Source of the DNA: Halanaerobium sp. MA284_MarDTE_T2
Lineage (GTDB): Bacteria > Bacillota > Halanaerobiia > Halanaerobiales > Halanaerobiaceae
Length of the DNA: 33,790 nucleotides
Assembly: GCF_003337245.1 (NCBI RefSeq)
Contig: NZ_QPJE01000023.1
Location: 1 to 33,790 of the forward strand
Reading direction: 5' to 3'
The position numbers were made by a program, and so were the translations under genes. The number at the start of each line of letters is the position of its first letter. Position 1 is the stretch's first letter. The notes below the pieces were generated by a model, which saw nothing but the letters and a program-made list of their open reading frames with translations, searched no databases and was not told the origin of the DNA. This document shows, piece by piece, positions 1 through 33,790 of the stretch.

Positions 1-95
1 CACACCCGAATTGAGTTTTAGATAAATCTAAAAATTTCGTTGATGACTAAAGCCCCCTTTTTGCAGCTTGAAAATAAATTTTGGGGAAACTCCTA
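1..95 (+). repeat. Right half of an inverted-repeat element, cut by the window edge
   Basis: These 95 bases are identical, base for base by eye, to 2024-2118, the right arm of the complete element at 1855-2118. Identity stops abruptly after base 95 (and after 2118), which fixes the right end of the element. The left arm of this copy would lie outside the window. The two copies are in the same orientation and bracket the TauE and VOC genes. Confidence 0.85.
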
Positions 96-100
96 CTAAA

Positions 101-185
101 TTATAAAGATTGTGTAAAAATAGAGGTGCAGGAATATTGAAATCTTAGTTGTATAATTAATATTGTGAAGAAAAAGTGTAGTTCT
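101..185 (+). repeat. Degenerate relative of the element's left arm
   Basis: Directly after the truncated copy, this stretch can be aligned loosely with the left arm of the complete element (about 1870-1955). The best-conserved core is TGCAGGAATATTGAAAT at 127-143, matching 1899-1915 exactly, followed by similar TTAGT and GAAGAAAAA blocks. It looks like a decayed second insertion or a remnant. The alignment was made by eye and only the 17-base core is certain. Confidence 0.35.
128..156 (+). promoter_or_regulatory. Possible sigma-H-type promoter
   Basis: GCAGGAATA at 128-136 matches the sigma-H -35 consensus RnAGGAwww. After 11 bases comes GTTGTATAA at 148-156, matching RnnGAATww except for one base (GTAT for GAAT). 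It points toward the small reading frame at 263. It overlaps repeat-derived sequence, so it may be a fortuitous part of the element. Confidence 0.25.
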
Positions 186-262
186 GAATAAAAAAGACAT
201 TTACCTGGCTCTATTGAATTAATTAATTACAACACCAAAAATTCAATAAAGGAGTCAAGCAA

Positions 263-406
263 ATGTATAAAAAAACTTTTTTTACAAAATATTTTCTTTT
301 AAAACACGATAAATTTTACTTTAAAAAACTGATTGGTAATGAAAAATATTATAAAAACATCGAAACTGCCATTAATAAAATAAGTCCAATAAAAAACGGA
401 CCATAG
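263..406 (+). CDS. Possible small ORF of 47 residues (doubtful)
   Basis: An ATG at 263 is preceded by AAAGGAG at 249-255 with good spacing and opens a 47-codon frame ending at TAG 404-406. The predicted peptide is rich in Lys, Phe and Tyr and begins MYKKTFFTKYF. It has no motif I recognise. A 9-bp inverted repeat (TATTGAATT 212-220 with AATTCAATA 240-248) lies just before the ribosome site. Against it: the frame overlaps the last 58 bases of the TauE gene on the other strand, and the composition is simply AT-rich. It may be the remnant of a gene start. Confidence 0.2.
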   Translation: MYKKTFFTKYFLLKHDKFYFKKLIGNEKYYKNIETAINKISPIKNGP

Positions 407-1152
407 AATTTTTCCAAAGTTTTTTTGTTTATCCGCTTACCAAATAAAGGGCCAAGAATTGCACCAGTTATAGTGCCAGATGCAAGCAAAATCACCAGCA
501 GCCAATTTAGAGTTCCAAATGCACTATGAGTTATCACACCTGTAATAGCTATAAAAAAGAGCACCATAACTGATGTTCCCACTACCTCTAGAGAGGAAAG
601 ACCTATACTGTCCAGTCCGGCAAGGATTGGAGGAGTACCGCTCGTACCGAGCATACCTGACATTAGCCCGCCAAGTATCCCAAATACCAGGCCTTTTACT
701 ATAAAAAGCTTTGAAATAGGCTTACTTTTATTAGCATTAACTTCTTCAAGTTGTCTGTTTTCTGATATTTCTTCTTTATCTTGCTTTTTCTTTCTTGAAA
801 TAATCATCCCGATTGCCATGATTAGAAGAAAAATCCCAAATATTATTTTAAGAACTTTGACCGGAATAATTGTAACAAGATAGGAACCGACAACTACTCC
901 GACAATCCCGCCTGCCGCAAGTAGAAATCCTGCTTTTGGCTTTACATTTTTTGCCCTGTAGTGACTTATTGAAGCAGCCAGGGTTGTTGGGATAATTGTT
1001 GCAAGAGATACAGACACAGCCTGATCCATTGAAATAGCAAACAATCCTGTCAGCATTCCAACATAAAATATTCCCCCACCTCCACCTATTAAAGAAATTA
1101 GAACCCCTATGACAAGTCCTGCCACAGGTAATAAATAAATCGGCAAATGCAC
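349..1152 (-). CDS. TauE/SafE family membrane permease (putative sulfite/organosulfonate exporter)
   Basis: A 267-residue integral membrane protein. The N-terminal half shows a glycine-rich LIGGGGGIFYVG segment typical of TauE/SafE permeases, and the second half repeats the pattern (GLVFGILGGLMSGMLG), consistent with the internally duplicated four-plus-four helix fold. A charged cytoplasmic loop (about residues 118-148, rich in K, E, N) separates the halves. Family members export sulfite, sulfoacetate or other small organic anions; the substrate cannot be read from sequence. The start is GTG at 1150-1152, chosen because AAGGGGTGAT lies about 6 bases upstream, a near-perfect Shine-Dalgarno. 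The gene follows the VOC gene on the same strand but is separated by about 250 bp with hairpins, so it may have its own control. It lies in a stretch bracketed by repeats, which hints at accessory status. Confidence 0.85.
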   Translation of the reverse strand: MHLPIYLLPVAGLVIGVLISLIGGGGGIFYVGMLTGLFAISMDQAVSVSLATIIPTTLAASISHYRAKNVKPKAGFLLAAGGIVGVVVGSYLVTIIPVKVLKIIFGIFLLIMAIGMIISRKKKQDKEEISENRQLEEVNANKSKPISKLFIVKGLVFGILGGLMSGMLGTSGTPPILAGLDSIGLSSLEVVGTSVMVLFFIAITGVITHSAFGTLNWLLVILLASGTITGAILGPLFGKRINKKTLEKFYGPFFIGLILLMAVSMFL

Positions 1153-1174
1153 TATTTTATCACCCCTTAAAAAT

Positions 1175-1199
1175 GCCAGCCAATTTTTTAAAGGCTGGC
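1175..1199 (-). promoter_or_regulatory. Hairpin in the 5' leader of the TauE-family gene
   Basis: GCCAGCC (1175-1181) pairs perfectly with GGCTGGC (1193-1199) around an AT-rich 11-base loop. On the minus strand it is followed by ATTTTTAAGGGGTGAT, a short U run that merges with the ribosome site of the permease. It could act as an attenuator, or simply be a weak terminator for upstream transcription. It lies about 8 bp upstream of the Shine-Dalgarno. Confidence 0.45.
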
Positions 1200-1346
1200 A
1201 GCGAAATTTTAATATTTTTAAAGCTTACATAAGTTAGGAATACAAAAGTAACCCTAAAGCCTAAATCCACTGTCGGGCACTACAGCTATATCCAAACTAT
1301 GTAATTAATATAAAAATAATGAATATAAAGAATTTGCTGTAATTAA

Positions 1347-1377
1347 GCAGAGACAGAGTATCAATTTCTGCCTCTGC
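1347..1377 (-). terminator. Hairpin downstream of the VOC gene
   Basis: GCAGAGACAGA and TCTGCCTCTGC form an 11-bp stem with one mismatch around a 9-base loop, 25 bp beyond the VOC stop codon. The following minus-strand sequence is AT-rich but lacks a clean U tract, so terminator function is moderate inference. The region between it and the permease (1200-1346) shows no gene. Confidence 0.45.
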
Positions 1378-1402
1378 TACTTCATTTTTGACTAATCTGC
1401 TG

Positions 1403-1780
1403 TTATCTTACTCTGAATTCAATTGATAATTTGTCTGGATCATATACATAGAAATATGTGCTGTTTTCATCGGGTTTCCTGATTTCTGTAGCATCGTATC
1501 CCATATCGAGTGCCTGCTGCTGTTTCTCAACAATGCCTTCTTCATCTGTAAAGAAGCAGGCTACCAAACCCTTTGTTGTACACTTGTCACCTTTAGATGC
1601 ACATACAAGTTCTACTTCAATCTCACCGCTCTCATCTTCCAAAAAACAGAGAGATGCCCCTCCCAGGGTCTCTTCACCTACCGTAATTTCTCTAAATGGT
1701 TTCAACCCAACAAAATCCTGATAAAACTTCTTAGATGCTTCAAGATCTCTACACATGATTGTCATTCTAAATTTTTTCAT
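1403..1780 (-). CDS. VOC superfamily (glyoxalase/bleomycin-resistance fold) protein
   Basis: A 125-residue protein with the paired beta-alpha-beta-beta-beta modules of the vicinal oxygen chelate superfamily: an opening RMTIMCRDLEASKKFYQDFVGLK module (predicted strand, then the 'SKKFYQD' helix) and a closing TYFYVYDPDKLSIEFRV strand pair. The 'DP...SIEF' ending is typical of glyoxalase-like proteins with a C-terminal glutamate metal ligand. The reaction cannot be assigned. The frame is open upstream to 1888, but ATG at 1778-1780 is preferred because GGAGGTT stands directly upstream and because the upstream part of the frame runs into the inverted-repeat element. The gene is close to that insertion, whose left end is about 75 bp before the start codon, so its original promoter may have been displaced. 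Confidence 0.8.
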   Translation of the reverse strand: MKKFRMTIMCRDLEASKKFYQDFVGLKPFREITVGEETLGGASLCFLEDESGEIEVELVCASKGDKCTTKGLVACFFTDEEGIVEKQQQALDMGYDATEIRKPDENSTYFYVYDPDKLSIEFRVR

Positions 1781-1854
1781 TTTAACCTCCTTCTCACAGC
1801 AAAGCTGTGTTACAAATAAAGAAATTTTGTCATAAGATTCTCCCACAAAAAGGG

Positions 1855-2118
1855 CTGGACTTTCCCCATTTTTTATATACTGCTGCAAAAAGGGGAGATG
1901 CAGGAATATTGAAATTTTTAGTCAATGAATCTTAACGAAATGAAGGAAAAAATAGGGTTGAACTGCAGGATGGAGTGAGCTAATCATGAGTCAGGAGGAC
2001 TCATTGATTAGTGTGCCCTATTTCACACCCGAATTGAGTTTTAGATAAATCTAAAAATTTCGTTGATGACTAAAGCCCCCTTTTTGCAGCTTGAAAATAA
2101 ATTTTGGGGAAACTCCTA
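1855..2118. mobile_element. 264-bp inverted-repeat (MITE-like) element with putative 10-bp target duplication
   Basis: The two halves are imperfect inverted copies over their whole length. Matching blocks from the outside in are GGActTTTCCCCA, GCTGCAAAAAGGGG, TTTAGTCA, AACGAAAT, AAATAGGG and, at the centre, CTAATCATGAGTC against GACTCATTGATTAG (1980-2010). ACAAAAAGGG occurs directly on both flanks (1845-1854 and 2119-2128), which looks like a target-site duplication. There is no open reading frame for a transposase. The right arm is repeated identically at 1-95. Transcribed, it would fold into one long hairpin with AGGA exposed in the central loop. It could be a non-autonomous transposon or a structured RNA gene; the flanking repeat favours the former. 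Confidence 0.75.
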
Positions 2119-2318
2119 ACAAAAAGGGTATTTGCGTCTATAACTCATTAAGATTGATTAATGAAAAATGCCTAATGTACCGAAAATACTCTTTTTGTTG
2201 ACACATCATCATAAATTAAATTTTTAAATTAATATAATCCCTATCATAACAAGCTTTTCAAATTAATATGATACCAAAAATCGACTTTCTGCACTGCAAT
2301 AATTATATAATATGAATT
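2119..2318. other. AT-rich intergenic sequence without a recognised gene
   Basis: Between the element and the serine dehydratase alpha gene I see no reading frame with a ribosome site and no clear terminator. A TATCATA/TATGATA inverted repeat is present near 2250-2275 but lacks a U tract. Confidence 0.5.
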
Positions 2319-3188
2319 TTACTCCTTATTTTCCAGTTTGTTTTTTATTTCTCGACCTGTTGGAGTAATGGCCAGACCACCTTTGGCAGTTTCTCGCAGT
2401 GTACTAGGCATCTGACTTCCCACATCTGTCATTGCCAGTATTACTTCATCTGGTGGGATAACACTCTTTATTCCCGAAAGTGCCATCAAAGCAGCTGTCA
2501 GTGCATGTGAAGCCGCAAAACCATTTCTCTTTACACAGGGAACTTCAACAAGTCCGGCTACAGGGTCACAGACAAGTCCCAATAAATTTTTAAGTGCAAG
2601 TGCAAAAGCATTAACAGCCATCTCCGGACTGCCTCCCATCAGTTCTACTGCTGCACCTGCAGCCATTGCAGAACCAACACCACATTCTGCCTGACATCCA
2701 CCCGCTGCACCGGCAAGTGTAGCTGTGTGAGAAACAACATCACCCAGTCCAGCTGCTGTAAAAAGTCCTTTTACCATATCTAAATCACTCAAATTTAATT
2801 TTTCTCCAACGGAAACAACGACAGCTGGAACTATCCCACTTGCACCTGCAGTTGGTCCTGCCACTATTTTACCCATACCAGCATTAACTTCTGCCACAGC
2901 AAGAGCATCAGTTATTGCAGCCATAAAAAGCCTCTCCGGCTTATCTTTACTATATTCTGCCATCTTCAGTGCTTCTTCACCAACAAGTCCACCTGAAGAT
3001 TTAATCCTACTATTTCTGCCTTTTTCTATCGCATCTCTCATTACGACAAGGCTTTCTTTCATCTTTGCTACAACTTCTTCTCTGGGAAGCTCACTTTCTT
3101 CCACTTCCACCTGAATTACTACTTCTGAAATAGAAATATTATTTTTCTCTGCCACTTTTAGCAGTTCATCAATTGTTGAATACTGCAT
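2319..3188 (-). CDS. sdaAA: L-serine dehydratase, iron-sulfur-dependent, alpha subunit
   Basis: This 289-residue subunit deaminates L-serine to pyruvate and ammonia together with the beta subunit. It carries the conserved core of the family: AGPTAGASGIVPAV, the cysteine-containing GGCQAECGVGSAMAAGA and LLGLVCDPVAGLVEVPCVKRN segments that supply the [4Fe-4S] cluster ligands, and SGIKSVIPPDEVILAM near the C-terminus. The frame opens five codons earlier, but ATG at 3186-3188 (protein MQYSTIDELL) is chosen because GGAAGGTGA sits just upstream. It follows the beta-subunit gene by 41 bp and is surely co-transcribed. The split two-subunit arrangement is usual in Firmicutes, in contrast to the fused enzyme of enterobacteria. 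Confidence 0.95.
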   Translation of the reverse strand: MQYSTIDELLKVAEKNNISISEVVIQVEVEESELPREEVVAKMKESLVVMRDAIEKGRNSRIKSSGGLVGEEALKMAEYSKDKPERLFMAAITDALAVAEVNAGMGKIVAGPTAGASGIVPAVVVSVGEKLNLSDLDMVKGLFTAAGLGDVVSHTATLAGAAGGCQAECGVGSAMAAGAAVELMGGSPEMAVNAFALALKNLLGLVCDPVAGLVEVPCVKRNGFAASHALTAALMALSGIKSVIPPDEVILAMTDVGSQMPSTLRETAKGGLAITPTGREIKNKLENKE

Positions 3189-3229
3189 TATCTCACCTTC
3201 CAATGCTGAATTTAAAATATCGGTATAAT

Positions 3230-3886
3230 TTAAAGTGACGGTAGATATCTAACCTGAAGCACATTTTCCATTTTTTCTAGACTTGTAATAACATCACTGT
3301 CCGGAACCTGATCCAGTTCTATAATACAGGATCCTATATCTCCCTTTTTATTCCGATAGACCTGCATAAAAGCTATATTAATACTGTGATAGCCGAGGGT
3401 AGATGTTATTTTTCCTACTTCTCCTGGTCTGTCACGGTGCAGAATCCAAAGTGTAGGCATTCTGCCGGTAAGATTAACATCGTTTTGATTTATTTTAGTA
3501 ATTACAATTCTACCTCCACCAATAGAAGAACCGGTAATACTGAGATTTTTTTCTCCTGCATAAAGTTCCAGCATTAATGTATTGGGATGAACATCCCGCA
3601 GGTTAACTTCCTTAAATTCAAAATCCATCCCTTCTTCTTCAGCAATTTTAAAAGATGTACGTATCCTTTCATCATCTGGAAGAAATCCCAGCAGTCCACC
3701 AATAACTGCTCGGTCAGTTCCATGACCACCAGCAGTATTGGCAAATGAGCCATGAAGGTTAACAACAACTTTTTCTATTTTGTCAGCAAACAGCAGCCGG
3801 GCCATTCTTCCCAGTTTAGCAGCACCTGCTGTATGTGAGCTTGAAGGACCAATCATAATCGGCCCCATTACTTCAAAAATACTCAT
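3230..3886 (-). CDS. sdaAB: L-serine dehydratase, iron-sulfur-dependent, beta subunit
   Basis: A 218-residue beta subunit. The N-terminal part has the substrate-binding signature MIGPSSSHTAGAAKLGRMAR, and the C-terminal 70 residues form an ACT domain (RPGEVGKITSTLGYHSINIAFMQV), a small-molecule sensing fold often bound by serine itself. The start ATG at 3884-3886 has GGGAGG directly upstream. It is the first gene of the sda pair. A sigma-H-like motif pair lies about 35-63 bp upstream of the start, giving a predicted leader of about 28 nt, so expression may be linked to growth phase. Confidence 0.95.
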   Translation of the reverse strand: MSIFEVMGPIMIGPSSSHTAGAAKLGRMARLLFADKIEKVVVNLHGSFANTAGGHGTDRAVIGGLLGFLPDDERIRTSFKIAEEEGMDFEFKEVNLRDVHPNTLMLELYAGEKNLSITGSSIGGGRIVITKINQNDVNLTGRMPTLWILHRDRPGEVGKITSTLGYHSINIAFMQVYRNKKGDIGSCIIELDQVPDSDVITSLEKMENVLQVRYLPSL

Positions 3887-3920
3887 TTTTCCCTCCCATC
3901 ATCAATATCGTTACATAAAA

Positions 3921-3949
3921 TAATTCTCGAAAATTACCTAATTTCCTGC
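3921..3949 (-). promoter_or_regulatory. Sigma-H-type promoter candidate for sdaAB-sdaAA
   Basis: On the minus strand GCAGGAAAT (3949-3941) matches RnAGGAwww completely. After 11 bases comes CGAGAATTA (3929-3921), matching RnnGAATww except the first purine. The geometry is the same as at the hpf promoter. No sigma-A promoter of comparable quality was found in the gap 3887-4099. Confidence 0.5.
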
Positions 3950-4099
3950 TTACACCTCTTATGAATTTTATTCTTTCAGTATATTTTTTTATCCAGATTT
4001 TTTTATGTTGACTTTGAACCCAAAGAAAAGATTGATGGTGTTCTTGCTTATATAACCTTATATCAGCTGTTTTTTAAACATAATATAGAAATTATTATT

Positions 4100-5278
4100 C
4101 TATTCTCCAGCCGCCTTTTTACGCTGCACCTCATCTGTGATTATAAATGATTTCATCATATCTACAGCCTTATTCAGCTGGTTATCTTCTCCATTTTGAG
4201 CAGCTTCTGCATCCAGCTCAACCTCTATATCCGGTTTTATTCCTTTTTCATGAATATAATTTCCATCAGGAGTATAATATCTGGCTGTTGTAATACTTAC
4301 TGCAGATCCATCTGCAAGAGGAACCACTGACTGTACTACACCTTTACCAAAAGTTGTAGTTCCCATCAGCTTACCTCTTCCATAGTCTTTTATAGCACCA
4401 GCGACTATTTCGGAAGCACTTGCAGAACCCTTATTAATAAGAACTATAACAGGTATTTCTGTATCTGCTTTAAATTCTTTATTTACATTTAATACTCTTT
4501 CTATATTACCCCTCTGCCTTATAGAAACGACCTGTCCTTCAGAGATAAAGTTGCTAACTACATTAACAGCTTCACTGAGAAGTCCACCCGGATTATTTCG
4601 CAAATCTAGTATAACCCCTTCAGCACCCTGTTCCTTTAATTTATTCAGCTCTGTTTCAATATCAGTACCTACATTTTCGACAAACTGGGCCAGACTTATG
4701 TAGCCAATATTTTCGCTCTTCATCTCACTTTCAACATATGGAACTTCAATATCCTCTCTGGTAATCTTAACTTCCAGCTCCTGATCCATATCTGACCTCT
4801 CTACTGTCAGCACAACATCTGTTCCCGGTTCACCGCGCATAAGGTCAACAGCTTTCATCTGAGAAATCTCTCCAGTTTTCACCCCATCAATTGCAGTTAT
4901 TATATCTCCTGCCCGCAGTCCGGCTCTCTCACCCGGAGTTCCTTTAATAGGGGAAACCACTGTCAGCTTATTATCCCTGGTTGTAATTACAATACCAACC
5001 CCACCATAATGTCCTTCATACTCTATCTGCATTTCTTCATATTCTTCAGCATCCATATAGTAGGAAAAACGGTCAACTTTGTTCAGCATTCCATCTATAG
5101 CACCTTCAAGTAGTGTATCAAGCTCTACATCTTCTACATAATAGTTTTTTATAAGAAAAATTACATCCTGAAAGGCATTTGTCTTATCATAATCATCCGT
5201 ATCCTGTGCAGTTCCTGTGATAACTGCAGTAAAAATTAAAAGAGAGGCTAACAATAATACTAAAATTTTCTTCTTCAT
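4100..5278 (-). CDS. S41 family C-terminal processing peptidase (CtpA type)
   Basis: A 392-residue secreted serine protease. The N-terminal signal sequence (MKKKILVLLLASLLIFTAV) is followed by a helical region, a PDZ domain (about residues 90-175, with GGVGIVI and GDIITAIDGV) and the S41 catalytic core. The Ser/Lys dyad is visible: Ser287 in GSASASEI and Lys312 in TFGKGV, 25 residues apart as in CtpB/Prc. Such proteases trim C-termini of envelope proteins and, in spore formers, act in signalling. The frame is open seven codons upstream to a TTG, but ATG at 5276-5278 is chosen for its AGGTGA and because it begins the signal peptide. It lies 157 bp after yitT, with a repeat-rich gap, so probably has its own promoter. 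Confidence 0.93.
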   Translation of the reverse strand: MKKKILVLLLASLLIFTAVITGTAQDTDDYDKTNAFQDVIFLIKNYYVEDVELDTLLEGAIDGMLNKVDRFSYYMDAEEYEEMQIEYEGHYGGVGIVITTRDNKLTVVSPIKGTPGERAGLRAGDIITAIDGVKTGEISQMKAVDLMRGEPGTDVVLTVERSDMDQELEVKITREDIEVPYVESEMKSENIGYISLAQFVENVGTDIETELNKLKEQGAEGVILDLRNNPGGLLSEAVNVVSNFISEGQVVSIRQRGNIERVLNVNKEFKADTEIPVIVLINKGSASASEIVAGAIKDYGRGKLMGTTTFGKGVVQSVVPLADGSAVSITTARYYTPDGNYIHEKGIKPDIEVELDAEAAQNGEDNQLNKAVDMMKSFIITDEVQRKKAAGE

Positions 5279-5326
5279 ACTCTTTTCACCTGCTTTCAAA
5301 TTTTATCTTACCTGTAATACTTTTTC

Positions 5327-5360
5327 TGCTCAATTTTACTCCATTTTTACTCTATTATGA
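5327..5360. repeat. Short phased repeats upstream of the ctpA-type gene
   Basis: Three units of the form (G/A)CTCnATTTT follow at 10-11 bp intervals (starts 5328, 5338, 5349), with another GCTCTAT unit at 5389. Spacing by one helical turn is what a repeated protein-binding site would show, but low-complexity AT-rich sequence could give the same impression. Confidence 0.3.
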
Positions 5361-5435
5361 AAAATTTAATCTATTTTGAAATAATTTTGCTCTATCTAAA
5401 ATAATTATAAACATATTTGCAGATTTTTAACTGTA

Positions 5436-6281
5436 TCAGACATGTGCAATATCTGCAAAACCTTCCCCGAGAACTTCATTTACATTATTAATTGCTACAA
5501 ATGCTTCTGGATCCACCTCTGCTACAACTGCTTTTAATTCAGTCAGTTCAGAGCGGGATATTACACAGAGCAGCACCTGTTTTTTTTCATCTGTATAGCC
5601 ACCTCTCGCTTCAAACTTTGTTACACCGCGATTCAGCTCATCAACTAGTCTTTTGTTTATCTGATCAGCTTTTTTAGATATTATAAGTGCCTCTTTTTTG
5701 ATATTTAAACCTTCCTGAATAACATCTATTGTTTTAGAAGTGATAAATATTGTGATTGCTGCATAAAGTGCAGCTTCCAGATTGAAAAAAATTCCAGCCA
5801 GGGTGACAACAAAACCATCAGCCAAAAGCAGGCCCTGTCCAACACTGATGCCTGTATAATAATTAATCAGAGCTGCAACCATATCTGTCCCACCTGTTGT
5901 TCCTCTTGACCTGAAGACAAGCCCGAGTCCGATACCCCCAAGTACACCACCATAGATTGAGGCAAGGAGCAGATCATTTGTTAGAGATGTCATATACAGC
6001 TGCAGCAGATCTGTAAATATTGATAATATAACAATCCCATAAATGGTTCTTAGTCCAAATGACATACCCATTATTTTAATACCGGTCAAAAAAATCGGCA
6101 CATTAAATATAAGCATCATAATACCTATCGGAAAACCTGTTAAATAAAAAATAACGGTGGATAAACCACTTACCCCACCTGCTGCAATCTTATTTGGAAC
6201 CAGAAAAACCGTTAAAGCCAGGGCCATCAAAAATGAACCAACTGTAATACCTATGTAATCAAGTATAATCCTTTTTTTCAT
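5436..6281 (-). CDS. YitT family membrane protein with C-terminal DUF2179 domain
   Basis: A 281-residue protein with five to six membrane segments in the first ~190 residues (e.g. GSFLMALALTVFLVPNKIAAGGVSG, GGVLGGIGLGLVFRSRGTTGGTD) and a soluble C-terminal domain (about 200-281) of the DUF2179 type, a ferredoxin-like sensory fold. The RGTTGGTD and KTIDVIQEG segments are hallmarks of the YitT family. Function is unknown; family members are often annotated as putative transporters. The start is ATG at 6279-6281 with GGAGGTG upstream; the frame extends seven codons further without a better site. It closes the run secA-prfB-DUF5693-csaB-tagA-yitT, 23 bp after tagA. Confidence 0.9.
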   Translation of the reverse strand: MKKRIILDYIGITVGSFLMALALTVFLVPNKIAAGGVSGLSTVIFYLTGFPIGIMMLIFNVPIFLTGIKIMGMSFGLRTIYGIVILSIFTDLLQLYMTSLTNDLLLASIYGGVLGGIGLGLVFRSRGTTGGTDMVAALINYYTGISVGQGLLLADGFVVTLAGIFFNLEAALYAAITIFITSKTIDVIQEGLNIKKEALIISKKADQINKRLVDELNRGVTKFEARGGYTDEKKQVLLCVISRSELTELKAVVAEVDPEAFVAINNVNEVLGEGFADIAHV

Positions 6282-6304
6282 CAAAACACCTCCGAACAGC
6301 AAAA

Positions 6305-7060
6305 TTAGGTTCTCCTGCCTAAAAATCTTTCTCTTAAAACAAGAAGTATAAATCTGGGCAGAGCAAGCATCCTACCAAATCTGGATGGTTCCTGAAGCAG
6401 CCTGTAAAACCACTCCAGCCCCACCTTCTGCATCCACAGTGGAGCCCTATTTACCTCACCTGCAATTACATCAAAACTCCCTCCAACTGTCATAGCTGCC
6501 CCAACATTTAAATTTTCTATATTTTTACCTATAAATCTTTCCTGCAGAGGTACCCCCATACCCACCAGAAGTAGATCGACATTTTTTTTATTAATTTCCG
6601 AAATAACCTTTTCCTGCAGCTCTCTATCCAGATATCCGTGGTGATAACCGGCTATATTAAGCTGCGGATAATCCCGCTTCAGCTTTACTACAGCCTTATC
6701 TACAACACCAGGCCTGCTTCCCAAAAAATAAAAGCTGTATTCTTTTTCTGCAAATTCTTCAATCAATCTGCTCAAAAGATCAAAACCTGCCACCCTTTCT
6801 ATAAGTGGAGTACCCATTATTTTAGCTGCCAGAACTACACCTGCACCATCCGGTGTGCTCAAATAGGCAGAATTTAAAATAGATGTCAGTTCTTTATCAT
6901 CTACTGACATAACTATCATTTCTGAATTAGGAGTCACAATATATGCCGGTTTTTCAGCAGGTCCAGCATCTTTTTTTAGCAAAATTTCCACCTTTTCTAC
7001 CGCTTCCTGCATATTTACCCTATCGATTTTTATTCCCAGTATCTCCACCAGCTCTCTCAC
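6305..7060 (-). CDS. tagA: WecG/TagA/CpsF family glycosyltransferase
   Basis: A 251-residue GT26-family enzyme that adds N-acetylmannosamine (or a related sugar) to an undecaprenyl-PP-GlcNAc acceptor in synthesis of wall-linked polymers. Seen: the N-terminal YIVTPNSEMIVMS, the TPDGAGVVLAAKIMG core with the conserved Asp, FLGSRPGV, LLLVGMGVPLQE and GGSFDVIAGEVNRAPLWMQ, and a C-terminal appendage ending LPRFILLVLRERF. It starts with GTG overlapping the csaB stop (GTGA at 7057-7060), with AAGGAGG inside the end of csaB, so translation is coupled. Together with csaB it points to a pyruvylated secondary wall polymer, the usual anchor for SLH-domain S-layer proteins. Confidence 0.93.
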   Translation of the reverse strand: MRELVEILGIKIDRVNMQEAVEKVEILLKKDAGPAEKPAYIVTPNSEMIVMSVDDKELTSILNSAYLSTPDGAGVVLAAKIMGTPLIERVAGFDLLSRLIEEFAEKEYSFYFLGSRPGVVDKAVVKLKRDYPQLNIAGYHHGYLDRELQEKVISEINKKNVDLLLVGMGVPLQERFIGKNIENLNVGAAMTVGGSFDVIAGEVNRAPLWMQKVGLEWFYRLLQEPSRFGRMLALPRFILLVLRERFLGRRT

Positions 7061-8133
7061 AGCCTGGCCTCCTTAAGTGCACTTTCTGCAAAACTACACA
7101 CTTCAGCTTTTTTCGCAAGACAGATATTTTTTAACCTCTTTCTAAAATCATAGCGGTTTTCCAGCAGATATTCTAATTCTGCATAAATATCATCTCTGTG
7201 CAGAGATCCAATATCAAGTGTATTGAGAAATTCAATTTCCGAAACCAGCCCATCTATTTTGGGATCATAGCTGACAGCAAGAAATGGTATCTGATTTAAT
7301 AATGCAAAAATAAGGCTGTGCAGTCTCACTCCTAAGAACAAATCATTATCTTTAAGCTGTTTAACTGCCTGAAGTGGATCTTCTGCAAGCTCTTCTATAA
7401 TAACATCACTTCCTGTGGTTCTGTCAAGAATAGTTTTCAATTTTTTTGAAGGTCTTTCGTCAACACCTCTATGAAAAGGATATATCTTAAAATCACAGCT
7501 GTATTTTTGAGCAAATTTGCTCATCCCTGCCCCCAGTTCTTCAATATAACCAGCCTGCCATGGGCGTACAGAAATCCCCACATTAGTCCTGCTGTGCAGC
7601 TTTCTTTTGACCACATCCTTTTCATTATAAAGAGCAAAAGCCGGATCAGCGGTGAGTTTTACATCTTTTCCTTTTAGTCCAATACGGCTGAGAAGCTCGG
7701 CTGACCCGCGGTCTCTAACTCCGATATGATCAATATTTTTAAGTGTAATTCCTGTTATTATGCGGTTTATCTTTCTGTTTAAAGGACCTACGCCCTGTGC
7801 GTAAAATGATACTTTTGTTCCCTGCAGTTTAGCCAGCCAGATAAGTCCAAGGTAATAAAAAATAGAAAGGTGGCCAGTTACATCCTGAATTAAACTTCCA
7901 CCACCAGTGACAAAAAGATCGGCTTCTGCCAGCTCAGAAATTATATTGAGCAGTGAAGTTCTGCCTGCCGCATCTACATTATATCTTTTTTTAGTAACTT
8001 CAGGATCAGCAGAGAGTACGGTTATATCAATTTCAGAATTTATTTCTTTAAAAAGTTTTATAATTCCGGCCAGAACAGCCTCATCTCCCAAATTATCAAA
8101 ACCGTAATACCCTGAAATAAGAATTTTAGACAA
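7057..8133 (-). CDS. csaB: Polysaccharide pyruvyl transferase CsaB
   Basis: A 358-residue transferase that places a ketal pyruvate on the secondary cell-wall polymer, the modification recognised by SLH domains. Signature segments: ISGYYGFDNLGDEAVLAGI at the N-terminus, DLFVTGGGSLIQDVTGH, FYAQGVGPLNRKINR, GVRDRGSAELLSRIG, ISVRPWQAGYIE and LGVRLHSLIFAL. A GTG at 8142 would overlap the DUF5693 stop, but it lies inside the AGAGGTGAG ribosome site; the TTG at 8131-8133 (protein MSKILISG) is better spaced and gives the usual family N-terminus. It is tightly packed between DUF5693 and tagA. Confidence 0.92.
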   Translation of the reverse strand: MSKILISGYYGFDNLGDEAVLAGIIKLFKEINSEIDITVLSADPEVTKKRYNVDAAGRTSLLNIISELAEADLFVTGGGSLIQDVTGHLSIFYYLGLIWLAKLQGTKVSFYAQGVGPLNRKINRIITGITLKNIDHIGVRDRGSAELLSRIGLKGKDVKLTADPAFALYNEKDVVKRKLHSRTNVGISVRPWQAGYIEELGAGMSKFAQKYSCDFKIYPFHRGVDERPSKKLKTILDRTTGSDVIIEELAEDPLQAVKQLKDNDLFLGVRLHSLIFALLNQIPFLAVSYDPKIDGLVSEIEFLNTLDIGSLHRDDIYAELEYLLENRYDFRKRLKNICLAKKAEVCSFAESALKEARL

Positions 8134-8138
8134 GCTGC

Positions 8139-10103
8139 TCACCTCTGTTCAGCCGAAAAATATTTTTCATACAAAAATACAGCAAACTGATAAATAACAA
8201 TCAGTATCATTCCTAAAACAAGCCCCAGCCAGTATGAATGAAATGTCCTAATTAGTGAAATAATAACAGGTGTGTGAAGATGTGAAAAAGTATTTGCAGC
8301 TGTTATCATTCCAACAGAAGCAAGCATCAGCACAGGATAAAAATAAATTCTTTTTCTGTATTTAGCTGACAGCCACAGAGATAATACAAAAATAGGGTGT
8401 CCAATCAAAAATTCCTTAAAGCGGGGCCGTACATACAGCACTCCCTCCAGCAGTGACCTGAGTGTTTTTTCCCAGGCTGGTACAGGCAGCAGTGGAAAAT
8501 TACCTGTTCTGCCTATATATATAACAGCTATAAAAGCAAGTATTCCGGCTGCAATCAAATGCTTAACTCTTATCTCTGCTTCCATAAGAAAAATTAATCT
8601 TTTTTTCAAATCTTCATTTCCCAATGTTAAAAAATAATAAAATGAAATTATTATTAACGGCAGCAGAAAAGAAAATTTTACACCACGGAACTGCAGAATT
8701 TTTAAAATAAATGGAGTGCTATTTAGTGAAGCCGAAACAAAAATTCCACCTGTAAGTGCGGTCAAAACTGCCGCTGTATATTTTAATATAAGTTTAACTA
8801 TTGATTCTTTTTTTTCATTTTTAACTATATCACTGCCGCCGAGAAGAAAAGCTATTACAGCCAGTGACGGGAAAATTACTGCAGCAGCAAGAGCTGTAAG
8901 CTGTCTCAAAAAAATCTCCTTATTTATTAATAATAAAAAAATAAGTCCAGCTGCGGCCACACCAGCAGCAGCTAAATTTAACCACTTTCTAAATTTATCA
9001 CCAACTGCATTTTCCAGCAGGTAGTTTAGCAGAATTACTCCACCTGCAGCTGTCCCAGCAAAAACAGCCAGAAAACTGAACAGGGAAGCGGAAAAAATTG
9101 GTGCTGCTTCTGCATTTCCTACTGTATAGCCTGCATTGTTTAAGTCTGTTTTTAAAGCTGAAAGCAGGCTGTAGTTTTTATTTAGAAGATTATTTCCTTT
9201 TAAATATGGTTTAAAATATATTATCTTCACATTTCTTTCTCTAACTGCTCTTAAATATCTGTCCACTATTACAGAGATAGATGTCTGTTCAACCTCTTCC
9301 TGCTGCATGCTGTGAACTCTGAGCAAATTATAATCTACAGCAGAGGCAATATTTTTTGCCCCATCCTGAGCTGCAATAAAAGCCTCAATATATCCAAAAG
9401 TAATGGAATGTTCTTTTAAGAGCTCTGCTGTTCTGTCCAGGCTGTCGGGATAACCTGTTATTTCTTCACCATCAAAAATTATCAGTTCAGGAGATAAATG
9501 CTTCAGATTATTTTCAAGTACTGCCTGAGAATTTAAATCATTTGCACTTCTTAAGGCTACTTTTAAACTGCTGTTTTTTGCTGATTTATAGAGACTACCA
9601 TTATAAGAAAGATTAAGGTTCAACAGTTTATCATGCCACTGCGGGAAAAAAAGAAAGCTCAGGTTTTCCCCCTCAATCAGCCGGGCATTATACTGTTTCT
9701 TTAAATGATCTGCCAGCTGATGAAGGTTCTGCCTGAGGTTTTGTGAAAAAACAGCAAAAACTGCTCCATCATCCAGATCTCCAGCTGCAACACCTGCAGA
9801 TTCAAAAAAACTCAGCCTGTCTTTATCTAAAAGCATAAGCTCTGCTGGTTCTATACGAACTATTTTTCCATTTTTTTTAAGATCTTTTATACTCTGCTGA
9901 TAAACCGCGACTCCAGTGACTCCATTTTCTTTAAGCTTTTCTATCTCAAGCTCAGGTTCCTGTGCTGCCAGTTCAATTAATCCATCTCCATCAATAATTA
10001 TTTCTACATTATCAGCTCTATCAATTTTTTCCACTCTTTCAGCAAGAGATATACCGGCTCCTATTAAACTAATTATAATAATTAGCATCAGTACTTTTTT
10101 CAA
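8139..10103 (-). CDS. DUF5693 family multi-pass membrane protein
   Basis: A 654-residue protein of unknown activity. One N-terminal hydrophobic segment (signal/anchor) precedes a large extracytoplasmic region (about residues 25-340), in which EIEKLKENGVTGVAVYQQSIKDL and the later SPELIIFDGEEITGYPDSL suggest a barrel- or glycosidase-like soluble domain. The remainder (about 345-650) is about eight membrane helices. DUF5693 proteins are commonly found next to csaB and are presumed to serve the same wall-polymer pathway, possibly as a flippase or polymerase partner; that role is inference. The start is TTG at 10101-10103 with AAGGTGA seven bases upstream. It begins 2 bp after the prfB stop. Confidence 0.85.
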   Translation of the reverse strand: MKKVLMLIIIISLIGAGISLAERVEKIDRADNVEIIIDGDGLIELAAQEPELEIEKLKENGVTGVAVYQQSIKDLKKNGKIVRIEPAELMLLDKDRLSFFESAGVAAGDLDDGAVFAVFSQNLRQNLHQLADHLKKQYNARLIEGENLSFLFFPQWHDKLLNLNLSYNGSLYKSAKNSSLKVALRSANDLNSQAVLENNLKHLSPELIIFDGEEITGYPDSLDRTAELLKEHSITFGYIEAFIAAQDGAKNIASAVDYNLLRVHSMQQEEVEQTSISVIVDRYLRAVRERNVKIIYFKPYLKGNNLLNKNYSLLSALKTDLNNAGYTVGNAEAAPIFSASLFSFLAVFAGTAAGGVILLNYLLENAVGDKFRKWLNLAAAGVAAAGLIFLLLINKEIFLRQLTALAAAVIFPSLAVIAFLLGGSDIVKNEKKESIVKLILKYTAAVLTALTGGIFVSASLNSTPFILKILQFRGVKFSFLLPLIIISFYYFLTLGNEDLKKRLIFLMEAEIRVKHLIAAGILAFIAVIYIGRTGNFPLLPVPAWEKTLRSLLEGVLYVRPRFKEFLIGHPIFVLSLWLSAKYRKRIYFYPVLMLASVGMITAANTFSHLHTPVIISLIRTFHSYWLGLVLGMILIVIYQFAVFLYEKYFSAEQR

Positions 10104-10105
10104 GT

Positions 10106-11228
10106 TTATTCACCTTTTCTATCGGCAGAATTTATGCTTGCATATTTTAAATAGGATTCTATAAATTCATCCAGATATCCATCCATAACTTTCTGTGTGT
10201 TTCCCTCTTCATGTCCGGTTCTGTGATCTTTTATCATATTATAGGGGTGAAAAACATAGGACCTTATCTGACTGCCCCAGGCAATTTCCTTATGCTCACC
10301 ACTTAATTCCTCTATTTTTTCTGCCTGTGCTTCCTCTTTTAGTTCAATTAGTTTTGAAGTTAAAATTTTCATTGCCACAGATTTATTTTTATGTTGTGAC
10401 CTTTCATTCTGACACTGTACAACTACACCTGTAGGCAGATGTGTTATCCTTACAGCCGAATCTGTCTTATTAACATGCTGTCCACCTGCTCCACTGGCTC
10501 GATAAGTATCTATCTTTAAATCATTTTCATTAATATCAACTTCTACATCATCATCAATTTCCGGTATTACATCTACTGAGGCAAAAGAAGTATGCCTCCG
10601 GCCAGATGAATCAAAAGGAGAAATCCTTACCAGACGGTGAACACCTTTTTCCCCTTTAAGATATCCATATGCATAATCACCAGAAATCAGCAGGGTTACA
10701 CTCTTAATACCGGCTTCATCTCCGCCAGTAAAATCCAGAGTCTTTACTTCATAGCCATTACCTTCTGCCCAGCGGGTATACATTCTGAGCAGCATTTCTG
10801 CCCAATCCTGTGATTCTGTACCTCCAGCCCCAGGGTGAATTGAGAGGATGGCATTATGGTCATCATACTGACCATTTAACCTCAGCTGTAATTCTAGATT
10901 ATCTATTGTTTTTTCTAAAGCTTTAAAGGTGTTTTTTAGATCACTAGAAACAGATCCAGAATTCATCTCATCACTGAGCTCCATAAATACCTCAGCTTCC
11001 TCAAACTTTTCTTCCAGTTCTTTCATCACTTTAAGCCTCTTTTTTATCTTGTCCAGCCGCTGTGATTTTTTGCGGGCATTTTTCTTATTATCCCAAAAAT
11101 CGGAGGCTGCCATTTCTTTCTCTATTTCTTTTTTTTCTTTCTTTAGTGAAGACGTGTCAAAGTAAATCACTCAATTCATTAAATCTATCTTTTAGTTCTT
11201 CATATTTATTTTCATAATTCACTGCCAT
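10106..11228 (-). CDS. prfB: Peptide chain release factor 2, with programmed +1 frameshift
   Basis: RF2 releases the peptide at UAA and UGA. The reading frame is split: codons 1-23 run from ATG at 11226-11228 to CTT at 11160-11162, then an in-frame TGA (11157-11159) followed by C. Skipping one base gives GAC and the rest of the protein, so the product is join(11228..11160, 11158..10106), about 373 residues. The anticodon-like SPF tripeptide (RISPFDSSGRR) identifies RF2 rather than RF1, and GAGGQHVNKTDSAVR holds the catalytic GGQ. A start confined to the second frame would truncate the N-terminal domain. The ribosome site GGGAGATGAT overlaps the end of secA, which stops 4 bp before, so the two genes are coupled. 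Confidence 0.96.
11156..11174 (-). other. RF2 autoregulatory frameshift site
   Basis: On the minus strand the recoding heptamer CTTTGAC (11162-11156) sits after a weak GAGTGAT purine-rich stretch that could act as the internal Shine-Dalgarno. When RF2 is scarce the ribosome slips forward on CTT and avoids the UGA. The upstream stimulator is less perfect than the AGGGGG of enterobacteria. Confidence 0.9.
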
Positions 11229-11232
11229 TTTA

Positions 11233-13791
11233 TCATCTCCCACAGCATTTTTTGTATTTTTTTCCACTCCCACAGGGGCAGGGATCATTTCTGCCCGGTT
11301 CTTCACCTTTGACAACTGTGTTTTCACCTATACTGCCGTCACTGGTGCTGGATTTTTTGTTTCCTCTAGAAAGAACATTTTCAGCTGAAGAATAATTGAG
11401 CTGCTTCTGCCTTATCTTCTGCTGCATTTCTGCTTTTTTGTCTTTAACTTCTACCTGGAACGATGTTTTTATTATATCTTCTCTTATGGAAGCTGTCAGC
11501 TCATTGAACATGTCAAATGATTCAAATTTATATTCTGTCAGCGGATCTTTCTGACCATAAGCCCTAAGTCCAATACCCTGGCGAAGTTCATCCATATTAT
11601 TAAGATGTGACATCCATTTTCTATCAATTACTCTAAGGGACAGGAATTTAATTATACTGTCAAATCTCTTCGGACCAATTTTGTCCCTCTTTTTTTGAAA
11701 TTTGCTGAGTGCTTTAACGAAAATTATTTCTGCTATTTCTTCTTTTTCCTTATTTTTAAATTCTTCTTTTTTCAGCTCACCTGCAATACCCATACCTTTT
11801 AGATATTCCAGCATTCCATCAAGATCCCAGTCTTCTGGATGGATATCATCAGGCATGAACATTTCCAGAATATCATCCAGCAGTTTTTCTAACATTCCTT
11901 CAATTTTTTCTATCAGCTGATCTGTTTTGAGCAGTTCGCGGCGCTGTTCATAAATAACCTCTCTCTGCTTGTTTAGAATATCATCATATTCCAGAATCGC
12001 TTTTCTAATATCAAAGTTGCGGGATTCCACCTTCTGCTGTGCTCTTTCCAGAGAGTTGGAAATAATTTTATGCTCTATCGGCTGGTCCTCATCCACACCT
12101 AATTTATCCAGTATCCCGTTTATTTTATCAGAACCAAACAGGCGCAGCAGATCATCTTCTAATGAAACATAAAATTGTGATGAACCGGGATCGCCCTGAC
12201 GTCCCGAGCGTCCCCTGAGCTGATTGTCTATTCTTCGACTTTCATGTCGTTCAGTACCTAATACATGCAGACCTCCCAGCTCTTTTACTCCATCACCAAG
12301 GACAATATCAGTACCTCGACCGGCCATATTTGTGGCTATTGTAACACTCCTTTTCTGCCCGGCATCTTTTATTATATCTGCCTCTCTCTCATGGTTTTTT
12401 GCATTTAAAACATTGTGGGGTATATTCCTCTTTTTCAAAAGCCTACTTAATAATTCAGATTTTTCTATGTCTATTGTTCCAACCAGCACCGGCTGGCCCT
12501 TTTTGTAAAGTCTTTCGATCTCATTTATAACAGCATTTATCTTGGCTTCAATGTTTGTAAAAACAAGGTCTGATTTATCCTCCCTTATCATGGGTTCATT
12601 TGTAGGTATTACAACAACAGACATACCATAAATCTTTTTGAATTCTTCCTCTTCTGTTGCAGCAGTACCTGTCATACCTGCCAGCTTATTATACATACGG
12701 AAATAGTTCTGCAGTGTAATCTTGGCAAAAGTCTGACTCCCCTTCTGTACCTGCACACCTTCTTTAGCCTCTATAGCCTGATGCAGTCCTTCACTGTAGC
12801 GGCGGCCTTCCATCACCCGGCCGGTAAACTCATCTACAATCTTGACTGTTCCATCTTTAACTATATAATCTCTATCTTTTTTCATTAAAGTGTGAGCTTT
12901 TAGTGCCTGATTCAGCTGATGGTTGAGCTTGAAATTTTCTTCAGCATAGAGATTTTCTATTCCCAGCTTTTTCTCAGCCTCTTTTATCCCTTCTTCTGTA
13001 AGTGTGACAAGTTTATTTTTTTCGTCCAGCTCATAATGCTTATCTTCTTTGAGGTGGGGAATAACTCGATTAAACTTTTTGTAATCACTGCTTGACTCCT
13101 GTACAGGTCCAGAAATTATTAGCGGAGTTCTTGCCTCATCGATTAAAATACTGTCAACCTCATCTAAAATAGCATAGTGATATTCTCTCTGTACCAGATC
13201 TTCTTCTTTATAGGCCATATTATCACGCAGATAATCAAAACCAAATTCATTATTTGTACCATAAGTTATATCACAGTTATATGCTTTGCGCCTTTCAGCA
13301 GGTGGCATTCCACTTAAGATAACTCCAACCGACAGTCCTAAAAATCGATATATCTGGCCCATCCACTCACTGTCCCTCTCAGCCAAATAATCATTAACTG
13401 TTACAACATGAACACCTTTACCGGTTAGAGCATTAAGATAAACAGGCAGTGTTGCTGCCAGTGTTTTACCTTCACCTGTTTTCATCTCTGCAATTTTCCC
13501 CTGATGAAGAACTATACCACCCATAAGCTGTACATCAAAATGACGAAAACCTTCTTCAGTAGAACGCTGTGCTGCTTCACGAACAACTGCAAATGCTTCT
13601 ACCAGTAGTTCATCAAGACTTTCTCCATCAGCATACCTATTTTTAAATTCTTCTGTCTTTGACTTCAACTCTGAATCACTTAATCTCTTCATTGCCGGTT
13701 CTAAATTATTTATTTCATCAACAATAGGTTCTAATTTTTCCAGTTCTTTTTCATTTGGATCCTTAAAAATTTTCTTGAGGAATTCAAACAT
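11233..13791 (-). CDS. secA: Preprotein translocase ATPase SecA
   Basis: An 852-residue motor of the Sec pathway. Walker A is in [14 protein letters not shown], Walker B and DEAD-like region in [16 protein letters not shown], the preprotein cross-linking domain follows, and the second nucleotide fold has [16 protein letters not shown] and [18 protein letters not shown]. The C-terminus carries the zinc-binding tail [13 protein letters not shown], which contacts SecB or the ribosome and lipids. Length is normal for Firmicutes. ATG at 13789-13791 has AGGAGG seven bases upstream. It heads the secA-prfB-DUF5693-csaB-tagA-yitT run and has a good sigma-A promoter about 83 bp upstream. Confidence 0.98.
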
Positions 13792-13873
13792 CTAACATCC
13801 TCCTGTTTGTAATATTTTATTAAAATCATCCTTAAATTTCCTGCATATCAGTAGATTCTTTACAATCAAAATA

Positions 13874-13902
13874 ATTATATCATTTATACCCTGTCAGGTA
13901 AA
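13874..13902 (-). promoter_or_regulatory. Sigma-A-type promoter for the secA run
   Basis: On the minus strand TTTACC (13902-13897) and a perfect TATAAT (13879-13874) are separated by 17 bases. The predicted leader is about 75 nt. A GCAGGAAAT motif also occurs downstream of it at about 13838, but without a good GAAT partner. Confidence 0.7.
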
Positions 13903-13928
13903 GCGTGAAACGTACCAGGTACAAAAAA

Positions 13929-13981
13929 GAAAAACAAAAAACCCTGACAGAAGTTCTTTTAATTAGAAACTTCTACCAGGG
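13929..13981 (-). terminator. Rho-independent terminator after hpf
   Basis: CCCTG-AC-AGAAGTT and AACTTCT-AC-CAGGG (13942-13981) form a long stem with one symmetric AC/AC internal loop; in the minus-strand reading it is followed by TTTTTTGTTTTTC. It lies 28 bp beyond the hpf stop and separates the sigH-hpf run from the secA promoter. Confidence 0.9.
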
Positions 13982-14009
13982 CTTGTATTTGTATTTAATA
14001 AAATTTTAT

Positions 14010-14588
14010 TTAGCCAAAAATGGGTTCTATTAATCCATAGTTGCCGTCTTTCCTTTTATAAACAACATTGGTTTCTTCTGTTTCCGCATTATAGAAAACA
14101 AAAAAGTCATGTCCGAGAAGATCCATCTGCATACAGGCTTCTTCTACATTCATCGGCTTCATTGCAAATTGCTTGGTCCGCACAATTTTAGGCTCAAATA
14201 CATCTGTTTCTATTTCTTCCTCTTCAAGTTTATTGTTAAGTATCTGCTCTTTGCGCTCTTCTTTATACTCCTCTTTAAATTCCTGTTTGCGCTCAATGTA
14301 TCTATCATGAATCTTAGTTTTATACTTTCTAAGCTGTCTTTCTAATTTGTCGACCACACCATCAATAGAAGCATACATATCACCTGTTGCTTCTTCTCCC
14401 CGCAGTATGAGGCCCTTAACATAAGCTGTAACCTCAACTATATGTCTTTCCCTTTCTACCTCCATGGAGATCTGAACTTCCATCGGCTCCCCATTAAAAT
14501 ACTTGTCAAGCTTTCTCACCTTCTCTTCTGCGTGCTCTTTTAAAGAAGGGGTAACATCGATGTTCTTTCCGTAAGTCATTATTTTCAT
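14010..14588 (-). CDS. hpf: Ribosome hibernation promoting factor, long form
   Basis: A 192-residue long HPF that dimerises 70S ribosomes into inactive 100S particles in stationary phase. The N-terminal ~100 residues form the ribosome-binding domain (MTYGKNIDVTPSLKEHAEEK, DMYASIDGVVDKLERQLRKYK). A charged linker (KEEYKEERKEQI) follows, then the C-terminal dimerisation domain (KQFAMKPMNVEEACMQMDLLGHDFFVF, VVYKRKDGNYGLIEP). The ATG at 14586-14588 is preceded by AGGAG; the frame is open six codons further without support. It has its own sigma-H-like promoter, matching what is known for Bacillus subtilis yvyD/hpf (sigma-H and sigma-B control), and ends at a strong terminator. Confidence 0.96.
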   Translation of the reverse strand: MKIMTYGKNIDVTPSLKEHAEEKVRKLDKYFNGEPMEVQISMEVERERHIVEVTAYVKGLILRGEEATGDMYASIDGVVDKLERQLRKYKTKIHDRYIERKQEFKEEYKEERKEQILNNKLEEEEIETDVFEPKIVRTKQFAMKPMNVEEACMQMDLLGHDFFVFYNAETEETNVVYKRKDGNYGLIEPIFG

Positions 14589-14622
14589 GAAGCTCACTCC
14601 TCTCACATCTATTATAATATAT

Positions 14623-14651
14623 TTATTCTATATAATTACTCTGATTCCTGC
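14623..14651 (-). promoter_or_regulatory. Sigma-H-type promoter of hpf
   Basis: On the minus strand GCAGGAATC (14651-14643; consensus RnAGGAwww, last base off) is followed after 11 bases by ATAGAATAA (14631-14623; exact match to RnnGAATww). The predicted transcript would start near 14616, about 28 nt before the start codon and well clear of the ribosome site. A TATAAT at 14611-14616 would place the start too close to that site. Confidence 0.65.
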
Positions 14652-14692
14652 TGGATTAATAAAATATTGAAAATTGTAATATACAAATACTG

Positions 14693-15439
14693 TTAATATA
14701 TCTCTACCGGAACTGAAGCTGCTGTCAGTACAAAAATTTTATTGGAATCCAGCCTGTTTTTAATAAGTGCAGCTGTCTTGGATGCTGTAGTACCTGTGGT
14801 TAGAATGTCATCAATTATTAAAATATTTTTTTTAGAAAATTCTCTAAAATTTATATTTTTCTTTAAGCTAAATACATCTTTAAGTTCCATCTCTCTGGCT
14901 TCCCTAGTAAGTGAAAAAAGCGGAATGCTGTTTTTAGTTCTAAGCAGAATATCCCTATATTCTATTCCTGTCTTTTCGGCCAGCAGTTCAGCCAGCAGTG
15001 CTGCCTGATTATAGCCGCGTATCTCCTCTCTCTCTTCGTGCATGGGAATTGCCATTATATAATCAATATTATATTTAGAAAAATATTCCTTGAAATAGAG
15101 AAAAAGAATCTCCACCATTGGTGAAGCAAGATCAGGTCTGTGTCCATATTTAAATTTAAGCAGCAGTTCACGACCATAACCGAGATAGCTGAAGCTGCTG
15201 CGGGCAGCATCGAAATCCGGCATTTTTTCCTGACATTCTGGACATAAATCGCCCGCAAATAAAGAACTTGGAATTACCTGTCTACCGCATAAAGGACAGG
15301 GTTCAGTGATAAACGTAATTCTGGAAAGACAGCGGCTGCAGATACCGGAAATTTCAGAAGAATCATAGCGGCGACCACAGGCTAAACAGACAGGTTTTTC
15401 CGGATATATAATGTCCAGAAGTGTTTTTTTTACTTTCAA
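14693..15439 (-). CDS. comF: ComF family protein (phosphoribosyltransferase-like)
   Basis: A 248-residue protein with an N-terminal double zinc ribbon (CLACGRRY, CSRC, CPLCGR, CPEC) and a type I phosphoribosyltransferase domain whose PRPP loop is ILIIDDILTTGTTASK. ComF/ComFC is needed for natural transformation in several bacteria and helps handle incoming single-stranded DNA; the exact reaction is not settled. TTG at 15437-15439 is the start, with GGTGGGAT overlapping the sigH stop 2 bp away, so the two are coupled. Its place directly behind sigH suits a competence role. Confidence 0.9.
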   Translation of the reverse strand: MKVKKTLLDIIYPEKPVCLACGRRYDSSEISGICSRCLSRITFITEPCPLCGRQVIPSSLFAGDLCPECQEKMPDFDAARSSFSYLGYGRELLLKFKYGHRPDLASPMVEILFLYFKEYFSKYNIDYIMAIPMHEEREEIRGYNQAALLAELLAEKTGIEYRDILLRTKNSIPLFSLTREAREMELKDVFSLKKNINFREFSKKNILIIDDILTTGTTASKTAALIKNRLDSNKIFVLTAASVPVEIY

Positions 15440-15441
15440 TT

Positions 15442-16068
15442 TTATCCCACCAGATCTCTCAAGTTGTAATTTTCTTTTAAATCATCTATCTTTTTTCTTG
15501 CCCTCTGCAGAGCATTGTCAACTGTTTTAACACTAACATCTAATTCTTCCGATATCTCCTGATATGATTTGCTTTCCAGGTAAGACATAAAAACATCCCA
15601 CTCAAGGTCTGTCAGTTCTTTCTCTAAATCATGCATAATTAGAGTTAAAATTTCCTGACAGATAAATTTCCTTTCCAAATTTTCACCTTTATCAGGCAGA
15701 ATTTCATTAAAATTTCTGCCATTTTCATTGCCATAATCAAGAGTTTTATCAAGTGATGCAGAAGAATTTAGGGGAACATGTTTCTGTCTATTTGCTTTTT
15801 TTATGGCAGATATCAACTGTCTGTGTACACAGAGCTGAGAAAAGCCGCGAAAAGAAGCTCCTTTTTCTCTGCGGAAATCTCTTATGGCCTTGTAGAGGCC
15901 AACTCGTCCTTCCTGTACAACATCCTCTCGATCCAGACCTTTTATAAAAAAAAATTTAGCTTTTGCATATACTATATCCATATTCTGATCTATAAGATAT
16001 TCAATAGCAAAATTATTTCCAGTCTGGGCCATCTCGATAATCTCTTCCTCTCCCTTCTCACTAAACAA
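15442..16068 (-). CDS. sigH: RNA polymerase sigma-H factor (Spo0H type)
   Basis: About 208 residues of a sigma-70-family factor closely resembling Bacillus SigH. Region 2 has FFIKGLDREDVVQEGRVGLYKAIRDF (SigH reads YFLIGADREDIVQEGMIGLYKSIRDF), then SFRGFSQLCVHRQLISAIKKANRQKHVPLNS. Region 4 has SYQEISEELDVSVKTVDNALQRARKKI. In Bacillus SigH directs transition-phase, competence and early sporulation genes. ATG at 16081-16083 lacks a ribosome site; TTG at 16066-16068 follows GGGGGGAT, so I chose it. A run of seven G separates the two codons. The gene is in an operon with heptose-activation genes, not next to the usual ribosomal or nusG genes. Confidence 0.93.
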   Translation of the reverse strand: MFSEKGEEEIIEMAQTGNNFAIEYLIDQNMDIVYAKAKFFFIKGLDREDVVQEGRVGLYKAIRDFRREKGASFRGFSQLCVHRQLISAIKKANRQKHVPLNSSASLDKTLDYGNENGRNFNEILPDKGENLERKFICQEILTLIMHDLEKELTDLEWDVFMSYLESKSYQEISEELDVSVKTVDNALQRARKKIDDLKENYNLRDLVG

Positions 16069-16087
16069 TAAAATCCCCCCCATCCGT

Positions 16088-16201
16088 TCAATTAAAGATT
16101 TTCATCAGGGCCTGGAAGCTGATGCCCAGATCCAGCACTGTCGCACCAATTAGGAACAAAATTAAAATTAAAATAATCTGTAGATCAATATTTCTCATCA
16201 T
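16088..16201 (-). CDS. Small single-span membrane protein (37 residues), unlisted
   Basis: An ATG at 16199-16201 overlaps the rfaE2 stop in an ATGA arrangement and opens a 37-codon frame ending TGA at 16088-16090. The peptide begins MMRNIDLQ, then has a hydrophobic stretch (IILILILFLIGATVLDLGI) long enough to cross the membrane, and ends SFQALMKIFN. It fills the gap between rfaE2 and sigH almost exactly, so it is likely translated by coupling. I do not recognise the family. Its position directly before sigH raises the possibility of a link with the sigma factor, which is speculation. Confidence 0.6.
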   Translation of the reverse strand: MMRNIDLQIILILILFLIGATVLDLGISFQALMKIFN

Positions 16202-16674
16202 TTAGTCTGCCTAATCTTTTTAACCAGTTCTGTTGTTGATCTGCCTTTTACCTCTTTAATAAAAACTATCTTCCCCCCATATTCATAGACAGTCTCTGCT
16301 TCAGGCAAATCTTCCAGCCTGTAGTCACCGCCTTTTACATAAATCTGTGGTTTCACATCTTCCAGAAGACTCCTGCAGTCCACTTCCGAAAATGGTACAA
16401 GAAAATCTATCATATCAAGAGCAGATAATATTTCCATACGTTCTGCTCCTGGTACATAAGGACGATTACTGCCTTTAAGCTTTTTTACTGAACTGTCACT
16501 GTTAACTGCCAGTATAAGCTTATCTCCAAGTGAGGCCGCTTTTTTAAGATATCTTATATGACCAACATGAAGAATATCAAAACAACCATTTGTAAAAACA
16601 AGCAGTACTCCCTCTGCTTTTAATTTATCTGCTTTTTCTTTTAGTTCATCTCTTGTTAAAATTTCAGCTGACAC
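16198..16674 (-). CDS. rfaE2: D-glycero-beta-D-manno-heptose 1-phosphate adenylyltransferase
   Basis: A 158-residue nucleotidyltransferase corresponding to the C-terminal domain of E. coli HldE. It makes ADP-D-glycero-beta-D-manno-heptose. The family motifs are FTNGCFDILHVGHIRYLKKA (with HxGH), LILAVNSDSSVKKLKG, RMEILSALDMIDFLVPF and a closing GRSTTELVKKI. The start GTG at 16672-16674 lies inside the end of rfaE1, giving an 11-base overlap. As a stand-alone protein with a separate kinase it represents the split form of HldE. ADP-heptose serves LPS inner core or, in some Gram-positives, S-layer glycans. Confidence 0.94.
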   Translation of the reverse strand: MSAEILTRDELKEKADKLKAEGVLLVFTNGCFDILHVGHIRYLKKAASLGDKLILAVNSDSSVKKLKGSNRPYVPGAERMEILSALDMIDFLVPFSEVDCRSLLEDVKPQIYVKGGDYRLEDLPEAETVYEYGGKIVFIKEVKGRSTTELVKKIRQTK

Positions 16675-17674
16675 CCTTAACCACTTCCTTTATCAATTCT
16701 TCCGGAGTAACAACTGCCACTCCACTTTTTCGCACCACAATACCGGCTGCAGTATTAGCAATATTAACAGCCTCCTTCACCTCTGCTCCAGAAGCAAGGG
16801 CCAGAATAAGAGTGCCTACAACGGTATCTCCGGCTCCAGTTACATCAAAAACTTCTGTAAAATTAGCTGCCGGTATATGAAAAATTTCATCTCCAGGAGA
16901 GAACAGGGTCATCCCTTCTCCTCCTTGTGTAATCAGCAGATATTTAAGCTCAAGTTTATCGCGCAGCTTTAAACCTGCTCCTTCTACCTCAGCCTGTGAT
17001 TTGAGAACTTTACCACAGGCTGCAGAAGCTTCTTCCAGATTGGGAGTAGCAATACTTGCTCCTTTAAATCCAGATAAATTGTAGCGGCTGTCAACTGCCG
17101 TCATAACCTGATTTTGTTCTCCCAGATTGATCAGCCTCTGTGTCAGTTCACTACTGAAAAGTCCATTACCATAATCAGAAAACAAAATTCCATTAACCGA
17201 ATTTATATTATTTTCTACATATCTATATATCTTTTCAGAAAGTTTTCCTGAAATCGGATCAGTCACAAGGTGATCTATACGTACAACCTGCTGTCTTACC
17301 ACCTGGTCTCCACCGGCAAGAATTCTGGTTTTTTCTGCAGTGGGTCTTTTTTTGTCCTGAAGAACACCATCTGTCTTTATGTTCCGATTTTGAAGTTCTT
17401 TTTTTAGAGCTTTTCCGATTAGATCACTGCCTATAACTCCAATTAAATTAACGCCACCACCAAGGCTGGAAATATTGCTAGCAGCATTGGCACCACCACC
17501 CGGAAGAATCTTTTCATTTTTCTGCCTCAATATAAGCACCGGAGCCTCCCTGGAAAGCCGCTCCGGATCTCCAATAATAAATTTGTCAGCTATAAGATCA
17601 CCAATTACCATAATCTCCTGCTGAGAAAAAGATTTAATATATTTTATCAGTATTTCTGTATCAAAATCTGACAT
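16664..17674 (-). CDS. rfaE1: D-glycero-beta-D-manno-heptose-7-phosphate kinase
   Basis: A 336-residue PfkB-family kinase matching the N-terminal domain of HldE, which phosphorylates heptose 7-phosphate at C1. Seen: VIGDLIADKFIIGDPERLSREAPV, the glycine-rich GGGANAASNISSLGG, SDYGNGLFS, ATPNLEEASAACG and the catalytic anion-hole motif FDVTGAGDTVVGTLILALASG. ATG at 17672-17674 has AGGAGG upstream at a slightly long 13-base spacing. It is 17 bp after the small barrel-protein gene and overlaps rfaE2, so both steps are co-expressed. The intervening phosphatase (gmhB) is not in the window. Confidence 0.95.
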   Translation of the reverse strand: MSDFDTEILIKYIKSFSQQEIMVIGDLIADKFIIGDPERLSREAPVLILRQKNEKILPGGGANAASNISSLGGGVNLIGVIGSDLIGKALKKELQNRNIKTDGVLQDKKRPTAEKTRILAGGDQVVRQQVVRIDHLVTDPISGKLSEKIYRYVENNINSVNGILFSDYGNGLFSSELTQRLINLGEQNQVMTAVDSRYNLSGFKGASIATPNLEEASAACGKVLKSQAEVEGAGLKLRDKLELKYLLITQGGEGMTLFSPGDEIFHIPAANFTEVFDVTGAGDTVVGTLILALASGAEVKEAVNIANTAAGIVVRKSGVAVVTPEELIKEVVKGVS

Positions 17675-17691
17675 TTTACTATAAATTCCTC

Positions 17692-18219
17692 CTAAAGTTT
17701 AACTTCAAGTCCCAGATTAACTACATCTTCATCAAGATCCCAGTAGAGGTTTCCCAGTCCGATAATAAAACTGCTCCTGCGGGTCATCGGAACAGACATT
17801 CCTCCCCGGTAATATGCATGGTTATCCAGATCTTCATCTATAAAATAATAGGTTTCCCAAAAAAAATTGTTGCCTGAATAAAGTGTGCTGGCAGAAACAC
17901 CGATCGCTTTGCCAAAATCTATTCCATCGGCTTCATCTGTAAAAAGAAGGTGGGCATCAATTCTATAGGTTTGCCTCATCACAGCATTTAAACCAAATAA
18001 ACAGCCAGCATGAAAATCATCGCCATCATATCCCAGAGTAAAACCAGCGGTATTTCCATTATTCATTCCAAAATCAGCATCAAGCTGAAGTATATCTATA
18101 TCTGAAGAATCTCCAGAAACCGTATATTCCACAGCCCGAAGATCTGCAGCTTTTCCCACAATTGAAAACATCAAAAGCAGAATTATAGTTAATAAAACAA
18201 TATGTCTTTTTTTGAGCAT
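17692..18219 (-). CDS. Small secreted beta-rich protein, likely outer-membrane barrel
   Basis: A 175-residue protein of unknown family. A clear signal peptide (MLKKRHIVLLTIILLLMFSIVGKAA) is followed by a mature part of alternating short strands with Gly, Asp, Asn turns, for example NTAGFTLGYDGDDFHAGCLFGLN and SSFIIGLGNLYWDLDEDVVNLGLEVKL. The regular amphipathic strands and a C-terminus ending in a hydrophobic residue fit a six- to eight-stranded outer-membrane barrel. ATG at 18217-18219 has GGGAGAG upstream. It sits between the SPOR/glycosidase gene (22 bp) and rfaE1 (17 bp), consistent with an envelope role. Confidence 0.7.
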   Translation of the reverse strand: MLKKRHIVLLTIILLLMFSIVGKAADLRAVEYTVSGDSSDIDILQLDADFGMNNGNTAGFTLGYDGDDFHAGCLFGLNAVMRQTYRIDAHLLFTDEADGIDFGKAIGVSASTLYSGNNFFWETYYFIDEDLDNHAYYRGGMSVPMTRRSSFIIGLGNLYWDLDEDVVNLGLEVKL

Positions 18220-18241
18220 TAATATCTCTCCCTATTTTTAT

Positions 18242-20383
18242 TTATCTATATTTATCTATCAGAAGCCCGTTACTTATTAATCTTTTCTCATTGGGGTTAT
18301 TCATAGTAAATCCCCGGATTACCATTCTGGCAGAACCGCCTCCATCAAGGTTCACAGCATCTTCTGCACCAAGCCACTTCAAAAGATCTGCCATTTCCTC
18401 AAGTGTCATACCAATACTAAAATCTGGCTGTCTGCCATCTACAGTCACCAGCATAAGCTGATTTTTAGAATTTACCCCGAGTGCAGTTCTGGGAGCTCTT
18501 CCCAGCAGAATATCATTCTGAAATTTTTCTTCAGAACCGGTAATATCTATTTCACCATTTTTTAAAAGGCGTGGTCCACCGGCAAGTGCATGAACAATAT
18601 TGTTCTCCTCAAAATCCGGTGAAAATTTATGGTTTAATTTTATATCAATACCAATTATATTATACAATATACTATCAAGTCCTACAAATTTTTTATCAAT
18701 TCTCAGTACAAAACCATCTGGTGGAATAAGATTTTTGCTTCCCTCCTCTTTTTCCAAACCGATAATTTTACCTTTTCTAATTACTATATCGATCATTCCT
18801 TTTTTTAGAGGGGGAACTCTGTCATCATAGTAATTATTATAAATTACAGCTTCTTCAGCCTTTGGTTCTCTGTTGATCCCGCTGAGTTTAATTTTTCGGC
18901 CGTCAGCAAATACAGCATTCCCCTCCCACTCTACCTGAGAAATAGATGCTTCTCCATCTTTATTGAAGAGAACAGCGGTTCTGCTGCTGATAGGTTCACT
19001 TATAAGCTCACCATCCAGGTACAGCAGTCCCAATGGACGTCCGGAATAATGAAAATAACCTCCATTGACTCCAGCAAGAGCACCTTTTTCTTTCACAATA
19101 TCGGCCAGATCTTCCCTGCCTGCAACTACACCACGGGCCAGCACCGGCTTTATTTTTAGATTCTGGTTTTTAAGATTCATTTCAACAGCAGTTATAATAC
19201 GCGGGCCATACCATGTCATCTGTCTGATCTCCCTGAACTTTAAACCTGAGGTTACATTTGCTGTAAACTTAACCTCTGTATCAACTATCTTTCGGATATC
19301 CTTAAATTCAGCATCAGGATAATAGTGTTCTATTATCTCCTTATAAGAAAAATCTGCCTGTGCAAGTGGTACTATACCTGCTTTGGGCCTCATAACATTT
19401 CTTTTTCTCCCGTAGTCTTCATTAGTATATAAGCTGCCGTTTTTGGTCAGTATAATACCTTTTGTAGATTCAGCTGCAGAAAGAAATTCTTCCACAATAG
19501 AACCATCTCTAAACTCTTTTATATTTTCCAGCAGTGATCCCTGACTAGCAATCATATGAAGAACATAACTTCTATAGATAATTGACTGTGCTTTGAGAGC
19601 CTCACCAGGAGCATTTTTAGCCATATTAAGCTGCAGGAAATGAGCTGTAAGGTATTCTATATCCAGTTCATATAACATCAGCACACCTGAATTTAAAGTT
19701 CTAAACTGAAAATCTCCTTTTAGAGAAATGCCATTAACATTGAAGATACCGGAGATATTAAGCCGCTCATCGGTTTTTATTCTATTTCCTCTGGCAGTAT
19801 ATAAAGCAGCTCTATTATCTAGTATTCCACTCATATTTTTATTTACATCCAACTGCGAAAACTGTTTGAGCCAGACCTGCCATCCATCTTTTTTAAGTTT
19901 TTGCACATCTGGAGCAGCAGACTGCTTACTGGAATATCTGCCGACCATAATTTTATATAAGTTTCCTTCATTATTTATATGAACATCATTATATCCCTGT
20001 TCATAAAGTTTATTTTTCATTTTTTCTGCTTTGTTTTTGTCGGAAGAAGCAAAAACCTGTATAGAGCAGTAAGGTTTTTGCTGTGAGATATTTCTTCTAC
20101 TTACAAAAAACAACTTTTCTTTGTCAAGCTGATATATTTTTTCTCCTGTATATGAATCTTTTAGAAAACTATCTTCTAAAACTTCAATTTCAATTTTGGA
20201 AGATGTACTAAAAACTGGTATGTATATTTTTCTTTCTGCCTCAATAAAATCTCTTATTCCACGTGAAAAAAACTCCTCTGCAGCTGCCGGTATAGTCAAA
20301 AAATCCTGCATAAAAACTGCAATCAGGAATATAATAATAAGACCATATCTTAATGAAAAATTTCTTTTATTCAAAACATTCAT
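18242..20383 (-). CDS. SPOR + SpoIID-like + phosphodiester glycosidase three-domain protein
   Basis: A 713-residue exported protein. After a signal/anchor (about 12-35) comes a SPOR domain (about 104-175; YCSIQVFASSDKNKAEKMKNKLYEQGY, YKIMVGRYSS), which binds denuded peptidoglycan. Then a SpoIID/LytB-like domain (about 190-355; APGEALKAQSIIYRSYVL, EIIEHYYPDAEF), whose catalytic Glu position reads Asn (LNM instead of SEM). Last, a phosphodiester glycosidase (NAGPA/DUF2233) domain from about 385 (LAGVNGGYFHYSGRPLG, HALAGGPRLLKNGE, PRTALGVN, VNLDGGGSARM). ATG at 20381-20383 has AGGAG. It heads the operon that contains sigH, with a sigma-H-like promoter. Likely role: cleaving or editing phosphodiester-linked wall polymers at sites of peptidoglycan remodelling (inference). 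Confidence 0.9.
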   Translation of the reverse strand: MNVLNKRNFSLRYGLIIIFLIAVFMQDFLTIPAAAEEFFSRGIRDFIEAERKIYIPVFSTSSKIEIEVLEDSFLKDSYTGEKIYQLDKEKLFFVSRRNISQQKPYCSIQVFASSDKNKAEKMKNKLYEQGYNDVHINNEGNLYKIMVGRYSSKQSAAPDVQKLKKDGWQVWLKQFSQLDVNKNMSGILDNRAALYTARGNRIKTDERLNISGIFNVNGISLKGDFQFRTLNSGVLMLYELDIEYLTAHFLQLNMAKNAPGEALKAQSIIYRSYVLHMIASQGSLLENIKEFRDGSIVEEFLSAAESTKGIILTKNGSLYTNEDYGRKRNVMRPKAGIVPLAQADFSYKEIIEHYYPDAEFKDIRKIVDTEVKFTANVTSGLKFREIRQMTWYGPRIITAVEMNLKNQNLKIKPVLARGVVAGREDLADIVKEKGALAGVNGGYFHYSGRPLGLLYLDGELISEPISSRTAVLFNKDGEASISQVEWEGNAVFADGRKIKLSGINREPKAEEAVIYNNYYDDRVPPLKKGMIDIVIRKGKIIGLEKEEGSKNLIPPDGFVLRIDKKFVGLDSILYNIIGIDIKLNHKFSPDFEENNIVHALAGGPRLLKNGEIDITGSEEKFQNDILLGRAPRTALGVNSKNQLMLVTVDGRQPDFSIGMTLEEMADLLKWLGAEDAVNLDGGGSARMVIRGFTMNNPNEKRLISNGLLIDKYR

Positions 20384-20426
20384 CTCCTATTTTTGAGAAA
20401 TGAGGCACAATTTCTTCTATATCAAT

Positions 20427-20455
20427 ATATTTTATCTTAATATCTTATTTCCTGC
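20427..20455 (-). promoter_or_regulatory. Sigma-H-type promoter candidate for the sigH-containing operon
   Basis: On the minus strand GCAGGAAAT (20455-20447) matches RnAGGAwww. After 11 bases comes ATAAAATAT (20435-20427), matching RnnGAATww with one change (AAAT for GAAT). The leader would be about 37 nt. If used, sigH would be transcribed by its own holoenzyme. Confidence 0.45.
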
Positions 20456-20457
20456 CT

Positions 20458-20503
20458 GAATTTTGAAAAATTTTTGTTATTTGGTTTAAAAACTTCAAAA
20501 TTC
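20458..20503. promoter_or_regulatory. 10-bp perfect inverted repeat in the divergent control region
   Basis: GAATTTTGAA (20458-20467) and TTCAAAATTC (20494-20503) form a perfect inverted repeat 26 bp apart, each flanked outside by CCTGCC-type sequence on opposite sides (GGCAGG motifs). It abuts the sigma-H-like -35 of the operon on the left. It could be an operator for a dimeric regulator, or a hairpin. Confidence 0.4.
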
Positions 20504-20744
20504 CTGCCTCATCCTATTTAGCAGCTTAATTTAAAAAATTAGAAAAAATTTTTCCTAAATTATTTTACGATAAATCTGCAGTTTATGATAAAATAGACAG
20601 TACAAATCGATTAATTAAGTAAATTAAAGGGAAATTTAAGCCGGATTTAAGCAGAAAACAGTATATAAAAAAATAAAGCATTATAAACAATACAAAATAT
20701 TTTAATCTAATTAAATTAATCAAATTTAAAGTAAAGGTGATTTT
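20504..20744. other. Divergent intergenic region before the radical SAM gene
   Basis: No gene was seen. A TTAG-A5/T5-CTAA quasi-palindrome lies near 20540-20560. A plus-strand promoter may lie around 20573-20602 (TTTACG followed after 18-19 bases by ATAAAAT), but it is weak. The ribosome site AAAGGTGAT for the plus-strand gene is at 20730-20740. Confidence 0.4.
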
Positions 20745-22403
20745 ATGGATAATTACAAAATCAAAGCAGCAGTTATAGACGGTTATCTGGATGAGCCTTC
20801 ATGTCTAGGAGTTCCTCCATATATTTCTCCCCATGTCCGCTACCTCTGGGGTGCTCTTATTGATGCCGGACTGGACAGAGAAAAAATGACTTATATTACA
20901 ATAGATGATTTTAGAAATAAAAAAGAATATTATTTTGAAGAGCTGGAGAATTACGATATTCTGATAGTCACCGCAGGTACAACAGTACCGGGCCATTATA
21001 TGGGAGGCAAACCCGCTTCTGCTGCAGAAATAGAAGAAATCTCAAAAAAGGTATTTTATCCAACCAGAGTACTGGGAGGACCTATCACACTGATAAAAAA
21101 CATGACAGAACGTTTTGAAAAAAATTATGATATTATTAGTGCTGAAATAACAGCGGCTGATATTTATCAGCGCCTTAAAGACACTAAAATAAAAACTGCA
21201 AACTTTGCTGAAATGATAGACAGATGGTCTGTGCTGGGGGCTGAAGTTGTCAGAAATCATCCTTTTTATCCAAATTTAATGGCAGAAATAGAAACTTTTC
21301 GGGGCTGCCCCCGGACCAGTCACTGTACCTTCTGCAGTGAACGACTCAAAAAAATAAGATACAGCAGAAATGCTGCCGGTATCGCAGAAGAAATAAGAGC
21401 TCTGGCAGAAAATGGTATCCATCATTTCCGACTTGGAAGTCAGACAGATCTGCTTCTTTATGGAGCAGAAACTTCTTCTGGAAAATTTATTCCAGCATCA
21501 GAAAAAATACTTGATCTCTATCAGGGGATCAGATCAGCCGATCCTGAGTTAAAAGTACTGCACATGGATAATATTAATCCGGCTACAATTGCACACTATC
21601 CAAAAATATCATCCAGAATACTGGAAATAATAACTAAGTACAATACAGCCGGTGATATAGCAGCATTTGGAGTGGAATCTGCAGATCCACTTGTACTGAA
21701 AAAAAATAATATAGACACAACAGTAGAGGAAAGTATTAAAGCTATTAAAATAGTCAATCAAATTGGAGGTAGGCGGGAAGATGGAATTCCTAAACTGCTT
21801 CCAGGAATTAACTTTCTGCACGGCCTGATCGGAGAAAGGAAAGAAACATTTGCATATAATTTTAATTATCTCAAAAAAATACTGGATATGGGATTAATGC
21901 TGCGCAGAATAAATATCAGGCAGGTGTTCAGGCTGGGCAGCTATCCTGAAGTAAAATACAGCCAGGGAAAGTTTATAAACTACAAGAAAAAGGTAAACGA
22001 AGAGATAAACAAAGTAATGCTGCAGAGAGTTTTCCCTTATGGTACTGAAATTAAAGACCTTTATGTAGATCAGAGGAAAGGCAATTTAACTTTTGCCAGA
22101 CAGCTGGCAAGCTACCCCATTCTGGTTGGTATACCCGGCCACCTCACCGAAGATAAAATAGAACGGGCTAAGGTAGTTGATCACGGCTACAGATCAATTA
22201 CAGCACTAAAATGGCCAAAAAAAATAGATGACTACAAACTATATGAGCTGGAAGCAGTTCCAGGTATAGGGAGCAAAAGGGCTGCCAGAATAATAGCTGA
22301 ACAGCCCCGCAATATAAATCAACTCAAATCAATTATAGGAGAAAATCTCCCCATTGGAGATATTTCCAGCTGGTTTATCTTTAATAACCAAGCTGATAAT
22401 TAA
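20745..22403 (+). CDS. Radical SAM protein with C-terminal helix-hairpin-helix (COG1031-like)
   Basis: A 552-residue predicted Fe-S oxidoreductase of unknown substrate. The N-terminal ~170 residues resemble a Rossmann-like, B12-binding-type domain (VIDGYLDEPSCLGVPPY, ILIVTAGTTVPGHYMGG). The cluster motif at Cys188, Cys194 and Cys197 (RGCPRTSHCTFCSE) has spacing CX5CX2C rather than the usual CX3CX2C. Radical SAM barrel strands follow (HFRLGSQTDLLLYG, AFGVESADPLVLKKNN), and the C-terminus has a helix-hairpin-helix (LEAVPGIGSKRAARIIAE), suggesting nucleic-acid contact. This architecture is, as far as I recall, commonest in archaea, so transfer is possible. It is the only confident plus-strand gene; its last 23 bases overlap the convergent dehydrogenase gene. 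ATG follows AAAGGTGAT. Confidence 0.85.
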   Translation: MDNYKIKAAVIDGYLDEPSCLGVPPYISPHVRYLWGALIDAGLDREKMTYITIDDFRNKKEYYFEELENYDILIVTAGTTVPGHYMGGKPASAAEIEEISKKVFYPTRVLGGPITLIKNMTERFEKNYDIISAEITAADIYQRLKDTKIKTANFAEMIDRWSVLGAEVVRNHPFYPNLMAEIETFRGCPRTSHCTFCSERLKKIRYSRNAAGIAEEIRALAENGIHHFRLGSQTDLLLYGAETSSGKFIPASEKILDLYQGIRSADPELKVLHMDNINPATIAHYPKISSRILEIITKYNTAGDIAAFGVESADPLVLKKNNIDTTVEESIKAIKIVNQIGGRREDGIPKLLPGINFLHGLIGERKETFAYNFNYLKKILDMGLMLRRINIRQVFRLGSYPEVKYSQGKFINYKKKVNEEINKVMLQRVFPYGTEIKDLYVDQRKGNLTFARQLASYPILVGIPGHLTEDKIERAKVVDHGYRSITALKWPKKIDDYKLYELEAVPGIGSKRAARIIAEQPRNINQLKSIIGENLPIGDISSWFIFNNQADN

Positions 22404-23340
22404 TTATATTTATCAATTCTCTATCATTTACAAATCTATCGATATTTGAAGTAAAAACTTCTACGGCACGTTTATTGTAATCTGGAAATAGCCCACCTAC
22501 ATGTGGAGTTAAAATTAGATTTTCTTTATCATAAAGGGGAGAGTCTTCAGGTAGTGGTTCTTCCCTGTATACATCAAGGGCCGCTCCGGCAATAACTCCA
22601 TCTTTAAGTGCCTGAATCAAATCTTCTTCTACCACAACTTCTCCTCTGGCAATATTTATAAAATAGGCCGAATCCTTCATAAGTGCAAAAAGCCTCTGGT
22701 TAAACATATCTCTGGTCTCTTCTGTAAGTGGAACTGCTGCAACAGTAAAGTCTGCTTCTACCAGCCTTTTTTCCAGTTTATCAGCTGAATATACTTTATC
22801 AAAACCTTCTGGAACAATGGACGGGTCGCGCTTGATGCCGATTATCTCCATACCAAAGGCAGCTGCTCTAACAGCAATAGCAGTTCCCACAGCACCTGTT
22901 CCCACTATAAGAAGCTTTTTATCTCTCAAAATATCAACTTTCAGCTTATCCCATATATGTTCCTGCTGCTGTTTAAAAAAATCTTTAAACCTGCGGCTGA
23001 AGGCTATTAGATAACCTACAACCTGTTCACCTAAAGAATCCACATGTATACCACTCATATTTGTCAGCACAATATCTTTTTCCTGCAGAAGCGGCTTTAT
23101 ACTGTCAGAAAGAAGTCCATCCAAACCTGCAGACCAGCTCTGTATCCACTTTAATTTTTCTGCCTTTTCTATAACTTCTTTTTCGGAAAAACTGCCTACA
23201 CAAACCATAATATCTGTATCAACAATCTCCTGCAGCTGTTTATCTTTTTCTTCTGCAATAACCACCTCAGCATCCGGAAGCTCCTGTTTAATCTTTTTTA
23301 TATATTTCTCATTTAAATCTAATACTGACATTATTTTCAT
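22381..23340 (-). CDS. D-2-hydroxyacid dehydrogenase (NAD-binding, D-isomer specific)
   Basis: A 319-residue enzyme of the D-isomer-specific 2-hydroxyacid dehydrogenase family. The Rossmann motif is VGTGAVGTAIAVRAAAFGMEIIGI. The catalytic Arg is in INIARGEVVVEEDLIQALKDG, Glu in REEPLPEDSPLYD and His in LILTPHVGG. The N-terminal substrate domain (WIQSWSAGLDGL) resembles the branch annotated as phosphoglycerate-dehydrogenase-like or hydroxypyruvate/ketoacid reductases; the substrate is unknown. ATG at 23338-23340 has GGGAGGG upstream. It has a near-perfect sigma-H-type promoter about 55 bp upstream and is 93 bp downstream of galU. Its 3' end overlaps the radical SAM gene with no visible terminator between them. 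Confidence 0.9.
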   Translation of the reverse strand: MKIMSVLDLNEKYIKKIKQELPDAEVVIAEEKDKQLQEIVDTDIMVCVGSFSEKEVIEKAEKLKWIQSWSAGLDGLLSDSIKPLLQEKDIVLTNMSGIHVDSLGEQVVGYLIAFSRRFKDFFKQQQEHIWDKLKVDILRDKKLLIVGTGAVGTAIAVRAAAFGMEIIGIKRDPSIVPEGFDKVYSADKLEKRLVEADFTVAAVPLTEETRDMFNQRLFALMKDSAYFINIARGEVVVEEDLIQALKDGVIAGAALDVYREEPLPEDSPLYDKENLILTPHVGGLFPDYNKRAVEVFTSNIDRFVNDRELINIINYQLGY

Positions 23341-23394
23341 TACATAAACCCTCCCTCTACTTTACTACTCAATAATTTTTTAATTTATTTATAT

Positions 23395-23423
23395 TTATTC
23401 TGTTTTGCCCAACTATATCCTGC
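23395..23423 (-). promoter_or_regulatory. Sigma-H-type promoter of the D-2-hydroxyacid dehydrogenase gene
   Basis: On the minus strand GCAGGATAT (23423-23415) and ACAGAATAA (23403-23395) match the sigma-H consensus at every defined position, with 11 bases between the elements. The predicted leader is about 50 nt. This is the best match in the window. Confidence 0.65.
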
Positions 23424-23433
23424 TTATTTATGC

Positions 23434-24303
23434 TTAAAAATTATCTACTACCTTTTTTAAATAATCAGCAAATTCTTCTTTAAACTCTTTTCTCCTCAGT
23501 GCAAAATCAACTGTCGCCTTTAGAAAACCCATTTTATTACCCACATCATACCTCTGTCCTTCAAAATCATAGGCATAGATTTTCTTTCTGGACAATAGAG
23601 TTTTTAATGCATCTGTCAGCTGAATTTCGCCTCCACGTCCGGGAGGTGTATTTTCTATAATCGGGAAAATATCCGGAGTAATAATATAACGGCCCAAAAT
23701 GGCAAGTTCTGAAGGTGCTTCTTCAACAGAAGGTTTTTCTATCAGATCTTCAGCAAGATAGAGATCCCCATCTTTCTGGCTGAAATCAACAATTCCATAT
23801 TTACACACATCTCTGTGCGGAACTGTCTGACAGCCAAGCACAGGGCTCTCCGTTTTTTCGTAAATTTCTATCAACTGCTTTATAGCTGGGATTTTGGAAT
23901 AAATAACATCATCTCCCAGCAGAACTGCAAATGGATCATTTCCCACAAAAGTTTTAGCACAATAGATGGCATGTCCGAGGCCTTTTGCCTCTTTCTGGCG
24001 CACTGTATGTACCCTGATCATGCTGGAAATTTTTCTGACTGTTGTCAGCATTTCATCTTTATCCTGTTTTTCTAAAGCCATCTCAAGCTCAGCACATTTA
24101 TCAAAATGATCTTCTATCGACTGCTTGTTGCGGGCTGTAATTAAAAGGATATCTTCTATACCTGCCTCTACTGCTTCTTCAACAATATACTGTATTGTCG
24201 GTTTGTCAACTATGGGCAGCATTTCTTTTGGCTGTGCTTTAGTGGCAGGTAAAAATCTGGTTCCCCAACCTGCAGCTGGAATTACTGCTTTTGTGACTTT
24301 CAT
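23434..24303 (-). CDS. galU: UTP-glucose-1-phosphate uridylyltransferase
   Basis: A 289-residue enzyme making UDP-glucose from UTP and glucose 1-phosphate, the precursor of many surface glycans. The nucleotide-binding signature VIPAAGWGTRFLPATKAQPKEMLP is followed by DKPTIQYIVEEAVEAGI, AKGLGHAIYCAKTFVG with FAVLLGDDV, LIEKPS and GRGGEIQLTDAL, all standard for GalU. Length is typical. ATG at 24301-24303 has AGGAGTGTGAT upstream. It is near the phosphohexomutase gene, which supplies glucose 1-phosphate, with the patatin gene between them. Confidence 0.96.
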   Translation of the reverse strand: MKVTKAVIPAAGWGTRFLPATKAQPKEMLPIVDKPTIQYIVEEAVEAGIEDILLITARNKQSIEDHFDKCAELEMALEKQDKDEMLTTVRKISSMIRVHTVRQKEAKGLGHAIYCAKTFVGNDPFAVLLGDDVIYSKIPAIKQLIEIYEKTESPVLGCQTVPHRDVCKYGIVDFSQKDGDLYLAEDLIEKPSVEEAPSELAILGRYIITPDIFPIIENTPPGRGGEIQLTDALKTLLSRKKIYAYDFEGQRYDVGNKMGFLKATVDFALRRKEFKEEFADYLKKVVDNF

Positions 24304-24414
24304 TATATCACACTCCTAAATTTTTTTATTTGTTTTATCTATTTAATTTGTTCTATTAATGTTCAACATATAATTATTTAAGTTTATTCCACAACAAACA
24401 TTTTAACAATCAAA

Positions 24415-26283
24415 TTAAAATTTGTAACCTAATTCCACTCCAAACCTTTCATCTTCTCTGTCAAAATCATAGGCTGTATAAATATCCAGCTCTATCGGCT
24501 TAAGTCCCAGCAGATAAAGTTTTGAATTAACACCTATTCCGGCAGCTGAGGCAGTATCACCTTCACCATCTTTATAATAATCTGCAATAAGATAAGCACC
24601 TATATTTGTCATTTGAAATACCTGCAGCAGTTCAAATGGTTCACTTAAACGGTAATTATAATTAAAATTTACTGCTGATTGAAATTCCGCCTCAAAATCA
24701 TCCAGATCCCGCCCTCTATAAATTACAGGAGAAGGTAAAATATCGCTGCTGTTGTAAACCAGCCTGGTTTCAATTCCCCAGGCTCTGCTGAAATCATAAT
24801 TTATATAGTGAGAAGAAAGTATTTCACTTTCTGATTCATCTTTCAAAAATATTATATCATTTTCTGTCTGCCATTCAATTTTTTTCCCTTCTTCTCTAAA
24901 ATCAGCTCCAAACAGGTAATATTCCTCATCCATGCGGCGGCCTTCCCCAAAACCAAAGTTAAATCTTTCCCCAAAATATTTTATTTCTCCCTCATAATCA
25001 TCTTCCGTATCAGAATCATAATCATTGCTGTAGCTGAAGAAAAAATCAAGCTGTTCTGTCATTTTAGCAAAGCGAAAAAAAGCTTCATAGCCGCTGTCAA
25101 ATCCATCCTTTTCTAAAACGCCTAAAGATAAATTTTTATTTTTAAATTCAAGTCCTGTCTGAAAATCATTCAGCGGTGAGCGCAACATTTCCTGCTTAAA
25201 TATAGAGTGATCACGTCCATAATAAAGCAAAAACTCCAGATCTTTCCCCTGGGTTACAAATCTATCGTATTCCAGATCACGCAGTGAACCTGAAATATTA
25301 TAATGTTTCCGTGGTATATAATCAACAGTTGTTACCCCTTTTTTTGCCAGCTCTGCTTTAATCTCCGGCATCATATCAACTGCTGTTTCATAACCAATCT
25401 GTATAAATTTTTCTGCCATATTAAAGTCCATAAAAGAATAGTCTCCGACATCACATTCAATTACAATATCTGCATATCTATTTATTATCTGTGTAGAATG
25501 CTTCTTCTGTATTATGTTGAGAAACCTGCCGGCTGAACGGGAAGCTGAACCATAATCTTCCAGATCAAAATTATCAAATGATGTTGTAGCAATAACTATA
25601 TCTGCTCCCAGCAGGGAGGCGGCTTTTGCCGGTGTGGCCTCCAATATGCCGGCATCAATAAAATAATCTTCTCCTTTTGAATGTATAGGAAAATAAAATG
25701 GAATGGAATAAGAGCTCTGAATCTCTTCTGATATTCTACCACTTGTTGCAAGATATTTTTTTCCTTCTGACAGATTAAAACTCAAAAGGGCTGCCGGTAC
25801 CGGAAAATCCTCCAACCTTTTATTGGGCGATATTCTCTCAAGAAAAAGATTAACTTTTTCTGTATCCAGCAGTGAGCCTCCTCCAGATATACCTATATTA
25901 AGCAGGTCTACAAAAGGAGTGCTGCTTATAATATCAGTCATCTGATCAACAGGCAGTCCACCACCATAGATAACACTTACAATAGCTCCCATACTTGTAC
26001 CTACCAAAAAGTCTATCGGTATTCCATTCTCTCTTAGCGCTTTTACTATACCAAAATTTACTATCGCCCGGGCTCCACCACCGGAAAGTGCAAGACCAAC
26101 TACAGGCCGATTTTTGCCGGATATCCTTTCCTGAAATTGAAGATAATTTTCTACAAGATATGATTCATCTCCATAAACAATTTCTGTAATATCAGATAGA
26201 TCTTCAGCTGCAAATGCTGGGTGAACTAACAACAGGAATACAGCTGCTGTTATAAATATTAAGAGGTTAATTTTCAGCTTCAA
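24415..26283 (-). CDS. Patatin-like phospholipase with C-terminal outer-membrane beta-barrel (type Vd-like)
   Basis: A 622-residue protein. A signal peptide ending AFA (about residue 26) precedes a patatin lipase domain (about 60-260) with the oxyanion loop GLALSGGGARAIVNFG, nucleophile Ser97 in GTSMG and catalytic Asp210 in FIDAG. The remainder (about 310-622) has a short POTRA-like segment (YNISGSLRDLEYDRFV) and many amphipathic strands of the BamA/D15 kind, closing with the outer-membrane signature FGVELGYKF. This order matches type Vd autotransporters such as PlpD and FplA. The start TTG at 26281-26283 has AAGGGGG upstream and begins a good signal peptide; the longer frame to 26349 would bury it. 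It presumably releases or displays a phospholipase at the cell surface. Confidence 0.88.
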   Translation of the reverse strand: MKLKINLLIFITAAVFLLLVHPAFAAEDLSDITEIVYGDESYLVENYLQFQERISGKNRPVVGLALSGGGARAIVNFGIVKALRENGIPIDFLVGTSMGAIVSVIYGGGLPVDQMTDIISSTPFVDLLNIGISGGGSLLDTEKVNLFLERISPNKRLEDFPVPAALLSFNLSEGKKYLATSGRISEEIQSSYSIPFYFPIHSKGEDYFIDAGILEATPAKAASLLGADIVIATTSFDNFDLEDYGSASRSAGRFLNIIQKKHSTQIINRYADIVIECDVGDYSFMDFNMAEKFIQIGYETAVDMMPEIKAELAKKGVTTVDYIPRKHYNISGSLRDLEYDRFVTQGKDLEFLLYYGRDHSIFKQEMLRSPLNDFQTGLEFKNKNLSLGVLEKDGFDSGYEAFFRFAKMTEQLDFFFSYSNDYDSDTEDDYEGEIKYFGERFNFGFGEGRRMDEEYYLFGADFREEGKKIEWQTENDIIFLKDESESEILSSHYINYDFSRAWGIETRLVYNSSDILPSPVIYRGRDLDDFEAEFQSAVNFNYNYRLSEPFELLQVFQMTNIGAYLIADYYKDGEGDTASAAGIGVNSKLYLLGLKPIELDIYTAYDFDREDERFGVELGYKF

Positions 26284-26320
26284 TTTTGACCCCCTTTTAA
26301 AATAAAATCCTGTTAAAGAA

Positions 26321-26343
26321 GGGAACAGTAATTTACTGCTCCC
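26321..26343 (-). terminator. Hairpin between the phosphohexomutase and patatin genes
   Basis: GGGAACAGTAA and TTACTGCTCCC pair with one mismatch around a minimal loop, 28 bp beyond the phosphohexomutase stop. On the minus strand it is followed by TTCTTTAAC, a weak U tract, so termination is partial or uncertain. Confidence 0.5.
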
Positions 26344-26371
26344 CTGCAAAAATATTATATTTCAGAGACAA

Positions 26372-28117
26372 TTAAAAGCTTTGAATTATTTTATTTATCT
26401 CATCCATAACTTTATTGCTTAGTTCTTCCAGTGCTTTTTCTGCTTTACTGGCATTTTTCTCCCTTACCGCAAAATAAAGCTTCAATTTAGGTTCAGTTCC
26501 AGAAGGACGAATTGTTATTTTTGCATCACCCTCCAGTAGGTACTGAAGCACATTGGATTTGGGCAGTTCTATTGTTTCTACTTTTCCATCTTTATGATAA
26601 ACTGTTTTACTCTGTTTGTAGTCTCTGCTAACCAAAACACCTCTGCCGCCCAGATTTTCCGGGCTCTTTTCGCGGAAAGCTGCAATAGTTTTTTCTATTT
26701 TTTCCTGTCCCTCTTTTCCTTCCAGGCGTATTGATTGAAGGTCTTCTTTAAAATATCCATATTTTTCCCTCAGTTCCTTTAGCCTATCCAACAGGCTCAA
26801 TCCTTTTTCTTTATAGTGTAAAGCTGCTAGAGCAACAAGGGCAGCTGCAATAACAGCATCCTTATCTCTGGCGTGTTTCCCTATTAAATAACCCAAACTT
26901 TCTTCAAATCCAAGTATAAATTCTTTTTCTCCACTTTCTTCAAATTCTGTTATCTTTTCGCCAATAAATTTAAACCCTGTCAGCACATCCATAACTTCCA
27001 CATTATAATCTGCTGCAATCTCTCTTACCATCTCTGTAGAAACAATTGTTTTAATAATAACTCCATTATCAGGCAGTTCTCCCTTTTCTTTCATTCTTTT
27101 AAGCAGATAATCCGCAAAAAGAACACCTGTTTCGTTTCCATTTAGAGCTTTATAGCTCCCATCTGCATCTTTAACAGCAGGAGCCATCCTATCACAGTCC
27201 GGGTCTGTTGCAATAATCAAATCAGCCTCTTCTTTTTTTGCCAGATTAACAGCCATCTCAAATGCTGAAAAGTCTTCAGGATTGGGGCTTTCCACTGTAG
27301 AGAATTCAGGATCTGCTTCTGCCTGCTTTTCAACAACACTTAAATTGCTGAAGCCCAACCTCTTAAGTAGGCTGCACACTGGTATATTACCTGTTCCATG
27401 CAGTGGTGTAAAGACTATTTTTAGATCTTTTCCATGTTCTTCTGCAAGTTCTTTATCCGGAAGAGACTTTAAAATCTCTTCTTCAAAGCGCTGATCGATA
27501 TTATTACCTATATAATTCAAAAGCTTCTGAGATTCTGCTTCCTCTGATTCTATCCTTTTTACAAGAGAAAAATCATCGATTTCTTCTATTTCTGCAATAA
27601 TATCTCTTGCTCTATTCGGTACTACCTGACCTCCATCTTCCCAGTAAACCTTATAGCCGTTATATTCGGGAGGATTATGACTTGCAGTAATTACAATTCC
27701 TCCCACAGCGTTAAGTTCTCTCACTGCAAAGGAAAGCTCCGGAGTAGGTCTGAGATCTTTAAAAAGATATGTTTTTATTCCATTTCCCGCCAGAACAAGT
27801 GCAGCTTCAAGAGAAAATTCAGCTGAATTGCGGCGTGAATCATAGGCGATTACAACACCTCTTTCTCTACCGTTATCACTGTAATTTATTATATAATTAG
27901 CTAATCCCTGTGTAGCCTTTCTTACTGTATATTTATTAATTCTATTGGTGCCAGCTCCCATTTTTCCCCTCATACCACCGGTTCCAAAATCCAGATTTTT
28001 ATAAAAACGATCTTCTATTTCCTCTTCATTATCTTTGATAGCTTCAAGTTCTTTTTTTGTATTTTCATCAAAATAATCGCTTACCAGCCAGTCACGATAT
28101 CTGGACATATAATTCAA
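26372..28117 (-). CDS. Phospho-sugar mutase (phosphoglucomutase/phosphomannomutase)
   Basis: A 581-residue alpha-D-phosphohexomutase, the long form typical of Firmicute PgcA. It interconverts glucose 6- and 1-phosphate (or the mannose equivalents). Phosphoserine Ser146 is in TASHNPPEYNGYKVYW, the metal-binding loop is DPDCDRM, the sugar-specificity loop is GFEESLGYLIG and the phosphate-binding loop is RPSGTEPKLKLYF. The GTGGMRGKMGAG motif near residue 50 also fits. TTG at 28115-28117 is preferred over ATG three codons later because AAAGGAG is 10 bases upstream. It has its own extended -10 promoter and a leader with two small hairpins. It supplies sugar phosphate for galU. Confidence 0.94.
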   Translation of the reverse strand: MNYMSRYRDWLVSDYFDENTKKELEAIKDNEEEIEDRFYKNLDFGTGGMRGKMGAGTNRINKYTVRKATQGLANYIINYSDNGRERGVVIAYDSRRNSAEFSLEAALVLAGNGIKTYLFKDLRPTPELSFAVRELNAVGGIVITASHNPPEYNGYKVYWEDGGQVVPNRARDIIAEIEEIDDFSLVKRIESEEAESQKLLNYIGNNIDQRFEEEILKSLPDKELAEEHGKDLKIVFTPLHGTGNIPVCSLLKRLGFSNLSVVEKQAEADPEFSTVESPNPEDFSAFEMAVNLAKKEEADLIIATDPDCDRMAPAVKDADGSYKALNGNETGVLFADYLLKRMKEKGELPDNGVIIKTIVSTEMVREIAADYNVEVMDVLTGFKFIGEKITEFEESGEKEFILGFEESLGYLIGKHARDKDAVIAAALVALAALHYKEKGLSLLDRLKELREKYGYFKEDLQSIRLEGKEGQEKIEKTIAAFREKSPENLGGRGVLVSRDYKQSKTVYHKDGKVETIELPKSNVLQYLLEGDAKITIRPSGTEPKLKLYFAVREKNASKAEKALEELSNKVMDEINKIIQSF

Positions 28118-28122
28118 AATTG

Positions 28123-28171
28123 ATCAACTCCTTTGTTGATAATCTGATCTAAAATTTCTCTAATCGATCAG
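28123..28171 (-). promoter_or_regulatory. Two hairpins in the leader of the phosphohexomutase gene
   Basis: CTGATC (28144-28149) pairs with GATCAG (28166-28171), and ATCAAC (28123-28128) pairs with GTTGAT (28135-28140). The second stem holds the AAAGGA part of the ribosome site in its six-base loop, so translation could be tuned by folding. No known riboswitch was recognised. Confidence 0.35.
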
Positions 28172-28188
28172 CGCAGACTATAGAAATT

Positions 28189-28197
28189 ATTATACCA
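28189..28197 (-). promoter_or_regulatory. Extended -10 promoter of the phosphohexomutase gene
   Basis: On the minus strand TGG-TATAAT (28197-28189) forms an extended -10 element. A weak TTTATA lies 17 bases upstream as a possible -35. The leader would be about 65 nt. Confidence 0.6.
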
Positions 28198-28291
28198 CAA
28201 AAAAAAATTATTATAAAGCTGCTGGCTTTTCCTCATCTTTATCTGTTTAAATTTAGTTTAGATTTTAATTTACCTTAGTGCTGAACTTCTC

Positions 28292-29380
28292 TCAACTTCT
28301 ATAATTTTTCACTGCCTCTACAATTTGTTCTAATTCAGCATCACTTAATGCTGGATGTACCGGGAGAGAGATTACCTCTTCTGCAGCCTTTTCTGCCTCT
28401 GCAAATTTAAGTTCAGCACAGCCCAGTTTTTTATAATAAGGCTGTTTGTTTACAGTTAATGGATAATGAATTCCATAACCAATTCCTTTTTCTGTTAAAT
28501 AATCAGCAAATCTATCTCTATCCTTAACTCTAACAGTATACTGATGGTAAACATGTTTTCTTTTTTCCGGAACTGTTGGTGTTTTAATCCAGTCAAGTTC
28601 GGAAAATTCCTGATCAAAAAGGGCGGCATTTTCTATACGGCTTATATTAAATTCCGGCAGCTTCTCCAGCTGAGCCAATCCAACCGCTGCCGCAATATTG
28701 GTCATTCTAAAATTATACCCCAGCCGATCATGATAATACTTTTCTTTCTGTCCGTGATTAATAATACTGGCTGCTTTATTATAAATTTTTTCACTATCAG
28801 TGAGAACTATACCACCTTCACCTGTTGTCATATTTTTAGTTGGATAAAAACTGAAGATGGAGGCATCACCAAAAGTACCCACTCGTTTCCCTTTATATTC
28901 TGCACCATGTGACTGTGCACAGTCTTCTATTAAAATAAGATTGTATTTTTCTACCAGCTCCATAATGCGGTCCATATCACAGCTGAGTCCGTAGAGATGC
29001 ACGATTAAAACTGCTGAAATTTCTGGATCAGATTGGAGTTTGAGCTCCAGCTTATCTGCATCAATATTATATGTTGCTGGGTTTATATCCACAAATACCG
29101 GTTCTGCTCCTGTATAAAGAATAGAATTACTGCTTGCAATAAAGGTAAAAGGAGTTGTTGCAACCTTATCTCCTTCTTTTATTCCCGCAGCCAGCAGAGC
29201 AGTGTGCAGTGCTGCTGTACCACTTGAAGTTGCTGTACCATATCTGCTGCCGATAAATTCTGCAAATCTTTGTGAGAAATCTTTCACATACCTGCCTGAA
29301 GCCAGCATTCCGCTGTCCATAACCTCCAGAACTCTGCTTTTTTCTGCTCCTGTAATTACCGGTTTTGCAATCGGTATCAT
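28292..29380 (-). CDS. gnnB: DegT/DnrJ/EryC1 aminotransferase, GnnB-like
   Basis: A 362-residue PLP-dependent sugar aminotransferase. The N-terminal IAKPVITGAEKSRVLEVMDSG, the GTATSSGTAALHTALLAAGI phosphate-binding region, Asp153 in LIEDCAQSHGA and the PLP lysine Lys182 in FSFYPTKNMTTGEGG are all present. It follows an oxidoreductase gene by 6 bp, which itself follows lpxA. In Acidithiobacillus and Leptospira this trio makes UDP-GlcNAc3N, with GnnA oxidising the C3 hydroxyl and GnnB transaminating it. The specific assignment therefore rests on context; relatives such as WbpE/WlbC act on UDP-ManNAcA/GlcNAcA-type sugars. ATG at 29378-29380 has AAGGA upstream. Confidence 0.8.
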   Translation of the reverse strand: MIPIAKPVITGAEKSRVLEVMDSGMLASGRYVKDFSQRFAEFIGSRYGTATSSGTAALHTALLAAGIKEGDKVATTPFTFIASSNSILYTGAEPVFVDINPATYNIDADKLELKLQSDPEISAVLIVHLYGLSCDMDRIMELVEKYNLILIEDCAQSHGAEYKGKRVGTFGDASIFSFYPTKNMTTGEGGIVLTDSEKIYNKAASIINHGQKEKYYHDRLGYNFRMTNIAAAVGLAQLEKLPEFNISRIENAALFDQEFSELDWIKTPTVPEKRKHVYHQYTVRVKDRDRFADYLTEKGIGYGIHYPLTVNKQPYYKKLGCAELKFAEAEKAAEEVISLPVHPALSDAELEQIVEAVKNYRS

Positions 29381-29386
29381 ATATAT

Positions 29387-30346
29387 CTAGTCCTTCCTGT
29401 AAATCTGATTCTGTATTTTTTTTGTCAGCCGCAAAGCCTCAAGCCCATCTGAACCATTTATAAGTGGGCGTGTCTCGTTTTTTACGGCACAGATAAAATG
29501 ATTCAGCTGTGCTTTGAGGGGTTCTTCTTCATCAGAAAATATCTCTTCAAGTTCATTTTCCTGCTGATAGTTGTTATCATGAACAAGTCCACCTCTTCTG
29601 GTTACAATTACCTTTCTCTGCATATAATCCAGCTCTACATAGGACTTCATGGTGGTTATGCTCAGCTTTCTTACTTTTTTGTGGGTGGCTCTGCTTGCTG
29701 TCAGGGTTGCAATAACTCCATCTGACATAAGTATATTTGCCACAGCATAATCTATCAGCTTATCTGATTTAACTACCCTGCCAAATCCCTGCACATCTTT
29801 TATATCTCCTTCTATTAAGGAGTTAACCACATCGATATCGTGAATCATCAGATCCTGAATTACGTCTGTATCATCTATACGCGGATCATATGGCCCCATC
29901 CGCTGCACATCAAGTGCAATTATATCTTCATCTTCCAAAATTCCCGGCAGAGCCTGAATAGCAGGATTAAATCTTTCAATATGGCCCACCTGTACTGTTA
30001 AATTCTTATCTTTCGCCATAGAAAGTATCTCTTCTGCCTGGTCTACTTCACTTGTTATCGGCTTTTCTATAAGTATATGTATACCTCTTTTTACTGCTTC
30101 CACCGCTATATTGTAGTGGGTCGATGTTGGAGTAGCAATATTTACTGCATCTACTTCTGCAAGCAGGTCTTCCAGACTGGAAAAGGATTTAACCCCATAG
30201 CTCTGAGCCGTATCATCTGCTCTTTTGCTGTCTATATCATAAATTCCAATCAGATTACATACATGTTTTAAAGATGCATATGCTCTAACATGGTTTATTC
30301 CCATACTCCCTACACCGATAACTCCAACTTTTATCCTGTCCTTCAT
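29387..30346 (-). CDS. gnnA: Gfo/Idh/MocA family NAD-dependent oxidoreductase, GnnA-like
   Basis: A 319-residue sugar dehydrogenase. The Rossmann motif VGVIGVGSMGINHVRAYASL opens the protein, IATPTSTHYNIAVEAVKRGIHILIEKPI contains the EKP motif, and VIQDLMIHDIDVVNSLI holds the conserved catalytic His/Asp region. It lies 15 bp after lpxA and 6 bp before the aminotransferase gene, so the three are one transcription unit. By comparison with the lpxA-gnnA-gnnB order known in Acidithiobacillus ferrooxidans it most likely oxidises UDP-GlcNAc at C3. An alternative is oxidation of another UDP-sugar for surface glycans. ATG at 30344-30346 has AAGGAGGAG upstream. Confidence 0.8.
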   Translation of the reverse strand: MKDRIKVGVIGVGSMGINHVRAYASLKHVCNLIGIYDIDSKRADDTAQSYGVKSFSSLEDLLAEVDAVNIATPTSTHYNIAVEAVKRGIHILIEKPITSEVDQAEEILSMAKDKNLTVQVGHIERFNPAIQALPGILEDEDIIALDVQRMGPYDPRIDDTDVIQDLMIHDIDVVNSLIEGDIKDVQGFGRVVKSDKLIDYAVANILMSDGVIATLTASRATHKKVRKLSITTMKSYVELDYMQRKVIVTRRGGLVHDNNYQQENELEEIFSDEEEPLKAQLNHFICAVKNETRPLINGSDGLEALRLTKKIQNQIYRKD

Positions 30347-30361
30347 TGTTCTCCTCCTTAT

Positions 30362-31168
30362 TTACCTGCATATACCTCTGGTGCTGCTTCTTATAAATCT
30401 AATAAAATGCTCTATTTCTTCACTGGTTTTCAGCACCTGGTCCATCTTAATTAAAGCTTTTTCTGTACTCAGTCCTGAATCATAGAGTATTTTATACGCC
30501 TTTACAATCTCTTGTTTTAAGCTTTCATCAACCTTCTTTTTGCGCAGGTCACTGAAATTTACTCCAACTACCTGAGCTGGATGTCCACTTGCTTCTATAT
30601 ATGGAGGTATATCTTTTACAACTTTGGAATGTGTATTGACCCGGGCCAGCTCTCCTATATGGACAAATTGGTGTACACCAACAATAGATTCCAGCGTAGC
30701 ATCATTTTCTATCACTACATGTCCAGAAAGATTGGTACAGTTTCCGAGAGTAATGTTATTGCTCAAAATACAGTCATGTGCTATATGTGAATATGACTTA
30801 AAGTAGTTTCCATTTCCGATTCTGGTCTCTCCTCCTCCATCAACTGTTCCTCTATGTACTGTAACAAACTCTCTAAAACAATTTCCATCTCCTATAAATA
30901 CATGGGTTTTTTCTCCATCATAATCCAAATGCTGTGGAGGAAGACCAATAGAACAGCCATTATAAATTCTGTTATCCGCACCTATCCTGGTCCAGCCATC
31001 TATATGTACACTTGCACCGATAGACACATTACTGCCAATCTTTACATCTGCACCAATAACTGTATATGGCCCTATTTCTACACCAGCTGCAAGCTCTGCT
31101 TCTGGAGAAACAACTGCAGAGGGATGTATATTTATATTTCTGCGCGGTCTAAAATTTTTTCTCGGCAA
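30362..31168 (-). CDS. lpxA: Acyl-ACP-UDP-N-acetylglucosamine O-acyltransferase (or N-acyltransferase)
   Basis: A 268-residue left-handed beta-helix acyltransferase, the first step of lipid A synthesis. Hexapeptide repeats start at residue 12 (INIHPSAVVSPEAELAAGVEIGPYTVIGADVKIG). The catalytic His131 is in SHIAHDC, and HQFVHIGELARV and PPYIEASGHPAQVVGVN match the family's C-terminal half. By hand alignment the E. coli Gly173 chain-length position is Thr179. With GnnA/GnnB-like genes directly downstream, the acceptor may be UDP-GlcNAc3N, giving an amide rather than an ester. TTG at 31166-31168 has AGGAG 10 bases upstream. Presence of lpxA shows the cell has an LPS-type outer membrane. Confidence 0.94.
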   Translation of the reverse strand: MPRKNFRPRRNINIHPSAVVSPEAELAAGVEIGPYTVIGADVKIGSNVSIGASVHIDGWTRIGADNRIYNGCSIGLPPQHLDYDGEKTHVFIGDGNCFREFVTVHRGTVDGGGETRIGNGNYFKSYSHIAHDCILSNNITLGNCTNLSGHVVIENDATLESIVGVHQFVHIGELARVNTHSKVVKDIPPYIEASGHPAQVVGVNFSDLRKKKVDESLKQEIVKAYKILYDSGLSTEKALIKMDQVLKTSEEIEHFIRFIRSSTRGICR

Positions 31169-31224
31169 ATATAAAACTCCTTCCTGCTGCTGTAAACTTA
31201 ATAAATACGTAAATCAAACTTCAA

Positions 31225-31920
31225 CTATAATTTATATTTAAATTTTATGGATATCTTTTTAGCAAATTTATCTGTACTATCAGATCGACTGTTATGGAGC
31301 TGTCTTTCCACCTGAAATTTAGTATCAATATCTAAATCGGAATTAATCTTCCAGCCCCAGCTGATTCCAACCCTGTCTTTATTATAGTCCTTATCCTTAT
31401 CATTATAATATTTTGTCCACTGCTTTTGCAAAAATATTTCATAATCGTGTTTTTCATTGAGAGAAAACTGCCAGCTGTAATTGATTCTGGCGATATGATA
31501 TGATTTAATCTCTGATTTAGTATAGTCTTTATCTCTCAGCATAATTTTTATTCTGTTCCTCAGTCCTTCTTTTAAATAAAAAGTATAATTTCCCTCTATT
31601 TTATAGGAAATATTATCATATGCTGATTTTATATCATATTCTCGTTCATAGCGCTCAAACTTTAGATAATAATATTCATAAGGAGCCAGCTTCTGCTTAT
31701 ATTTAAGCCACTGCTTATTATAGCGGAGATAATCCACAAAATTCTCATCCCGGGGATAATCCCAGTCAGAATTTCCCGGATCTGTATATAGCCTGTCTCC
31801 TGATTCAAAACTGCCGCTTATTTCTGGTTTATAACCTCCGGCCGACACATGTGAAGGATATACGAAAATAACAGCTACTACAGCCAGACTAAAACAATAG
31901 ATTAAAAAGTTCTTTTTCAC
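31225..31920 (-). CDS. Signal-peptide beta-rich protein, likely outer-membrane barrel
   Basis: A 231-residue protein of unknown family. A signal peptide (MKKNFLIYCFSLAVVAVIFVYPSHVSA) precedes a mature part very rich in Tyr, Lys and Asp arranged as alternating strands (YYLKFERYEREYDI, RIKIMLRDKDYTKSEIKSYH, ISIKFKYKL). It probably forms an outer-membrane barrel of 10-12 strands. GTG at 31918-31920 is the start, with AAGGGTGAT upstream. It lies between the lptD-like gene (67 bp) and lpxA (56 bp), so a role in LPS assembly or envelope structure is plausible but not shown. A weaker sigma-H-like motif pair precedes it. Confidence 0.7.
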   Translation of the reverse strand: MKKNFLIYCFSLAVVAVIFVYPSHVSAGGYKPEISGSFESGDRLYTDPGNSDWDYPRDENFVDYLRYNKQWLKYKQKLAPYEYYYLKFERYEREYDIKSAYDNISYKIEGNYTFYLKEGLRNRIKIMLRDKDYTKSEIKSYHIARINYSWQFSLNEKHDYEIFLQKQWTKYYNDKDKDYNKDRVGISWGWKINSDLDIDTKFQVERQLHNSRSDSTDKFAKKISIKFKYKL

Positions 31921-31942
31921 AGAAAATCACCCTTTTTTTACA

Positions 31943-31972
31943 TACTTCTAGTAAAAGGTAATAATTTCCTGC
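31943..31972 (-). promoter_or_regulatory. Weak sigma-H-type promoter candidate before the 231-residue protein
   Basis: On the minus strand GCAGGAAAT (31972-31964) matches RnAGGAwww. After 12 bases CTAGAAGTA matches RnnGAATww with two changes. The leader would be short (about 18 nt), which weakens the case. Confidence 0.3.
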
Positions 31973-31987
31973 AAAATATTTACAATT

Positions 31988-33649
31988 TTATATCTCTATT
32001 CCAAATAAGTAATTACCATCTATAAACTCATAGCCGACAAAAAACTTAAAACAATCTTCCACTTTTGTTATCTTTGCTGTGATTTCATCCCATTTTTCGG
32101 TCTCTATTTTATATGCTGCATCAGCACTCAACTGCCACGAAGACTGAGGCAGATCTGATGGAATATTAAGCGTCATACCCGGCCGAATAAAAGTTTCTTC
32201 ATCTTCCCTGTCATCAGGCAGTGGAGAAGTACCGCTTACTTCCATTTTATCAAAAAACAACCTTGTATTTAACCTCATCCTGTTTTTAAATTTTCTGCTG
32301 TGGGTAAAACCTGTATAAAGATTAAAGATGTGGTAGTTCTCATAATCACCTTCATAATTGTGAAATCTGTAATTATGTCGCAAATGATATCTTAAATTTC
32401 CAATCAGCTTATAGCTGTAGTTCATATTTATTCTGCCAACCTGTTTATTGAGCCGAACACCACCATTTTCTACCTCACCAAATCCAACTGATGTAGTAAT
32501 ACCTTTAACCAAAGTAGGAAAATACAAGTCCAGAAATGGATAATAGTTGTAATCTTCCCCATCAACATATTTTAAGTTCCATCTAATTTTGTGCATAGAG
32601 GAATTAAGCACATATAACTCCTTAACCAGTCCATCTTCATTATATTCCTGACGCATACGTCCCCGCAGTCCGGGCAGATATGTCTGACTATATGTTAATA
32701 GGTAGCGGCGCTCATCTGCCAGCAGATCCTCTCCTATACCACCAGATATAGATAAACTGTTTTTTCTGTAATTTAAGGTGCTAAAAAATTCCTCATCATG
32801 TTCATCAACTTCCTCATCATCACTGTCATATATGTAAAGATATTTGTACCTATTTTGCCAGCTTAGATTATCAGTTATCTGATATTTATTTATAAATTCG
32901 CGGGTGTCTTCATCATCACCTGCCTGCCAGTAATAAATATTACCACTGTTTTTTTCGCTTGTCTGATATGGATAGGAAAACTCTACTGTCATGCCCTTCC
33001 CTGATTCATAACCGATCTGAGGTATAGGCATCGCATCTTTAAATTCCCCTTCTCCGTCTTCAGAATAATTATATTCTGCTGCATAATAGGGTAGATAAAA
33101 GGCAGGAACTTTACCTATATATGTGACTATATGGTGAAGAGTAATTGTTTTATCAGGATGTACCCTTATTTCTTTTGCTTTAAAATGGTAGTGAGGTTTT
33201 TCTCTAATACACGGTGTAAATTCTCCATCTGTCATATTGAGCTCCAGGGGTGATACAGCAGTTATATTTAACTTTTTGCTGCCAAAATTAAGCTCTCCCA
33301 GGCTGCTTTCTGCTCCATAGATTGTACCTTTTTCTTCTTCATAATTGTACTCCATACTCTCTCCTGTAACTTTCTGACTACCTGAGATAAGCACAACTTT
33401 CACCGGTGAAATAATCAATTTCTTCTCAGAATCAACTTTCAGACGCTCTGATAGTATTGAAAATTCCTCAGAGGAAAAAACTGCATTCCCACTAACAATC
33501 ATCTCTGCTTTCTGCTGTGAAAAAATTATTTCATCCCCTTTTATTGTATAATCTTCTTCTGCCGAAACACTGCCATTTACAAAAACAAGCAGGGCTGTAA
33601 CAGTTATTATGTAAGCTGCATTTTTAATTATGTTTTTGGATAAATTCAT
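31988..33649 (-). CDS. lptD: LptD/OstA-like LPS-assembly outer-membrane protein
   Basis: A 553-residue protein, shorter than E. coli LptD (about 780). A signal peptide (to about residue 30, VSAEE) is followed by an OstA-type beta-jellyroll (about 33-140; YTIKGDEIIFSQQKAEMIVSG, GESMEYNYEEEKGTIYG) and then the conserved LptD linker HYHFKAKEIRVHPDKTITLHH with VGKVPAFYLPYY-type ending (here YIGKVPAFYLPYY). The remainder is a beta-barrel with many aromatic strand ends. It inserts LPS into the outer leaflet. The compact barrel fits diderm Firmicutes. ATG at 33647-33649 has AGGAG. The 3' end of a group II intron lies only 48 bp upstream, so its promoter must be very close, inside the intron, or beyond it. 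Confidence 0.88.
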   Translation of the reverse strand: MNLSKNIIKNAAYIITVTALLVFVNGSVSAEEDYTIKGDEIIFSQQKAEMIVSGNAVFSSEEFSILSERLKVDSEKKLIISPVKVVLISGSQKVTGESMEYNYEEEKGTIYGAESSLGELNFGSKKLNITAVSPLELNMTDGEFTPCIREKPHYHFKAKEIRVHPDKTITLHHIVTYIGKVPAFYLPYYAAEYNYSEDGEGEFKDAMPIPQIGYESGKGMTVEFSYPYQTSEKNSGNIYYWQAGDDEDTREFINKYQITDNLSWQNRYKYLYIYDSDDEEVDEHDEEFFSTLNYRKNSLSISGGIGEDLLADERRYLLTYSQTYLPGLRGRMRQEYNEDGLVKELYVLNSSMHKIRWNLKYVDGEDYNYYPFLDLYFPTLVKGITTSVGFGEVENGGVRLNKQVGRINMNYSYKLIGNLRYHLRHNYRFHNYEGDYENYHIFNLYTGFTHSRKFKNRMRLNTRLFFDKMEVSGTSPLPDDREDEETFIRPGMTLNIPSDLPQSSWQLSADAAYKIETEKWDEITAKITKVEDCFKFFVGYEFIDGNYLFGIEI

Positions 33650-33696
33650 AAAGTTTATTTCTCCTATTTCAGCTCTAAATAAAGTTTTATAATTTA

Positions 33697-33790
33697 ATAG
33701 AGTAGGACCAGCCTTTCAGCTGGGACCCCTCGTCAAACTGCACGTACGGTTCTCCCGTATACAGCTTTCCGTCAGTCGTTGCCCCGTCTC
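33697..33790 (-). mobile_element. 3' end of a group II intron (domains V and VI)
   Basis: Read on the minus strand, 33768-33735 forms a 34-nt domain V: an AGC triad, lower stem AAGCUG/CAGUUU, ACGG-GAGA-CCGU tetraloop stem and a two-base bulge. Domain VI follows (about 33731-33700) with a GAAA loop, and the adenosine at 33703 is bulged between GAG/CUC and GG/CC pairs. The intron ends ...CUACUCUAU at 33697, seven nucleotides after and including the branch A. The maturase ORF and the 5' end lie beyond the window. The intron is in the same orientation as the lptD-like gene. Confidence 0.85.

Follow-up and report, generated by a model that had tools for sequence, protein, structure and literature searches.

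Three adjoining genes lie on the minus strand of the window, the whole 33,790-nucleotide stretch that was analyzed. The first, lpxA2 (30362–31168), encodes a second, paralogous LpxA of 268 amino acids with an intact catalytic face and a degenerate UDP face. It is followed after 15 bp by gnnA (29387–30346; 319 amino acids), which encodes a Gfo/Idh oxidoreductase of the UDP-GlcNAc 3-dehydrogenase type, and after a further 6 bp by a gnnB-like gene (28292–29380; 362 amino acids), which encodes a DegT aminotransferase of a separate lineage for which C3 transamination is predicted. The coordinates confirm the lpxA, Gfo/Idh and DegT trio, with its two short gaps, reported in an earlier sequence-only reading of this DNA. 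Each gene has a good ribosome binding site: GGAAGGAG in front of the TTG start of lpxA2, AAGGAGGAG in front of the ATG start of gnnA, and GGAAGGA, within the 3' end of gnnA, for the ATG start of the DegT gene. Promoter and terminator scans gave no signals above those of shuffled sequence.

Upstream of the trio, on the same strand, are a gene for a small outer-membrane-barrel-like protein (31225–31920), found in this position in several relatives too, and, near the contig end, a gene for an LptD-like outer membrane protein (31988–33649) with a weak LptC/OstA-like match below the cut-off and no Pfam match. A phosphohexomutase gene (PGM/PMM; 26372–28117, minus strand) lies downstream, and in relatives it often directly follows gnnB; galU (23434–24303, minus strand) lies farther on, as it does downstream of pgm in the modules of several relatives. 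Because the same order, lptD-like–(barrel)–lpxA2–gnnA–gnnB–(pgm–galU), recurs across several families of the order, the trio is more than a chance arrangement. The core order lpxA2–gnnA–gnnB is conserved in 15 genomes, mostly adjoining the lptD-like gene, and one genome (G032) has lpxA2–gnnB without a recognizable gnnA; GnnA itself was detected in 23 of the 61 genomes searched. The lptD-like gene is the genomic anchor of the module. It was rejected as an LptD2 dedicated to the module, since it is present in a single copy in this genome and has close homologs in genomes lacking gnnA (40 of 41 relatives carry a homolog, with or without gnnA).

The oxidoreductase and the aminotransferase

The closest solved structure to the GnnA-like protein was 7bvj (172 bits), titled in the PDB as UDP-N-acetylglucosamine 3-dehydrogenase GnnA of Acidithiobacillus ferrooxidans; the next scored 82 bits, and WlbA (3q2k) only 45. 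When the AlphaFold model of the protein (pLDDT 91.6) was compared with known structures, five GnnA chains came first (E values 1e-32 to 1e-34; next match 8e-25), with WlbA at rank 33. In a tree of 73 rows the window protein was placed with GnnA, WbpB lay far off on very long branches, and a search with WbpB as the query did not even retrieve 7bvj. Sequence, tree and predicted structure all favor orthology with A. ferrooxidans GnnA, as first proposed, and an enzyme of GnnA type, far nearer to that protein than to WbpB or WlbA, is well supported. Its nearest outside relatives include monoderm Acidimicrobiales. The protein scored 255 bits against NF040723, an NCBIfam model of an archaeal enzyme, below the cut-off of 450; this model does not define GnnA, because Acidithiobacillus GnnA itself scores only 160 bits.

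The two steps catalyzed by GnnA and GnnB have been summarized previously (PMC8036547, PMC5644692). The DegT protein, whose gene adjoins gnnA, carries a PLP lysine (K182) in the motif SFYPTKN and scores 220 bits against WbpE. In the tree, the Halanaerobiia aminotransferases form a clade of their own, apart from both Acidithiobacillus GnnB and WbpE. Phylogeny thus bears out one half of the GnnA/GnnB pairing drawn in the sequence-only reading, the oxidoreductase falling with GnnA and not WbpB, but not the other, the aminotransferase falling with neither GnnB nor WbpE. Its N-terminus and TTGEGG loop are as in perosamine synthetase, a 4-aminotransferase, and apparent membership of a subfamily resembling such enzymes, outside the Acidithiobacillus GnnB clade, counts against the reading that we favor below. 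From its constant pairing with GnnA we infer that the enzyme aminates C3; it may work like GnnB, although it is no ortholog of the Acidithiobacillus protein. A PseC label was uninformative, as Acidithiobacillus GnnB and WbpE also match PseC best, below the cut-off.

Two LpxA copies and their active-site faces

The window LpxA exceeds both curated cut-offs (TIGR01852 and PRK05289; scores of 313 and 285 bits), and its monomer model has middling confidence (pLDDT 76). A second, intact lpxA (lpxA1) was found on another contig (C9) of the same genome, which is 99.8% complete, in an operon with the order tamB-bamA-skp-lpxD-lpxC-fabZ-lpxA1-lpxI-lpxB-lptC-lptA-lptB-lptG, the names being assigned by similarity and position. 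The main cluster of the Halanaerobiales was described by Antunes et al. (2016; PMC5007114), in whose main text gnnA is absent. The lipid A with amide chains instead of ester chains that had been read from the trio does not follow, given this intact, E. coli-like LpxA1 elsewhere in the genome. The LpxA2s form one clade (support 100/99) inside the Halanaerobiia LpxA clade (97/97). This nesting identifies LpxA2 as an old duplicate of the host LpxA on the tree, and a horizontal transfer from an Acidithiobacillus- or Leptospira-like donor was rejected on the same ground. LpxA1, or a descendant that has lost its catalytic residues (pseudo-LpxA1), is present in 14 of the 16 genomes with LpxA2; the two in which LpxA1 was not detected, G015 and G036, are both incomplete assemblies.

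LpxA active sites are formed between two subunits (PMC7072397, Table 1; chain labels in PMC6286764), one contributing the UDP pocket (Leu116, Met118, Ile134, Ile152, Met170, Asn198, Arg204 and Arg205) and the other the GlcNAc/catalytic pocket (Gln73, Asp74, Lys76, His125, Gly143, His144, Gln161 and Phe162; PMC7072397). Window LpxA2 has kept His122, His125, Asp126, Gly143, His144, His160 and Gln161 of the catalytic face and has Lys118, Arg170 and Lys204 in place of Met118, Met170 and Arg204 of the UDP face. For the literature-defined UDP and catalytic halves, LpxA1 retains 8/8 and 11/11 residues, and window LpxA2 retains 1/8 and 9/11. The two proteins share 3/20 residues of the UDP face, 26/30 of the catalytic face and 14/26 of the third, and three further genomes with a live LpxA1 gave similar values. 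Across the LpxA2s nearly all catalytic residues are retained, and Met118 (14%), Gly155 (0%), Met170 (7%), Gly172 (0%) and Arg204 (14%), which are 91–100% conserved among live LpxAs, have given way to many different letters. The UDP-face residues lost in LpxA2 are retained by almost every one of some 130 other LpxAs.

The opposite loss was observed in LpxA1 of ten genomes that all carry LpxA2 (G016, G018, G020, G021, G023, G024, G026, G027, G029 and G032), and a pseudo-LpxA1 also occurs in G030 (62% complete). His125, Asp126, Gly143, His144, His160 and Gln161 are gone in every one of these sequences, and Met118, Met170, Asn198 and Arg204 are retained in every one. The gene adjoins fabZ and, where seen, lpxI. 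Among comparable pairs its dN/dS is 0.02–0.11; in the pairs compared, this reading frame is under purifying selection and is not decaying. With faces assigned by the phase of the 18-residue coil, pseudo-LpxA1 retains 0.73 of the live consensus on the UDP face, 0.29 on the catalytic face and 0.59 on the third, and LpxA2 retains 0.22, 0.84 and 0.58, respectively; the face boundaries were chosen after the pattern had been seen, and the residue halves are derived from the literature. A permutation of positions placed the face retention at the floor of 1e-5, by a statistic that ignores relatedness, and the reciprocal pattern is present in both groups of pseudo-LpxA1. Against the same consensus, the UDP and catalytic faces scored 0.57 versus 0.75 in E. 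coli and 0.36 versus 0.71 in Leptospira. The UDP face is thus the less conserved one in general, and the trend in LpxA2 taken alone is partly expected, as an exaggeration; for that reason the argument rests on the inverse pattern in pseudo-LpxA1 and on the lost invariant residues. The reciprocal loss suggests, with about even chances, that LpxA1 and LpxA2 assemble into a hetero-oligomer and share a single composite active site. We know of no other LpxA hetero-oligomer of this kind.

The GlcNAc pocket of window LpxA2 is altered, reading Q73-H74-L75-D76 with Asp replacing Lys76, which is in line with the earlier reading. E. coli Lys76 touches the sugar ring oxygen (PMC6286764) and is listed as essential (PMC4322802); position 76 is Lys in E. 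coli, P. aeruginosa, B. fragilis and H. pylori and Gly in L. interrogans (PMC7072397, Table 1). Other LpxA2s have Asp, Glu, Gly, Asn or Arg here, Acidithiobacillus LpxA has Gly, and in the f10 genomes, whose gnnAB lies elsewhere, the sole LpxA has Gly, Ser or Ala. Among 135 LpxAs, Lys or Arg at 76 is missing from 33 of the 44 linked to gnnA (a count that includes the f10 genomes) versus 6 of the 91 others, and five of those six come from gnnA-positive genomes; the remaining 85 unlinked LpxAs keep Lys76. A phylogenetically independent contrast of Lys76 against the gnnA link was not significant (median p 0.25), and many gammaproteobacterial gnnAB genomes retain Lys76. We therefore rejected the idea that this residue strictly marks the use of UDP-GlcNAc3N and take it as supportive only. 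The pocket change in LpxA2 (His74, Asp76) would fit adaptation to GlcNAc3N, as support and not as proof. An argument from an Asp74–His125 dyad was dropped, because the structure pairs His125 with Asp126 (PMC6286764).

A candidate lipid A pathway and its alternatives

The reading that we favor, with somewhat better than even confidence, is that the window encodes an accessory module for lipid A, made up of GnnA, the DegT enzyme and LpxA2, the last probably working with LpxA1. GnnA would oxidize UDP-GlcNAc at C3, and the DegT enzyme would aminate the product to UDP-GlcNAc3N. In a mixed trimer with the UDP face from LpxA1 and the catalytic face from LpxA2, the latter face would place the first 3-hydroxyacyl chain on the 3-amine, yielding an amide; the later steps would fall to the main-operon enzymes LpxC, LpxD, LpxI and LpxB. 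The proposal that the local LpxA acylates the 3-amine alone does not agree with the loss of the UDP-binding face in window LpxA2. On this pathway we infer that amide-linked lipid A is likely, in a form compatible with ester-linked chains as well. As LpxA1 is intact in the window organism, a salt-loving diderm, and should still be able to make the ester-linked precursor, ester plus amide, hybrid or switchable lipid A would be expected, and an amide-only lipid A is less likely there than a mixed or hybrid one. In the ten relatives whose LpxA1 has lost its catalytic face, the pair looks obligate. For many Halanaerobiales, the odds seem evenly balanced that an obligate hetero-oligomer, with the UDP face of LpxA1 or its dead descendant and the GlcNAc3N-adapted catalytic face of LpxA2, arose by reciprocal degeneration after duplication and was coupled to gnnAB for amide lipid A.

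Known systems share parts of this arrangement. A. ferrooxidans has the gene order lpxA-gnnA-gnnB, a GnnA homologous in sequence and fold, and an LpxA in which Lys76 is likewise replaced; the resemblance noted beforehand matches the named Acidithiobacillus loci (lpxD-fabZ-lpxA-gnnA-gnnB-lpxB). There, however, the genes lie inside the main lpx operon with a single LpxA bearing both faces, whereas here they make up a second locus whose LpxA2 is a paralog of LpxA1; the two aminotransferases belong to different DegT lineages. L. interrogans LpxA (3hsq) is the best PDB match of the window LpxA, by a margin of 2 bits over other LpxAs that is not meaningful. Like LpxA2 it lacks Lys76 (Gly71), but it retains Met118, Met170, Asn198, Arg204 and Asp74, unlike window LpxA2. 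In work attributed to Robins et al. in 2009, this enzyme was reportedly selective for UDP-GlcNAc3N. E. coli LpxA is of the same family as LpxA2, with the same catalytic histidines and left-handed beta-helix; each subunit of its homotrimer uses both faces, whereas LpxA2 has retained one and the pseudo-LpxA1 of relatives the other. In gammaproteobacteria with two LpxAs and gnnAB (for example G394, G344 and G454) the second LpxA also lacks Lys76 and, in G394, directly adjoins gnnAB, but both its faces are mostly intact, unlike those of LpxA2.

It is possible, though we think it doubtful, that LpxA2 acts by itself as a homotrimer specific for UDP-GlcNAc3N, like the Leptospira enzyme, with a UDP face that has merely diverged and a pseudo-LpxA1 in an unrelated new role. 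The LpxAs of E. coli, Leptospira and Acidithiobacillus, which have both faces, work without a partner, and the generally lower conservation of the UDP face fits as well. LpxA2 of G015 retains Met118, Met170, Asn198 and Arg204 in a genome where LpxA1 was not found, but that assembly is 90% complete and in 450 contigs. Met118, Gly155, Gly172 and Arg204, present in 98–100% of live LpxAs, have become many letters in LpxA2, and exactly these are retained by pseudo-LpxA1; replacement of invariant residues by many different letters means relaxation and not a new specificity.

An unlikely alternative role for GnnA and the DegT enzyme is the supply of a diamino sugar for core, O-antigen or capsule, with LpxA2 incidental. 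Monoderms among the nearest outside relatives of GnnA would suit it, as would the Halanaerobium genomes G004/G006 and G022, where gnnAB is not near an lpxA gene (it neighbors hldA/hldC in G022) and LpxA1 is of the Lys76 type. Against it, no N-acetyltransferase or glycosyltransferase gene was seen between the module genes, the order of the trio is conserved in 15 genomes, mostly beside the lptD-like gene, and in ten module genomes LpxA1 is dead, which obliges LpxA2 to serve lipid A synthesis in them. Very improbable is a WbpB/WbpE-type pair acting on UDP-GlcNAcA, for which the WbpE score of the DegT enzyme speaks; the tree, where very long branches set WbpB outside the GnnA clade, and the structure comparison led us to reject that pathway, and the WbpB search missed 7bvj.

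If the module acts on lipid A as we favor, GlcN3N lipid A would occur in a diderm Firmicute lineage for which we found no report of lipid A chemistry, and the genomes would offer a natural series that begins with an ester LpxA, passes through a two-LpxA state and ends with a dead LpxA1. The surprise lies in the LpxA pair, which would be the first hetero-oligomeric LpxA that we know of; LpxA is an essential enzyme and a drug target, and has been taken to be a homotrimer. The split at residue level gives clear predictions, and genomes with and without the module can test amide chains against alkaline habitat.

A link between the module and alkaline habitats, raised in the sequence-only reading, is suggestive. 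It fits the soda-lake Halanaerobium and metagenome-assembled genomes (MAGs) but is a fit and not a test, because MAGs named for non-alkaline brine, the Great Salt Lake and digesters also carry the module (sample types were taken from isolate names). Several module MAGs come from Siberian soda lakes at pH 10 (sample names; PMC6146748). Halanaerobium mostly lacks GnnA, and its two gnnAB-positive members are H. polyolivorans, from the soda lake Tanatar III (PMC10536098), and one fitting H. hydrogeniformans, a species from Soap Lake (PMC4237134).

Catalytically dead LpxA1 in relatives carrying the lpxA2 module

In relatives that carry the lpxA2 module, the catalytically dead LpxA1 encoded in the main lpx operon retained an intact reading frame at six loci (L097:4317-5117, L106:8808-9614, L099:18809-19684, L192:7978-8781, L196:7027-7926, and L250:244-1116). 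The pseudo-LpxA1 of genome G016 (L251:2417-4333) is 638 aa long, with Ser/Lys/Gly-rich low-complexity expansions on both sides of the LpxA core. Neither LpxA nor GnnA was found in G014, a 95% complete genome of the same order, possibly a case of lipopolysaccharide loss within Halanaerobiales.

Separation of gnnA from gnnB and from lipid A

The module of genome G032 (L099:3695-5650) contains lpxA2 and gnnB without gnnA, and a search of that genome revealed no recognisable gnnA; this module coexists with a dead LpxA1. A GnnA-like Gfo/Idh gene without an adjoining aminotransferase gene neighbours lpxA/lpxB in several phyla (L137, L138, L145, L158, L170, and L179). GnnA homologues are also encoded by Metabacillus and Acidimicrobiales (L136, L141, L131, and L151), in the latter with a DegT gene as neighbour; because these hosts are monoderm, the product must there serve a purpose other than lipid A.

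Other genes of the window

The heptose kinase and adenylyltransferase are encoded by separate genes, hldA and hldC (16198-17674), and in genome G022 hldA/hldC adjoin gnnAB. Between galU and pgm lies a patatin-domain gene (24415-26349), whose product has a long C-terminal part resembling an outer-membrane barrel. The prfB start region (11150-11170) contains CTTTGAC, the sequence at which release factor 2 genes usually carry their programmed +1 frameshift; therefore, the ORF as listed, from 11170, probably misses the true start.
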